From Polytrichum commune (lineage: Eukaryota; Streptophyta; Polytrichopsida; Polytrichales; Polytrichaceae), in NCBI GenBank assembly GCA_950295325.1, contig OX485807.1, positions 19,315,666-19,379,665 on the forward strand: a DNA stretch of 64,000 nt, written 5' to 3'. This document shows, in pieces, positions 1 through 64,000 of this stretch. The notes beneath the pieces were generated by a model, which was not told the DNA's origin, did no database searches, and saw nothing but the letters and a program-made list of their open reading frames with translations. Every line of letters starts with the position of its first letter. The first letter of the stretch is position 1. The position numbers and the translations under genes were made by a program.

Positions 1-20
1 GTGGAACTCAGCAGGCATAC

Positions 21-1453
21 CAGGCTGTCTTCAGATTCTTGCTCCATGGCTAGGTCTTGCAAAAACCAACGGGCACTTCCTGTGTCTTCAACATTTTCTT
101 TGAGCTCCAATAGCTCTACAATTATACTCTCATCTCGATCTGCATCCACAAATACTTCCTGCACAATTCAACCCAATGGACTTTGTTTGCAGGGTATTTT
201 CCAATGTGGGCCTCTCCTAAAACAATGAAACATTTATTTGAGCTAGAGACTTCCACTTTTAGCCTATTGTGTCAAAAGTGGCTCTATCTGAAATTTAACT
301 CATTTTTCAAATGAACTTTTCAGTTACACAGCTTATTGTCATTGAAGATTTGGGTTCAAATAAGCAACCTGGGTGCCCTTGATGCGAATTCATTCTTGAT
401 CATTTTTTAATTCTTCTCGAAATAAGATAATCTGCTAAATAAGGTTACAAACCCATAAATTGAATAAATAAATAACAATAAAAACATGATTTTCAGACTT
501 GGTGTATGGCAATCCAGAGTTCTGCCATCTACATGAGTACAATTAAAGTATGGAGAAAGCTTTACCTGATTATTTGGAACCTCCCGAATATCACTCACAT
601 CCTGCACGGTAACCATGGGCAACCTTCAGGTTGAAATACTAAGCAGACTTCAAAAAAAAGTGAAGCAAGAACTATAAGATCAACGACCACTGCAATTCAC
701 TCCCACATTATTTCTGCAATATAATGGTGAACTATATATGAAAAATCAATAGAAGCTCCCAAATTGATTATGTGTAGCATCACTATGTACATGCAAAGAA
801 AGAAGTCATATTTTGAACCTTACTTGAGTTATCCATCAAATTTTGGGATCAAACTTCTGGTGAGTTCACTTAAACATGAGTTAGAGAGCATCTCCTTAAA
901 GTCATCCAAGTTTCCTTGAGGCTTAAATTAACATGCTCAAAGAGTGGTGATAGGCTATTAAAAATCAGATTTCTAGCTTGTCATATTAGGATGGGAGGGC
1001 CAAGCTAGCCTTGCATAGGCCTATCCAGAATTTAGGGTGGTGGCTTCCCTGGGCAGACAATATTTTAGACCTAAAGTTCTCTCAAAGTTTATGAGATGGC
1101 AAGAGGAGGTCCAAGGAGTTTCACCCAACTTATAAAGTAGGCTCCAACAGGCAACAAGCCAACAAGCTCTTAATAGCAAAAATCTCTCAAAGATGGATCA
1201 AACTCACAGTTCTGTTACACATACCTCTACTATGTCACTACGTTGGACAAAAATTTCACAAAGCCATTAAAAACCTGCACGGATGGCAAATTGGATGACA
1301 TCTTACATGGAACCTCAGAGGAAAGGTACATGTGATCGCTCCTCCAAAAAGATTTTTCTCCACCGGCGTGTCCACAACAACTCCATTCCCTGAATGGCAA
1401 CTTACTGGAGCAACACCCTCCACATCCATGGCCTCCTCTGGACCTGCTGCCAT
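21..1453 (-). CDS. MOG1: MOG1 Ran-binding protein, 5' part, continues past the left edge
   Basis: MOG1 binds the GTPase Ran and helps its nucleotide exchange in nuclear transport. Three exons are visible on the minus strand: 1453-1307 (start ATG at 1453, 49 codons), 601-566 (36 bp) and 158-21. Each junction has GT-AG borders and stays in phase 0. Exon 1 ends in the diagnostic LFGGAI...FPLRF block, exon 2 gives DVSDIREVPNNQ, and exon 3 gives EVFVDADRDES, then a GSARWFLQDLA block. This order matches plant MOG1 as I recall it. The rest of the gene lies left of base 1. An open frame extends upstream to 1474 but starts with TTG, so 1453 is the first ATG. A consensus acceptor sits 13 bases ahead of it (exon edge 1466), suggesting a 5'-UTR intron. 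Family assignment is firm; the donor at 20 is less certain. Confidence 0.85.
880..1200 (-). repeat. Dispersed repeat A, copy 1, in MOG1 intron 1
   Basis: Minus-strand copy of a family also found at 4290-5065 (plus) and 18605-18990 (minus). Shared landmarks are a CTCTTTGAGA block, AGAGCTTGTTAG, and TTGGGTGAAA next to a GGGACT-type pentad. Class unknown. Confidence 0.75.
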
Positions 1454-1456
1454 TGC

Positions 1457-2350
1457 TGCCCCAAATCTGTGCAAAGACCAAAAGACAATTTAAATCAAAA
1501 TGAGAAAGAATACAGACAAAACCTTCTACCCCAAACATAGAGTGAAGACTACAAACAAAAATCACAATGACTTCACACCCTATAGGGATTGTCACCAAAT
1601 GATTGCCTAGTCTATACTCCTCATTCATCACAAGCATTGCAACAATTTCGCAGTGCTTCTAAGAACGATGGAAATGAGAGAAAAAAACAATTTAAATGCA
1701 AGGAACATCTTCCGAGACTGTATTGGGACTGTAAGATTTCCACTTTATTACATTCTTGAATTGCTTATCGAAGAATAATTACCATTAGACACAGAAAAAG
1801 CCTTTAGGACTCAATAGTAATAGCATCACCATGTTGTGTCCTAACTGATATCAAGTAATGAGGCATTATGATGAGAAATCATAAGTGGCATCAGATCTAT
1901 TGCCCTAAATCTGTGCAAAGACAACACATAATCGAAAGAGTGCAGACATGACCTTCTACCCCAACATGGAGTAAAAACTAGATAATTTTAATATAAATAA
2001 TTTTAAAATAAATAAATCAATCAAATCACAACATATGGGTTGTCACCAAATTATTCCCTAGCCCATACTGGTCATTCATCACAGGGCTTGCAACAGTTAG
2101 GCTATGGTTCTAGGAACAATTAAAGTGTGAGCCACTACATCACATAGATTGGACTGTTATTGATCACTATGTATGACCATGTTTCAAGAACATACTGTGA
2201 CTGTAAACCTTCCAATTTATCATAGTTCACCAAAGAACTATGAGAATCCAAAACAGAAAAAAGCCGGTAAGAATCAAAAACAATAGCACCATGTTAGTTT
2301 AAACTGATGTTATGTAATGAGGCATTCTGGTGAGAAAATTATAAGTTTTA
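1457..2350. repeat. Tandem duplication, two units of about 450 bp
   Basis: Landmarks recur at offsets of 444, 451 and 459 bases: CTGTGCAAAG at 1467 and 1911, GTCACCAAAT at 1591 and 2042, GGCATT at 1862 and 2321. The duplication begins at the first coding exon of MOG1 and covers its upstream region. It duplicates the splice acceptor that precedes the start codon. Confidence 0.85.
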
Positions 2351-3485
2351 GTCAACAAAGAACTTGCTCCCCTATCTGTCAGAGACTATATGGATAAATT
2401 CAATGCATTGCACAAGCCAGTAGAGAAGATATTTAAAGCACCAGAATAACTTGGATAAATATCATCTGCTAATTGAGCTTTGTTATACTATGCAGATCCA
2501 GTAAAAAGAACATAATTCCTACTGTAAGTCTAAAGCCTAAACGTTTAAGAGCACAACAGAAGAAAACACATCCATCCAGCACAACTTCATCAAACTTCAT
2601 CACCCATTACATATGTGGAAATACCAATGCTCAATCCAAAAATCGGCTTCGAGTTGATCCACCCAAAACAAAAGAGACCATGGAACTGCAGGACCTACAT
2701 CCAACACAAGAAAAACCATAATTTCCACACAGACATTCCAATCATCGAGTAACATGTAGCCACATAGATAGACCTAGTGTTTCTTCTGGGAGGCTTGAGA
2801 GAGGGTTTTTTTAGGTTCAAACCTTCAGCTGCAAAATTCTCATATCATAACAGCCCTCAAAGAACAGAGAGCCGCAGGATCCTGGTGGTAATTGGATCTA
2901 CCCTCAAAAATCTCAGGAGGTTGAGAAAAGAAACACCGGGCTGACTGGGATCTAACACTCTCCTTACACCATGACAAAATACAAGAGATCCAGAAGGCAA
3001 CAAGCAGGTCATTGATTGGAGAGGAAAAATAAAACCTCTCCGTATCAAACATCCCCACAGCACAAACAAACCAAAAAAATCCAGAAACTGCACCTTGAAT
3101 CAACGCTCTTCGCAGCCTCGGTATACCAAAAAGCACAAGAGAAGTGGAAGCGTGACCCCCCACAATCATCAGCTCAACTCTACAACAAAAACTTGCAAAA
3201 TGCATTCCAGATGTGGCAACCTTACTATGAAGGGTGGACTCGAGCCCTCCTCAAATTTTGGCTTCTACTGAAACACCAAACTACTAAAAGTGATGGATTC
3301 ATACCTATCATACCAGAAGTGGAACACCAGATGTGTTGCAACGACTCCGCCTTCGAAGGTGATCTTTTTATACCACAAACTGAAGGGTGAAGCTCTTCCT
3401 CACTTCTCCCCAGACAGCAACCACATGTGCAGGGAAAAAAGGGAAGAGTCTGAACGAGCCTAAACACTCGACTTTTGTTTATGTT
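2351..3485. other. MOG1 upstream region, no convincing gene
   Basis: Overlapping open frames occur on both strands but none shows a recognisable domain or consistent splice sites. A short stretch near 2970-3000 resembles 23913-23941 upstream of the coiled-coil gene, in the same orientation. Confidence 0.4.
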
Positions 3486-3487
3486 TT

Positions 3488-3543
3488 TAAACCTCGACGT
3501 GGCAAGGGTACATGGCTGGATTCGTCCTTGGAGGTCCACCGTT
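3488..3543 (-). promoter_or_regulatory. Conserved upstream block shared with the coiled-coil gene
   Basis: Read on the minus strand, this contains GGTGGAC, TCCAAGGA, ATCCA and a CCACGTC motif with an ACGT core, in the same order and near-same spacing as 24525-24587. Both blocks lie about 1.8-2.1 kb upstream of a minus-strand start codon. It could be a shared promoter module or simply a dispersed repeat. Confidence 0.35.
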
Positions 3544-3559
3544 GAACGCCAGATCAAAA

Positions 3560-4289
3560 AGAAATTAGGTTAAGTCTTGTAGATGTGGGCCCCCAACAGA
3601 ACAATTCTTTCAGTGAAAACAAATATTCGGAGAATGACTCCCCTGACCTCCCACTTTTCCAACTTATTCTAGGAAACTAAATTCTGCTTGTTACCTAACC
3701 TTACATAGATCTATGGCCGACCTCACAAGTGAGGCTTCTCAGAATTCCCAGCTTTTACTTCCTGGTGAAGGAAAAAGTTGAAGGCATACCCAAAGCTGCT
3801 TCAAGCTACAAAAGCCTCCACCCTCCGCCCTACTGATCCTAGAGATTATTCCTCCGAACTGGAATATGCTTTGATGGTGTCTGCGCACATAAGGACTTTG
3901 CAACAGAGATCTTGGTAAGCTACCCCAAAGTTCAAACTCCAATGTGGCACATGGCCCACTAGTACAAACTTACTTTCAACCCAGTATGAATGCCGTAGGC
4001 ATGGAATTAAATGAATTGGTCATAGGCCCCTCATTTAACAGCGCCTCCAAGTCTTTCTATCAGGCTCCTTTCAAGTTTCTAGGTCACTTATTATTCTTTA
4101 GCTTTCCGTAATCTGGCTCTCACCCTACTACTGACTGGTCTTTGCGGGGAGCGAATCTGGACTCGGGGTGTGGATTTCGAGGCCCAAATCCAAGAACAAC
4201 TTGAAGGCTCTTTTTGTCACTTTTGGCATGCAAAAAACTAACTAACTTCTCGCTCATCAACACACATACTTGCTTGCTTGCTTACTTAT
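3560..4289. other. Intergenic, nothing recognised
   Basis: No long coding frame, RNA gene or clear repeat was seen here. Confidence 0.5.
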
Positions 4290-5065
4290 GGAAGTTTGAA
4301 CATCGTTGGAGTTATCCGTAAAGTCGCTCGAAGAGGGACGAACCGTGGGTTTGACCCCTCTTTGAGAATACTTTCCCTTAAGAGCTTGTTAGTTCGTCAT
4401 GTACCATAGCTTGTTTTGAAAGTTGGGTGAAATTTTTGGGACTCCCTCCTGCCATCTCAAAAACTTTGTGAGAGTTTAAGATGTAAATTAGGGCATGCGC
4501 ATGGGACCCGTTGTCCTAAATCTTTCCCTTAAGAGCTTGTTAGTTTGTCATGTACCATAGCCTATTTTGAAAGTTGGGTGAAATTTTTGGGACTCCCTCC
4601 TGCCATCTCAAAAGTTTTGTGAGAGTTTAAGATGTAAATTAGGGCATGCGCATGGGACATGTTGTCCTAAATCTTGGATCGGCTTAAGGAAGGTTAGCTT
4701 GGCCCACCCATCTTAGTAGGACAAGCTAGAAAGCGGTTTTCAATAACCCAACATTACTAGGATTATCCCAATTTGTGTTACTATTCAAAGTTCAATAATG
4801 TCTTACTGAAGAGTTCAAATTTTATCAATGAAGTTTCAATAGGTTGTTCGGCCATTATAGAACATTAATGACTTTGCTTGGTAAAGAATTACATTTTCAT
4901 TGAATAGTTATAGCATTGCGTAACTTCAAATAATAACACGAGCTACTTGGGATTATTCAATGTACTCTTTGTGTATGATAATTGACGCATTAAAAAAGAG
5001 GGTGACTTTGTGTTAATCCTTGGAAAATTCAAGGTTTGGGTTTAAACCCATAGTGTCATCTACAT
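4290..5065 (+). repeat. Dispersed repeat A, copy 2
   Basis: Plus-strand copy of family A, the most complete of three. It carries a GGGTTTGACCC-type stretch beside CTCTTTGAGA that resembles a polymerase III B box. The stretch 4690-4990 has no counterpart in copy 3 and may be a later insertion. The end (GGGTGACTTTGTGTTAATCC, then CAAGGTTTGG) matches 18605-18660. Confidence 0.7.
4371..4672. repeat. Tandem duplication, two 151-bp units
   Basis: CTTTCCCTTA followed by AGAGCTTGTTAG starts at 4371 and again at 4522. The two units are nearly identical through the TTGTCCTAAATCTT segment. The duplication is internal to repeat A. Confidence 0.9.
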
Positions 5066-6566
5066 TAATTTATAGGAAAATCTCTTTTCTTTTCATTTAT
5101 GAGTTATTAGGTGAGGCTTTGATATTCCAAGTTTAGAAGAAAAAATAAATGAAGTCACAAGATTATTTGTCAACTTTAGGTGTAGCATAAATCAAGTAAA
5201 TTTTTGTTTTTTATATATTTTTATGCAAGAAAGAAACAAAAAGTGGAAAGTGGTGCTTTTGCATCAAACTGACAGAAAGCACATGCCACATGGGTTTCTC
5301 TACAATGCAATATATGGTGTCATTTGCGTTTTACAAATGGTTGGCAAATTAAAGTAGGCTCACAAGAGTAAATTTGTGCTTGTAATTACACATCCACTAG
5401 CTTCTTTTGTCCATGTGGGAGAAAAAAATATTAACAATAGTCTACAAGGCGTGGTCACAGTGATGAGGGTTGGGAAATGACACCCTTCAATCTTCCAACA
5501 CAATCCAATGTTGGAGCATAGACAAACTCCTACTGAACTTGTTAACCAAAGGTACCTAAACAATGCTAATTGTAAAACCTAGACTAATCTTCTTCATAAT
5601 GTAGATGGGCCTTAATTGACACCTATATTTAAACAGTGAATGGTTAGGTGCATATCTAAAAAGGGACACAAAAAAGACACATGTTTACAAAGGATTGGAC
5701 TATGTGTTTAAAATTTGTTAGTCATTCTAGGGCAATAATGAGCATAATTGAGGAAACCTATGTGGCCTTCTTATGGCTCACCATCATTGGACTTTGATAA
5801 ATCATAATAATTCAAGATTAGCTCCAAACACAAGACATGCAACGCTACTTTTTAGAAACTCACAACACTCAAAGTGGAGAAGGCCTGGAATGTCAACTTG
5901 GCATGACTTGTAGGTACTTGACACACCTAGTACAAGTCTGTTTGAGGTCCACCTAGTGAATAATCATAATGCAAATTGTTGGATGAAGATAAGAATATAG
6001 AATATACCTAGGAGTCCAGACTCATACGATTGACTTGAGAAGAACATTCTGTTATTGAAGAAGATCCTGTTGGTGGACAAGTTAATGGATTCGGTAGGTA
6101 GATAGAGTTGGATACATGTCGGTAAATCAAAATCATCAAACAAGGTATGTAATTGTCCACTTAGGCTTGAAAGCGTAATTATCATTTGAAAGTCAAGACA
6201 CAATAAAATCATGTGTCTGTAAGAACATTGTACTAGTGGTTCACGTGCTTTGTGCTGATACTCAACTTCTAAAAAAAATTATTGCAGTCTTTGGTCTGCG
6301 TGTACAACATATTTGTTGAACCTTATTTTATTTTTGTCATCTACATTTTGTTATGGAGTAACTAGTCGCACAATGTTATCCACAATCACAATTAGAGTTC
6401 ATTGTAGAGCGAGCCACTATACAAGCAGACCTAAGTAGCAAATACAGCATGAGAAGCGAGCTCCTCCTTACGAAACACATTCCTGTAAGTAGATACAAAT
6501 ATATCCCAAAAAAAAACAAAGAAAAAACACAAAACAAAAAAAGCAAGTGTCCCCTCCAAGAATCAG
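5066..6566. other. Intergenic, one family B copy
   Basis: No gene recognised. Bases 5630-5790 carry a minus-strand copy of dispersed repeat B, seen as GGTTAGGTG, then ACACATG and GATTGGACTATGTG. Confidence 0.5.
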
Positions 6567-9500
6567 TCACCCTTCATGAGCATCCTCTACCGCAATGACT
6601 GCCCCCCTGCGATTCGGCCTTGTTATGCTTGGGGCTGCACGGATTCGAGGACCAGCTGGACCTTTCTTTGTTGCACCTGAATCATAAATTCAGAGCCTGC
6701 CCTAGTCAGTCAAAGATCATTTATTGGGTTACCAGCTCAAACAATGAAGAAGATTCAAGTCGTTTTGCAACTGATATGCAAAGAAAGCGGCAAGGTCAAA
6801 ATGTTGCGCATTTGATGTACATTCAAATGAAGTGAACTACAGGTATGAACAACATATTTGGCTTCCTTATAACAGCTCTACCCAAATGTTATCTATAGCC
6901 TGAGGTAAGGTACTCAGCAATAGAGTTATCCTTGAAATCTCTCACAAACTCATGTTTTGGTAGGGAGTTTTGCCCCACTTTGGACAATTTATAATGTTTA
7001 AGGAGCATTCAAGTGGTGTTGGAACTGCCATATTTGGTGAATTAAATCAGAGGTGTTTGACTTTGGCCAAGAGACGGTTATAAAATCATGAACTCCTTGT
7101 CAAACACCATATTTGGTGCCTTCAAAAGTTTACCATGAATTTCGTTTATGTATAAGCATGTTTTGGCCAAAGTCAAACGCCTCCCTTTCATTTCACCAAA
7201 ATTGGGGGTTCCGACACCACTTGAATGCTCCTTATATGTTATAAATTGTCAAAAATGGGGTGAAACTCATTACCAAAACATGAGTTTTTGGAGAGACTTC
7301 AAGGATAACTCTAAAATGGGAAAACAGATAAAGTAGGGAAACTCCATGTAAGATTACTAGAAGTATGCTTATGCGTACCAGCTGATGTGTCTCCTTGAGT
7401 ATTTTGCTCTGTGGCAAATAGTGAGGGAGTAACCAACTGAGAAGGCAATTGACTTTGGGTGGCGAGTGTTTGCGTAAGCGATGTTGGATCTGCAAATGAT
7501 AAGGTTGGACGACGCTTCTTCTTTCCTAGAATACTCATTGCATCGAGCTGATCCTGAAGCCTATCTGCCCTCGCCTAGACATCATGCAGCCAACAAATAC
7601 ACCATTTAATGAATCTCAAAAAAATTCCTTGCAAGTAAAGTAGATGAGTCTTAAATGGCTACTTTTTCCAACTAGTCCACTTCTCCTAGGATATAAGAGA
7701 CACGATTAGTACAAGATGGTTAGCAAATTCAAATCAAGGCCGTAGGCACTTTCCTCATGATTTTTAGAGCTAAAATTAATGTCTTACTCATTATCAGATT
7801 GAAGATTCTTGTGCTCATTAAAATGGTCTGTCAGGTGCTCCCCAATTATGCTGACTATTGAGCCTAGAGTAGTTATCATATTTTAAGCCTGTAGTCCACT
7901 CTCTTTTAGACATGTCTATTTAGTATCCATTCTTGTAGTCAAACCTAACCACATACCACTCAAATGCAGGTGTCTGATAAAAGAAAGGTAACCAACTTAG
8001 GCACTTCTTACCTTAGGGAAAATAAACAATGTTGCACCCAGGAAAAAAAACACACCTTCTCTTGGCACAGTGCTGTGGATAATTGTGCAGCATTGGTTGT
8101 TTCTGTGAGATCAGTCACACACAATAACCGCGGTGAGTGAATGAATGGCCTTTTATGAGCTCGGATTTCTCAAAGACAAGATATTAAATTCCAAAAATCA
8201 ACTAGATCTAGAGCAAGAGGACTCCGCCGTTTATCGTATTTAGTGTCACTTACTATTCAGAGTTATGATGCTATAACTACTTACTTACAATGGTATTTTT
8301 CACCAAAGAAAATTGTTTTATGTCATATAATGTCCAAGCAACATCTATTGGTAAATAATGAAATCTATAGTAAAACTTTAATGCATTGAGTGAATCAATT
8401 TAATGAGGGACACTTAAAACAATATACAAAGTACAAAGGGTGAAAAACAACAGACCTGTGCAAAGAGATACACTCTGCTTCTGGAGGTTTTTAAAAATTC
8501 CTACTGAAATTGTACTCATGGCATCACTGGCCGCTACGCCCTCCAATCTCGTGAGCTTAACCCAGATTTTTGGAGTTCCCTTCGCCTTTTGACCCACCAC
8601 GCTTGCTCTCACTGCTCCTTCTCACCAGAAAGATGATCATCTGTTTTAGTTCAATGTTAACCCTAAACTCTATGGCCTCTAAAATTGCCTCAACAAATGA
8701 CATCTGCATGGATTTAAGAAAGATAATCATCTCGTTCACTTCAATGTTAACCCTAAATCCTATAGCCTCTAAATTTGCCTCCAAAAATGACATTTCCATG
8801 GATTTGAGTACTTCCTCTTAAGAGAGCGTCTTTAATAATCTCCTACAATAAACTACAAACTCATAGTAAAAAAAACCAAATTGACCAGGTCTTTCACCAC
8901 TTTTTACTACTAAAGCCCAACATTTTGCAAAATTGAAATGAATAGGTCTTTAATGATGGGACATGTTCCTAGGTTCATTGGGGGTCTAGCAGTCAAATTC
9001 CAATGTTATTTTGACTAAAAGCGTTGACATGGATGTGAGGGATTTGCATCTAGGGCTTTGTGGAGGGAACATTTATCAAAGTTTGCAATACTGAAGGCTC
9101 TCGTGGAGGGTTTGTACCTTTGCTCACTGCCTCACTGGCAGGTCCATAAAGGACCATCTTCACATTTTCAGAGCCAAATGCGGCCCTCACGTAAGCAATA
9201 AAATCCTCAAACGAACCTCCAATTCCGACCTCGTCTCTCTGCTTTGCCCCTAACAAAGAATTTAGGCTTAACAGAATGAATGTGAAGAAGATCAGGAGAT
9301 TTCATGGATACCAAACAAAATTAAATTAAATAACCTGCATATACTCTCCGCACGAAACAGAACGAATCAGTACCCAACTTCCTCCACCTTCAAAACCGAA
9401 AAAAAAAAATTACAGCTTCACATTTACGCTTCTGCTCTAATACTTTTTATCTTGAAAAACTCAAAATTTCAACGCACAAAAAAAATAGAGTTATCCGCTA

Positions 9501-10095
9501 ACTCAACATGACTTTTGGTAGGGGAGCTGGTTGCATAAAACACCTTATATTGAGGGTCAAACTCATTTTGGCATGCTGCAATGGTCCTAAAATGAGGTTG
9601 GCCCTCAATAAACCTATGAATTAGGGTGCTCTTTATTTAAATTCAAACACTACTATTACTGCCTCCAGGAATGCACCATCACAAGTAAAAAGAGAGTAAT
9701 TATTGATATTATATGCAAAACAACCGATAGAAAAATTAAAGGGGAACTAACTCCAGACGAGAAATCCCATTGAGTTAAAGGATAAATCCATCTGGTGAAG
9801 ATGATGCTCAATTCAATCCAATGAAGAAAAAGACAAAGGCAGGATCAATTTTCACATGTGAAATTCAGAGTCAAAATACCTTGTCCTCCAGAAACTCCGT
9901 GCTCATATCACAATACCAAGTATTGGCATGAAAATCTGTGACATGAACCTCCAGATTATCATCACCTTTTGGTTGCAAACAAAAGAGAAACATAGGATCC
10001 GCATCCACAGATGATGATGATGATGATGATGATGATGACGACTCCAATTGCGCAGAGCCAAAAACTGGCTCAAAGCCCTCTAGTGTGGTCATCAT
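6567..10095 (-). CDS. XRCC4/PAXX-like DNA double-strand-break repair protein, complete
   Basis: Six exons on the minus strand: 10095-9880, 9238-9118, 8611-8456, 8072-8056 (a 17-bp microexon), 7574-7379 and 6676-6567. All junctions are GT-AG and phases close exactly, giving 816 bp and 271 residues. The order is a Ser-rich segment, a strand-rich head with LEVHVTDFHANTW, then RDEVGIGGSFEDF, VVGQKAKGTPKI, a short coiled-coil stalk (QEKARADRLQDQLDAM), a KKKRRP basic patch and a tail ending RRGAVIAVEDAHEG. The RDEVGIGG core matches plant proteins annotated as XRCC4 family (Arabidopsis At1g61410, from memory). The short stalk and the HVTD..NTW motif also suit PAXX. A role in non-homologous end joining is inferred. 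The start is the first ATG after an in-frame stop. Confidence 0.82.
6921..7313. repeat. Long foldback in the last intron of the XRCC4/PAXX-like gene
   Basis: Arms 6921-7069 and 7163-7313 are about 150 bp each and imperfectly complementary, with a 93-base loop. The outer ends are exact (TAGAGTTATCC against GGATAACTCTA) and the inner ends meet at TTGGCCAAAG. This fits a foldback MITE or a long hairpin RNA source. Confidence 0.85.
7735..8010 (+). repeat. Dispersed repeat B in intron 4
   Basis: Family B copy with the landmarks CATGATTTTTAGAGC, TGACTATTGAG, AGACATGT, AACCACATACCACTCAAAT and AGGTGTCTGAT. It ends about 45 bases before the 17-bp microexon. Confidence 0.7.
8632..8815. repeat. Tandem duplication, two 90-bp units
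   Basis: GATGATCATC at 8632 and GATAATCATC at 8722 start two similar 90-bp units in intron 2, just upstream of exon 3. On the minus strand both units stay open in one frame, giving a 30-residue repeat, but this frame does not join that of exon 3. Confidence 0.85.
10011..10040. repeat. Coding GAT/TCA microsatellite
   Basis: A trinucleotide run inside exon 1 of the XRCC4/PAXX-like gene, encoding about eleven serines in a row on the minus strand. Confidence 0.95.
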
Positions 10096-10164
10096 ATCCA
10101 AAAACCTTTGCAAGTTTATCCAAGTTCTCAAAACCCAATCCTCTGCGAACAAATCCAAAAACCT

Positions 10165-10185
10165 CTATAAATTCTCTTTTGCCAT
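10165..10185 (-). other. Upstream ORF of six codons
   Basis: ATG at 10185 opens MAKENL followed by TAG, 69 bases upstream of and in frame with the main start at 10095. The six-codon peptide could lower translation. Whether it is inside the transcript is inferred. Confidence 0.45.
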
Positions 10186-10648
10186 CTTGCTAGCCCTTAA
10201 CCCCAAAACCCTACTTTGTGGCAATATTTCCAATCCTGCCAGTTAAGCAATTGACATCTTCACTTACAGAATCGGAGCAATCTACATCTGCGAAACCAAA
10301 CGATGCTTTGTAACAAAAAGAGAAGATCTGGAGAAAAGTGGGTGTGACCCTACATGCGGCGTTTACTTCTCTAAAAATCCGCCAGAATTTTGAGTGTGAA
10401 TGATGAATGATGGCATTCAAGTGTTGGGTTTTGGATGCCGGCCAAAACTACAGTAGAGTGGTGCACCATCCCTGTAATGTAGCCCCTCAGTACATATGAA
10501 GGTCTAGAATGTACCCGGTGTGTACATCCTATGGTTGCTTCATAATCCTGCTTGGGCCCAAATTAATCAAGACGACTATGTACCACTTATTTTCAGCAAT
10601 TTCAGAATATAACTAGAGAAGTTCTACGAATACAGGTATTAACCCTTA

Positions 10649-11207
10649 CAGTAATCTCCCGCTGAAGTATGCACCCCTTTAAGTACGCATCCTGGTTAAG
10701 TGCGCAAATTTTTTGACAAAAATCAAGTTTCATACTTTAATGTTTGAATATGTCATGTAGAATCATTTGCCACGAAAGCATGAATTTTTTTACGCTTGAC
10801 ATTCAATGTCAATTTGCAAATGTTTCGTTGGAACGTCTCAAATGATCATCGCAGTTCATCATACAAATGTCCAACTTTTGTTTAGGGGTTTTGGTATCAT
10901 TAGACATTAGTGCCGTTCGTTGCAGTATGTTCTCCCGATTGTCCCAAACTTTCCGGATGGCACCTTCACTAACTTCATACTCCCACCCCAACGCCCGCTT
11001 GCTCATCACGTTCGGCTTGCTCAACTTTGCAATGATTTCACATCGTTGGGCTTCGGTCAAGTGGGTTGTCTTAGGTTTCATCCGTTTCCCATTGCGATTC
11101 ATTAAATCAGATGGTTTAGAAAGCGATATGAGTAAAGTACACACCTACCAACTAAGTGCGCACCAATGGCTCCAATTCAAAGTGCGTACTTAAACGGGAC
11201 ATTACTG
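10649..11207 (-). mobile_element. pogo/Tigger-like DNA transposon remnant
   Basis: The 559-bp element is bounded by TA on both sides (10647-10648, 11208-11209). Termini are inverted repeats, CAGTAATCTCCCG on the left and CAGTAATGTCCCG read in from the right. An AAGTACGCA-type subterminal repeat occurs near both ends. The minus-strand frame 11144-10809 encodes a CENP-B-type helix-turn-helix (LTEAQRCEIIAKLSKPN, then VSEGAIRKVWDNRENIL). No DDE catalytic domain is present, so the element is non-autonomous. TA target site, termini and domain all agree with the pogo group. Confidence 0.85.
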
Positions 11208-11209
11208 TA

Positions 11210-12890
11210 TATGTTGGCTCGGCATTCGTGGTGGCTACATAAACTGGTCCATTTAGGAAGGTGAAAACGCATCGAACTATTTTATAGCCTAAAAAAGAAT
11301 GTTTTCAAGTAATAAACTCCATAAATGGCACCGTAGTCCTCAAATTAGTTTAAGGTAGAGGTTGTGTAAACCAATGTTGGATCAATATCATTTTTTTTAA
11401 AACCATTCAAGCATCTATAATGAGAATTTTACATTTTTGATATCATTCGGGTTTGTTTACCATGCAAGAACCTTCATACCTAGGTAAAATCACCCTAGCA
11501 TCACTATAGTTTAGAATTATATTGACCCAAATAATAAACTGGGTACACAAAGATTCTCTCACCTTGACATACCCGCCAAACAACAATATTTGATTGGTAT
11601 TATAATTTTGATACACATAAGTATGTTCTTTGATACCATTATTGATGTTGATTATGAATACCATGCACTTGCCTATATACCGGTTCGACATTGATTTATA
11701 CCAACCCTATAAGCCACCTCAATACTTTGTTGGTTGAGCCTATTTTTGGAATTCAAGCCACCTCACTACTTTGTTCCAAATTGGATTGAATCCGCAAAGA
11801 AAAAAAGCTTGAGTAACTCAAAATTGTGCTTTGCAAAAGGAGTAGTATTTGTTCAGCAGGGAGAAATTGCATCCATCTATGACAAAGAAATAGACACATT
11901 GGAGAATACAATCCTTAAAGTAACACATCCATCGCCATCTAGTGCAAACATGAGATTCTTTGGTTGTAACCACTTTGAAATTATAAATAGTGTCCTAGAT
12001 ACTCCCGTAGATTGGAACACATGAGTAACCCATCATTTGACGAAGAAGATATTGAGGAGGCTCTAGACATATTGTCGTTCTCCATAAAGCACTTTGACAT
12101 TGATCCATAAATGAAAAGAATTACTGAAAGAATACTTTTATGTGTCAAGATTCATGATATGAATGTGACCCTCCTTGTTACTACAACAATTGTGTTAGCA
12201 AAAGTCTAGAGGACACATAGATATAAGATTTTCCACACTCTATGATGATGCTACTAGTGATGTTGTTGACACCGATCCAAACATATCTAGTTCGAAGTTC
12301 TACGTCAAGACTATAACTAAGAAGAACATCCTCAGGTATTGTAGATCCATATTATCCATATAACATGATTTTGATTACAAAGGATCTGAAACAAGATAGA
12401 AAACACGATTCTGACACTACTATTGTTGAGTCAAATGAAAGAATGGGTCCATACTTGGGACCCAAACAAGTAAAGCAGGAGCCAAACATGGTAGATTCAT
12501 TTTGGAGCATTTCAGCTATCATGGCCAAAATTTTGTCATTAGACATTGACTGAACTCCGAATTGAATCATATGCTAAGAATAGCTATTGTGAAATTTCTG
12601 TACATTTCATTGGAAGTTCCAATGTCACGTGGAAGGAATTTGTCACGAGTTCTGTATTTATGTTTTCTAGAAATCGGGGTCATAATTAGTGTGTAAAAGG
12701 GTCAATCAAGGCTGATGCTCCTGCTAAAAATTAGGTAATGATGTCACAAGATGTGTGGGTCATCTGTGAATAAAATGTCACTCTACTATGTAGCTTTGTG
12801 ACCGGAAATTGCAGAAGTTAGATGCAGCATGAACTGATTTCAAATCATCATGCAGTATAGATTGAGTAATTTGTCCCTCCTGCTTCACCA
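11210..12890. other. Degenerate repeat DNA
   Basis: Bases 11500-11680 are similar to 17630-17790 in the same orientation (TGACCCAAATAAT, then GTTCTTTGATACC, then ATGTTGATTAT). The 96-codon open frame at 11734-12024 has no recognised domain. It is probably decayed transposon coding DNA of unknown class. Confidence 0.4.
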
Positions 12891-12899
12891 ATTCTCACA

Positions 12900-13140
12900 C
12901 ACGCATTTTTCTTCATACTTTTTGGAGCTCAAGTGATAATCTTGTTCATTATCCAAGCAACGATTAGCGAGCTCGTTAAATGGTCGTATATGTCCTCCAA
13001 GCATGTTGGTTGTTGAGCTTAGAATGGTTGATTCATGTTGAGCACATAGTCTAATTTCATTTAATGACATATGTTTTGGGTGTCCGTTCTGAAATCCACG
13101 CATAACCACACACTGCTCAAATGTATAGAAATATGATTAA
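12900..13140 (+). repeat. Dispersed repeat B
   Basis: Family B copy with TTGGAGCTCAAGTGATAATC, CATTATC, GAAATCCACGCATAACC and ACACTGCTCAAATGTA. Confidence 0.65.
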
Positions 13141-14579
13141 GCATGGCAACGGAGTAACGCCAACATATGTTAGCAGATGAATAGGAGCAAATCAAGTTCT
13201 TCTCCGAAACAAATATGGTTAGGTGAGGGACTACAAGTGCGAAAGTTGGGGTTGGTGGGGAAACTAGGGGGAGGTGGCAGGCATGGAGCTAAGGTGGCAA
13301 CATAGCATGCGCAATAGGACAAAGTAGGACAATTTATTTAAAAAGATTAGGAAATTTCCTTCTCTTTCTTGAAGCCCTCTATGTGGACATGGTGGCAAGT
13401 CTTTGGGGGGGAGGGGGGGGCGCTTGTGAGCATGGGCATGGGCATGGGCATATGGTTGCATGGGTGCATGAGTGTATGGAGTTGGGTTCATCCACAATAT
13501 CAATTCATATAAACATGTGCAACGGGTTGGGGCAACACAAGACTTCCAAGCTTGTAAGGTACACTAGAACTCAAGAATGTTGACAAAATACCAAGTAAGA
13601 AGGTTCCACAACATAAACTGACAACATAAGGCCCACAAACCTAGATGGAGTTGGACCTAAAGCTCCAACAACTTTTACAATCCTATTTACTTATAGATGT
13701 ATATATTCGCATAGCAATAAATGAAAGCATCCCTCCATGCGCATGAGTCACTATAGAACTTTGAATAAATACATATGGTACACCAAGAGCAAAGGAATCT
13801 CAAGCTACACAATAAGCAACAAGAGGTGACATCTAACTTGAAATTTGGGGGCATATAGTGACATATATACTATACAACAGACAACATGGTGGTGGTAGTG
13901 GTCATTATCCAATTGTTCTTCATTGTTGTCCACTGGTGCATATAGGTGGGGGACCACAGGTGCATCAGGCCGGGACGGCACATGTCAAACTACACTAACT
14001 AGGGTCATTAGTGCGACTAACAATACTTTCTCTAACATTTCAAAATATCTATAACACTCAATTCTACTATGAGAGTATATGTAATATTGGACCAAGATGA
14101 CTAGGGAAAGTAGGAAGATACACATTCACACGGCTCCACGTGTCTCCAGATGTCAAAATGTGAAATTGATTTGATCTTAGTAACTAGGAACCACGAGTCA
14201 ACGCAATAAGTTAGTTTGTTCAAAATGTCACACTAATGGCCTTATTTGGTGTAGTGACATACGATGAGCCTTGGTTGCAAGCGCATGGCCCCACGAAAAT
14301 TGGTGTAGAATTTAACGGTAGATAGAAGTTACCTGTTGGAATTAACCAAGAAAGTAGAAGTCAATAAGAAAGGATAAGGGTTAGTAGTAACAAAGGGATC
14401 AAATGAGGACAAGGGATCGAGTGTGGGATTGAACAGTGTCAAGTGTGACCAATTGTTGTGGAAGTCTTGTGGGTGGTTTCCATTTTGAATAAAGGAGTGA
14501 GGATGTTGTTGGGAACCCTTACCGTGAGAGAGTTGGGCATTGCTTGAACCGATTCTATGCTTGCTTTCCAGCATAGTTC
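13141..14579. other. Intergenic with low-complexity runs
   Basis: No gene recognised. A guanine-rich run lies at 13407-13420, and a hexamer tandem (GGGCAT, about four units) at 13433-13455. Confidence 0.5.
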
Positions 14580-15100
14580 CTTCTTAGTACATCCTCTTGT
14601 TTAGAGGCCATATCATTCTATTACATATCTATAAACCTTCCAAAACCCGGGAGGGTGGGTGGGACCATCCCTCTTGATCACAACATTGCAAGATTACTTC
14701 TAAGTATTTTCAAAATGTCTCTACTTGGTATGTGTCTAAAGCATTACTAAAACCTTTGAGTATTCACACCACTAAGGTTGTAAGCTTTTCTACCCTTAAG
14801 TGAAATAATGCATAACATATCCGATACATATCAAGTCACTATCAAACGAGTAAGTGCCTCTTATTCAATAAATACTTCAAGTTTCATTCACAAGTAAAAA
14901 AAGGCTTTGTAATAAGCCTTGCACACACAATATTTTTGCATGAAGATGAAATACAAAACTTAAGATGGCCGTCCAAAATGTGAAGGGTCTGCCTCACCTA
15001 TGCCCATGCCACCAACCAAATCCAAAGAGAGGGTTAGTAATGTACACGAGGTGAATAACAGCAGAACCCAATTGTTATCTATGTCACACAAATGAATACG
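14580..15100 (+). repeat. Dispersed repeat D, copy 1
   Basis: Landmarks are GAGGGTGGGTGGGACC at about 14650, then GAAGGGTCTGCCTCACC and AATAACAGCAGAACCCA near 15060. The same order recurs at 15480-16090, and inverted at 35395-36010. The class is unknown; an LTR-element fragment is possible. Confidence 0.7.
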
Positions 15101-15479
15101 GTAAAATCATATGGTTTGTATCTAAGAATACTTAAAAATATTAAGTACTCTACTTGTTCTTTGGCCATTTGAGCTTAGTGTGTAACAATATTGAGGCCGG
15201 TAGTGTACACCTTCCACAAGTCCTCACTAACTTACACTAATCCGAGAAGTTACTTAGGGTAAAACTGCATAAGCGGTTTTTAACCTTTGAAAGGAGGCCT
15301 CAATGCTTCCTCACCCTTCATATATGATTAGGTAAATGCTCTCATCCGTAGATTCTTAGTATAAGATCTATGGTTGAAAACAATTAGGTAAAACTTACTT
15401 AGCCCTAGAACACTAAATTCATTAGGGTTATGTTTTTATACCAAATCTGTTCATCTACGACACAGTAATAACAAGAGAG

Positions 15480-16090
15480 AGGGAGCTAACTTTTCAAAAC
15501 TTGTACAAAGTTTGAACTTCCTCTTTTCATAGGCCAAATCCTTCAATTTCTTCCTCTTTGCAATACAAGGGTGGGCGGGTGGGAGCATCTTCAAGACCCT
15601 CTCTATACATGTTTCATGCCTTTTTCTATTTGATAGTATAGTACCACCTTGCATAATAGAGTCATTTGCCTAATGTCTCATAGTATGTGTTGTACTACAC
15701 ATATATATACTTTGCATACCTACTTTGCCTTGCAAGAATACATGCCTTATTTGGATTTTTTGCTATCATATGGTATTCATCTCCTCATGAATGATTTTAA
15801 CTATCCCATGCTTTGGAAGCTAATTGCCAACCTTCTTGCCTCCTTATCAAGTACATCTAACTATAACACCACATGTATGTTGTACTTACTAAGGAGAAGT
15901 ACCTAGTAACCTCAACCAAATTTTGTGCATAAAATGTCATAATCACAATACATCACTGCATTGATTGTGTGAAGGGTTTGCCTCACCTGTGCCCATGCAA
16001 CCAACCAACAAACAATTGAGGATTAGTTACGTACACGAGGTAAATAACAGCAGGACCCAGTTGTTATCCATGTCACACACACTTGGTTCA
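15480..16090 (+). repeat. Dispersed repeat D, copy 2
   Basis: Contains TTGAACTTCCTCTTTTCA, ACAAGGGTGGGCGGGTGGGA and later GAAGGGTTTGCCTCACC and AATAACAGCAGGACCCA. Spacing matches the inverted copy at 35395-36010 almost exactly, about 480 bases between landmarks in each. Confidence 0.75.
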
Positions 16091-17629
16091 TTTCAAATGC
16101 ACCAAAATATTTCAACCTCCAACACTCATTGTAAAACAACATATGGGTGTTCAAACATGTTCTTTTGCCATGATTGGGTTACTCCAAGTAGAAAACTCCT
16201 CTTGGTGATGACCCCTAGTTACTCTTACTTCAAGCACGTATCTATTACCCTTATGTGTATACCCAGAGCTCGCCGCACCTCTCACTTGCGTGAATGGTAA
16301 GAAAGAGATATTTTTTAGGGTTAAGGGCTTATATTGTAGTACTTACGTATGGTAAGTTCTCGTAACCCTATTTTTACTTCATTCATTTGTATCTCTGTTA
16401 CATCCGTTCCATGGTAAGTACGACTTCTTTCCATGTGTGTAGATATAGTATTATCAAAGTTTATATCATTTGTTTTACATAAGAGACCTTCGCTAGGTCT
16501 ATTAATGTAAAAGTTTAAGCTTGAATTTTTATGTAACATGGCATTAGTCAAGAACTATAACTAGAGAGAGAGAGAGAGAGAGAGAACCGGTAGCTGCAAT
16601 GTATAAGGAAGTAACCAAGAGCATGGATAGAATAGTTAGATCAATAGCAAACTAGTATTGGGACTCTAACCCATAATCTACTAAAATGGATATTGACAAT
16701 TACAAAAGTGGTGGGTCTACCAGTTGCGTGACTAGTAGAACGTAGTAATCTAATTGTCATGCCATAACCCATAAGTTAACCGGTAGAAGGAAGATTGGGA
16801 GGTTGGAAGCTGGTAAGGATACTTCAATTGCTTAGGGTAAAAGGGAGTAATTCTTTGACAATAATAATACCATGATAATACCAAGGGGGGTTTATCTAAG
16901 ATTCAAGTAAATATGGACAAAGGACAAAATACTCGTCTAAAAATAGTCATGCATTCGAGGGGAATGTTTTTCCGCCGTCAACATGCGCACATTGCAAGAA
17001 TATTATTTGGGGAAAGACACCCAACAAAATATGGCAAAACTCCAATCATACATACATTAAGAGGCAATGGGGTGAAATACTCACTCTAGATGTGTATCCT
17101 TCACAAATCACATAATGTACATGCTACTAAAACGTGCTACAACAAGAGATGCAATCTACATCTAATGTTGATATCTGTCGTTTTCACCATAGAGTCCGCC
17201 GATACAAGTGCACAAATACATTTTGATTATGTATGAATTTCATGTATAAATATGAATTTATAGAAACCCCAGATTTTGCCCAAAATATGCATACGAAGTT
17301 GAGTTAAATGGGTTTATAAGTAATTTTGGATATATCCCAAATTTATATTTTTTTGGTTACCTTGATTCTATGGGCGGATCCATCATTACAATCTCGATAA
17401 ACCTAAATTTTATGGTATATGTGCAAATCCTCGATGGTTACTTGGATGTTATGATATTGAAATATCGAGAAAAAATAATAATTTATCTCTCAATGTTAAA
17501 CATGTATAATCAAAACATAATGAAATAACTTCTACCATTTTACTATCATCATTGCAAGTTCTATCGCAAGATCGTAGATACAATACAACATGTTGTAATT
17601 TATAAACATGTTTATATCAATATGGCCTA
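16091..17629. other. Intergenic, AT-rich, with a GA microsatellite
   Basis: No gene recognised. A GA dinucleotide run lies at about 16563-16585. Confidence 0.5.
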
Positions 17630-17790
17630 GAATGGTACTGGCCCAAATAATTAGGTATGCAAAGATTATACCCCTTCAGATACCACCAAATACATTATAT
17701 CATTAGTTGATTGATATTACAAGTTTGATAGCCATGGGTAAGTTCTTTGACACCGTTGTCAATGTTGATTATCGGTGGTATGATCAAAAT
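17630..17790 (+). repeat. Repeat G, second copy
   Basis: Similar to 11500-11680 in order and orientation, with GGCCCAAATAAT, TTCTTTGACACC and AATGTTGATTAT. Confidence 0.6.
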
Positions 17791-18239
17791 CATACCAACT
17801 TTCAAAATAACTATATTTAACTACATATATTTTCAATACATTTTAGGGAACAATTATAGTTTTTTTTTTAATTGGAGAAGTTTGCCTCTTGATTTGGTTC
17901 ACTTGAGGGTCTTTGATATGCTCAGGCCATCGAGGATCATCAAGAAACACCTTTATACGATCACTCACAGGGTTGGGCTCTGGAACAACCTCCAATGCAT
18001 GTACACCACCAACACAGATAACACACTAGTGACACTACAACACTACAACAAAATTTTGTGAACATTTTGCGCTCAACTTTATTAACCAGATATATATAAC
18101 TATAGCTAACTAGATTTTTGGCAAACCAAATTTAGAACAACTATAGCTAACTACTTTTTTTGGCAAGTCAAATCATGAACAACTATAATTACGAAAGGCG
18201 ACTAGTTAACTAATAGTTTAATTGGTTGGTTAGTTGTCC

Positions 18240-18470
18240 AAGGTTTGAACAACTTGTTCATTATCAAATTAAAGATTCTCTTTAGTTTTGAATGGTCACA
18301 TAGGTCCCCCAAATTATGTTGATTATTGAACACCTAGTAGTTTGAAAAATGTAAGCACGTAGTCCAACCTCTTTTGAGCGTTCATTTATAGAACTACATC
18401 CAACCACACACCACTTAAAATTAGGTGTCTATATCAAGAAGGTAATTGAATTAGGCCCATGCAACCTTGT
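18240..18470 (+). repeat. Dispersed repeat B
   Basis: Family B copy with TTGTTCATTATCAAATTA, TGATTATTGA, CGTAGTCCAACCTCTTTTGA, ACCACACACCACTT and TAGGTGTCTAT. Confidence 0.7.
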
Positions 18471-18604
18471 AGCTGACAACTTAAAATTATGTTTTGTAGT
18501 CAACTAGTGTGACCATAGAAAAAGAACAAAGTTGAGAAGAATTGATTTTAGAATGCATGAAATTATGTGCTATCAATAAAGTTATTTGTAAAGTAAAGGA
18601 GATA

Positions 18605-18990
18605 AAACCATGAATTTAGTCCCAAACCTTGGGTTTATGAGAACTAACATAAAGTCACCCAAAGTTTTCTTCATGCTTATATTACCATACACAAAGAGTG
18701 GTGTCGGGCTATTCAAATCCAAATTTCTAGGTTGTCCTTACTAGAATAGGTGGCCCAAACTAGTCTCGTCTAGGCCAATCCATGATTTAGGATAGCAGGT
18801 TCCATATGCATACCTTATTTTAAATCCTAAAATTCTCTCAAATTTTGAGAGGTGAGCAAAGGAAGTCCCAAAAATTTCACCCAACTTTCAAAATGGGCTT
18901 CAATGAGCTAACGAGCTCTTAATAGAAAGTTTTCTCAAAGAGGGATCAAACCCACGCTCCCATCCCTCTTTGAGGGACTTTACGTATAAT
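18605..18990 (-). repeat. Dispersed repeat A, copy 3
   Basis: Minus-strand copy with AAAGAGTGGTGTCGGGCTAT, TCACCCAACTTTCAAAAT, AGCTCTTAAT and the CTCAAAGAGGGATCAAACCC end. It lacks the 300-bp segment found in the 4290-5065 copy. Confidence 0.75.
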
Positions 18991-19459
18991 TCTAATATGG
19001 CCACAAGTCAATTGCAAGTATGCCAATGTGCAACTGGTGAGTTGATGAGGCGTAAGGAACACGTGATGATAGTTGAATTGGGTGTCACGAAATATGTGGA
19101 CAACAACTTAGGTTATGCGTATTCATTTGCAACATGAAGCTGTAGATGAGATGATTCCCAACGGCTTAAAGCTACTGGGCAGGGCATGGTGGGGTAAGGT
19201 CACAAGCACCCTCTTTATCCACTCCTTCGTTCCAATGTCCTCCTCACAAAACAATTTGGCCACAACATTCTGCATTCATAGTACACATATTTCACTGCCT
19301 TTGTGAAAAAGAAATAGAAAACAAATTATTTATACATGGAGGGGCAGTGCTTTTTGTCTGCGACCAGGAGAGAGTTCTGGCCACAGAAAAAGAAAAAGAA
19401 ATCCACCCGTCCAATGCATGCGGGCCATGAATGGAAACAACTGACCTGTAGTTCCAAAT

Positions 19460-19600
19460 GAACCAGTAGAGTTTGATATAATAACCTTCTGAAGTTCAAG
19501 ACTTTCAGGAAAATTACAAATCCTGTTAAGAGGACTCTATGTAATATGCCTCAAATTAGTGAAGGAAAACTAGAAGATCACATGTGAACGGTGGGCCTTG
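19460..19600 (+). repeat. Dispersed repeat H, partial
   Basis: Contains GAAGTTCAAGACTTTCAGGA, AAGAGGACTCTATGTAATAT and CCTCAAATTAGTGAAGGAAA. It matches 36770-37110 and the sequence flanking the MITE at 26563-27055. Confidence 0.65.
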
Positions 19601-19729
19601 GAATTGTGGTGTTGGAATAGGGTGCTTCTACCTTATGTGTCATAAAGTTTATTCATGGTCCTTGTTATGAAGTTTATTCATGGTCTTCATGAAGTGTCAC
19701 TTACTATTTGATCCACCGGTGAACCACTT

Positions 19730-19945
19730 GTTTAGTTTTGGATCAACCTAACACATAAATTCTCAAATAGTGGAGGGAACTTATCGCTGATGGAGTTGTA
19801 GAGCAGATACTCCAACACAAGGTGCGCCTCATTTTCAATGACATTGTCAGAGCAGAAGTGACATAATTTGTTATGTCTAGAGATGGGTATAGTCAGCCAC
19901 TGGCCAGTTTCAACGGCAAGTCTTTGATTCAAGGCAAGTTAACTA
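19730..19945 (-). mobile_element. LINE 3' coding fragment (zinc-finger RVT end)
   Basis: The minus-strand frame reads AVETGQWLTIP, RHNKLCHFC, NEAHLVLEYLLYNSI and KFPPLFENL. The ETGxW..IP, CxxC and E.H..L.C/Y..YNSI pattern is the typical end of a non-LTR reverse transcriptase ORF. Diverged copies in the same orientation lie at 27395-27550, 28110-28300 and 29120-29230. Confidence 0.8.
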
Positions 19946-20727
19946 ATTGGCAACAGAAATATAAATGGACCTGCAAAGGAGAAAAAGAGTAGTTTGTTAT
20001 CACCCTGCACCTGTGAAACCTATTTGAGCAGTCTTGTAAAACTGACTAAAATATGGACATTTGTAACAACAGGTACCACCTTCACACCCGTTCAAATTTG
20101 TTACTTACCTTCCAGCTTCCAAATGGCATTTAAAAAGTAATCTTGGAAAGTTCGTGACACAGAGCAAGTGCTTGTCATCAAGGGTCAAAGATGATACCAT
20201 CATCATGCGCAAAGTATGCTTTTACACTTACAAAACCCGCTTCAACTCATTAAAGAGCGGTGTTGAACAACTCTTAGTTACTAGCAACCAAGAAGTAAGC
20301 TTTTGACATGCATAGATTGATCCTACATAAATCCTAATGGCTACAACTAAATTGCAGCATCTGTCTAAAAGGGCCAGATGTCTGTTTCTTTCTATTCTTG
20401 CTTCCCGGTAGCCAACCAAAAACTCCACACAAAGTGTCTGCTACGGAGGAGAATCAAGAAGAATGATAATTCTCCGGTCAGCAGAACACCTCAGAATTCA
20501 TTCTACTCTGCAAAAAGTACAGCACAAATTCCCTTTCAACACATGTTGACAATTTCCATGTCTGTCGTGTTTGATTTACCTCCACGATGGCCCAGCCTGA
20601 TTTTGAGACTCCAGCAAACATCCAAGAGCAGCAAAAGAAAAATCAATCGCTGGTTCCAAAATCTTGCCTTGAAGTTCCAAAGTGCATATATACCATGCAG
20701 TTGGTTGGGTGGGTAAGCCTAAGATTT

Positions 20728-22752
20728 TTACTTCTCCACTTGCTTGTCAACTTGTTTGGAGCGGCGAGGCTTCTTGTTGGTCGAGGAGCTGCTACTGTGA
20801 CTGCTTCGATGTCTCTTGTGATGAACAACCTTCTTGGGAGTGAACAATGAGCGGAGGATCATAAAAGCCACAAGGAATGGGAACGCCAAAAGAGCCGCCG
20901 CCAAAAACCAAATCGTCTCCTTGGTGGCAAAAGATGTAAAAAGCTCGTGCCGAGCTAAAAATTCCTTCAAATTGCTCTGCACGCGTTCATGGTAGGTGTT
21001 AGCGGCCGTTAGAGCACGGCGATAGTGAGGTCCAGCTATGGTGTTCACTTTCTCAAGATGAGGGGCCACGAACGTCGACACCTGCTCAATGTATGGCCTA
21101 CATTTCTCCCTTGCAACCTGCACAAGATCAATAATTTTATCATATCAGGTTTTGACATATTTCCACATCATGTAAAGCTCAACAACAACAAAAACACAAA
21201 TTTAAAGTTGTTTAACTCAAACATAACTTGTGGCCAGAGGTTCGTTGTTTTGAAAATAACAACATCCATGTTTAGCAAGTTTCAGCATATTCTTAGAGGT
21301 TTGAGCAAAGAACATTCTATATGAGTCATTGTAGGTCAAACTCGTCTTCAATTCAAAATCAAATACTACCTTAGAGCATGCACCACAAGTGGAAAGAACT
21401 TATTGATATACAATAGAAGATATTGTATTAAAACGGCCAATGGACATATAATAAATTTCCATTGAGCCATAAGAATTCTCTATTGAACCTACATAAAAAC
21501 AATTTTCGAGCCATAAATATCATCATAATTTCAGATTAATGATATTTAGACTATCAGATCAATGGTCACTAGGAGCCTCTTCACTTAGCTGAGATGTCCA
21601 ACACTCTTCAGGTGGCTTACATTCAAGCAAATATATTTTAAATTCGATCTCAATTATAATCCATTAAAAAAACTGAAACCCAAAAGATATATTTCACCAG
21701 TAAACCTCCTGTGGTAAAATTATTCCTGGCCCTTCCAGTGGCATTCAAATCCAACAGAAAGAGTACTGATTTGACTTGAGTTTACCAATTTCAGAAATTC
21801 CAAATCACAGTTGAAAGCACAAAGGCATTTCATTATATTTTATTATTACCTGCACATACGGGTCCACCTTCTTCTGAACTGTCTCAACATGTGGGGCAAT
21901 GTAATCTCGTGACGCAACACCCGCCTTCTTCGCCGTCTTCAAATGGGGCGCAAGAGCGAGTGTAAGCTTCTGCCAATTCTCCCGGATCACAGGATTCACC
22001 TTCGAGTTGAAAGTGTCAAGGTGGGGTTTAATATACTCATGCACATCCCCGGCTTTCAATGAGGCCGACCTTTGAAGGTTTTTCACAACAGGCTCAGCAT
22101 GTGTAGACCAGTGAGACGATGCAGTTCTTTGAAGGGTTTCAGCATGGGTGGCAGCCCAAGGAGGCAACCACGCTTTGTGGGCCTCATCCAATTTCCTGGC
22201 CTTGGCTTCAGCTTCCGACTGCGCTTTCAGCATTGCGGCTTCTGCAATTTGCAACCCTCGCTCCGCTTTCTGAAGCCGAGTTTTCAGGTCTTCGAGTGCC
22301 TTCACCACCTTTTCCTTCTCGGACACATGCTTCAAGGCTGCTTCTTCAACCACTTTCGCTTTTTCCTCACTCGTTCTCGCCTCCACTTTCAACTTCTCAG
22401 CAGCTTCTTTGTATGAAGCCACTTGTTTTTCAAGCTCGCGGACCTTCGACTGTGCGATTTCTAGCTTCGATTCGGTGTCTCCTGCCGCACCCTGTTTGTG
22501 CGAGTGGAGGTTTTTGACTTCTGATTCCAAGCTCTTGATCCTGCTATCCTTTTCAGAGATCGACAAGTCCTTCGTCTTCAGCCCAACTTGCAGAAGTGAA
22601 ACTTGTTGTTTCAAGTCTGCAATTTCCTTCTGAAAGTCATGTTGTGTGGGTGCTGCTGATTCTACAACGCCTGCATCTCCATTGATCGATGTTGCCACAC
22701 TTAAAAATACGATGGCAAGGACCGGAAGGAGAAATGACCTTGAGGTAGCCAT
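20728..22752 (-). CDS. Signal-peptide coiled-coil protein with a C-terminal membrane segment
   Basis: Two exons, 22752-21850 (301 codons) and 21117-20728, joined in phase 0 by a GT-AG intron, give a 430-residue protein. Residues 1-25 form a signal peptide (FLLPVLAIVFLSVATSI). About 45-200 is a heptad coiled coil rich in Glu, Lys and Ala. Residues 200-380 hold repeats of APH(L/V)/KPHL-type segments and several Trp. A membrane segment (WFLAAALLAFPFLVAFMIL) follows near 380-400, then a Lys/Arg/His/Ser tail. The layout resembles plant proteins loosely named myosin-heavy-chain-related (Arabidopsis At2g24420/At4g31340, from memory), of unproven function, probably ER or endomembrane. A second in-frame ATG at 22773 would add seven residues. 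A possible acceptor just upstream suggests a 5'-UTR intron. Confidence 0.82.
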
Positions 22753-24524
22753 TTTTGATCCCTTTCTGAGCATCTGGGGCCAAGATTAATAAATCCCGTA
22801 ACCAGGGCGTGAAACTTGGTTCAGCTCCTATGTTGTTTGTCCTAGGAACCTAATTTCTGCAAAATGTGGCACAACAGATGAGGAATCAGAAATTTTCAGT
22901 ATAGAAATAAACAGAATGAATCCAATTCAACCTCCTCTTGTAACATTTCTTACAACGAGTTTAAAGTCAGACGGATTGAACTTAGAACAACGAAAACAAA
23001 ACACCAAAAGATCCAGGACATAACTAGAGGGCTTCAACAATCCCCATTTTCTCAATCACAAGATATGAGTTGGCTGTACATTCCAGCCTTGAAAACTTCA
23101 CAACTGGTAGCCCAAGAAATTCCAGAATTCAACACAGGAAAAACTGTAGAACTCAATACTAACACCACCATGTATTACATTGTCCAGTGCCCAAATTCGT
23201 TGCTTTGACTACTACTGTCAAATAAAGACCACTTCGTAAAGAGAAAGAATGCAAGACTAAAGCTTGTAACAGTGAGAACAAATATAAGTCATCAATTACA
23301 AAAAGAGAAGAAAATTACAAGACCTACATCCACAGGAAGAAATGTAATGCACCGAAACACAACCAAAGAGAGCCATCAAGTGTACTCAGAAAACACATGA
23401 GCGTATGCATAGCCACAAAAAAATAATACTTCTTTCATCTGCCATGGATGGCTAACAACCAGAGGTATTAAACCAGGTCCAGAAAATTGAAAAATAAACA
23501 TACAAACAAATGCTGTAAACACCACTTCTCAACAGTGAGAAAGTGTAAGACTAGATTCTCGAGTAACCCTTTTAAACGGTCAAACCACTTGTGAACAAGA
23601 GGCGTTAAGATTCAAGAATCTCTGCGGATGCATCAAATTGTGCAGACCACCCAAATAAAGAAAGATAATTCCCTCTAAAAACAAACTTATTGAGAAATCC
23701 TTTCAAAGGCGTGACCAACAAGGAGTGAGTTAACCCCTATGACCTATTATTGTTACTCCTAACAAGCTGGAGGGTTTGTTGAAGTCATCCTTTTGAAAAC
23801 GCACCCTCCCACAGAAACAGAGAACTGCGCTACGATCTACTCTCACCACCAAATCTTTCACCAAACTAACTTGCGATCTGGCACTCTCAAGTTAAAAAGT
23901 TGACACTTGAAACAAGGAGATCCAGGAGCCAACAACCAAAAACATTCACCACCAGAACCCCACATCTATAGATACTAACCTAGATCATCATCACCAACCC
24001 AGACTCCCCACAACCGAAAACCAAAACACACATCTTCGTACACACACACACACGCGCGCGCAGATGATGCCAACCTTCCCTTGTGGGGAAAAACACACTT
24101 AACCCTCCTCTCCCGAACTTGCGCCCCCCGAAACACCCAACATCATCGAAACTCAAACTTGAAATTTGCGCAAGTTGTCACTTAGTGTGGGTGGCGAGGT
24201 GAAGTGACACTTACCTCACCTATCATGCCAGAAGTGATGGTGATCTTGCTCCTCTCCCCCGGGGCTCCAACTCGTGTTGTTTGAAGTTTTATTTGTGAGT
24301 CCAGCCTAGTGTTACATTCGATACATGAGGAAGTCGTTGTACATGTGTAAGAATGTATCCTTGCAGTTAGAAAGGAAGAGTGATTTCTCCTTCCAGGCTC
24401 CGGACAGCCAGCAGCCCCCACAAGACGAAGCCAGAAGAACAAAGGAAGAAGACCTTGCAAGAGAAGACCCGAGTTTTGTTCGTATGTTCTTTTCCCCTCA
24501 GTTGTTGCGTCTAGAAGAAAGGGC
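22753..24524 (-). other. Upstream region of the coiled-coil gene
   Basis: Probably 5' UTR intron and promoter. No coding exon recognised. A CA run passing into a CG run lies at about 24040-24062. Bases 23913-23941 resemble 2970-3000 upstream of MOG1. Confidence 0.45.
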
Positions 24525-24587
24525 GACTTGGGTGACGTGGCGGAGATTGTATGGTTGGATCCGATCCTTGGAAGTCCACCGGCCACC
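24525..24587 (-). promoter_or_regulatory. Conserved upstream block shared with MOG1
   Basis: Minus strand: GGTGGAC, TCCAAGGATC, ATCCAACCAT and CCACGTC in the same order as 3488-3543. It is 1.8 kb upstream of the coiled-coil gene start. The ACGT core could bind bZIP factors, but a shared repeat is equally possible. Confidence 0.35.
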
Positions 24588-24653
24588 CACCCCACCTCAG
24601 CACTTCTAATTCATGTGAACTTATATTAAGTTTAGGGTTTGTCAAGGCACCTA

Positions 24654-25018
24654 GAGTAGAGGCGCCTATTCCCAATTAGGGCCCATCGGCCATCTATAGG
24701 GTACCGTAATTCCAATAAGCCTAGGACTCGGTTTCGATCAGGCCGGAAGCGATAGTGTCATGACACATGTCCTGGTTTTGAGTGCTGAAGCGAGGAGGAA
24801 TGAGTGGTTATGGTAGACTCTAGACATTGGCAATATGTTCGGGCCGACTTTTGGCTTCAAAACTCCACATTACTTTTTGTTAAAGGAATAAAATTATCGA
24901 AAAAAGTATAGTCCTCCTAATTTCTATCTTCCTACATGGGAAAATTTTGCACCGCCTTATACTTCTGCAGACCTGATGCATAATCTCTCCAAGTGATGAG
25001 TTATGGGTGCCTCTACTC
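24654..25018. mobile_element. TA-duplicating MITE, family E copy 1
   Basis: The 365-bp element is flanked by TA (24652-24653, 25019-25020). The left end starts GAGTAGAGGCGCC and the right end reads GAGTAGAGGCACC inward. The same terminus type bounds the element at 51732-52047, also with TA. No coding capacity. Confidence 0.75.
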
Positions 25019-25177
25019 TAGTATCCCTTTGCCCACTTATCCATCAGTTCCTTCACTCACCCACATACTAGAATAGACATACATATTTCCATTAAGTTAA
25101 TAAATTTCGCATAAATGTAGTACATGTGTGATATATGTTGCAGTGATTTTTTTCCACATATCTACAAATTGCTATAA

Positions 25178-25567
25178 TGGCCAATTCACATGGAGTCCCA
25201 AGTCCCAAGTCCCACTCATGTTAGCAAGTCCCAACATGGAGGCAAAGTCCCAACTTTTGAGTCTCAAGAATCCATTCAAATACGGTAAAGTATCATTAAA
25301 GACGGATCTTGATTATTTAATGCACGAATATTTGTGGGACTTGTCTTGAGAGTTGGGTCTAGCTTTTTGCTTCACCCAACTCTCAACACAAGTCCCAAGC
25401 CTCACCTCCAAAAAGTGTTGCCATGTACACATCCATGTCATACTTGGGACTTAGAACTTGGGACCCCGTGTGAAGTGGGAAGTCCCACCCTCCATGCTCT
25501 CAACGACTGAGACTGCACAAATTGACCTCATGTGACTTGGGACTTGAGACCCCATATGAACCGCCCC
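25178..25567. mobile_element. Tourist-like MITE with a central hairpin
   Basis: The 390-bp element is flanked by TAA (25175-25177, 25568-25570). Termini align base for base: TGGCCAATTCACATGGAGTC on the left, GGGGCGGTTCATATGGGGTC inward from the right. AAGTCCCA or its complement recurs many times inside. A central hairpin with 24-bp arms (25335-25358 and 25374-25397), one mismatch and a 15-nt loop lies within. Confidence 0.8.
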
Positions 25568-25944
25568 TAAGAACGTTTTAACAAAAAATCATAATTTATT
25601 TCCAACTCTGAAATCATTATAAATTGTCAAAGGCAATATTCTCTCCCAACTCATATTCACAACATAGGTTGACCTATTTCCAATAACTAGGAGATGAAAC
25701 TCAAGTAAAATTAGTGCCCTTCTCAAGGAACCCATATGCATGCCCTTTTAACTTATTTTTTCCATCATGTTAATGTGAAGGCAACATGTGGGGAAATTCA
25801 CGGTTTTTTCCATCACAATAGAAAATGACATCTACATGTGTGAAACTTCACAACTTTAGGGGATCTCTATATATTCATATTGGGGGGGGGGTCGGAAATG
25901 GGTTTGTTAACTCTACATGAAATGAAATTGATTTTATAGTGCGG

Positions 25945-26485
25945 GATTACTAGGGGGGGGGTATTGCATACAAGAGTGCCTTCCATTCATTCAACATAAA
26001 TTATTCGAAATAGTATGCAATCTAGAAATTACTATTTCTCCTTGATTTGACACAAAGATTGGTTTTAAATACCCTGAATTAGTCTAGGCCAAGTCATTTG
26101 AGATGAATCAAACACAAACATACACATGGTCAAGTTTTTAGGTTGGATGGATGAGATATACTCTCGTATGCAGTTATTCCCTCTATCCCAAACGGGAAGA
26201 ATTGGTTTTAGTCCATGATTACCAAAGGGGGGGGGGAGAGAGAGAGAGGTATATCACATACAAGAGTACATACCATTCATTCAACATCAAATCTTGGAGA
26301 TATTAAGCAATCCGTAAGTTACTAATTCTCGTCGATTTGATATCGAAATTGGTTTTAAAGACCCCAAATTAGTCTAGACTGAGTCATTTGAGATGAACCG
26401 GATGCAAATGCATAGGAGGTCAAGTTTTTATGTTGGATGGATGAGAGGTACTCTCATATGTAGTGGTTCCTCCTATTCCAAACGG
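25945..26485 (+). repeat. Dispersed repeat I, tandem pair
   Basis: Two units of about 290 bp share CATTCATTCAACAT, GGTTTTAAA, AATTAGTCTAG, TCATTTGAGATGAA and TTGGATGGATGAGA. A further copy is at 53370-53610. Inverted fragments occur near 29560-29790 and 34265-34400. Confidence 0.75.
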
Positions 26486-26562
26486 TGGAGATCTGGCCAC
26501 TACTGTAGTTACGTGCCGGCCGGTTGAGTTTGAGAAATGGCCGGTTCAAGTTCAAAACTTTA

Positions 26563-27055
26563 GGGCCACTTCACACACGAGACTGAGAGCCCGTGACCAT
26601 TACACTTCAAGCACTCTCATTGGTGGAAAAGGCGGAGGCGGTCCAAGTTCGCTTCACACTACACTTGAGGGACCAACGGTGTAAGTGAATGCAAGATGGA
26701 TGTAAAGTCTACATGGATTCCTACATGGCATCAAATCAATCATGTTTCATGGTCACTTAAATTATTTTCAAAAACCACCTCTTGGAGATAGGCCTAAAAT
26801 AAAACCAGGAGACCATGGCATTCCAAATGCTCAATAAAGTTGATTTATTTTATCATGTGTGAGGATCCGCATGAATAGAAATTCATTGAAATAGCATTTG
26901 GTCGAGGACCCAGTCACATATGACTTCACACTACACTTGAGGGTTTGTGACCACGCTACATGATTTTGGAGGTGTGTTGGGACGGCCTTTGGACACTTTC
27001 TTTTGGCTCTCACAATTTCATGGTCACGGCTCTTGGCTCGTGTGTAAAGTGGCCC
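26563..27055. mobile_element. Tourist-like MITE inserted in repeat H
   Basis: The 493-bp element is flanked by TTA (26560-26562, 27056-27058). Ends are GGGCCACTTCACACACGAG on the left and GGGCCACTTTACACACGAG inward from the right, followed on both sides by GTGACCAT. Flanking DNA on the two sides joins into repeat H as seen at 36770-37110, which confirms an insertion. TTA duplication points to the PIF/Harbinger superfamily. Confidence 0.9.
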
Positions 27056-27394
27056 TTAGAAGAGTGAATCGTTGATCGATTTAGAGGAATCCATAGCATA
27101 CAACTTAAGTTAATAAAGGAAAACCGAAAGATATCAGTTGGCAACCGGTTGGACTTGGAAACACTTGGATCTCAATCTATTATGTCCATGTATTCCCCAT
27201 ACATTAGTTTGGGAAGCCAAAAGGTTTATGTTACTAAAGGTGCATTGACGTGGTGTCAAGCAGTCCAATTCCATGGAGTCCATCAAAGTGTTGTGGTCTC
27301 CATGAGATTGGAGGTTTATTTCAACTTGATGGTCAAACTAGAAGAAAGACTTGACTTGAGATTGTCTAGTACTGCGTTTTGAAATAGGGAAGCA

Positions 27395-27550
27395 AGGTAG
27401 TATTTTTGATGGAGTTCTAGAGGGGACATTCTATCACAAAAGTGTGTCTCACTGACGTAGGATCATAAATGACATGATTTGTTATATGTAGGGTTGGGAT
27501 AGTTGATTACCAATTAATTTTAATGACGAGTTTATGATTCAAGATGCAGT
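27395..27550 (-). mobile_element. LINE 3' fragment
   Basis: Diverged, stop-containing copy of the frame at 19730-19945. VRHTFVIECPL and NSIK are still readable on the minus strand. Confidence 0.6.
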
Positions 27551-28109
27551 AAGCAACAATGAAATTAATTTGATAATGTTGGCCTTTAAAGGACCAAGGG
27601 TTTAAATGTACAACCATATACAAAGTGCCTACAAGCCTCGTCGCGTTGTAAAAACTTATTGTTTATAGTTTTAGGTTGTATGATATACGTTATCTTATGT
27701 AAGGGATAAAATCCAAGTATGCTCACATGTGACATTGATGATCAAAATACTAAGCATGTATTTACATCCAAGAGCACAAATTTGTGTATTTTAATCCAAA
27801 TCTTTAAAAACATTCCAAGTATCTAACCAATTTGAAAAGTGCACAAGAAGAATGAGCTAAATCCTAGATAGGGTCATTTTTGACATAATTGACTCAAAAT
27901 GAAACAATGTAGCTCAACTGCGTGTTTTGTGCATCTTAGACACTCATATGTTAAAGTCCACAAAGCCACAAGACTTACATGATAAGTACATCAAGGCGAG
28001 GTAAAAAAAAAGGTTGATTATCTTGAGTGACGGAGTGCAATGACCTCCTTGACATAACGATCAATATCCACCAAATGATTCAACTAGTAGAAAGACTTGA
28101 GACTAACTA

Positions 28110-28300
28110 ACTCTATATTCTAAATCAAGGAAGAAGTTGATCTCTAATGGAATTGTAGAGGGGAGAATCCAACACAAAGTTTTCCTTGTTTCAACCACAT
28201 TCAAAGAATAGAAAGTGACATAAACATTTTCCTTAGGGATTGGGATGGTCAACTACCAGCCAATTTCAACATCGAGTTCATCATCAAGGTATAATAAGCA
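28110..28300 (-). mobile_element. LINE 3' fragment
   Basis: Stop-containing minus-strand copy of the same LINE end, with LDVEIGW, LTIPIPKEN and a PLEIN end aligned to 19730-19945. Confidence 0.6.
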
Positions 28301-28549
28301 ACAATACTTTTGTGTTCAAGTGGATGACAAGATTTGCTTCAAACATGCTTCACATTTAAGAAAGTCCTCGAGGTGAAGGTGGTATAGTTTAACAAAGTCC
28401 AAATCAATGTTGAAGTCCACAAAGCCAAAAGGCTTAGGGTAGGCATGTCTCAAATGGTTGGTTATCCCCATTAGCCAATTCTCGTATGAAATCAAGTGCG
28501 CAATTAGTACAAGATAATTAGAAAATCCAAGTTGAGGCCGTAGCCATTT

Positions 28550-28800
28550 TTCTCATGATTTATGGAGCTCGTATGAATATCTTATCTACGATGAAGTGAA
28601 TATTCAATTATTCTTCAATGACCATATAGATCATCTTCATCATGTTGAATATTGAACAAGACATAGTTAATAAATCAAAGTATGTTAGATTCCAATATCT
28701 TTAAACACGTGTTTTTTTGGGTGATTAGTCTTGGATCCACACCTAACCACACCGCTTAAATGTAAGTGCCCAATTAATATGAGTAATCAAATAAGGCATG
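28550..28800 (+). repeat. Dispersed repeat B
   Basis: Family B copy with TCATGATTTATGGAGCTC, TTGAATATTGAAC, AACACGTG, CACACCTAACCACACC and AAGTGCCCAATTAA. Confidence 0.65.
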
Positions 28801-29119
28801 GCTTACCTTGTGTACAACATCACTCAAACATAGGGATATGATTTCTATGCCCAAAATCTAGGTTATGGTTATTCTAGAACGAAAAGGTTCAAATTCTCCC
28901 CTAGTCATATTTTGAGCATGAATATGGTTTTGTGAGTAGTTGTTAAGAGCTTTTATCCATGAACAAAAAGTGAAATCAAGTTTCTCCCACTTAGTAATGT
29001 TATGTGGGACTATAAGTACATAATAAAAGGACTTGAAAAATTAACCTCCTAAAGTAACAGAGTGCATTGTGAGACAATGAACAATATCAACATGATGATC
29101 AAGTGGTAGAAATACTCAA

Positions 29120-29230
29120 TGATATTTAGTACCACGTTATGAAACATATACACAACCCTTTATTCATTGGAGTTGTAAAGAAGGCATCCCAACACAAAAT
29201 GTGCTTCATTTTCAGCTACGTTGTAAGAGA
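29120..29230 (-). mobile_element. LINE 3' fragment, short
   Basis: GGAGTTGTAAAGAAGGCAT, then CCAACACAAAATGTGCTTCA, aligns with 19790-19860 of the best LINE copy. Confidence 0.5.
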
Positions 29231-30829
29231 TACCTTGTTTTAGACTCGTCTATTCTATATGTATCCCTCATCATAGTTTTATCAAATCAATAACTTTTGC
29301 TTAGTGGAAATTGATCCTTAATCGTCTAAGAGTCTTAATGTATGACCTATATACATCATTTTTTAAGCTTGTTAGACTTTGAAATTAGCATCATAAACCC
29401 CAAATTAGTCTCGAAGGATCCACTTGAACTAAACTAGCCACAAACCTACATGGGACATGATTTACCTCTATCCCATTTATTTTGGTACGATTGGTGGGGC
29501 CCCAGCTCAAAGGCCAAGACATTTACTAGCCCTAGCCATGAATTAAAAGTGGAAGGGAATTATTGTATATGAGTGTACCTCTCATCTATCCAACATCAAA
29601 ACTTGACCCAATGTAGGTTTGTTGATGATTCATCTTGAATGACTTGGGCTAGACTAATGCATGGTCTTTAGGCCACTTCCAATGTTGAATTGAATAAAAA
29701 TAAGAAGCTCCGGGATGTATACTAGTTTATGGCTTTGATATCGGATGAAATAGAGGTACGCTCATATACAATAATTCCCTCTTTCTCCTAAATTAACCCT
29801 TAACTTCCCAAACCCATGAAAGGGTTGTTTTGAGTGCATTTCATTCAATGTTTGTTGTGGAATTGTCATGGACAAGCTTTGAGGTTAAAACGGGATTTGT
29901 CTGTAGGATCTTGAAACATGGAAGATGAGCTATAACGAGAGGAAAAATGGGGCATGAATACCCCTAGGATTTTTAGGTTATACCAATTGAAGGAAGTGAT
30001 GCACAATAAAATGTCATATTTTGTCCCCTTGAAAATGACCCTTGACCAATCAAATTGAAGTGGAATATGAGCAGAAGGCTCGTGTGATCCTCTAGATGGG
30101 AACAACTCAATAGTTGAGCATTTCCACAAATCCTCGTGCAAAAATGAGCAAATCACACTAGGCTAGCCCCCTTGCATTCGGAGAATGTAAACTATCCCAT
30201 GTTTCTAACCACATGTATACAAAGAAATCCTTAACAATTTGAGAGTGTCCAAAATGTTAAATTGAACAATCGATGTGAGCACAAAATGCCATTTCTACAT
30301 GAACATTAAAATTTTAAAAAGATCACATTTATTTTAATCAAAATAAGCATCTTTTATGTTCATGCAACGTTTGCATTGCAGTGGCAACTACTAGAGTCAA
30401 CACCCTCACATGAGCTCCCAACACAACAAAAGCATGATCATTTCCCACTTTGACACATCTTCACACATTCTAATCGTCTACAAATTACACGATGCATGTG
30501 TCTAAACGTAGATATCCATATTGGCATGATGTTTTAAGGTTTATTTCGATTGTGGATGAACAAGTGAAGTGGGGTTCTCATGCGGGGATGAAATTATCCA
30601 TTAACCAGAAATCGGTTGCTTGGGAAACTAGGGGGTTGAGGAGGCCATGCTTTTATGGTCTCGAGCATGAAGTGGGTATCCATGATAAATGGGTGTACTC
30701 AACCTTATTGATGACGGTACCGGTGTATAATGTGCGATACGCAAAGAGAGTTATTTTTATAAGTACATCTGTCATTGTGTGATGTGAGAGTTTGAAGCCC
30801 GGTTTGTTCGATTGTTCATGTGTTAATTA
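29231..30829. other. Intergenic, decayed repeats
   Basis: Holds partial family I copies. The 96-codon plus-strand frame at 30492-30782 has no recognised domain. No gene is supported. Confidence 0.4.
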
Positions 30830-31359
30830 GGGCCACTTTACACCATGGACCATGAAATCGGACCATGGAAGATGGCCTTTTTCCATGGTCCAACTTCTTA
30901 AAGAATCGATTTACAAAGCCTTTGGATCTCCACTAGGTGTAAATCAAATATGGTCCAAGAGGAATGACCATGCACCAAAAGTGAATGTGCTGATTTAAAA
31001 TATATATATATGCTAAAAATAAATAAAGTTTGATCATTCTCGTATCTTCTCTTATCTTCACCTTCTCTTTTCCAAAAAACACTTCATTAAGAAAAATTAT
31101 GACATCATTGCTTTGCCATGGGCCCTTGCCTTTTTCTACTAGAGCACCTCTTTTGCCTCTCCCATCACAAAACTTGTTGGACCACGTCAACGGATAATGT
31201 AGGCCTTAGAATATGCCTTTTGGGGACTTCAAACTTCATGGTCACTTTGACAGTTTTCCCTTGGTGTAAACCCAAGTCATCCCATGACAAACTTAACAAC
31301 CAATCATATATTTTACAGGGCCTTGGGACAACTTCATGGTCCATGGTGTAAAGTACATG
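30830..31359. mobile_element. Tourist-like MITE, second GGGCCACTTTACAC copy
   Basis: Flanked by TTA (30827-30829, 31360-31362). The left end is GGGCCACTTTACACCATGG. The right end, read inward, keeps ACTTTACACCATGGACCATG after six diverged terminal bases. The terminus is related to the MITE at 26563-27055. Confidence 0.75.
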
Positions 31360-33591
31360 TTAATGTGTACATCTTTGTGGGCAAGGAAAAACACATGTTG
31401 ACAAGAACTTAAGTTAAGCATTTTGTAATGTTTTGTAGCATGCTCGTCGGGTTCCACACTTTGATCGTTGAAAGGTAATTTCCACATTGGATTGACAATT
31501 GTTTTGGCCAATGTGGAAGTGACATGTGTCAAAAACTTCTCCGATAACTAATCATTTTTTGTCAAACCAAAACAACACCTTATGGTAGGTGGCCATGTCA
31601 AGAGTCCTTTCAACTCCACAAACAATTTAAATTGTTGGACCAATTTGTTTCATCTAGTTAGCAATTGTGAACTACATAAGTTGCCATTTTAAGTTTGGAG
31701 ATCAGAGTTGAGATGCAACATGCAAACAAGTAAACCTTTCATTGCACCCCCTCCTCACCCCTCCTTTTTGGGCCCTTCATTATTCAAACCAACTTTCATG
31801 GTTGTCCCACTGCATTATTTGCTTCAATTAATGTGTACTACTACATGTACTTTGGAGTTTCTTACATTTTGAAACCGACGAGGTGATTGTTCCACAATAA
31901 TATGAAATCAACATCGATTATAATGTAGAGATAAGTAGTGTGTATGAATGTTGACCCTATCAATTTCATTGCATCGAAATAATGTGCATCGCGGTTCAAA
32001 TGTTTACAACTATAGAATTTAAAGGCTCTACTTGGTAACAATAAATTTGTGCTTATGTGCAAAGCATCGATGACACAAGGAGAATATGAATCGCATGCAC
32101 GAGTGAGTTGGGTGTGATGAGTCTTTGTTGATTCACATGTTAAGTGACAAGTGGTCATACTATGTTGTCCACCACAATTTCAAGCTTAGCCTCAAAATCA
32201 ATGTGGTCCATTCCATATATTCTACACACTTTTTCAAATGAAAGGTTGTAATATGGAAAAGGGTAATGTGGCATGCCCTTTTATTTCTCCAAGTGACCCA
32301 ACCCCCTCTCTAAAAATTCTCCAAATTTTGTGTCAACAACGAAATCAAACATTCAATTTGGAGGTGGTACATTGATGAAAGGTCTTGATATAAGATCAAA
32401 TTCTCAAAACGAACATGTGTAGATATATCAAGAACCCAAAAGGAAAGTTTGAATGAGAAATAGGGTTATGTGCGATTGTGGGGTTAAGTTAACAAATGCA
32501 CGAGGAGTTGGCAACTCCACTTTGAGTGCAAGAATCGGTGGAGAGCAAAAGTTTGGACTCCGTGGAGTTTATGTGAGGTCCAAATCCAAAGCACGAGAAG
32601 TGAAGTTTCATTAAGGGTCGGATTTGATTACGGCAAAGAATTGCATTGGTTAAGAATTTTAGGGGAATGGAGCAATATGATCGATTGGCTATGAAATGGG
32701 TTCTTCACTGGCCGGGGTTTACGCTATGGCCAAGACTTCTCTGATGGAGAACTTCAAGCTTGGATGAAAAAATGACATGCTTGTCAACATGGCCACACTT
32801 TGTGTTAGGGGAGTTTTTCGGAGGTCAAGTTTCTTGGGGAACCTCAAACCCTCAGACAAAAAACTTGGCCTTCAAAGAACCCCAACTTGAGGCATTTTTT
32901 TAATTTGTTTTTTCCATCTTGTCCGTCATACCAACCGTTGCCTCAAATAACCTTGTCTTGGGCTGTAATTCTTGACCGACCGGTGCACTTTTTCACCACA
33001 ATCTAAACCAACCGTAACGTGACGCCGGATCTTGACCAACTATATATGCCCGAAAACTCCTCAACAATGTTAAAGATAGAAGCCTTCAATGCCCTTCAAA
33101 TGCGATTTGGCCCTTCAAAATATATCTCTCTCAAAACAACCCTTCAAAACGCAACCCCAAATAAAAAACGAAGACGTCACTCGAAGTCCTCAATATAACA
33201 TGCCCGCCACAAGAACCAACAAGCGAAGGGCATTGTCATTACAAGAAGTAGAGCTAAACGGTGGCTTCCTAATTCTTCACATTGTATTGGAAACACGCAT
33301 CATAGAATTCACTCACAAGGTCAACACGAGTTTTGCACTCCATTTCTGCATTCTTGGATCAACGTATTGGATTTGAAGCAGCCCTTCAACCGAAGAGTTG
33401 AAATTCGAAAGCCCTTCGAAATGAAACTCATATGAGGGCTTCAATCTTGAACACCACTAACTCGCTAACTCGTTGGACCCCCATGCCGACACTAGACAAT
33501 ACACTCCACATGGATACTTGTTTTTTGCTCTTCTTTGTGGAGGCCCTATCTCCGTGTGTGCCAAGTGGACCTGCTGCTGCTGCTGCTGCTG
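31360..33591. other. Intergenic, no gene recognised
   Basis: Contains a family B edge near 31600-31720. At 33080-33425 a motif CCCTTCAAA recurs about five times. There is also a CTG run of about seven units at 33571-33590. Confidence 0.4.
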
Positions 33592-33660
33592 AGGAGGAAG
33601 GAGTCTGACCTTGTTTAGGGTTGATGAACATGAGACAAATGTGTGGTCAGACTCCTCCTC
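33592..33660. repeat. Short hairpin beside the CTG run
   Basis: GGAGGAAGGAGTCTGACC at 33592-33609 pairs with GGTCAGACTCCTCCTCC at 33644-33660, with a 34-nt loop and one bulged base. No function assigned. Confidence 0.7.
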
Positions 33661-34817
33661 CATGTCTGTGAGCAGACCTAATAATTGTTCAACAAGAGAA
33701 GCTCCACGTGCTAAGCATGCCTTGCCTTGCATTCTAGAGAATTTTGTTGGTCAGTAACACCAGCCAAAACTTAACTCACGCTTGTTCCAAAAGGTGAATA
33801 AGTTATGTTTGGAAGAGAGAGGGAATTATCGTACATGAGCACATTACGTTCGTCAGCAGCACGGTTGTGTTACATTCTATATGTAGTATCCGACACGCGC
33901 CTTCAGTGTCTTACCTCCTTCATGGCCATTAAATTAAGAAACTACGAAGAAGCCGACCCCGATACGAATAATGAATCATGTCGATATGAATGGTGAGAGT
34001 ATTATGAATAGTATCGGTATTTTCGATGACACTGTTGCTATGAATAGTAAGTTCAAGGAACAATATTGGGATGAACGATAATTTTAGGGAATATTACTAT
34101 GATGAATAATGAAACCTGCGCATAGTGATGACAATGTAACTCCACCCAAATTTTCAAGTTCAGCTTGAATGTGTGAATTTTAAAACGAATATTCTCCATC
34201 TTGTTCGAGGGGCCCGTGGAATATAATTGACGTGTTTTTGGGGTCACGGAGCCGACCCACATGGCTGAATAATGTTGTGAGCGTACCTCTTATTCATCCG
34301 ACAGTAAAGAAAACTTCGTCCCATGTATGTTTGTGGTTGATTGAGTCGTCTCAAATGACTGGGACTAGACTAATGTGTGGTGTTAAAAGCTAAGACCCAT
34401 AACATTATAAGCTTGTAGGGGAGGCTCCTCTTTGTAAACGGGGAAAGGGCATATCTAGCTAGCTTAATTACCTCCATAACAATAGTAATGGCAACAATCG
34501 TTGGATAGACTTGACTTGGTGTCATTGAGTTACCTGCCATGCATGTGCGTGCTCCATCGTGGACCCCAAAAAATAAATCTTGACGCCACAAATATAATAA
34601 TCCATAAAATTCTCACATGTTAGTTCAATGTGACATAATGAACAATACTCATGCTTAGTATGGGTTGTTTAAGAAGGGAACTTTATCATGAAAAATAACC
34701 ATGATCCCATGTTGCAAGAACCTACTTCCAACTAATGTTATGCTGATGTCAAATAAACTTAAAAATAAAATCCTCCGGGCAATATACCATTTTAGGGCTT
34801 TTGTGTTGGATGAATGA

Positions 34818-34866
<49 letters not shown>

Positions 34867-35394
34867 GTTCTTGATTTAAACCAAGTGTTAGCTCTAGGAC
34901 CATGAACCCTCATTTTATACACCTTGCAAATACTTCATTTTTTGTTATAAATATAATAATAAAAAAGAAGGACGATGAGTCATGAAATATATCTTATATA
35001 TACATGGAAAGCAAATGTAATTACCATGTGAATTAAGTTTTCATGAGTATGGATGAATGGAACAAAGTAACCAGGGCTAAGGACGTGAAGCACGTTTTTA
35101 ACCCATGGTGAACTTAGGGTTGGCAGAACTTACCACGGGTAAGATCTTCAATATAAACCCTCAAACCCTAAAGGAGGCTCTTTTTTACCATTCACACAAG
35201 AGCTTGGTGCGGTAACTTAGCACACACTTACTGGGATACTAGATACGTGTGTTAAGGAGAGGATACTAGAGCTGTTCACCAAGCGGAGTATTCTACTTGT
35301 GGTGATACACTCATGGCTAAGGAACAGGTTTGAACACCCATTTGACATTGTGTAATGAGTGTTACCATTTGAAGTACTATTATGCATTTGATGT
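33661..35394. other. Intergenic with a TC microsatellite
   Basis: A TC dinucleotide run lies at about 34820-34865. Otherwise decayed repeat DNA. Confidence 0.5.
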
Positions 35395-36010
35395 AAGTTT
35401 TATGTGTGCAACATGGATAACAACTGGGTTCTGCTGCTATTTACCTCGTGTACGTAACTAATCCTCAATTATTTGTTGGTTGGTTGCATGGGCATAGGTG
35501 AGGCAGACCCTTCACACTCTCAATACAATGATGTATTGTGACTATGACATATTATGCATTTCTTTTGGCTAAGACTACTAGGCATATACCCTGGTATGTA
35601 TTCCATATGTATAGTAGATAGGTTACTTATATGTTGGAGCAAGGCATGAGGATAGGTGATTAAATCTACCAAGGTATGGAATAGTCAGCCACAGTTTGTT
35701 ATCAGTACGTATGAACAATATATGAATACTGAAACCCTAAGTATAATACAAATACTTATGAGGCACAGTATGACATGAAATAGCATGTTTATGTTGATTA
35801 CATACAATTAGACATGGATACAAACACTATGCATTATGCATTGTTAGCATTAAGGTACTGTATAGGAAAGGTATGGTTTGAAAGACTGAGTGGTAAGAGG
35901 GTTCCCACCCACCCACCCTTGCAAAGCAGTGAGGAAGATGTTGAAGGATTAAGCCTCTGAAAAGAGGAAGTTCAAGCTTTGCATAAAGCATTGAAAAGTC
36001 AGCTCTCTCT
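35395..36010 (-). repeat. Dispersed repeat D, inverted copy
   Basis: Reverse-complement match to 15480-16090, with TGGGTTCTGCTGCTATTTAC, GGTGAGGCAGACCC, CCCACCCACCCTTGCAAAG and GAAAAGAGGAAGTTCAAGC in that order. An open frame is absent. Confidence 0.75.
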
Positions 36011-36439
36011 CTCTCTCCGATGGTAGTGACGAAAATACCAGCTACACGAGCATGTAGTGGTTTGTTGTCCCATCAATGAAAAATATGGAAACAAAACTCA
36101 AACTCCCTATTGCAAAAATCAATAATACATTCAAACAAGTTAACATAATTGCTACACAATATGCACATTCCATACTAGTCCATAAGCAAAGACTAGAGAA
36201 TTGTCAACCAATCACATACCTCCAAAACTTGCCATAAATCAACTAATGAACCAATAAACCCATATATGATGTTATAACAAACAAAACTACCTTACCCCTC
36301 TAAATATTACTACGGCCTTGAACGTCTTCCCACCAAAGATGATTACATGTTGCCGGTTAATGTTAATGGTCACTAGTTATTAAATACAATGTCTACTCCT
36401 TGCAAAGGTGAAGTAGTTTCACATCCAACGCCAATGTCC

Positions 36440-36700
36440 TTAGGGCGTGGCCAAGGATATTTTACCAACAAACACTCTATTCACTCCAACCTCCTTCGGA
36501 GATTGGAGTTCTTCTTCTTCTTCTTCTTATGGCTTGTTATCAAGAGAACATTAGAACACCACTGCCGTAAGGCATGGCCTAGGATGTTCTACGAACATAC
36601 ACTTTATTCACTCCGGCCTCCTCCGGAGACCGGAGTTCTTCTTCTTCTTCTTCTACTTCAAGAGAGAGAGAGAGAGAGAACATTATGCCACATCAACAAA
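36440..36700. repeat. 127-bp tandem pair, each with a 27-nt hairpin
   Basis: Two units each end in a hairpin (36483-36509 and 36610-36636) followed by a TTC run. Stems differ by A-to-G and T-to-C changes at paired positions, so pairing is kept in both. An AG run follows the second unit. Confidence 0.85.
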
Positions 36701-36769
36701 GAGGGGGGAACTCCAATTGTTGTGTTGGTGTAGGGTAATTTGGGCAAAACCTGCTTTGACAAAGAATCA

Positions 36770-37110
36770 CGAGAATAATGAATGGGGAGATTTGACCACT
36801 ATATAGTTACAGATGAGTTGGTGGGAGTTTGAGAACTAGCTGGTTGAAGTTCAAGACTATAGGAAAATTATTGATTTTTAAGAGGAATCTATGTAATATA
36901 CCTCGAATCAATAGAGAAAAACTGAATGATCACAACAACATAACATTATTCAGATCCATAACAATGTTATGTGGGACTATTCCACATAATATTGTCAATC
37001 CCACATAACATTGTTATGGATCTGAATAATGTTATGAACACATAACTAGTTGGACTTGGAAACACCAAGATTTTGACCGATTATGTCCAAAAATCTCACA
37101 GGACACTGCC
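36770..37110 (+). repeat. Dispersed repeat H, copy carrying a hairpin
   Basis: Matches the two flanks of the MITE at 26563-27055 and part of 19460-19600 (GAAGTTCAAGACTATAGGAA, AAGAGGAATCTATGTAATAT, then AGTTGGACTTGGAAACACC). It is interrupted by the hairpin at 36939-37036. Confidence 0.7.
36939..37036. repeat. Perfect 38-bp inverted repeat with a 22-nt loop
   Basis: Arms 36939-36976 and 36999-37036 are exactly complementary, starting CATAACATTATTCAG. Other copies of repeat H lack this segment, so it is probably a recently inserted mini-foldback. Confidence 0.9.
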
Positions 37111-37639
37111 TGAGAACCAAGCTCCTTAAAACTTATTTCTCTTTTATGAATTCCGGCCGGCGTTATGTTACTTACACTGGAGAGCAGAATCACTTGATCA
37201 TTGTGCCCAGCCTACACACCAACCGGCTGACACTCCACTATGCACGAAATGCAGTACACTAACTATTGATATATCTATATAGATATGTATAGATATATGA
37301 ATATATACACGATTTAGTGTGGTATTAAATCAATGTTCCCATTCTCATGTGACTTATTAGAATGGCCTTTGTGACTTGTCCAGTAGCGGTAACTGTCTAG
37401 TACCACCTTCGTCAGTTGGCACCCACTTGCTAGAAAATTTATATAAGTGGGTTGATGATGATTCAATTTGATGTGAGTGAGTATTATTCGGTTTGCTTTT
37501 CATGTTCTCCAACTTGTAATGTGTAAATTTATATGACGCAAGTTGTGTTGCATTGGCAAATTTATGGTTGATCATTGACAAAAATCGGATAGAGAATCTG
37601 ACCTACCTTGATTTAGTTATGGTTGTTGATAGTTCATGA

Positions 37640-37830
37640 TTGTTGGTTCCATGACTTAATACATTGATCCTCTCAATGATGTTCACTATTGAGTGTGGAG
37701 TAGTTAATTGAATTTGAAAGCGTGGTCCAATCTCTTATAGACATGTGTCCTTATGGTGTTTGTTTTTCGATCCTCAAAAACAAGTGTCCGATTAAGAACA
37801 ATAACGCAATAACATTTGCATACCTTAGTG
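37640..37830 (+). repeat. Dispersed repeat B
   Basis: Family B copy: TTCACTATTGAGTGTGGAGT, GTCCAATCTCTTATAGACAT, GTCCTTATGGTGTTTG and AAGTGTCCGATTAA. Close to the copy at 63585-63800. Confidence 0.7.
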
Positions 37831-39643
37831 TTGGCCACATAAAGCATAGCGTAACTTAAGCCCATACCACACTATTGGTGAGCATAGCCAATGGATGGTT
37901 CCCATTAGTAGGGCTTACTTTTTCATTCATTTTTAGGCAACGACTAGATGTAAGCTAAAAGTGAACAAAAATGTAAGCCCCTACTAGCAACAATCGTCCA
38001 TTGGCTATGACTACCAGTTTGCGTGGGCATGACATTAGTCTTTGGATGTGATGTAATATCAACAATGCCCATGCAATTATATCAATGTGTTTGATTTCAT
38101 TGGCACTCCCTAATTTTTTTAATTTTTTTCGCAGTTGAGAGCTTTTAAACGAACATTTGGCAATTTTATTGTAAGTGTCCCTATAAAAAATTTAAATGTC
38201 CTTGTGAATGTAGAAAATACAACCAACAACTCTTCTTTCAAGAGATACGTGATCAAGATTGAATGTTCATGATCTAGCATTGATTTCATATAGGAAAGAC
38301 ATTCACAAGTTGGGAGGTTTGCTATGATCTCAAAGGGGGAAAACTCCACCCTGCACCAAGGGGATTCTTGAGCAAAGTAGGGCCAACGGGCTCAAATTCA
38401 CATCAATTTGCCCAACGTTGGTTTTTCTTTTCTTTTCTTTTCAGAGGGGAAACAAAAATAGCACATGAATACCAAAGTCGCTTTTCAAAGCATCGTTTTG
38501 GAGCATGCAAATCTTGAGCACTACCTCCCAAAAGCACTCATTTCAAAATGCAAACAACAAAACCTCCAATTGGTGTAAAGGGGATTTGATTGAGTATGTG
38601 GCATCCACATTGTGGTCTTCCATGATTCGTGTGAGATTAAATAGAAACTTCAATATTATGGATGAGATCCATGATTTTGCGTCAACAAGTTTGCTTCGGG
38701 GGGCTTCACAAATGCTTCATAAGTCAAAATTACATTATTTATTTATTGAATATGTAAATTCTAATTAGCCAGAAAATGCCTTCATTTCATGCCCTTTATT
38801 TTGGGAACGGTACCCACTCCCCTTGTATTATTGTCCTAAACAAAAATTGGCATGCATTTGTCTCATCTGGTTATCAGTTGCACAGCATGAAGAATGACAT
38901 TTCAAGCTTTAAAATCGGAGTTTAGATGTGAGGTCAAAGTGAGGTCAAAGTGAGGTCAAAGTGAACATCCTCCCTCTCTTAAAGTGATCACAAAGTAAAT
39001 TGTTGAATCTTGAATGGTTGTCATATTTTGAGTACAATCTCATTGGAGCACCCACTTTCTTTTTGGTGTCCGTTCATGATTGAACGCCTTGCCATGTACC
39101 ATTGAATATTTATATGTCAATTAAAGAAGTGTAACTACATATGGCCCACAAACCTTAGACCTTAATGGCCTAAATGACCCAAAATGAGACTCCCATATTA
39201 TAGATGACCACATCAACCTTTTTTTTTAGCTACTAGTATTCGTTTTGTTACAGTGAGGTAAATTGATTAACACACATGTGTCTATATATATAACTTTTTG
39301 ATTGCATTGTAAGGTGTCACCTCCTCTCTTTGTGGTAAGAGGCGATGCCAACAAGCTTCACACAAGTGGATAGGAGTCGCCTAAAAAATGGGGCATGTCA
39401 TTAAGGTTCATTATTGGGGGTAGCCAATGAGCTCCATTGTGATCCGTGGATGGAGTCTATCCTCGCATTTAAGGGCTCATCATTGCTTAGAGTTTAGTTG
39501 GGTGGGGTGAGTGGTGTCACCACTGTCTCCTTCATTCTCCATGTCTTTGGTGACCAACCTCTTGCTCTTTTGGCTTGTAGGTTATAGCCTCTTTGCTCAT
39601 GTAGTGGGGATTAATGGCACCACCTTTTGATTGTAGTGGAGTT
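37831..39643. other. Intergenic, no gene recognised
   Basis: Contains an 11-bp tandem (GTGAGGTCAAA three times, 38928-38960) and family B-like fragments near 38860-38960. Confidence 0.45.
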
Positions 39644-39646
39644 TAA

Positions 39647-39670
39647 GGCCCGGTTCAGACCGGGACGTCC
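39647..39670 (+). repeat. Left terminal inverted repeat of the Harbinger element
   Basis: 24 bases, identical to the reverse complement of 52174-52197. AGTGGACAA follows, with GTGGACAA at 39678-39685, 31 bases from the outer end. Confidence 0.92.
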
Positions 39671-39820
39671 GGAAGCAGTGGACAAGATTTTGTGCACCGT
39701 GATTGGGTAAAGGGTTTATTTTGTCCGGTGGGGTATTCACACCGGAGGGACGTCCTCTTGGGCAACTTGCCACGTCATGAGGCCCTCCCGCCAAAATTGA
39801 AGAGGGACTGGTCTCTTGTA

Positions 39821-39868
39821 GTGGACAAGTTTGGGGTGTCCTCGGGAGGTGACCTCAAACTTGTCCAC
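39821..39868. promoter_or_regulatory. Subterminal palindrome of GTGGACAA motifs
   Basis: GTGGACAAGTTTG (39821-39833) pairs with CAAACTTGTCCAC (39856-39868). The GTGGACAA core also sits 31 bases inside each transposon end. It is a candidate binding site for the Myb-like ORF1 protein or the transposase, by inference. Confidence 0.5.
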
Positions 39869-41772
39869 AAGACAAAACCCTCCTCGCTCCGCCTCCGCAC
39901 CTCCGCCTCCTGCACCTCGCTCTTGACATTCTTCTTGGTGATGTCCAAATTCTCTTGGGTTCCTCCTGCACTGCAAGGGAAATTCTACTTGGCCAGTGTT
40001 GCAAATCTGAATCGCGTTGTTGAGTTTCACATGCATGAGTAAATCATAGCGTTTTAGGTCTGGAATTTTTCTTCCTTGAGCTGAGGAGGTTTTTGTTTGA
40101 CAAAAGCTGGATATTTTGTTCACAGTGTGAGGCAACTTTGTGGAGTGGAGGATTTTTGCTTGAGTTGCAAGGAATGTTGGTTTGGTGACGGAAGCTTAAC
40201 CATCTGTGAGGAGGGAGCTCAAGTTTGTTGTCAACCAGTGTTGGTTGAAGTTGTGAGGTGAGGCTCTTGACTTCTTTTTTTTGTTTGTTTCATTTAAAAA
40301 ATAAAAATAAATTCTTCTGTTGCAATCAGCTCTGGTTTGATTCTCCAGTTTGTGGAAGGAAAAGGGGATGATTGAAGGTTTGGCCCTAGCTTGAATTTGG
40401 TGTCAGGGTTTAGGGAATTCTACAAGTTTCAATTTTGGAATTGATGTTTACAATTAATGCAAAAGAGACAGGGACCGTCTTAGGTACATTGATATGAAGA
40501 GCTCAAATTCCTTCACCTTGATTTACCAAATTTGCAAGCTTGAGCTTGAAATTGAGCTCAGGTTGTGTTTTCACTTTGGATGTAGCTGCATTTGGAATTG
40601 CAACGACAAATTTTCCTTCTGTCTACATACTAGCTCTTCCTAGAATGTAATTTGAGGTTGTTGGCATCTGTGAATTACTTGAGAATTTGCATGTTAGGGT
40701 TCGGTGTTGCAGGAAAAATTGGCCAGACAATCCCCCTGGTGGCATTAGTCTAGTTGATAAAAAGGTAAAAATGAAAATCTGAAAACTCCCATGATCACTG
40801 TAAGTAATGAAGTCAGGTCCATGAGCAAGTTCTCTCATTGCATTGGGACCCCCTAAAAAGTTGTTCTTACAATTGATTCTTTCAGACAGAAAAAATACGC
40901 AACCATAGCCACCGTCTACTATTTAGGTGATTTATTTTTTATTTTTTATTTTAAAAAAAAGGCACTTGCAGGAGACATCATAAAGTGGGGATGAAATCCT
41001 AAGGGAGAGGCCTGGTCTTCCGGATTCGGCTTATGTTTGCACAACAATTGTCTGTAAATTCGGTGCTTCACATTCACAGATTGCAACTTGGTGTATTTTA
41101 TCAGAGTTGAGGGATACCGACAGACTTACTAAGCTTGTGCACCTTCAAGTCTTAAATTGTCACTGTTAGCTTCTTGTTTGAGTTGCACCGTGGTTGATGA
41201 TGATAATGGTGATGGATATTTTGTGACCAAATTTATCAGTGGGAGGACTTCAGTGAAGTTGGCGGTGGAGTGTGCTTACAGACCGTCGTTGGATATATAG
41301 TTTCTTGCTACTAGTAGATGCTGAGGGTTTTAGGGGTTATTGGATCTCCCTCTTGAGTAGGCTTGGAGATTGGGAAGCTGTTGCTCTTTTACAAAAACCC
41401 AACTTCTGCAAGTGGAGAGCATCGAAGCGTTGCAGAGGGGAGGTGCAAATTAGCGTTGCAGAGGATTTTGATCACCTAAGGTATGTGGCCCTGTAGTGGG
41501 CACTTCCAACAGCACCAACATTCGTCGGCTTTGGGAAATTGTCTCATTTTGTTAGCAGTTCCAAATCACACAGATTTGTCGTTTCAAGTTTCAGAATCAC
41601 AGTACAGGTGCAAAAGCAGAGATGCATTAGCTACAAGATTAGTCCCAATCAATCATTCTCTATCTCAGACCTACAACGGCCAACTTGTGGGCACTTCTAT
41701 CTCCACATAGAATTAGGAACACATTGGTATTTCAACTACGGAATGTTTTCTTCCATTTTGATTTAATTATGA

Positions 41773-43953
41773 ATGGTGGCTGTTTTGAATCAGATTTCCA
41801 TAATGGAGTACAGGTTATCTTCTAGTTTCGAAACAGAAGAGGAGGATCTCCAGCAGCCACAGACATGTGAGAAATTTTCGGACTTGTTATATGGGGAATT
41901 CCAGGGTGATGATAGTTTTGGTAATTGCACTGCTACAGAGACAGAGCAAGTTCCAGAGGATACATGTGCAGAGAAGGAACAACCTCCCACGAAGAAGCGC
42001 TCGAGAGCTTTGTTGGAAAAATCAAAAAGCAAGAAAAAAAGAGGTGCAAAGATGAAGACCAATTCCATTGACCTTGCACAAAGTTCTGATGAAGAAGAGG
42101 GCAACAAACGAGGACCGAACTGGAAAGAGCATTGGATAGTGAATCTCATTCACTTGCGGGGAAAGATGCATGATAAATTCTGCGGCATGAAAAAACAAGG
42201 TTAGTTTTTCTTAACTTACATTTAAATTGAAACATATATTTATAATATCATTTTTTTGGATAATCACTAAGTTTGTATGCATTGTGCTTATGGAACTTTT
42301 AGGTGTGGACAATTGGGGCGTTCTCCACACTCATCTTGTGGCCGCTTGTCCTGATTTCGATCGAAGTAGCGATGCATGTCGCAAAAAGTGGAAAAAATTG
42401 TACGACGACTACAAATCTGACTACAATGTCAACGGAACCTCTGGTAGTCAAAGGTCTTCAAAGTCCAAATATTACCTTATTATTGATAGCTATATGCATG
42501 ATCGTGCTAATATTTTCAAACATGTTCACGGTAGTGCTACTGATGAGAATCCTAATCAAAATCCTTCTAGTTTGCTACATGAAGGAGAAGACGTACCTGA
42601 AACCATGAAACCACCTGAAGCAAGTAGTTCAGAAGTGCAAGGGAAGAAAAAAACGGACAAGTTTCACTAGTAGAAAATTCTGCGTCCGGATCAACAGAAA
42701 GGCGTTGGTCGCGGTTGTCACTTAGGACGCGTTGACCTGGACATGATGTAACACAATTTTGTTGATTTTTTCTGTTGATATGGTCACAAAAATATTTTTT
42801 TAAAAAAACTTATTATATATATATATATATATATATATAACATTAAAAAATAAAAAATAAAAAATGAATAAATGTCAGATCTGCAACTCCTAACCCCTCC
42901 CAAGTAACCCTCAACCTATACCTTACCTACAAGTATAGACTACCTACAACTCACATAGGTGGCAAGGCCAAGGCCGAAGGTGTCGGCCACGGGAATCGAA
43001 CCTTGCACATAGTGACACCCACACATGTGCCTTAACCACTAGGTCATCACATCACACATGATATAAGTGGAGTGTTTTAAACCTTTCTAGAATAAGGCCA
43101 CTATTTTCTCTTTACTACCTACTTGATGTATATATTTACAGTAAATATATACAGTATATAATTACAGTATATAATTACAGTAAATATATACAGTATATAA
43201 TTATAGTAAATAATTACAGTATATAATTACAGTATATAATTACAGTAAATATATACAGTATATATACAGTATATAATTACTGTAAATGTATACATATAAT
43301 ATATATATATATATATATAATATGTATATATATAATGTGTATATATATATTATATATATACACATTATATACATATATATATTATATGTTACATATATTA
43401 TATACATATTATACATATTAATATGAATTCATATACATATACATATTAATATATTAATATATATATATATTATTAACTATCAACTAATATAATATTTATA
43501 ATATTTACACACCTTTGAATTCGTAATTATTTCCATACCCATACATTTACAAGACTATAAATTGCAAAAAATTTTAAAAATTTTACAATATTCCAATAGA
43601 TCCTAGAATATTCCAAAAAGATTCAAAAAGATTTCACATTTACTAAAATTTTGTTGATTTGGTCATTGTACTATTCTAATCAACAAAAATGTAGGCAGTA
43701 AACTGTTGATTTTTACAAAAATTCAAAAATCAGTGAAATCGGTCAGTGCAGTGCCCGGATCGACAAAGATCTGTTGATTTTTTGTTGATTTGGTCATGAT
43801 TTTCTAGTAGTGTTTGCTGCCCAACAAGCCATGTCTGTGATGGCAGAGCAGTCAGTGAGGCTAACTGACTCAATTACGAGCTCTGAGGCAGCAAAGCTCA
43901 ATTTGTTACAGGGAATGTTGGCGACAATGAACGAGTTGGTGAGGAAGTTGTAG
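41773..43953 (+). CDS. Trihelix/Myb-SANT-like Harbinger ORF1, split by a CACTA element
   Basis: In PIF/Harbinger elements ORF1 is a Myb-like protein that binds the ends and works with the transposase. Exon 1 is 41773-42199, exon 2 starts at 42303, and GT-AG joining keeps the frame. Residues 1-110 are acidic/Ser-rich with a KKRSRALLEKSKSKKKRG nuclear-localisation-like stretch. The helical domain follows (WKEHWIVNLIHLRGKM, then VDNWGVLHTHL, then CRKKWKKLYDDYKSDY). The frame enters the CACTA insertion at 42665 and stops at 42668-42670. After the element and its TTT duplication (43813-43815) it resumes in the same frame at 43816 and runs 45 codons, with a helical end (LNLLQGMLATMNELVRKL), to TAG at 43951-43953. 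The DNA-binding part is thus intact but the tail is lost. A second ATG at 41803 is an alternative start. Confidence 0.75.
42840..43047 (-). mobile_element. tRNA-derived SINE inside the CACTA element
   Basis: On the minus strand an A box (ATGACCTAGTGGTTAAGG, 43047-43030) is followed by a B box (GGTTCGATTCC, 43002-42992), then an unrelated body and a T-rich tail ending near 42840. The boxes have tRNA spacing, but the rest does not fold as a tRNA. Target duplications were not resolved. Confidence 0.7.
43135..43480. repeat. AT-rich tandem repeats
   Basis: Mixed TATA runs and an imperfect TACAGTATATAAT unit repeated several times, inside the CACTA element. Confidence 0.85.
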
Positions 43954-45084
43954 AATTTAATCAACTTTTGTATTTGTTTGTTGGATGGACATGAAATAGG
44001 TGCACTGTAGTATCCAGTGTACACTATGTCGCAGAGATATTTTCCTGCACCGAATATAATATTTTTGTACCACTTTCCTGTTTATGTTTACATGACAAGG
44101 GCAAAAAGCTATTTGGTCTACTACTTCAGTAACATAGTGAGATAATTTGATGAGGCACAGTTAGTGCTTGAGGTTGCTTTGTCAGAACGGATTCAGGTTA
44201 TGAGGAGCATAACAGTTCCTTCAAATTGTCTTTGATTTGATGGGTTTTGGCTCAGAGAACATGATAAACACGCTTGAAGACTCGAGGCTCAAGCATTTGG
44301 AGATTGTCTCATTGAGTCTTCGTTGGCTGCATAGTTAGGTCAATTATACTTTTGCTGCTATTCCTCAGCTTCGGGGTTTTGTTATCTCAAAGTTGGTTGT
44401 GATGATTTTTGAGATGAGATATGGAGAGAACTGAAGTTTCAGGCTCAGGAAGATTGTGGGGATGATGGTTGGGAGCTGTTGGCTTGAATTTCAAAATTTG
44501 CACAAAATCTGTAATGATTTTGGGACGCTTCTTCAAATTTCATCCGCGAACTTTTCCTTTGACTTGTTGGAGGATTCAGGAAGTTTTGATGTAATTGACA
44601 GAACTGCATAAGTTGAGATCCCATAGTAGTTCGGGGGTAGCCCATTCCCAGCCAGAGGCTGCAGACTTCCCTGTCCTCCATCTGCGACGAAGGGCATCGA
44701 ACTGGTCACCCTTTGTATGATTTCTTTCCTCCTTGCACCTCTTGATTTTCTAGTTTTTGTTGTTCTTCTGTAGCTTTTGAAAATCACAGAATTCTGCAAT
44801 GTGTTGGTCACAATTGTGACCAGGGGAATGTTGATTAAATCTTTTCCAGGTGATTGTAAATTATTAACACTCAGGTGATTGGTCTTTGGGAGAGGTGCTT
44901 ACTATATGTGTGTCTTTTCCAGGGTTTCAAATTGCAGAGTGTTTTGTTCCATTAGAAATTCATGAATGTGTAGATTTTGTGAGGTTGGATTTGAGAGGAT
45001 CATGTATTTGCACTAGTAATTCACTTCCAATGCCTGCTCTTTGTGTGCACAGAACTGACTTATAACTGTGAGATTATTAATCAG
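43954..45084. other. Between ORF1 and the kinase fragment
   Basis: No coding exon found. I looked here for an H-box exon (S-H-E-I-R-T-P) that should precede 45085 and saw none. Confidence 0.55.
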
Positions 45085-47744
45085 GAATGGCACAGGTTTT
45101 GGCAACCACTTCCTTAGATCTGGAGCAGAGGGAGCTTGTGACTGCTATGGTTTTTAGTGCCGATGTGCTACTTGCTATTATTTCAGATGTACTGGATCTT
45201 AGTAAAGTTGAGTCTGGTATGACATCTATCTATCTGACTTTTTCTGCATTTGATGATGAGTGTGAGAGAGGAAGTTGTGAATCAACACAGACCAGTTTAT
45301 ATGTATGTGTGACTTATGTATTATTTTGTAGCATATTTTTTTATATAGAGGATTGTCATTTTATTCAGGTAATTGTCTGGATATGAATTGCATACATCTA
45401 ACTAGTCAACTTGAAGGTACAATGAAACTCGAGGAAAGGGAGTTGAATCCCAGGGACATTATTAAACATGTGGTGAGGACGGCCATAGCAGCAAGTAAAG
45501 ACCGTGGCATCAGCATTCAGGCTAATGTTGGAGATGATGTGCCTGCCTTGGTATAATCTTTTACCAATATTTGTAATGCTCGATCTGAATGAGAGACTTC
45601 CATATCAGAATTGTATCATGGTTCAAAATGTAACCAACATGATATGTCCTAACTTTTTTCCTCAGGTTTATGGCGACCCTTTGCGAATAAAGCAAGTGAT
45701 CACCAATCTGGTACAGTGTCTCTTTTCACCAATTGTGTGCACAGTTTTCAGTTAAGCAACATGTGTGTCTCTATATTAAGTTTATATCTTTAACTTCATT
45801 GGTCATCAAAAAGGGCATATTAGTAATATTAGCTTTACAACAAGGCACATACCTATTTATAATCTACTGAATGAAGACACGAGTACTGGATCATGGCGTG
45901 CACATTGATATTGGTATGTTACCGTCAGAAGAGTAGAAAGTTTATAAAGGAAAGTGGGGCAAGGAATTGAGGTGTAGTTAGTTTCTAGCCTACTATGCTG
46001 TTTGGAATAGTTTCCATAATAGAATTCATATTCAGATGTGATATATGCTCAGGTTATGGATTATTGTGTCTCACTGGCAATGTTCACTGCAGGTGTTTAA
46101 TGCAGTTAAGTTCACAAAAAAGGGATATGTGAAAGTTAGACTTCATGTTGTGAGACCCTCAACAGATAAACTCAAAGGGGGAACCCATCATCAATGTGGA
46201 GTGGCAACTCCTGAAACGATTCGTAAAGCTGAAGAAATTGAAGGACATGTAGAGAGAGTGGAAAGAAATGTGACAGGCATTTTGAATGCAAGCTCACCAT
46301 TGATGAAGCTTGGTGGAATGACTCGTGAGGATATCTGGGATCCCTTACTTGAGGGAGGTCGACGAGAGATACCGGAGCTGTCAACAGCAGAGGAGGAAGC
46401 AGAGAATGGTAATGAAGGTGAATTTTAGTTGCTTTTGGAGTCTGTATCTGCATAATTGGTGATTTGACTGTTTCATCTTTGTATTTTACACCAGTTCAAA
46501 CGTTCAGACATGCACCAACCATATAATTTAGTGAGGCAGGGTCCTTTCATGTCCTGCTCTTAGTTGTGGCTTGAACATCCTGGTCGACATGCAAGGTGTT
46601 CTAAGTCAATAAGAAACAGCAACATTAATGCATTTTCAGTGGCAGTATTGATGATATGTAAGTAACCTTCACCACTGATCTACTTCTTTTTTAAATTATT
46701 GGCTTTGCATCTGAGGTTTTCTTACATTTTGTTTCCATTTCTTGTTCAAGTCTTTCATGTTGGATGTTTCTGGACCCGAAACAGGGCGACGGAAGCCAAT
46801 TGGTGAATCTGTACAGGGTAGAGGCTTGTAAAGATGCACAGTGCAGGAATGCAGAGCATGGAGTTATTGCAGGATTCAGATAAGGTTTAATGCATTCCTT
46901 GAAACCCCAGTTTGTTCTGTATTTTAAACTAGCTCTTGCAAAGATGTCTTACAACATTATTGGGGATGTCTTTTTAGATTTTACCTTGGCATGTTTTGGA
47001 AGCAATATCTGTAAATTTTGAGCATACATTAGTCAAGTTTGTTCATAGGAGTTGGTTATTTACTTAGGTCAGGTGTCATATGGATAAAGCCAAGATCTTG
47101 TTCTAGGTTGTTGTTGTGACATCACACTCATAAGGAGATATGATTTAGTGATCTTGAGTGGTTTTCTGAATTAGATTGGCATTGTTCTTTTCCAATAGAA
47201 TCAACAGTTTGGTCACTCATCAACTTAAGTTTGCACAGGTGGGTGAGGTTTTTGAAGCTGATAAGAAAGTGGCTTCAGAGAATGACCAATCACCTAGAGA
47301 TCTTTGGCTGGGATTTGAGATTGAGGACACTGGTATAGGTATGCTTTCAAAAATTTCACCTCTTGTGTGTAGTTGGAATGGACAGTTATGCTTTTATGGA
47401 TTATGGAACAGATAACCATGCAATTTTGATTGATAGCCACAGATGTAGCACAAGCAGAGAATTGGCGAGTAAATTTTTACATCCAAGTTGTTCAGTCACT
47501 GTGGTTTCCTTGAGACAGGTTGTAAGGATGCAATTGAGGCATCTTACTTATCAGCAATTCGAATAATCTTGATAAATATGTATGCTATGAACTCATGTGT
47601 CAAGTGGCCATGTTGCTGATAAAGGTGGCAATATAATGACCAGTCTAAATATTTGACACCGCAATACATTTGTGATCAGGAATTCCTAAGGAAGCAATAC
47701 CAACTCTTTTTGAGAAATTCACTCAAGTTCACTCGTCGACTACT
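45085..47744 (+). pseudogene. AHK5/CKI2-type histidine kinase fragment, captured
   Basis: Exons in order: 45085-45216, 45417-45550, 45666-45710, 46093-46417 (or 46408), a probable 43-bp exon 46785-46827, 47208 (or 47199)-47338 and 47680-47744. The pieces read MAQVLATTSLDLEQRELV and DVLDLSKVESG (end of HisKA), then MKLEERELNPRDIIKHVV, YGDPLRIKQVITNL and FNAVKFTKKGYVKVRL (N box), WLGFEIEDTGIG (G1 box), IPKEAIPTLFEKFTQVHSSTT (F box). The order and exon pattern match AHK5. Missing are the N-terminus with the phosphorylated His, the KYGGTGLGL (G2) segment and the receiver domain. Homology stops at 47744. No frameshift or stop interrupts the main exons, so truncation looks recent. It lies wholly within the Harbinger element. 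Confidence 0.75.
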
Positions 47745-49286
47745 CTTTTATCTCAAGGGTGGCTTAAATCTAAGGCCTTAAGTTGAATCCCACGGGAACT
47801 CTGAGGTTAGGCTGCCTAAGGCCGGAGTAGTCATTTATGTTGTATGGGTGTTGTGCTATACCTGAACAGGTGAGTGGGGTTTTGTATTGGGTTCAGGGCA
47901 TTGATACTCTTTGTAGCAGCAGGAGCACTTTTAGAGGCCCTGGCCATGCTCCGCTACTTTAATTTGAGATGAAAGCTCCAACCAGAAGACTTTAGCTATG
48001 GCACCTGGACTGTTGATAGCAAGAGCTATGGATAAGAAGAGGGGGCTTTAGTTGTTGTGTTATAAGAGCACATTGCTCTATTTCATTGACAGCACACAAG
48101 TTAGATGCAAATGTGTTGAAGATTGTATATGTATATGTAGCCATAACAATGTAGGATACCTTAGCAGACTCTGAGGCCACAGATTCGGTTAAATGAAAAC
48201 GTGATGGAAACAAGCTTATGCATCAGAAGCCCTGGCTCTCACCACTTGCCCTCCCCATGGCCTCTGGAGTTGTATTAAGATGTAGACCTAAAACACTAAC
48301 AGCATAGTCACCATCAACCTCCAAATCTGAGGGGGATAGTTTTCTTGGTGAGGGTTTACAGTATGTTGCCTACCCTTGATATTCTTTGTAGAAAAAGTTT
48401 TCTATCCAAGGAGTAATTTGCAATCAGACTATTACAGATTTCTTAATGGAGGACATTGTGGAAGGTGCTTCACATGACTTCTATATATGAATCTTGATTG
48501 GAAATTGTTTTGTTGCATGAAAGAAGAGATGCATGTAGGCGTTGTGTCTGCTGAACACGTGAAAAACCAATGCAATCTTGTTGGATTTGCATGTTCATCA
48601 AATATTGGCTGATTTCAATACACTAATGAAGTGAAGATTGAAAGTCCACAACCTAATTAACTATGTAGAATATCTCACTCTCCATCCTGCCATGTATTAA
48701 ATAAAGTTGTTTTTGAAATGTGAACTTTTTGATGAGAATGAAATGAACTAAACCCTAGACAATCCAAGTGATCCATCCAGGGTATTGGTACTTGGAAGGC
48801 TCGCACATGGTTCCGTTAGCAGTAAATTTTCTCAGTCTTGAATTTTTGAATTTCCTTCGTTCAATGAGGTCTCTGTAATGGATGAGATATGTTGGTAGAT
48901 ATATGGCCAACAGACCTTTCTAGACCTCAGGATGAAGTCCATTTGAAATACACATCTGTTCCTAATGCAACCTAGCCCCCATGAATCAATTAGTGGATGC
49001 TCGTAAAGATCATTGCTGTAACTTCTACACCAAATTGTCATGTAAGAATTTAATTTGTACCCTTCTTTTCAGTCGTGATGGATTTATTTCAATGGAGACT
49101 ACACATTTTCAAACTATTTTTTCAGTTTCACTACAAATATTTGAGCTTCCTTCATCATGTAATTATCTTTCAATGTAGGCCACATGAAAAAACAAACAAT
49201 CCACTTTATTTTGTAATGAAAGATGTGAGAAATCAATTTCGTGCCACAAACATCTCTAAACATAATGGAGTAATAAAATTAGAATT
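47745..49286. other. Between the kinase fragment and the transposase
   Basis: No gene recognised. At 47735-47833 a GACTACTC/GAGTAGTC pair brackets a segment with AGTTGAATCCC, weakly like a polymerase III B box. Confidence 0.4.
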
Positions 49287-50675
49287 TCAATCAGACTCTG
49301 AAGATGATAATCCAACATGAATATCATACTCGTTCCCTGCTAAATCACGTTGCCGTTTTCTACTAAACAGGGATTTCGCTATGGCATCTCGGCGCATGCT
49401 CATTTGATGTGTAGTTGTAGAGTAATTTGAAATTGAAGCAGTAAGGTCACTATCAAGAGATGTGCGATTTAGGAAATCAATGGGGGAGATTGCAACAGCT
49501 TCCGTTTCCAATAATGTAGTTGATGCAGCTGCTGCAGTTGACGTCGATGCCAAATTCCTTTGGAGCTGAGTTTGACCATCTTCAAACCAAGACATATTAA
49601 AAGTGTCATTATGCATAATAGTCAAATTATGCAAAATCAAACATGCTGTTACATGTGCAGGTACATGCCGGAGTTGACAATCCATCCTTTTTAATAGGAT
49701 TCTCCAACGCAACTTCAATATTCCAAACGCACGTTCCACACACATTCGAGAACTTGATTGAATGAAATTCCAGTGCTCCTGTTCGCGAGTGAAACCGTCT
49801 TTGCTACCAAGATAGGGAGTAAACATCCAGGGACGAGGTTGATAAGTAGCATCGCCCAGTAACGCATAAGGAAGGAGTTTTCCACCTAAACAATATTTAC
49901 CTATGTGGGATTTATAGAATAGGTTGTAGTCATGGATACTACCACACCACCCTATATCATAATCCCAAAAACAACAGGAATGGTCTACTACAGCTTGCAA
50001 TAACACAGAGTGAAATCCTTTTCTACAATAATAATCAGCAGCATGTTGTTCAGGAGCTATGATTGGAATATGACTGCCGTCTATAGCTCCAACAACATAA
50101 GGTATTCCATGGAGCGCTTCAAAATTTTCACTAATAGCTTGCATTTGTGATGGTGAAGGCCATCGAATAAACACATCCCTACAAGTTTCTTTTAGAGCTT
50201 GGCAAAATTCTAAAACAATTCCATGTACGGAAGAGACACCAACCCTAAAGCTATCAGCTATTATATAAAGAGGGGAACCGGATGCTAATCTGGTGATTGC
50301 AATTGCAACTCTTGTTTCAACTGAAATAGCCTTCCTTCGGTTTGTATCGACCTTAATAAGTACTGGCCCAACTTGTTGATAAACGTATTTGAAAGTTTCC
50401 TTTGTCATCCGAAACCGTTGTTTGAAAACAATATTGCTGTATGAACCTATTAAATCAATGTCAGCATATCCTGGGGTTCTTTCATAAGATTGAATCCTTC
50501 CTTTTGTCGATCCAACTCTCTTATTTTCAAGCATAAATTGATGTATAAGAAATAAAGCATTTTGATTTAAACGCAAGCTTGCTTCCACATTGACGGTGGA
50601 AGTGTAGAATAAAGCAATGAAGGATGCAAATTGAAAAATGAAGAGGACAACAAGCTTTCTTCGAGATGGATCCAT
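49287..50675 (-). CDS. HARBI1-like PIF/Harbinger DDE transposase
   Basis: Single-exon frame of 462 residues from ATG at 50675. The frame is open to 50792, but the MDPSRRK start is the first with a plausible N-terminus. A hydrophobic N-terminal stretch is followed by a helix-turn-helix region (TRVAIAITRLASGSPLYIIADSFRVGVSSV), then the DDE_Tnp_4 catalytic core: VVGAIDGSHIPI (first Asp), DIGWCGSIHDYNLF (substrate-side motif), LLGDATYQPRPWMFTPY (second Asp) and SRMCVERAFGILKLRWRIL (Glu). All catalytic residues are present with no stop or frameshift. Pro/Gly positions in the second Asp motif are atypical. The C-terminal 90 residues are Ser/Thr-rich with an RKRQRD basic patch. It would cut and insert the element with the ORF1 protein, acting in the nucleus. 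Confidence 0.93.
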   Translation of the reverse strand: MDPSRRKLVVLFIFQFASFIALFYTSTVNVEASLRLNQNALFLIHQFMLENKRVGSTKGRIQSYERTPGYADIDLIGSYSNIVFKQRFRMTKETFKYVYQQVGPVLIKVDTNRRKAISVETRVAIAITRLASGSPLYIIADSFRVGVSSVHGIVLEFCQALKETCRDVFIRWPSPSQMQAISENFEALHGIPYVVGAIDGSHIPIIAPEQHAADYYCRKGFHSVLLQAVVDHSCCFWDYDIGWCGSIHDYNLFYKSHIGKYCLGGKLLPYALLGDATYQPRPWMFTPYLGSKDGFTREQEHWNFIQSSSRMCVERAFGILKLRWRILLKRMDCQLRHVPAHVTACLILHNLTIMHNDTFNMSWFEDGQTQLQRNLASTSTAAAASTTLLETEAVAISPIDFLNRTSLDSDLTASISNYSTTTHQMSMRRDAIAKSLFSRKRQRDLAGNEYDIHVGLSSSESD

Positions 50676-51731
50676 GGCAGAAAAAATAATAATAAGCAAA
50701 CGGGATACAATTTGTGAGAATATCAAATCTATTGAAATAAAAATATAAGTAGCTGCATAATGTCTACTATATGTAAAAGTTGTAATGAACATTGAGTTGT
50801 CATAAGGTCACTGTAGTTTACTTTACTAGCACTATAAGTAGTCATCTTTTAATGGATTTGTAGTGTAGGTCAACTTACATGTAACTCTAATATTTTTAGT
50901 ACAAGTGTTCAAGCAAACTTTATTTATAATGAATTATAATGGATTTTCATATAATGGTAGATGTTACTTTTTTTTATTTTAAAAAAATGACGAAGAGGCG
51001 ATATTTAATGATAAATGGATGTTTTTATTAACATTATTGATGTTCATATTGTATAAAAATATAACATTAGCACATATCACATATGTGTAGTTTTTTTCAT
51101 TAAAATGTTGACAATTACATGTAGCTATATTTGGAAACTTGAGGGTACAGGGCAACTTCATGAAAGATGTCAGTACTTCTATTCTTTCGTCTTGGTACAC
51201 AACCCAATATTGTTTGTGCAATTTGATAACAAATTCCCTCCAAAATAGCACACTTATTATAATCCATTACCTTTAATTTTATAATGCAATTTTTTATTTT
51301 TTATTTTCAATTTCTTTTTTCAACCTCTAATTAAAAAGGTGATAATACACATAATTTGTGCAAAGAAGATAAAACAAACTCTCCTATGAATGACCAAAAG
51401 AAAAGTCTAGTGAGAAAATGTCTCTAAAACAAATTCATTTTTATGTATGGAGATAAGCTAACTCAAAAAATGTTTTAACATTCTAAGAGAATTTGAGTTT
51501 ATAGATTATTACCTAGTACATATAGAATACCGTTAAGATATATTAAAAATACCATTACATGATTTTCATAATGTTTTCATAATATTTACAAAATTACTTC
51601 TCCCATCATAGAGCAACGGATTCAGTTGAAAATATATTATCATATTATGAGTTTGATGTTCATCTGGGAAAGTAATGCATAAATTTTCACAACACATGAT
51701 GTAGCGTTTATACTTTCATAAAATACGCCTA
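50676..51731. other. Upstream of the transposase, AT-rich
   Basis: Probable transposase promoter and element interior. No gene or clear motif seen. Confidence 0.45.
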
Positions 51732-52047
51732 AGGTAGAGGGGCCATTTCCCGCTGGAATTTCAGATTGGCATGTTCATTGGGGAGTTATTAAGGGGGAAT
51801 CAATCTTGGAAGATGTGCAAAGTACATTGGAAATTGGACCAATTGGAATAATTAATTTTGGATTAATATTGAATTAGTTATGAATTTTGGAAGGAGAACT
51901 CATAGGGGTACCCAAAACCACTCACCCCAAAAATGTACACCATGATTACATAGAAATTTGAGGTTGGAAGCTATAATGTACCTCTTGTTTGGATAGGTCT
52001 AGTGAGCGGTTTAATAAGGACCTGAGCGGGAAAAGGCCCCTCTACCT
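51732..52047. mobile_element. TA-duplicating MITE, family E copy 2
   Basis: The 316-bp element is flanked by TA (51730-51731, 52048-52049). Ends are AGGTAGAGGGGCCATTTCCC and its near complement, and are related to 24654-25018. It was inserted 127 bases inside the right end of the Harbinger element. No coding capacity. Confidence 0.8.
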
Positions 52048-52173
52048 TATATTGGACGTCCGGTTCCGGTGTGAACCCATCCACCGGACGGGCAATGTGA
52101 TTGTTGACGTGGCAAGTTCCCTCCGCAATCAAGCGGACAAAGCACCGGACACCGGGTTTTGTCCACTACGAGT

Positions 52174-52197
52174 GGACGTCCCGGTCTGAACCGGGCC
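52174..52197 (-). repeat. Right terminal inverted repeat of the Harbinger element
   Basis: Exact reverse complement of 39647-39670. TTGTCCAC at 52159-52166 mirrors the left GTGGACAA at the same 31-base distance. Confidence 0.92.
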
Positions 52198-52200
52198 TAA

Positions 52201-54182
52201 GATATTAGGGTGCCAAATGTCAAGTTTCAGAGTGGAATGCATTGGTGGTGCTTGAAACGTGGTTTGCGAAGAGCTATGGAGGTTAAGGATTGTGTGTGCA
52301 ACAACAAGGCAACATGCAAGCTTCGAGTAAGATTGTTGCACCTTCTTAAGCTGGGATTTCGATTCTCTTTCATCGAATTTTGAAGTTCATTGCCTTTTGA
52401 GTATTGGATATGGAGCTATTTATTCACTTATCATTTTATATATGGGGCCATTGTCCACCTTATCAAAGCACACATTTAGCCTCAAATTTCCTCCATGTAC
52501 GATTAAAAATCACCACCCAAATTGACATATATGTTATGTGTTGTCACCAAATCCCATCAGGGGTCAGCGTTTCTTCTCTTCTCTGTTGTCACCAAATACT
52601 CCCTATAATGTATCTAATGTAGCCACCCTACAATCCACAAAATATCTCAAGCTCGTACCTTGGTTGCTTTTGAGCTCATCATGTAGCCAAACCTACTACC
52701 TTTCAAAAAAATAATAAGAGTTGGACCGGACTACAACATAGGTGTCGGAATTGACCACTCATACTTAAGTCCAAACTCTATAAGATGTTCTTGGCCTAAC
52801 CCCTAGGCGGTTGGGCCAGTTATCCTATTGCCCCCTTCTTGGATGGGGTGCTACTATGGCAACAACCAAACCATATACACAACCCAAGGTTTTGTCACAA
52901 ACATGGGACTTGGGAAACTTAGCATGCAAGTGAAGAAACTCTCCATTTAGGATACGTGGCTTTTATACGCTTTCTATTCTTAGTCAGACACCTATATTTG
53001 AGTGCTATATGGCAAGGGTTGTGATTAGGATTGGACACCAAAATACATGTGTTGCAGTATGATTGGACTATGTGCTCAAAACATGGACATCATTCAAGAT
53101 TTAATACTATTTCAAATAGGAGGGCCCAATAATCTTCACTTGAGGAAACTTGAACGATTCTATGAACACTTATTGACCTCCTACAACTTTTGCATCTCAA
53201 CTTCAATTATGAAGTTTGGAGCAACGGTTTACCCAATTTACAAGTGCTTACCGGATGAAAAAAAATCCTGATATGACCCAACGATCCAAGTTGTGTGCGA
53301 GGTTCGAAGTTGCATTATAGAGCCACATACTTTACGCTTGCTTTCTTTACGAACATCAATGTTTATATGGAGGGAGAGATGAATTATTGCATGCAAGCCC
53401 ACCTCTCACTCATGCAACACAAAAGTCCTCAAATAATATGCAACCCGAAAGTTATTAATCTTGATTAATTTGACATCAGAATTAACTTCAAAGACCCTAA
53501 AAACCCAGTCTAGTCCGTTGTCATTTGAGATGAATCAACCACAAACCTATAAGAGAAGGTAAGTTTTTATGTTGGATGGGTGAGATAATTCCCTCCATCT
53601 CCTTTATACAGTATCTATATATCTATTTATCTATCTACTACATCCTCAAAGCATCAGGATCTAGGGGTTCAGAAGATCTAGGAATTGTATAGATTTCATA
53701 GAAAGAGATTCACTGAACAGCACAGTATCTATGGAGTTGGTAGGCAATCGGTTTACTAGATGTTCACACGCGAGGATCTTCGGAAGTTGCGATGTTGTGG
53801 AGTTGTGACATGTTGAATGCGGTGATGATGTGCACATAACACAACTTAATTCAATGGAATCTTGGGAAAACTCGCAAGTGCAGGCAGTCTACTGAAGATG
53901 TTGTAACCGACATTGGCATGCAACATAACTTAACCTCAGAACGCAGGAGCAAATGTGCATTGAACTGATTTACCTCAACAGAAATTTAATTTTAGCGATT
54001 TGGTGGTCGCTTCCATGTGCATTGGGGTTGTTTAAGTTGCTGATGAATACATTATTTTGAGATTTTGGATGTTACAAGGTTTAGGGTAGGGGAGATTCTG
54101 TGTGAGGTTTGGGATTCATTTTTGGCTCCAAAACTTCAAAGAGTTAAAATTTCAAGATTGAAGTTAAGGTTGAGCAAGAGAG
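52201..54182. other. Intergenic, repeats, then the 5' region of the pseudouridine kinase gene
   Basis: Bases 52965-53240 are a minus-strand family B copy (ATTTGAGTGCTATATGGCAAG, then GATTGGACTATGTGCTCAAA). Bases 53370-53610 are a family I copy (GATTAATTTGACATC, TCATTTGAGATGAATCAACC). The last few hundred bases probably hold the promoter and 5' UTR of the kinase gene. Confidence 0.5.
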
Positions 54183-57100
54183 ATGGAGTGGGAGCAGCAG
54201 CGAAGGAGGGTGAACACCATTGCTCGACATCTCACAGACTCCTCCTCATTGCACGCTCTGGTATGTGGCTCAATTAAAAAATTAAAAATTTTTGTTTTGT
54301 TCTGTTTTCCATCGTTACAAATTGTTGTGAGTTTCTTGGGGTAGGCCTCTCCCTGCAAATTAACGTGCACTTTTATTGCATGAGTAGGTTGTGGCATTAC
54401 CCAAATATATCAACCAACACACATGCTTGCAACAACTTTTATAGACCATCCCTATCTTTTGATGCTAATCCTCAAGGGATGATTGTTTGACTCTTGAGGT
54501 TTAGTATTAAAAAGATAGGGTGGTGTATAAAAAGTCAACCCTATGAAGTTCACTCAATTGTGCAATTGCGTTAATGCGAAGGGGAATGATGTTCTTGGTG
54601 GCATTTGGGTGCTTGACTACCAGGCATATGAGAAAAGTCGGAAACCATCCCACCTTTCGATGCTAATCCTCAGGGGGTCGTTGGGCTCTCGAGGATTAGT
54701 AGCAAAAGATGAAATGGTCTGTAAAAGTTAACCTTATGAAGTTCGCCAATTTTGTGGCTTCAGGGCAAGCGTGTCCATATCAGATGCAGGAATCCATCAT
54801 TGAGCTATGTTGTGAGTAATAAAATTTTGAATATGCCTTTATGCAAAGGGGAATGGTGTTCTTGGTGGCATTTGGGAGCTGGCCTACCAGGCATACGAGA
54901 CAATTAGGAAACCATCCCATCTTTTGATGCTAATCCTAAAGGGTTGTTCAACTCTCGAGGTTAAGTACAAAAAATAAAAAAAAATAGTTTATAAAACTTA
55001 ACCTTACGAAGTTCACCAATTTTGTGGCTTCAGGGCAACCATATCCAGATCAGATTAAGAATCCATCACGGAGCTATGTTGTGAGTAATTTAATTTTGCA
55101 CTTGTCTTTATGCAAAGGGGAATGATGCTTTTGGTGGCATTTGGGTCCTTGCTTACCAGGCAGTATGAGAAAGGTCAGGAACCATCCCTTTTTTTGATGC
55201 TAATCCTCAAGGGATTGTTTGATGCTTGTTGATTAGTAGCAAAAGATGGGATGGTCTAAGAAAGTTAACCCTGCAAAGTTCATCGATTTTGAGGGTTTAG
55301 GGCAAGTGTGTCCATCTCATATGAAAAATGCATCCGTGGCAATTATGTTGTGAGTAAATCAATTTTTGCACTTGCATTTATGCGAAGGGGGATGATGTTT
55401 TTGGTGGCATTTGGTTGCTTGACTATCAGGCATATGAGAAAATTCGGCAACCTGGAGCACACGCAGCAGTTATCATAGGAGGGATGGTTCTTGACATCCA
55501 AGCCACACCCACAGGAGGGAGTCTTGTTCGCGGAAGCACTACACCTGGAGAAGTTATTAGCAAGCCATGAACTTGCCACTTTTTATTTGATGTGCTGGTC
55601 ATTGTCATCCATATTTTATTTATTTAGGCTGCCGTTTCGTGAAAATTCTTCACATTGAGTTCATCGGTTTATTGTCATGTTGGTGCTATTCTAGAATATT
55701 TTATCTGTGGTGAAAATTGACTGTTACTATGCGGAAAAGTGAGTTTCGGAGAGAGATGTCTGTGTTGCGCAGGTACGCTATGTGAGAGGAGGAGTGGCTA
55801 GAAATGTTGCTGAAAACATGTCACTTTTGGGAACCTCTCCATTCCTTATAAGTGTAGTTGGTGAGGATGTAGCAGGTACATTTTTGAAACTCTTGGATTT
55901 GGAAAAGGTCTATGTTGGAGCACCCATTTTCTGTTTGATTTCTAGTAATAATGCTATGAGTCTGTCACTGTGAGGAGTATTGTCATTTATCATGAGGTAG
56001 GGATTGTGGCATAATACCACATATCAAAAGATACATTAGTGATGATTGATATGTATTCATTGTGTCAATAAGGATTAAATTTGGTTGAGAATAATCTCTC
56101 AAATGAATCATATCACAATCTTGACCTTATTAAATTCTCCAGCATTTGTTGGTCTATTGTAGAAGTTTATCGTCTCTAGCATGCTGTGGTTCAGTTTTTC
56201 AATGACAAGTATGCTCGTGCATGCAGGTGACTCGATGGTTAACCACTGGAAGTCAATGGGGCTGTCTATAGAGGGTGAGTTTGTAACCTTACTATTAATT
56301 TTATGTGTCAGAAATGCTTTACATGCACTGATGCTGAGTAATTCATAAGTGGAATTTCAGACTTTGCCCTTGTAACCCGGTTACGACATTGCAATCTAAT
56401 GAATGATAACCATTGACTCCTTCCTCACAATAAATAATTGATAATCATCAGGAATTGTTATCTCAAAGTTTCCTAGAAATTATCTCTGTAGTAACATATA
56501 TGCTTCATCTGTCTCTTTGATAGGGTTTGGTATTTCTTCAATGTTAACATCATGCACACCAGTCATACCATAAGATATATTTCCTAACTCTCGAATTTTG
56601 GACTAACCATCTATAATTATATTTGGACAAATTGGTAGAATGAAGGCAACAAGTGATTTTAGTGCAGATATGCTTTGTTGAAATAAGAGGAACAGGAATT
56701 CGCAGGTGCAAGGGGACAACAACTCCTGTGGTGTCTGCAGTCTTTGACAAGCAAGGAGAGCTAGCTGCAGCTGTTGCAGATACTTATGCTATTGTAAGTT
56801 TCTTGGCCTTACATTTCTTTTCAACCAAACTTTAATTCGTGCCAGGCAAGTGACAGTAGATGGAAGATAAAGAAATTCGAGGATCTATACGACCAATGAC
56901 AAACTGAAAGTGAGGAACAGAGTAATTCTTAAGTAATGTCAATTTTCTTGGAAGGAAGCTTAAGTATGCTTTGCCACCTTGTTGAAGCGTTCTTGATATA
57001 AAAAAACTTTGGAATGACCCTTTGTGTATCTGGAGACTGGAGAGAGTTGCAAGGGTAACCCATGATACTGAAAGAGAGGAACTGATTTGCGGAATCTCTC

Positions 57101-59326
57101 TTATTGTGTTTCTTAAGAATCAGAACCAAAGTTTGAAGCAACATTGACATTTTCTGACTTTTAAACTGTTGGGATACTTAGTATAACATGCTGCAATGAC
57201 TCTTTTCAACGAGGACAGGAGGAGCATTTAACATCTGAATGGATCAATAGATTTGCGGACATTATCAAAGGAGCATCTATCCTCATGCTTGATGCAAACT
57301 TGATGCCCTCCCCTATGGAAGCTGCTTGTTCTTGTGAGTGGTTTTGATGTCCTTTCAAGTACACCTGTTTCTAAACTCCAACTTTCTTGTTGTTTACAAT
57401 TATTGTATGAAGTCATTTATTTGGGGATTCAAGAAATGCAGATTTTCCATTTTTTTTGGAATGGATGGTGTGTCAACAAACACTTGTATGAGTTTCTACA
57501 TTGTATTTGAAGGCATCCTGACTATGTGACATCATAAATTACCAGTCAATGCAGGTCATTGGATGCTTAGAATTTAATAGTGACATACCATTTGAGCATG
57601 TATATCTGTTTCTTGAATGTATTAATTGGATCCGGAAATTTTGCTTGGATTTAGCTCATTTAAGTCATTTTTGTTAGTGTTATTGAGGTGCTTTTTTGGT
57701 TTGTGATGGTCAGTGGCAAGGGAGGCAAATGTACCTGTCTGGTTTGAGCCTGTTTCAGTGGCCAAAAGTGCTAGAGCTTCCAAATTTCTTCATCTGGTAC
57801 AGATCTCCCATCTCTACTTGTTGGTACACATCAGCTTTTTGATTCATTTAATGTTATCACCTTGAAGTATTTACAGCCTCACTAGAATTGTGTATGTTCT
57901 TTTCCCCTGGCATCTTGTGGGGCTTGCTTGCAAATTTGAATTACATCAGGTTGATGATGAGTATCATCTATATTCAAGAGATTTTTAGCCATATGCAACC
58001 AAGTTCATGATGTATCAAAGTAGACCTGAATCCCTAAAACATGTTGTAAAGATGTTGCATTCAAAGATTAGACAAGAATGATGTTTGTAGTCTTGTTCAA
58101 CCTTCCTCAAGTTTTTTGGGGTTCTGTTAGAAATGCCTGCACAGTTTTTAGTACATTCTTTTTTCTTAACACTGGTATCCTGGCAAGGCTGGTCAGGCTT
58201 GTCACTTCAATATTTGAGAGTCTGCTCTGTGAGTTAGTCTTTGTTCTTATTTCAAGTAAGGAGGAAAAAGGGCGGAAGATCAAGTTTGTGCTATTATTAT
58301 CAATTGTAGGATAAACTCCAGTTGAATTTATGTTACTATGATAATGTACATTAACAAGTCTAGAGAACGATTCTTTCTGAAGCCACGAAATTTATAATTT
58401 GACAGACTTGTCTGAGAGTCTCTATTGACATTTCATTTACAGTCTACAAAAACTTGGTCTGGCAAATTGTAGTTGGGGTTTTGATACTAGGAAGGCATGC
58501 TTGACTTCATGCTGACTGATCAATATTGTGGTAGTGTATCACACAAGTGTGGATATATCCAAGTTAGAGCAATTGCTACTTATGTTTGCTTTGTGATACT
58601 GAAATTGTATTTTGGAATAAAAGACATACTACAAAAATGGGTGCACGTACAAAAAATGCAGGAGTCTTCTATCTCTCTATCTGAAGTGAGCAGCTGATTG
58701 GTTGCAGATGACTTATTTGTCGCCAAATGAGGCAGAACTAGTTGCTATGGCTGAATACTTGTACCAGAATGGTGTTCAGACGAAGCCTCTTGACAATGAT
58801 GATGTACCTCCTGGAAAGAATTTACGTGAGCCCTCGGCTTCTATATGGCGAATGCGACATTCGATCCAAAGTTTACTTGACATGGGCTTGCAATATATCA
58901 TTCTTACTATGGGGAGCCACGGAGCTGTGTTGTGCTCAGCCAACACTAAGTCATTGGGACCTCATACTTCAAGGTGAAATACACATGTAAATCTTCACCA
59001 TCATTCCTGTGCACCGTCATAAAATATAAATGTTTTAAGAGCTTCTTGTTAAAGATTAAAATCATAAGTGTGACTCCTTATGTTTTGGCATAGGTACTCA
59101 ATGCTTGAGATACTGACACTTGAGTACAAAATTACACTTTTTTTTTGCTACCAAGAGTGGAGAAAAGAGTAGCAAGAGAGTCTGACGATTTATTCAGTAT
59201 CATATACTATGGAACAAGTTGGTCAACAGATCTTGCAGATATCAAGCTTTGTAACAATTGCTAGATACATAATTTTTCATCCATATTTTTATAGACATAC
59301 ATACATCTATATCTATATATATATTT

Positions 59327-59357
<31 letters not shown>

Positions 59358-60668
59358 TACACATATACACATGTTGACAACTTTGATAGGTATCATAATT
59401 TAGCAAAGTTTGGATGTGTCTTTCTTATAATGTCATTGTCAGAGGATTGTTTTTGCGGGCATATGAAGTTTGTGTCCTGTTATCATGAAGATAAAATTGT
59501 GGTTAGGCCAATGAGTGTTTATCAAAATCTAGGCTAATATCATGCTTATAATCTTTGTCTCCTTACCCTAATTTGTGGTGTTGTTTTCCCCCATGTTTTT
59601 TTTGCGGGGGGCAGACCTGCGCAGAAAAGTGAATTGAGTAGACAACAACAGAGACCATCTGCCACCAACTGGACATCATCAACACCCAATTCTACAGAAC
59701 ACAAACCACAAGTCACTTATGTGCATTTTCCAGCTTTACCTGCTTCAATTGTAAATCTTAGTGGTGCTGGTGACTGCTTAGTAGCTGGAGCTCTGGTAGC
59801 TCTTTCCTCGAGCTTGGACGTCAAACATGCTTTGGCTTATGGAGTGTCTGCGTCCAAGTGGGCAGTCGAATCGGATTCCAATGTACCACAAAACTTGTCT
59901 CCTGGTTTAGTCTCAGGCATGTAGTTTCTTCCTGGTTCCATAATGATGCTAATTTTAAAGTTCTTTGTCATTACATAACATAATATATGTAAATTACTGG
60001 GCCTTTGGATAATAACCAATTGGCATCCGAGGTGGCATTCCAGGATTGGGCAAGAGGATGACTTTTCCCAGACCCTAATCCTTGCGCTTCCCCACCCTCA
60101 CTCTAGGCTGTTGATATCCATGATCCGAGGCCCAAAGGGAGGGCGCCAAATAGGTTATGTCCAACAACGGCCCTCCTGGCCCTCGGGGTTGACCTTGTCC
60201 ATAAAGAGGCAAATCCACGTGAAATTTTGTCAATAGGTTTTTTTTTCTGGGAATTATTGGCTAGTTCTAAGCGAAGATGTGACAATATAGTACTCAAACT
60301 ATATGATTTATATCAATAATTTGTTCAACCATCTACTTCCCAGTAGAGCATTTGGAAGCAAGAGGGGTCATTACTTCTTACAAGGTACTGTGGTGTTGAA
60401 AGCCTTAGCCTTCGTCTATATCTATTCTGGAAATACCTGTAGCCTAGTGTTTTTGGGTGTTCCAACTCTTTATCAGAATACCTTATTTGATTAGGCTGAA
60501 CACATTTGTATAACTATTGATGGTTAGACAGATGGAGTGATTAGGTCAGAGTATGTTCTATCTGTGGGTCATTCACGTTTGAAACTAACATATTGTGATT
60601 GTATCATCTATTGCCATGCAGAGGGTGCAAAGAAGGTGTTTATGTCCGCTCGAGAACTGGTATTGTGA
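54183..60668 (+). CDS. PUKI: Pseudouridine kinase, PfkB family, complete
   Basis: Ten exons: 54183-54260, 55430-55552, 55773-55875, 56227-56274, 56696-56793, 57219-57333, 57714-57796, 58708-58973, 59615-59904 and 60622-60668. Phases close throughout, giving 1251 bp and 416 residues. It phosphorylates pseudouridine to pseudouridine monophosphate in nucleoside catabolism. MEWEQQRRRVNTIARHL opens the protein, then VIIGGMVLDIQATP (ribokinase fold start), GGVARNVAE (PfkB signature 1), HWKSMGLSIEG, TTTPVVSAVFD, VPVWFEPVSVAKS, YLSPNEAEL, IILTMGSHGAVLC and LSGAGDCLVAG (signature 2, catalytic Asp). It ends KKVFMSARELVL. This matches Arabidopsis At1g49350 (PUKI) along its length, as recalled. The donor of exon 2 (GTTATT) and that of exon 9 are weak but required by phase. 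Unlike the peroxisomal Arabidopsis enzyme, the last three residues are not a usual PTS1. Confidence 0.9.
54445..55440 (+). repeat. Tandem array of about 269 bp in intron 1, four units
   Basis: GGTGGCATTTGG recurs at 54597, 54864, 55133 and 55403 (periods 267, 269, 270). Each unit repeats the pyrimidine tract, acceptor and first codons of exon 2 (AGGCATATGAGA or variants). Each also carries an 80-nt foldback bounded by ACCATCCC and GGGATGGT-like ends. The last unit runs into the true exon 2 at 55430. Confidence 0.9.
59300..59372. repeat. Compound TA, CG and CA microsatellite in intron 8
   Basis: TATA runs pass into CGCGCG and then a CA run. Confidence 0.9.
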
Positions 60669-63600
60669 AGGACAAAGCAGTAGTGCTATTACCAAGAATG
60701 TCCAAAGCATTTGGTAAACTTGGTGACGTTTGGAGGTGTTTCTGGTTATCTCCTCTTTTGTCAAAGTCTGCAAGAGGTGTGCATTAAATGAATGTGCTTG
60801 TGGGAACATCTGCAAGTATGAATAGTTGATTACAAGTTCTGATCTCATTACCACTGATACCAAAATAAAGTGAGACTGATAGAGGTATTCTGAGATAATT
60901 TTGTCATGGTCCTCCTCATCTGTACCCCTTCTATTCATAAACCACGAGATTTGAGTTTTGGTTACAAGAAGAGTATTTTCTAAGAGTTTGGCACAGCACT
61001 ACTCTCAAATGTCACCAGTGGTGCTCCTCAGAATAGAGGCCAAGAATTTCATATGTAAGTTACTAAGTATTGCAATTTGAAGTATTGATGTCACCAATAC
61101 ATAGTTGAATGTGGAGGGTCCACACTTGTAAGTCACTTTTAGTGTTGCATGGATTGACAAGAGGGGTAAACATAGGTCAGGCATTGGAATGTTGGGGCGG
61201 CGATGTTTTGCTTGGTGAGATTAGCCCTGGAATGACAGAATGGTGTCCTGAGAGACTTGAGTAAAGAAATGACAGCATTGTTTTTCCAGAAGACATGGAA
61301 TAAATCGTGTCCCTCAAACACTCGAGCTCTAAATTAAAATCCATCCAGGACAAACACGGTTTGGCAACCTCTAAGCTGCAACATATGAGGTATGTGGTCC
61401 TCATGGGGTCGCTGTTCTTAAATAGACGCCTATATTTGAGTGGAGAGACATGCAACACAATGAGATTGGACTTATGTGCTGAATATGCAGACAGCAGTCT
61501 AGGTTCAATTGTGAACACAATTGAGGGAGCCTGTGTGATCATTGAAAGAGAAAGAGATTATGCTTCATTTGGATCTCTTATAACTCAGTTGCATCTCAAT
61601 TTCCATTTGAAACTTGAAAATGACATTTGTTGTGATTCACAATGGCTAATTGGATGAGACAATCCCCATTATGAGCCTCTGGCCAAATCGTTTTTGTGGA
61701 GTTGGAAGTGCCCAAAATACCTTGTTATCTTACCCCTAAATGTTCTGGGATGTTTTGCAGGGAAATGGGTGGAGACAGTGACCTGGTTTTGGGGATTTTA
61801 AGAGTACTATTCTTTACATTTCATCATTTTGTAACTATTAGGATGTAGTATATAAAACTTGTGAATTTTCTTGAGTTGTCTATGTGTCATTATTGGAACT
61901 TTGGTTAAATAGTATACAAGGGCTGGTCTGTAATGGGCAATATTGGAGATATTTTAAAGAGGGAAAGAAAGTGACGACTTCCTTCTGATCTAAAAGACTA
62001 AAAACAAAAAAACACTGGGGATTGCACTCATGAACATAACATAAATGCACTTAATCTGCGCCATGGCAGTGGAGCTTAATAAGATTCTTTTTTAATCTCT
62101 GCAATGACCTAACCCTGAACATGTTCCATAATGACATTAAGTCTCCAACAAAATAAAGGTGCATGCCAAGGATTGTAGTTAAGATGAAACACTAAGGTAG
62201 GAAAATTGAAAATGGTGAATGACCACTACTGGTGCACCAGACTAGGGGTAGAATGATTCTTGTGTGGACCCAAAATGGGTAGTTGTAAAAGTGGTGGCCC
62301 AAAAAGGATATAGTGATAGGTGGGATGCAATGGTTGATTAGATAGGTGTTGTTTCACACCACTTGCAATCACTTTTGGGTGCTATTGAGTCCATTGTATT
62401 GCGTGCATTTGTATGTAGAGTAGGATATTTCGATGCTCAGATTAGGGAGACTCTGGTGTACAAATAGGGGGGCTTGACTTACTTGCCTCTTTGGGAAAAT
62501 GTAACTAATTATTTACATGGTATAAAATTACGAAACAACTCACATTCCTCATCATTTCCTCTACTCCATCTTTGGAAAAATATTGCACAAAATTCAAGCC
62601 ATTTTTTTTCGTCTAAATCAACTTACTTTCAATGTTTTTCATATATCTACCTTAAAAAGACGTGTATGATAAGATTGGACCATGTGCTCAAAATACATAG
62701 TCACCATTTTAGGTACAATACTTTCCACAAAATGGGAGGTTGATGTAAGCAGTTAAAGAGTAAGAGAGTCTCAACTTTGGATTCTTATAACTATTACATC
62801 TTAGATCCAATTTTGAAACTTGAAATAACAATCTATGTGTTCTGCTAAGAGTCAAGACAATTCTTATTCCAATCCAATGGTCAAAATCAAACGTGAAGTT
62901 GGAAAATCCCATGATAAGGTCACAAATTATTAATATCCAACAAAGTTCAAGGCTATAGGGGCCAAGGATTCATGGTGTCTACATAAAGCAATTCTAGTTT
63001 TTTAAGTTTGTTAATATTATTCTGTTGTCAAGCATTATGCAAGTGCGGAATGCCTATATGTATAGATCCTTACCCATGATGCCCTCCATATGAAGCAGAT
63101 TGCATGTTGTAATAAGGAAAAGCACATGTGCTTTGTGCAATGTAATGCACCTTAGGTTGGTCATTATGGGATTTTCAACCATTGCCCTTGGGCTCCAACC
63201 ATTAAGGCATTACCCTCAAATCCCACAATGCCCTTCCCTCAATGCATTACCCAATACTAAATTGATTTGTTAGAAAGGTGAAAATGTGATTCATTTTATA
63301 GCCTTTGAGTTTTTATTTAGTAAGGATTTTGACTATGGAATCGACATCAAAAACCTCAAGTTAGTGTAAAGGAGTCTAAGTTCATCAAAATCAACGTGCA
63401 ACATACTTGTTTTTACTACTAAGAGCATCTTCATCGAGCTATGAGGGTATCAATTGGTTTGTTATTTCATATTCTCCAACTTCTACCAATTAGATTTCAC
63501 ACAACAAAACTTGTGTTGCACTAGATAATCTACAATTGAAACATCAACAAAATTCAGACTTCCCCTTATATAGTTATGGTTATTGGAAGTGCACGTTTGT

Positions 63601-64000
63601 TGATTCTTGAACTACATACATAGTTCCTTCCACTTGTGTTGACTACTGAGTGTGGAAGTACTTAATGAAATTTGAAGAAATAGTTCAGTTTATTTGAAAC
63701 ATGTGTCTTTATGATGTTTGTTCTTTGATCCTCACCAACCATACACCAATCAAATAAAGGTGTCCAATTAAAGAACAGAAACCGAATAACAACCGCATTC
63801 CTTAAAATACCTTGTACCCCAACTTCCAAGTCACTGGGTTCAGGGTATAAGAAATCCATATCACATTCCTCTTGTGAGGCAAGATAAAATTCATCGAAGA
63901 GCGGTTTCTAATGTTCAACTTTTCATCCAAGTGGGACAGATTAGATTATCAGCCATTTACGAATGCCGTCTCCTCCGAAGCTCAAATTCCTCACAAATGC
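60669..64000. other. Intergenic after the pseudouridine kinase, repeat-derived
   Basis: Minus-strand family B copies lie at about 61415-61640 and 62650-62830 (GATTGGACTTATGTGCTGAA, GATTGGACCATGTGCTCAAA, with TTGCATCTCAATTTCCATTT nearby). A plus-strand copy is at 63585-63800 (TTGACTACTGAGTGTGGAAG, AAAGGTGTCCAATTAA). No gene recognised up to the right edge. Confidence 0.5.

Follow-up and report, generated by a model that had tools for sequence, protein, structure and literature searches.

What is the 12.55-kb stretch at 39647-52197 of the window (the whole 64,000-nucleotide stretch of the Polytrichum commune genome that was analysed, on C5), and how did part of a histidine kinase gene come to lie between the two genes of a transposon? 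The original prediction read it as a single cargo-bearing PIF/Harbinger element. The evidence considered here points, with good though incomplete confidence, to a low-copy PIF/Harbinger family with replaceable cargo slots, in which the kinase fragment was swapped in and captures recurred through template-switching gap filling.

The element and its genes

The span 39647-52197 is confirmed as a PIF/Harbinger element. A search of the window allowing up to three mismatches recovered the predicted 24-bp inverted terminus, GGCCCGGTTCAGACCGGGACGTCC, twice and both times exactly (39647-39670 on the plus strand, 52174-52197 on the minus strand), and 100 shuffles of the window contained no occurrence. 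These terminal inverted repeats (TIRs) start with GGCCC, consistent with the GG(G/C)CC start listed for PIF/Harbinger in Table 1 of PMC4423477, and the predicted TAA on both sides agrees with the 3-bp TWA duplication of that superfamily. Among the nine family members with both ends within two mismatches, five are flanked on both sides by TTA or TAA, and a matching 3-bp duplication is absent in the other four. The mirror-image subterminal motifs described earlier are recovered as arms of 59 nt that are 76% complementary.

39644..39646: TAA target-site duplication, left copy (sequence and related uninterrupted repeats)
39647..39670, plus strand: left 24-bp TIR (window TIR search)
39671..39880: native left subterminal region (81-95% identity to other family members, 99% to the C2 copy; mirrored arms)
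41803..42664, plus strand: ORF1 (Myb/SANT-like), exons 41803-42199 and 42303-42664, then interrupted (profile match)
42665..43812: nested CACTA-like non-autonomous insertion with TTT duplication (ends and duplication only)
43816..43953, plus strand: rest of the ORF1 3' coding part, to the stop codon (sequence)
49287..50792, minus strand: DDE transposase, PIF/Harbinger (HARBI1-type), 501 aa, open frame (Pfam)
52174..52197, minus strand: right 24-bp TIR (window TIR search)
52198..52200: TAA target-site duplication, right copy (sequence and related uninterrupted repeats)

Both expected Harbinger genes are identifiable. The predicted transposase matches Pfam DDE_Tnp_4 over its complete profile (1-158 of 158, E 6e-30) and no PDB entry at E up to 1; its 501-codon frame is open in the window copy and in a sibling element on C2. 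Spliced ORF1 matches Myb_DNA-bind_4 (E 2.4e-7, 31.5 bits, cut-off 27); its frame meets a late stop codon in the C2 sibling, and in the window copy it is split by the CACTA-like insertion (1,148 bp, ends CACTAGTAGAAAA/TTTTCTAGTAGTG). Because that insertion is separate, with its own TTT duplication, and neither the C2 nor the C4 sibling has it, the native element is about 11.4 kb long; the C2 sibling measures 11,413 bp. The earlier description of a 12.55-kb cargo element is therefore right as to span, but part of the size is owed to the nested insertion. The transposases of the window and C2 carriers differ by eight nonsynonymous and three synonymous changes, and since neither ORF1 is whole either, present-day activity is not supported for either carrier.

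The kinase fragment, its donor, and a second carrier

A 2.9-kb piece of the element matches three places in the genome: the window element itself, the C2 sibling, and a donor locus on C7. Exon limits of all seven kinase segments were read by eye from the window sequence, with alignment as further evidence.

44848..47745, plus strand: captured histidine kinase fragment, from C7:17413910-17416793 (98.65% identity including introns)
45085..45216, plus strand: exon segment 1 (HisKA after the H-box; by eye)
45417..45550, plus strand: exon segment 2 (by eye)
45666..45710, plus strand: exon segment 3 (by eye)
46093..46408, plus strand: exon segment 4 (by eye)
46785..46884, plus strand: exon segment 5, 1-bp deletion relative to the donor in both element copies (alignment)
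47239..47338, plus strand: exon segment 6 (by eye)
47680..47745, plus strand: exon segment 7, truncated by the right capture junction (alignment)

Where the original prediction counted at least six intron-split exons between the Harbinger genes, with neither start nor end, we infer seven segments, six whole and one cut. Alignment to the full kinase gene, proposed earlier as a check, shows that the C7 locus continues on both sides of the match, into an exon with the H-box (HisKA 1-24) and into a receiver. Pfam recovers HisKA and the receiver at this locus, with PAS below cut-off, and among PDB entries the receiver scores best against 4euk, Histidine kinase 5 (E 5.5e-23), the runner-up reaching 1.2e-10. 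The donor can accordingly be described as a putative AHK5-like hybrid kinase, its receiver being closest to AHK5 among the solved structures compared. Host kinase DNA was thus captured with its introns, as proposed, but nothing was carried off, since the donor retains its own copy.

The second cargo-bearing copy that had been sought lies on C2 (C2:39343641), has its own TTA duplication, and is 99.5% identical to the window element. Both carriers, the only two found in a genome search with the piece and alike in content, share the same kinase piece, the same junctions, and the same 1-bp-deletion frameshift, so capture preceded transposition. Across 2,882 gap-free columns, the donor differs from both elements at 24, the window copy alone differs at 10, and the C2 copy alone at three. 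The window and C2 elements are two separate insertions, with TAA and TTA duplications respectively; duplication in the assembly is rejected on the basis of their different flanks and duplications and of 61 differences in 11,400 aligned bases. The suggestion that two small elements merely contribute one end each also falls, because the C2 copy encloses the same content with the same ends.

The same observations bear on whether the exons are the remains of a host gene still in its place, with element ends inserted around it by chance. The presence of introns would suit such a history, and nothing further was found in its favour. Against it, the fragment recurs with its junctions inside the C2 element, a longer gene sits on C7, and for each insertion the sequences on its two sides join up into a repeat that is uninterrupted elsewhere: the search for empty sites recovered related uninterrupted sites of both the C5 and the C2 insertion, and 38 related repeats elsewhere run uninterrupted across the C5 insertion point. 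We regard this explanation as refuted for practical purposes.

It is also conceivable that the captured piece was kept for a function, whether as a chimeric ORF1-kinase transcript or through small RNAs acting on the donor gene. The kinase exons lie downstream of ORF1 on the same strand, the exon borders compared are those of the donor, to which the piece is 98.65% identical. Yet both carriers share the deletion in segment 5, some exon differences from the donor alter the protein (by reading of the sequences), and ORF1 is broken in both carriers, by the insertion in the window element and by the late stop in the C2 element. HisKA is represented by profile positions 22-66 of 66 only, at 25.6 bits and so below the 26.9 cut-off; HATPase_c exceeds its cut-off in shortened form, about half of the ATPase domain being missing. 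Neither an H-box, nor a full ATPase domain, nor an open frame, the features looked for in a functional kinase, is present, and the partial HisKA, the cut ATPase domain and the 1-bp deletion together rule out a functional kinase domain. With no H-box or receiver, only about half an ATPase domain and a frameshift, the piece most likely has no role as a protein, and retention for function is unlikely.

Replacement of older cargo at the kinase slot

Where the window and C2 elements hold the kinase piece, a C4 sibling (C4:21062159) holds an older mosaic cargo of 1.33 kb. At the left kinase junction this sibling runs collinear with C3:52246421-52246773 from one side to the other; at the right junction the same holds for C7:22587199-22587368 (approximate limits). 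Because this older cargo runs on with its donors across both junctions, comparison of the siblings shows that the kinase piece replaced it in the slot. The slot is not perfectly preserved at the left junction, where the alignment of C4 with its donor places about 32 extra bases in C4; on the right flank, the homology overlaps a dispersed short repeat, and one alignment still crosses the junction. At the kinase piece itself, the left junction bears a short filler at 44855-44860 and the right a 4-bp ACTC microhomology at 47742-47745, a length reached or exceeded in 432 of 20,000 random pairs examined as a control.

The designation of the kinase as cargo therefore stands, but in amended form: it is only one of several captured pieces, the one closest to its donor, and it replaced older cargo instead of being added. 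About 59% of the element matches places outside the family, the GPKOW and WDR11 loci included. The matching places for 39991-40698, 40733-41758, 44288-44598, 44594-44847 and 48886-48967 are given as genomic loci, which may or may not be genes.

39991..40698, plus strand: segment also at C2:23378427-23379302 (89% and 87%), and in elements C1:7695018 and C4:23719386
40733..41758, plus strand: segment matching C4:670263-671268 (88.6%), probable capture, ending 45 bases before the ORF1 ATG
43979..44287, plus strand: GPKOW-locus segment, C5:12212462-12212780 (83%), 3' side of the GPKOW_C coding ORF
44288..44598, plus strand: segment matching C7:34257202-34257536 (77%; C4 sibling 89% over 189 columns)
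44594..44847, plus strand: segment matching C3:52246523-52246773 (96%) and C4:7170219-7170472 (94%) (sequence match)
47746..47831, plus strand: older cargo, C7:22587216-22587304 (89%), partly short interspersed repeat (sequence match)
47826..48694, plus strand: WDR11 gene region, C7:31005178-31006425 (47826-47954 95%, 47958-48694 87%)
48886..48967, plus strand: short segment matching C2:58015162-58015243 (93%) (sequence match)
48966..49159, plus strand: second GPKOW-locus piece, C5:12211844-12212028 (84%) (sequence match)
51732..52045: 314-bp segment, in C2:39343641, C4:21062159 and C3:45535337, skipped in the alignments of other members

The match to C4:670263-671268 extends about 1.3 kb further in the C4:21062159 sibling. 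One of the two loci matching 44594-44847 adjoins a weak, below-cut-off match to Pif1 helicase, and the source of this segment is perhaps a repeat rather than a gene.

Two further copies were considered as cargo carriers and set aside. Most of the interior of C1:7695018 (12.3 kb), a candidate for the same cargo, lies between two inverted repeats (376-698 and 9615-9913) and is thus probably a nested element. The 3-kb extra stretch of C2:60444184 has at least 57 matches (40 scored of 795 candidates) and is therefore a repeat, not host cargo; the left end of this copy was not found in the retrieved DNA at up to six edits.

The leftmost segments raise the possibility that the mosaic was built by recombination or gene conversion between elements, and not by synthesis from host loci. 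The stretch 40383-40692 is 95-97% identical to elements C1:7695018 and C4:23719386 and 87% identical to the C2:23378427 place; this greater closeness to the two elements makes exchange between elements probable at the left. Its neighbour 39991-40387 does not discriminate (87-90% against the elements, 89% against the C2 place), and transfer between 39991-40698 and the C2:23378427 place may have gone in either direction. As an account of the whole, however, exchange between elements is very unlikely, in that it fails to explain the kinase, WDR11 and GPKOW-locus pieces, whose best matches outside elements are single host loci.

A model for repeated capture

The slots in question would be two: the spacer that separates ORF1 and the transposase gene at their 3' ends, and the ORF1 5' region. 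We propose that a break or gap arose within the element, either after excision or at a fragile spot; that the synthesis filling it jumped to a far-off template of little homology before returning; and that recurrence of such events could have produced repeated capture. The cargo-bearing element now stands at two sites, with separate TAA and TTA duplications. This repair process is read from the scars, with microhomology at one junction only.

The adjacent-insertion (Pack-CACTA) model, in which two nearby elements lose their facing ends and the outer ends mobilise the DNA between them, is given as the mechanism for plant Pack-TYPE elements in passages of a 2026 review (PMC13317346). Past element ends near the donor are compatible with data from one genome: the element may have stood anywhere when it took up the piece, and today's lack of termini by the donor is no proof that none were there before. 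Nevertheless, the kinase piece is enclosed by two gene regions of the element and flanked left and right by cargo taken from other loci, and the C4 sibling documents a swap inside the element. The 25.5 kb retrieved around the donor, 15.9 kb to one side of it and 6.7 kb to the other, contains no matching element sequence today. Within that interval, the C5 and C2 elements match only the kinase piece and the C4 element matches nothing (E up to 1e-5), while the best TIR-like stretch has nine mismatches. Adjacent insertion is quite unlikely on these grounds, and template-switching repair is favoured because of the junction scars and the distant donors.

A more specific form of the template-switching proposal, to which we give about even chances, is that the spacer acts as a re-loadable cargo bay, each internal break being mended by copying a distant host locus. 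The order of loading would be the GPKOW locus, WDR11 and other pieces, followed, depending on the branch, by a PAN3-locus piece or the AHK5-like kinase piece. The PAN3 assignment comes from a single weak hit in the PDB (E 3.2e-4), and the ORF that gives this hit starts 1.1 kb downstream of the captured part and has no Pfam match. If the cargo-bay proposal holds, the family would be a serial exon shuffler that works by internal replacement and spreads its load through transposition, and would offer a before-and-after record of a cut-and-paste element capturing distant gene fragments.

Comparison with known systems

PIF elements with captured host DNA are already known from grapevine. As described in parts of PMC2528002, Pifvine-3 elements have TAA or TTA duplications, like those studied here, and extra sequence of up to 3.5 kb, mostly with matches in exons and introns of the host and sometimes common to several copies. 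That sequence lies in a long 5' region, and a cargo-for-cargo swap is absent from the parts of the paper compared; the present family also has cargo between its two genes, several located donors, and a pre-swap sibling. Turmoil-1 of C. elegans, in the sections of PMC2572040 concerned, is a Harbinger element that has taken up pieces from two host genes and for which a capture hotspot is tentatively proposed, but its captures lie in long inverted repeats, not between genes, and replacement is absent from the parts compared.

Pack-TYPE elements of rice and maize, Pack-PIF included, likewise carry host gene fragments between TIRs (PMC8903248, in part). The kinase and WDR11 exon pieces and the GPKOW-locus pieces give the window element such fragments; however, the relevant part of that survey defines Pack-TYPE elements as non-autonomous and treats transposase matches as autonomous, whereas the predicted 501-codon transposase frame is open here. 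Judged from its sequence, the element seems to work like a Pack element while falling outside the Pack-TYPE definition. Capture thus appears in elements still holding an open transposase frame, which a survey dropping transposase matches, as in that part of PMC8903248, misses.

There is also a likeness to the gap-filling Pack-TIRs of animals, for which the portions of PMC8277862 compared describe internal filler, junction microhomology, and an explanation by template switching. There, 160 Pack-TIRs (56.9%) lie within 15 kb of the parental copy, whereas the located donors of the present family lie on other chromosomes or megabases off, captures were serial, and the cargo later moved. One genome here holds the donor gene, two post-capture elements, and a sibling with the older state of the slot, an unusually complete set that allows the scars to be read base by base.

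Structure and family of the element

The original prediction placed a PIF/Harbinger element at 39647-52197, and its termini, flanking TAA, DDE transposase and Myb/SANT-like ORF1 make it a member of that superfamily. The 24-bp termini match each other exactly in inverted orientation and occur at these two places only within the window (and in 0 of 100 shuffled sequences); the subterminal arms, 59 nt long, are 76% complementary, and TAA flanks the element on both sides. Its internal features are the following (C1 to C7 denote large contigs of the same genome; the window lies on C5).

41803-42199 spliced to 42303-42664: ORF1, with a Myb/SANT-like domain above the Pfam cut-off
42665-43812: nested insertion of ~1.15 kb
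44848-47745: kinase piece, in the main slot between ORF1 and the transposase gene
49287-50792 (- strand): transposase ORF, 501 residues; its DDE_Tnp_4 domain is complete (E 6e-30)

The predicted size of 12.55 kb is correct as a span and includes the nested insertion, without which the element measures ~11.4 kb; the C2 sibling, a second kinase carrier at C2:39343641-39355053, has 11,413 bp. The insertion is missing from both the C2 sibling and the C4 sibling (C4:21062159, an element without the kinase piece), and its ends (CACTAGTAGAAAA / TTTTCTAGTAGTG) and TTT duplication are as for a CACTA-like non-autonomous element, a putative assignment made by ends and duplication length only. AT-rich tandem units of 13 bp, of GTATATAATTACA type, occupy 43128-43283 within it. 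The insertion breaks ORF1 of the window copy, and the C2 copy of ORF1 has a late stop; the two transposases differ by 3 synonymous and 8 nonsynonymous changes.

Across the 407.8 Mb searched (64 contigs, C1-C7 being 42-78 Mb each), the terminus occurs 20 times with up to two mismatches, as nine pairs of convergent ends plus two unpaired ends, and the reversed terminus, used as a control at the same threshold, does not occur. Matching TTA/TAA stands on both sides of five pairs (the window element, C1:7695018, C2:39343641, C6:14320653 and C7:41031373) and of none of the other four. Among the best 40 of 107 candidates scored, a transposase DNA search gave five near-full matches at 91-100%, one partial match at 88%, and relatives at 65-78%; the frame is stop-free in the window and C2 copies and holds 2 to 4 stops in the remaining three near-full copies. 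One family member, C1:7695018-7707333, reaches 12.3 kb mostly through an interior bounded by inverted repeats (376-698 / 9615-9913 of the extracted stretch). The C4 sibling has a right terminus of ...CTGAACCGTGAGTAA in place of ...CTGAACCGGGCCTAA; TGAGTAA is also present to the left of that element, and the odd terminus has the look of a scar left by repair that copied the left flank.

Insertion sites

Uninterrupted sites were sought genome-wide, and related repeats read through both the window and C2 insertion points. The window-flank join (300 bp with one TAA) gave 142 candidates; among the best 40, which were scored, two were the window's own flanks and the other 38, which are 78-83% identical, all ran across the join, 37 of them going 35-72 bases past it and one nearly to the end. 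All five of the 38 that were fetched and aligned are uninterrupted at the site (TTTAA in three, TTTGA and TTTAG in one each), so the window element sits in a dispersed repeat. For the C2 sibling there were 1,075 candidates, and every one of the 40 scored crosses the join at 98-99%, as search matches rather than base-by-base alignments; given this number and this identity, the host repeat is probably young and abundant. Because both joins are crossed by uninterrupted repeats, the two insertions are real, separate events. Outside the element, an ORF at 21805-22773 (- strand, 322 aa) has a weak FAM76 match below the cut-off (E 2e-4), and Pfam gave nothing at E ≤ 0.01 for the six other ORFs tested there.

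The kinase piece and its donor

The query 44840-47750 matches three places in the genome: the window, the C2 sibling and an AHK5-like kinase locus at C7:17413910-17416793. Introns included, this locus is 98.65% identical to the window copy over 2,887 aligned columns and 98.89% identical to the C2 copy, and it carries on past both ends of the match with parts absent from the kinase piece. These parts are a receiver domain (E 5.2e-10) and the exon bearing the H-box (HisKA positions 1-24, E 1e-7), and the locus also has a PAS match below the cut-off; the best PDB match of the receiver is Histidine kinase 5 (4euk, E 5.5e-23; next 1.2e-10). The claim of a captured histidine kinase fragment with introns is thus borne out. 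The left breakpoint falls within the intron following the H-box exon and the right one inside the exon encoding GIPKEAIPTLFEKFTQVHSSTT, enclosing six complete exon segments and part of a seventh (read by eye).

The C2 sibling is a second cargo-bearing copy, in which the capture junctions are identical to those of the window element and a 1-bp deletion in exon segment 5 is shared; with the splicing inferred for that exon, the deletion would shift the reading frame. In 2,882 gap-free columns, 24 set the donor apart from both elements, 10 are specific to the window copy and 3 are seen in the C2 copy alone. Because of the common junctions and this column pattern, the two carriers are most simply read as one capture followed by a split.

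Replacement of an older cargo

The backbone of the C4 sibling is 97.5-98.2% identical to that of the window element (94% in the left subterminal part), and between the positions matching window 44847 and 47742 it holds 1.33 kb of other sequence, missing from both kinase carriers. On the left, window 44594-44847, before the junction, matches C3:52246523-52246773, and the C4 sequence past the junction still matches the same locus down to 52246421, with about 32 extra bases at the junction relative to it. On the right, a single alignment crosses the junction, pairing C4 element positions 6087-6259 with ~C7:22587199-22587368; part of this match is also a dispersed short repeat. Window 47756-47831 is a short interspersed repeat, with at least some dozens of genomic copies listed at 80-90% identity. 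Because the C4 sibling stays matched to the C3 and C7 loci across the junctions, its arrangement is the older one, and the kinase piece displaced it.

Comparison of the sibling with the donors shows that an internal stretch was exchanged for sequence of a different locus. Microhomology of 4 bp (ACTC) marks the right junction, and 432 of 20,000 random position pairs show as much; at the left junction a short filler, TGTAAA, adjoins a 7-bp stretch common to the donor. On present-day C7, a 25.5-kb stretch with the donor inside it (flanks of 15.9 kb and 6.7 kb) matches the element, at E ≤ 1e-5, in the kinase piece only, and the sequence there most similar to the terminus has 9 mismatches. Adjacent-insertion capture, as PMC13317346 describes it for plant Pack-CACTA, predicts otherwise; microhomology and filler at the junctions, with neither further element sequence nor a close terminus in those 25.5 kb, are unlike its prediction. 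These marks are those expected of repair with template switching, the probable route, in which a break or gap, left by excision or arising inside the element, would be repaired by synthesis that switches templates. Such repair is in line with the filler DNA carried by rice excision sites (PMC4423477) and with the template-switching gap repair proposed for animal Pack-TIRs (PMC8277862).

A mosaic of other donors

Pieces of the window element and the C4 sibling with matches elsewhere
C4 slot: C7:22589954-22590118, 90%
C4 slot, between the two C7 pieces: C2:46272178-46272899, 96%
C4 slot: C7:22587663-22587926, 95%
Window 43979-44287 and 48966-49159: both GPKOW locus on C5, 83-84%
Window 47826-47954 and 47958-48694: WDR11 gene region on C7
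Window 40733-41758 (left region, 5' of ORF1): C4:670263-671268, 88.6%
Window 39991-40698 (left region): common to the place C2:23378427 and, besides, to other elements

At the C2:46.27-Mb locus, an ORF starting 1.1 kb further on has no Pfam match, and its best PDB match is PAN3 (E 3.2e-4), a chain which we take to be human PAN3; with such a match, PAN3-locus piece is a label of moderate confidence. The GPKOW locus has a GPKOW_C domain in a neighbouring ORF (E 4.2e-36), and the WDR11 region has TPR_WDR11 (E 4.5e-28); the WDR11 piece of the element encodes VGFCIGFRALILFVAAGALLEALAMLR, differing from the donor by one residue. Since the foreign-matching 40733-41758 stops just short of the ORF1 start at 41803, the promoter region of ORF1 may come from host DNA. 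The second part of 39991-40698, and only that part, is clearly closer to elements (95-97%) than to C2:23378427 (87%). The left regions of the C4 sibling and of C3:45535337 have still other matches, to C2:27894970, C5:20944145 and C4:669992.

Pieces matching outside the family sum to 6,711 of ~11,400 bases, or 59% of the element, a figure that also counts pieces matching a repeat or a place not demonstrated to be a gene. Identity in the main slot is low at the edges (83-84%) and highest at the centre (98.7%), a pattern to be expected of successive captures that each replaced the inner part of the one before; the gradient is not strict, with exceptions at 44288-44598 (77%), 47746-47831 (89%) and the second WDR11 piece (87%).

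Comparison with known systems

Pifvine-3 of grapevine is described as carrying up to 3.5 kb of extra sequence, which usually matches exons and introns of the host and is at times common to several copies (PMC2528002), so captured host DNA already has a precedent in PIF elements. Turmoil-1, a Harbinger element, has two captured gene pieces within its inverted repeats (PMC2572040). Gisby and Catoni report Pack-PIF elements in rice and maize and define Pack elements as non-autonomous (PMC8903248), whereas the window element retains a stop-free transposase frame of 501 residues. The open-licence literature searched gave no case in a Harbinger family where one cargo could be followed as it took another's place in a single slot with the donor at hand.
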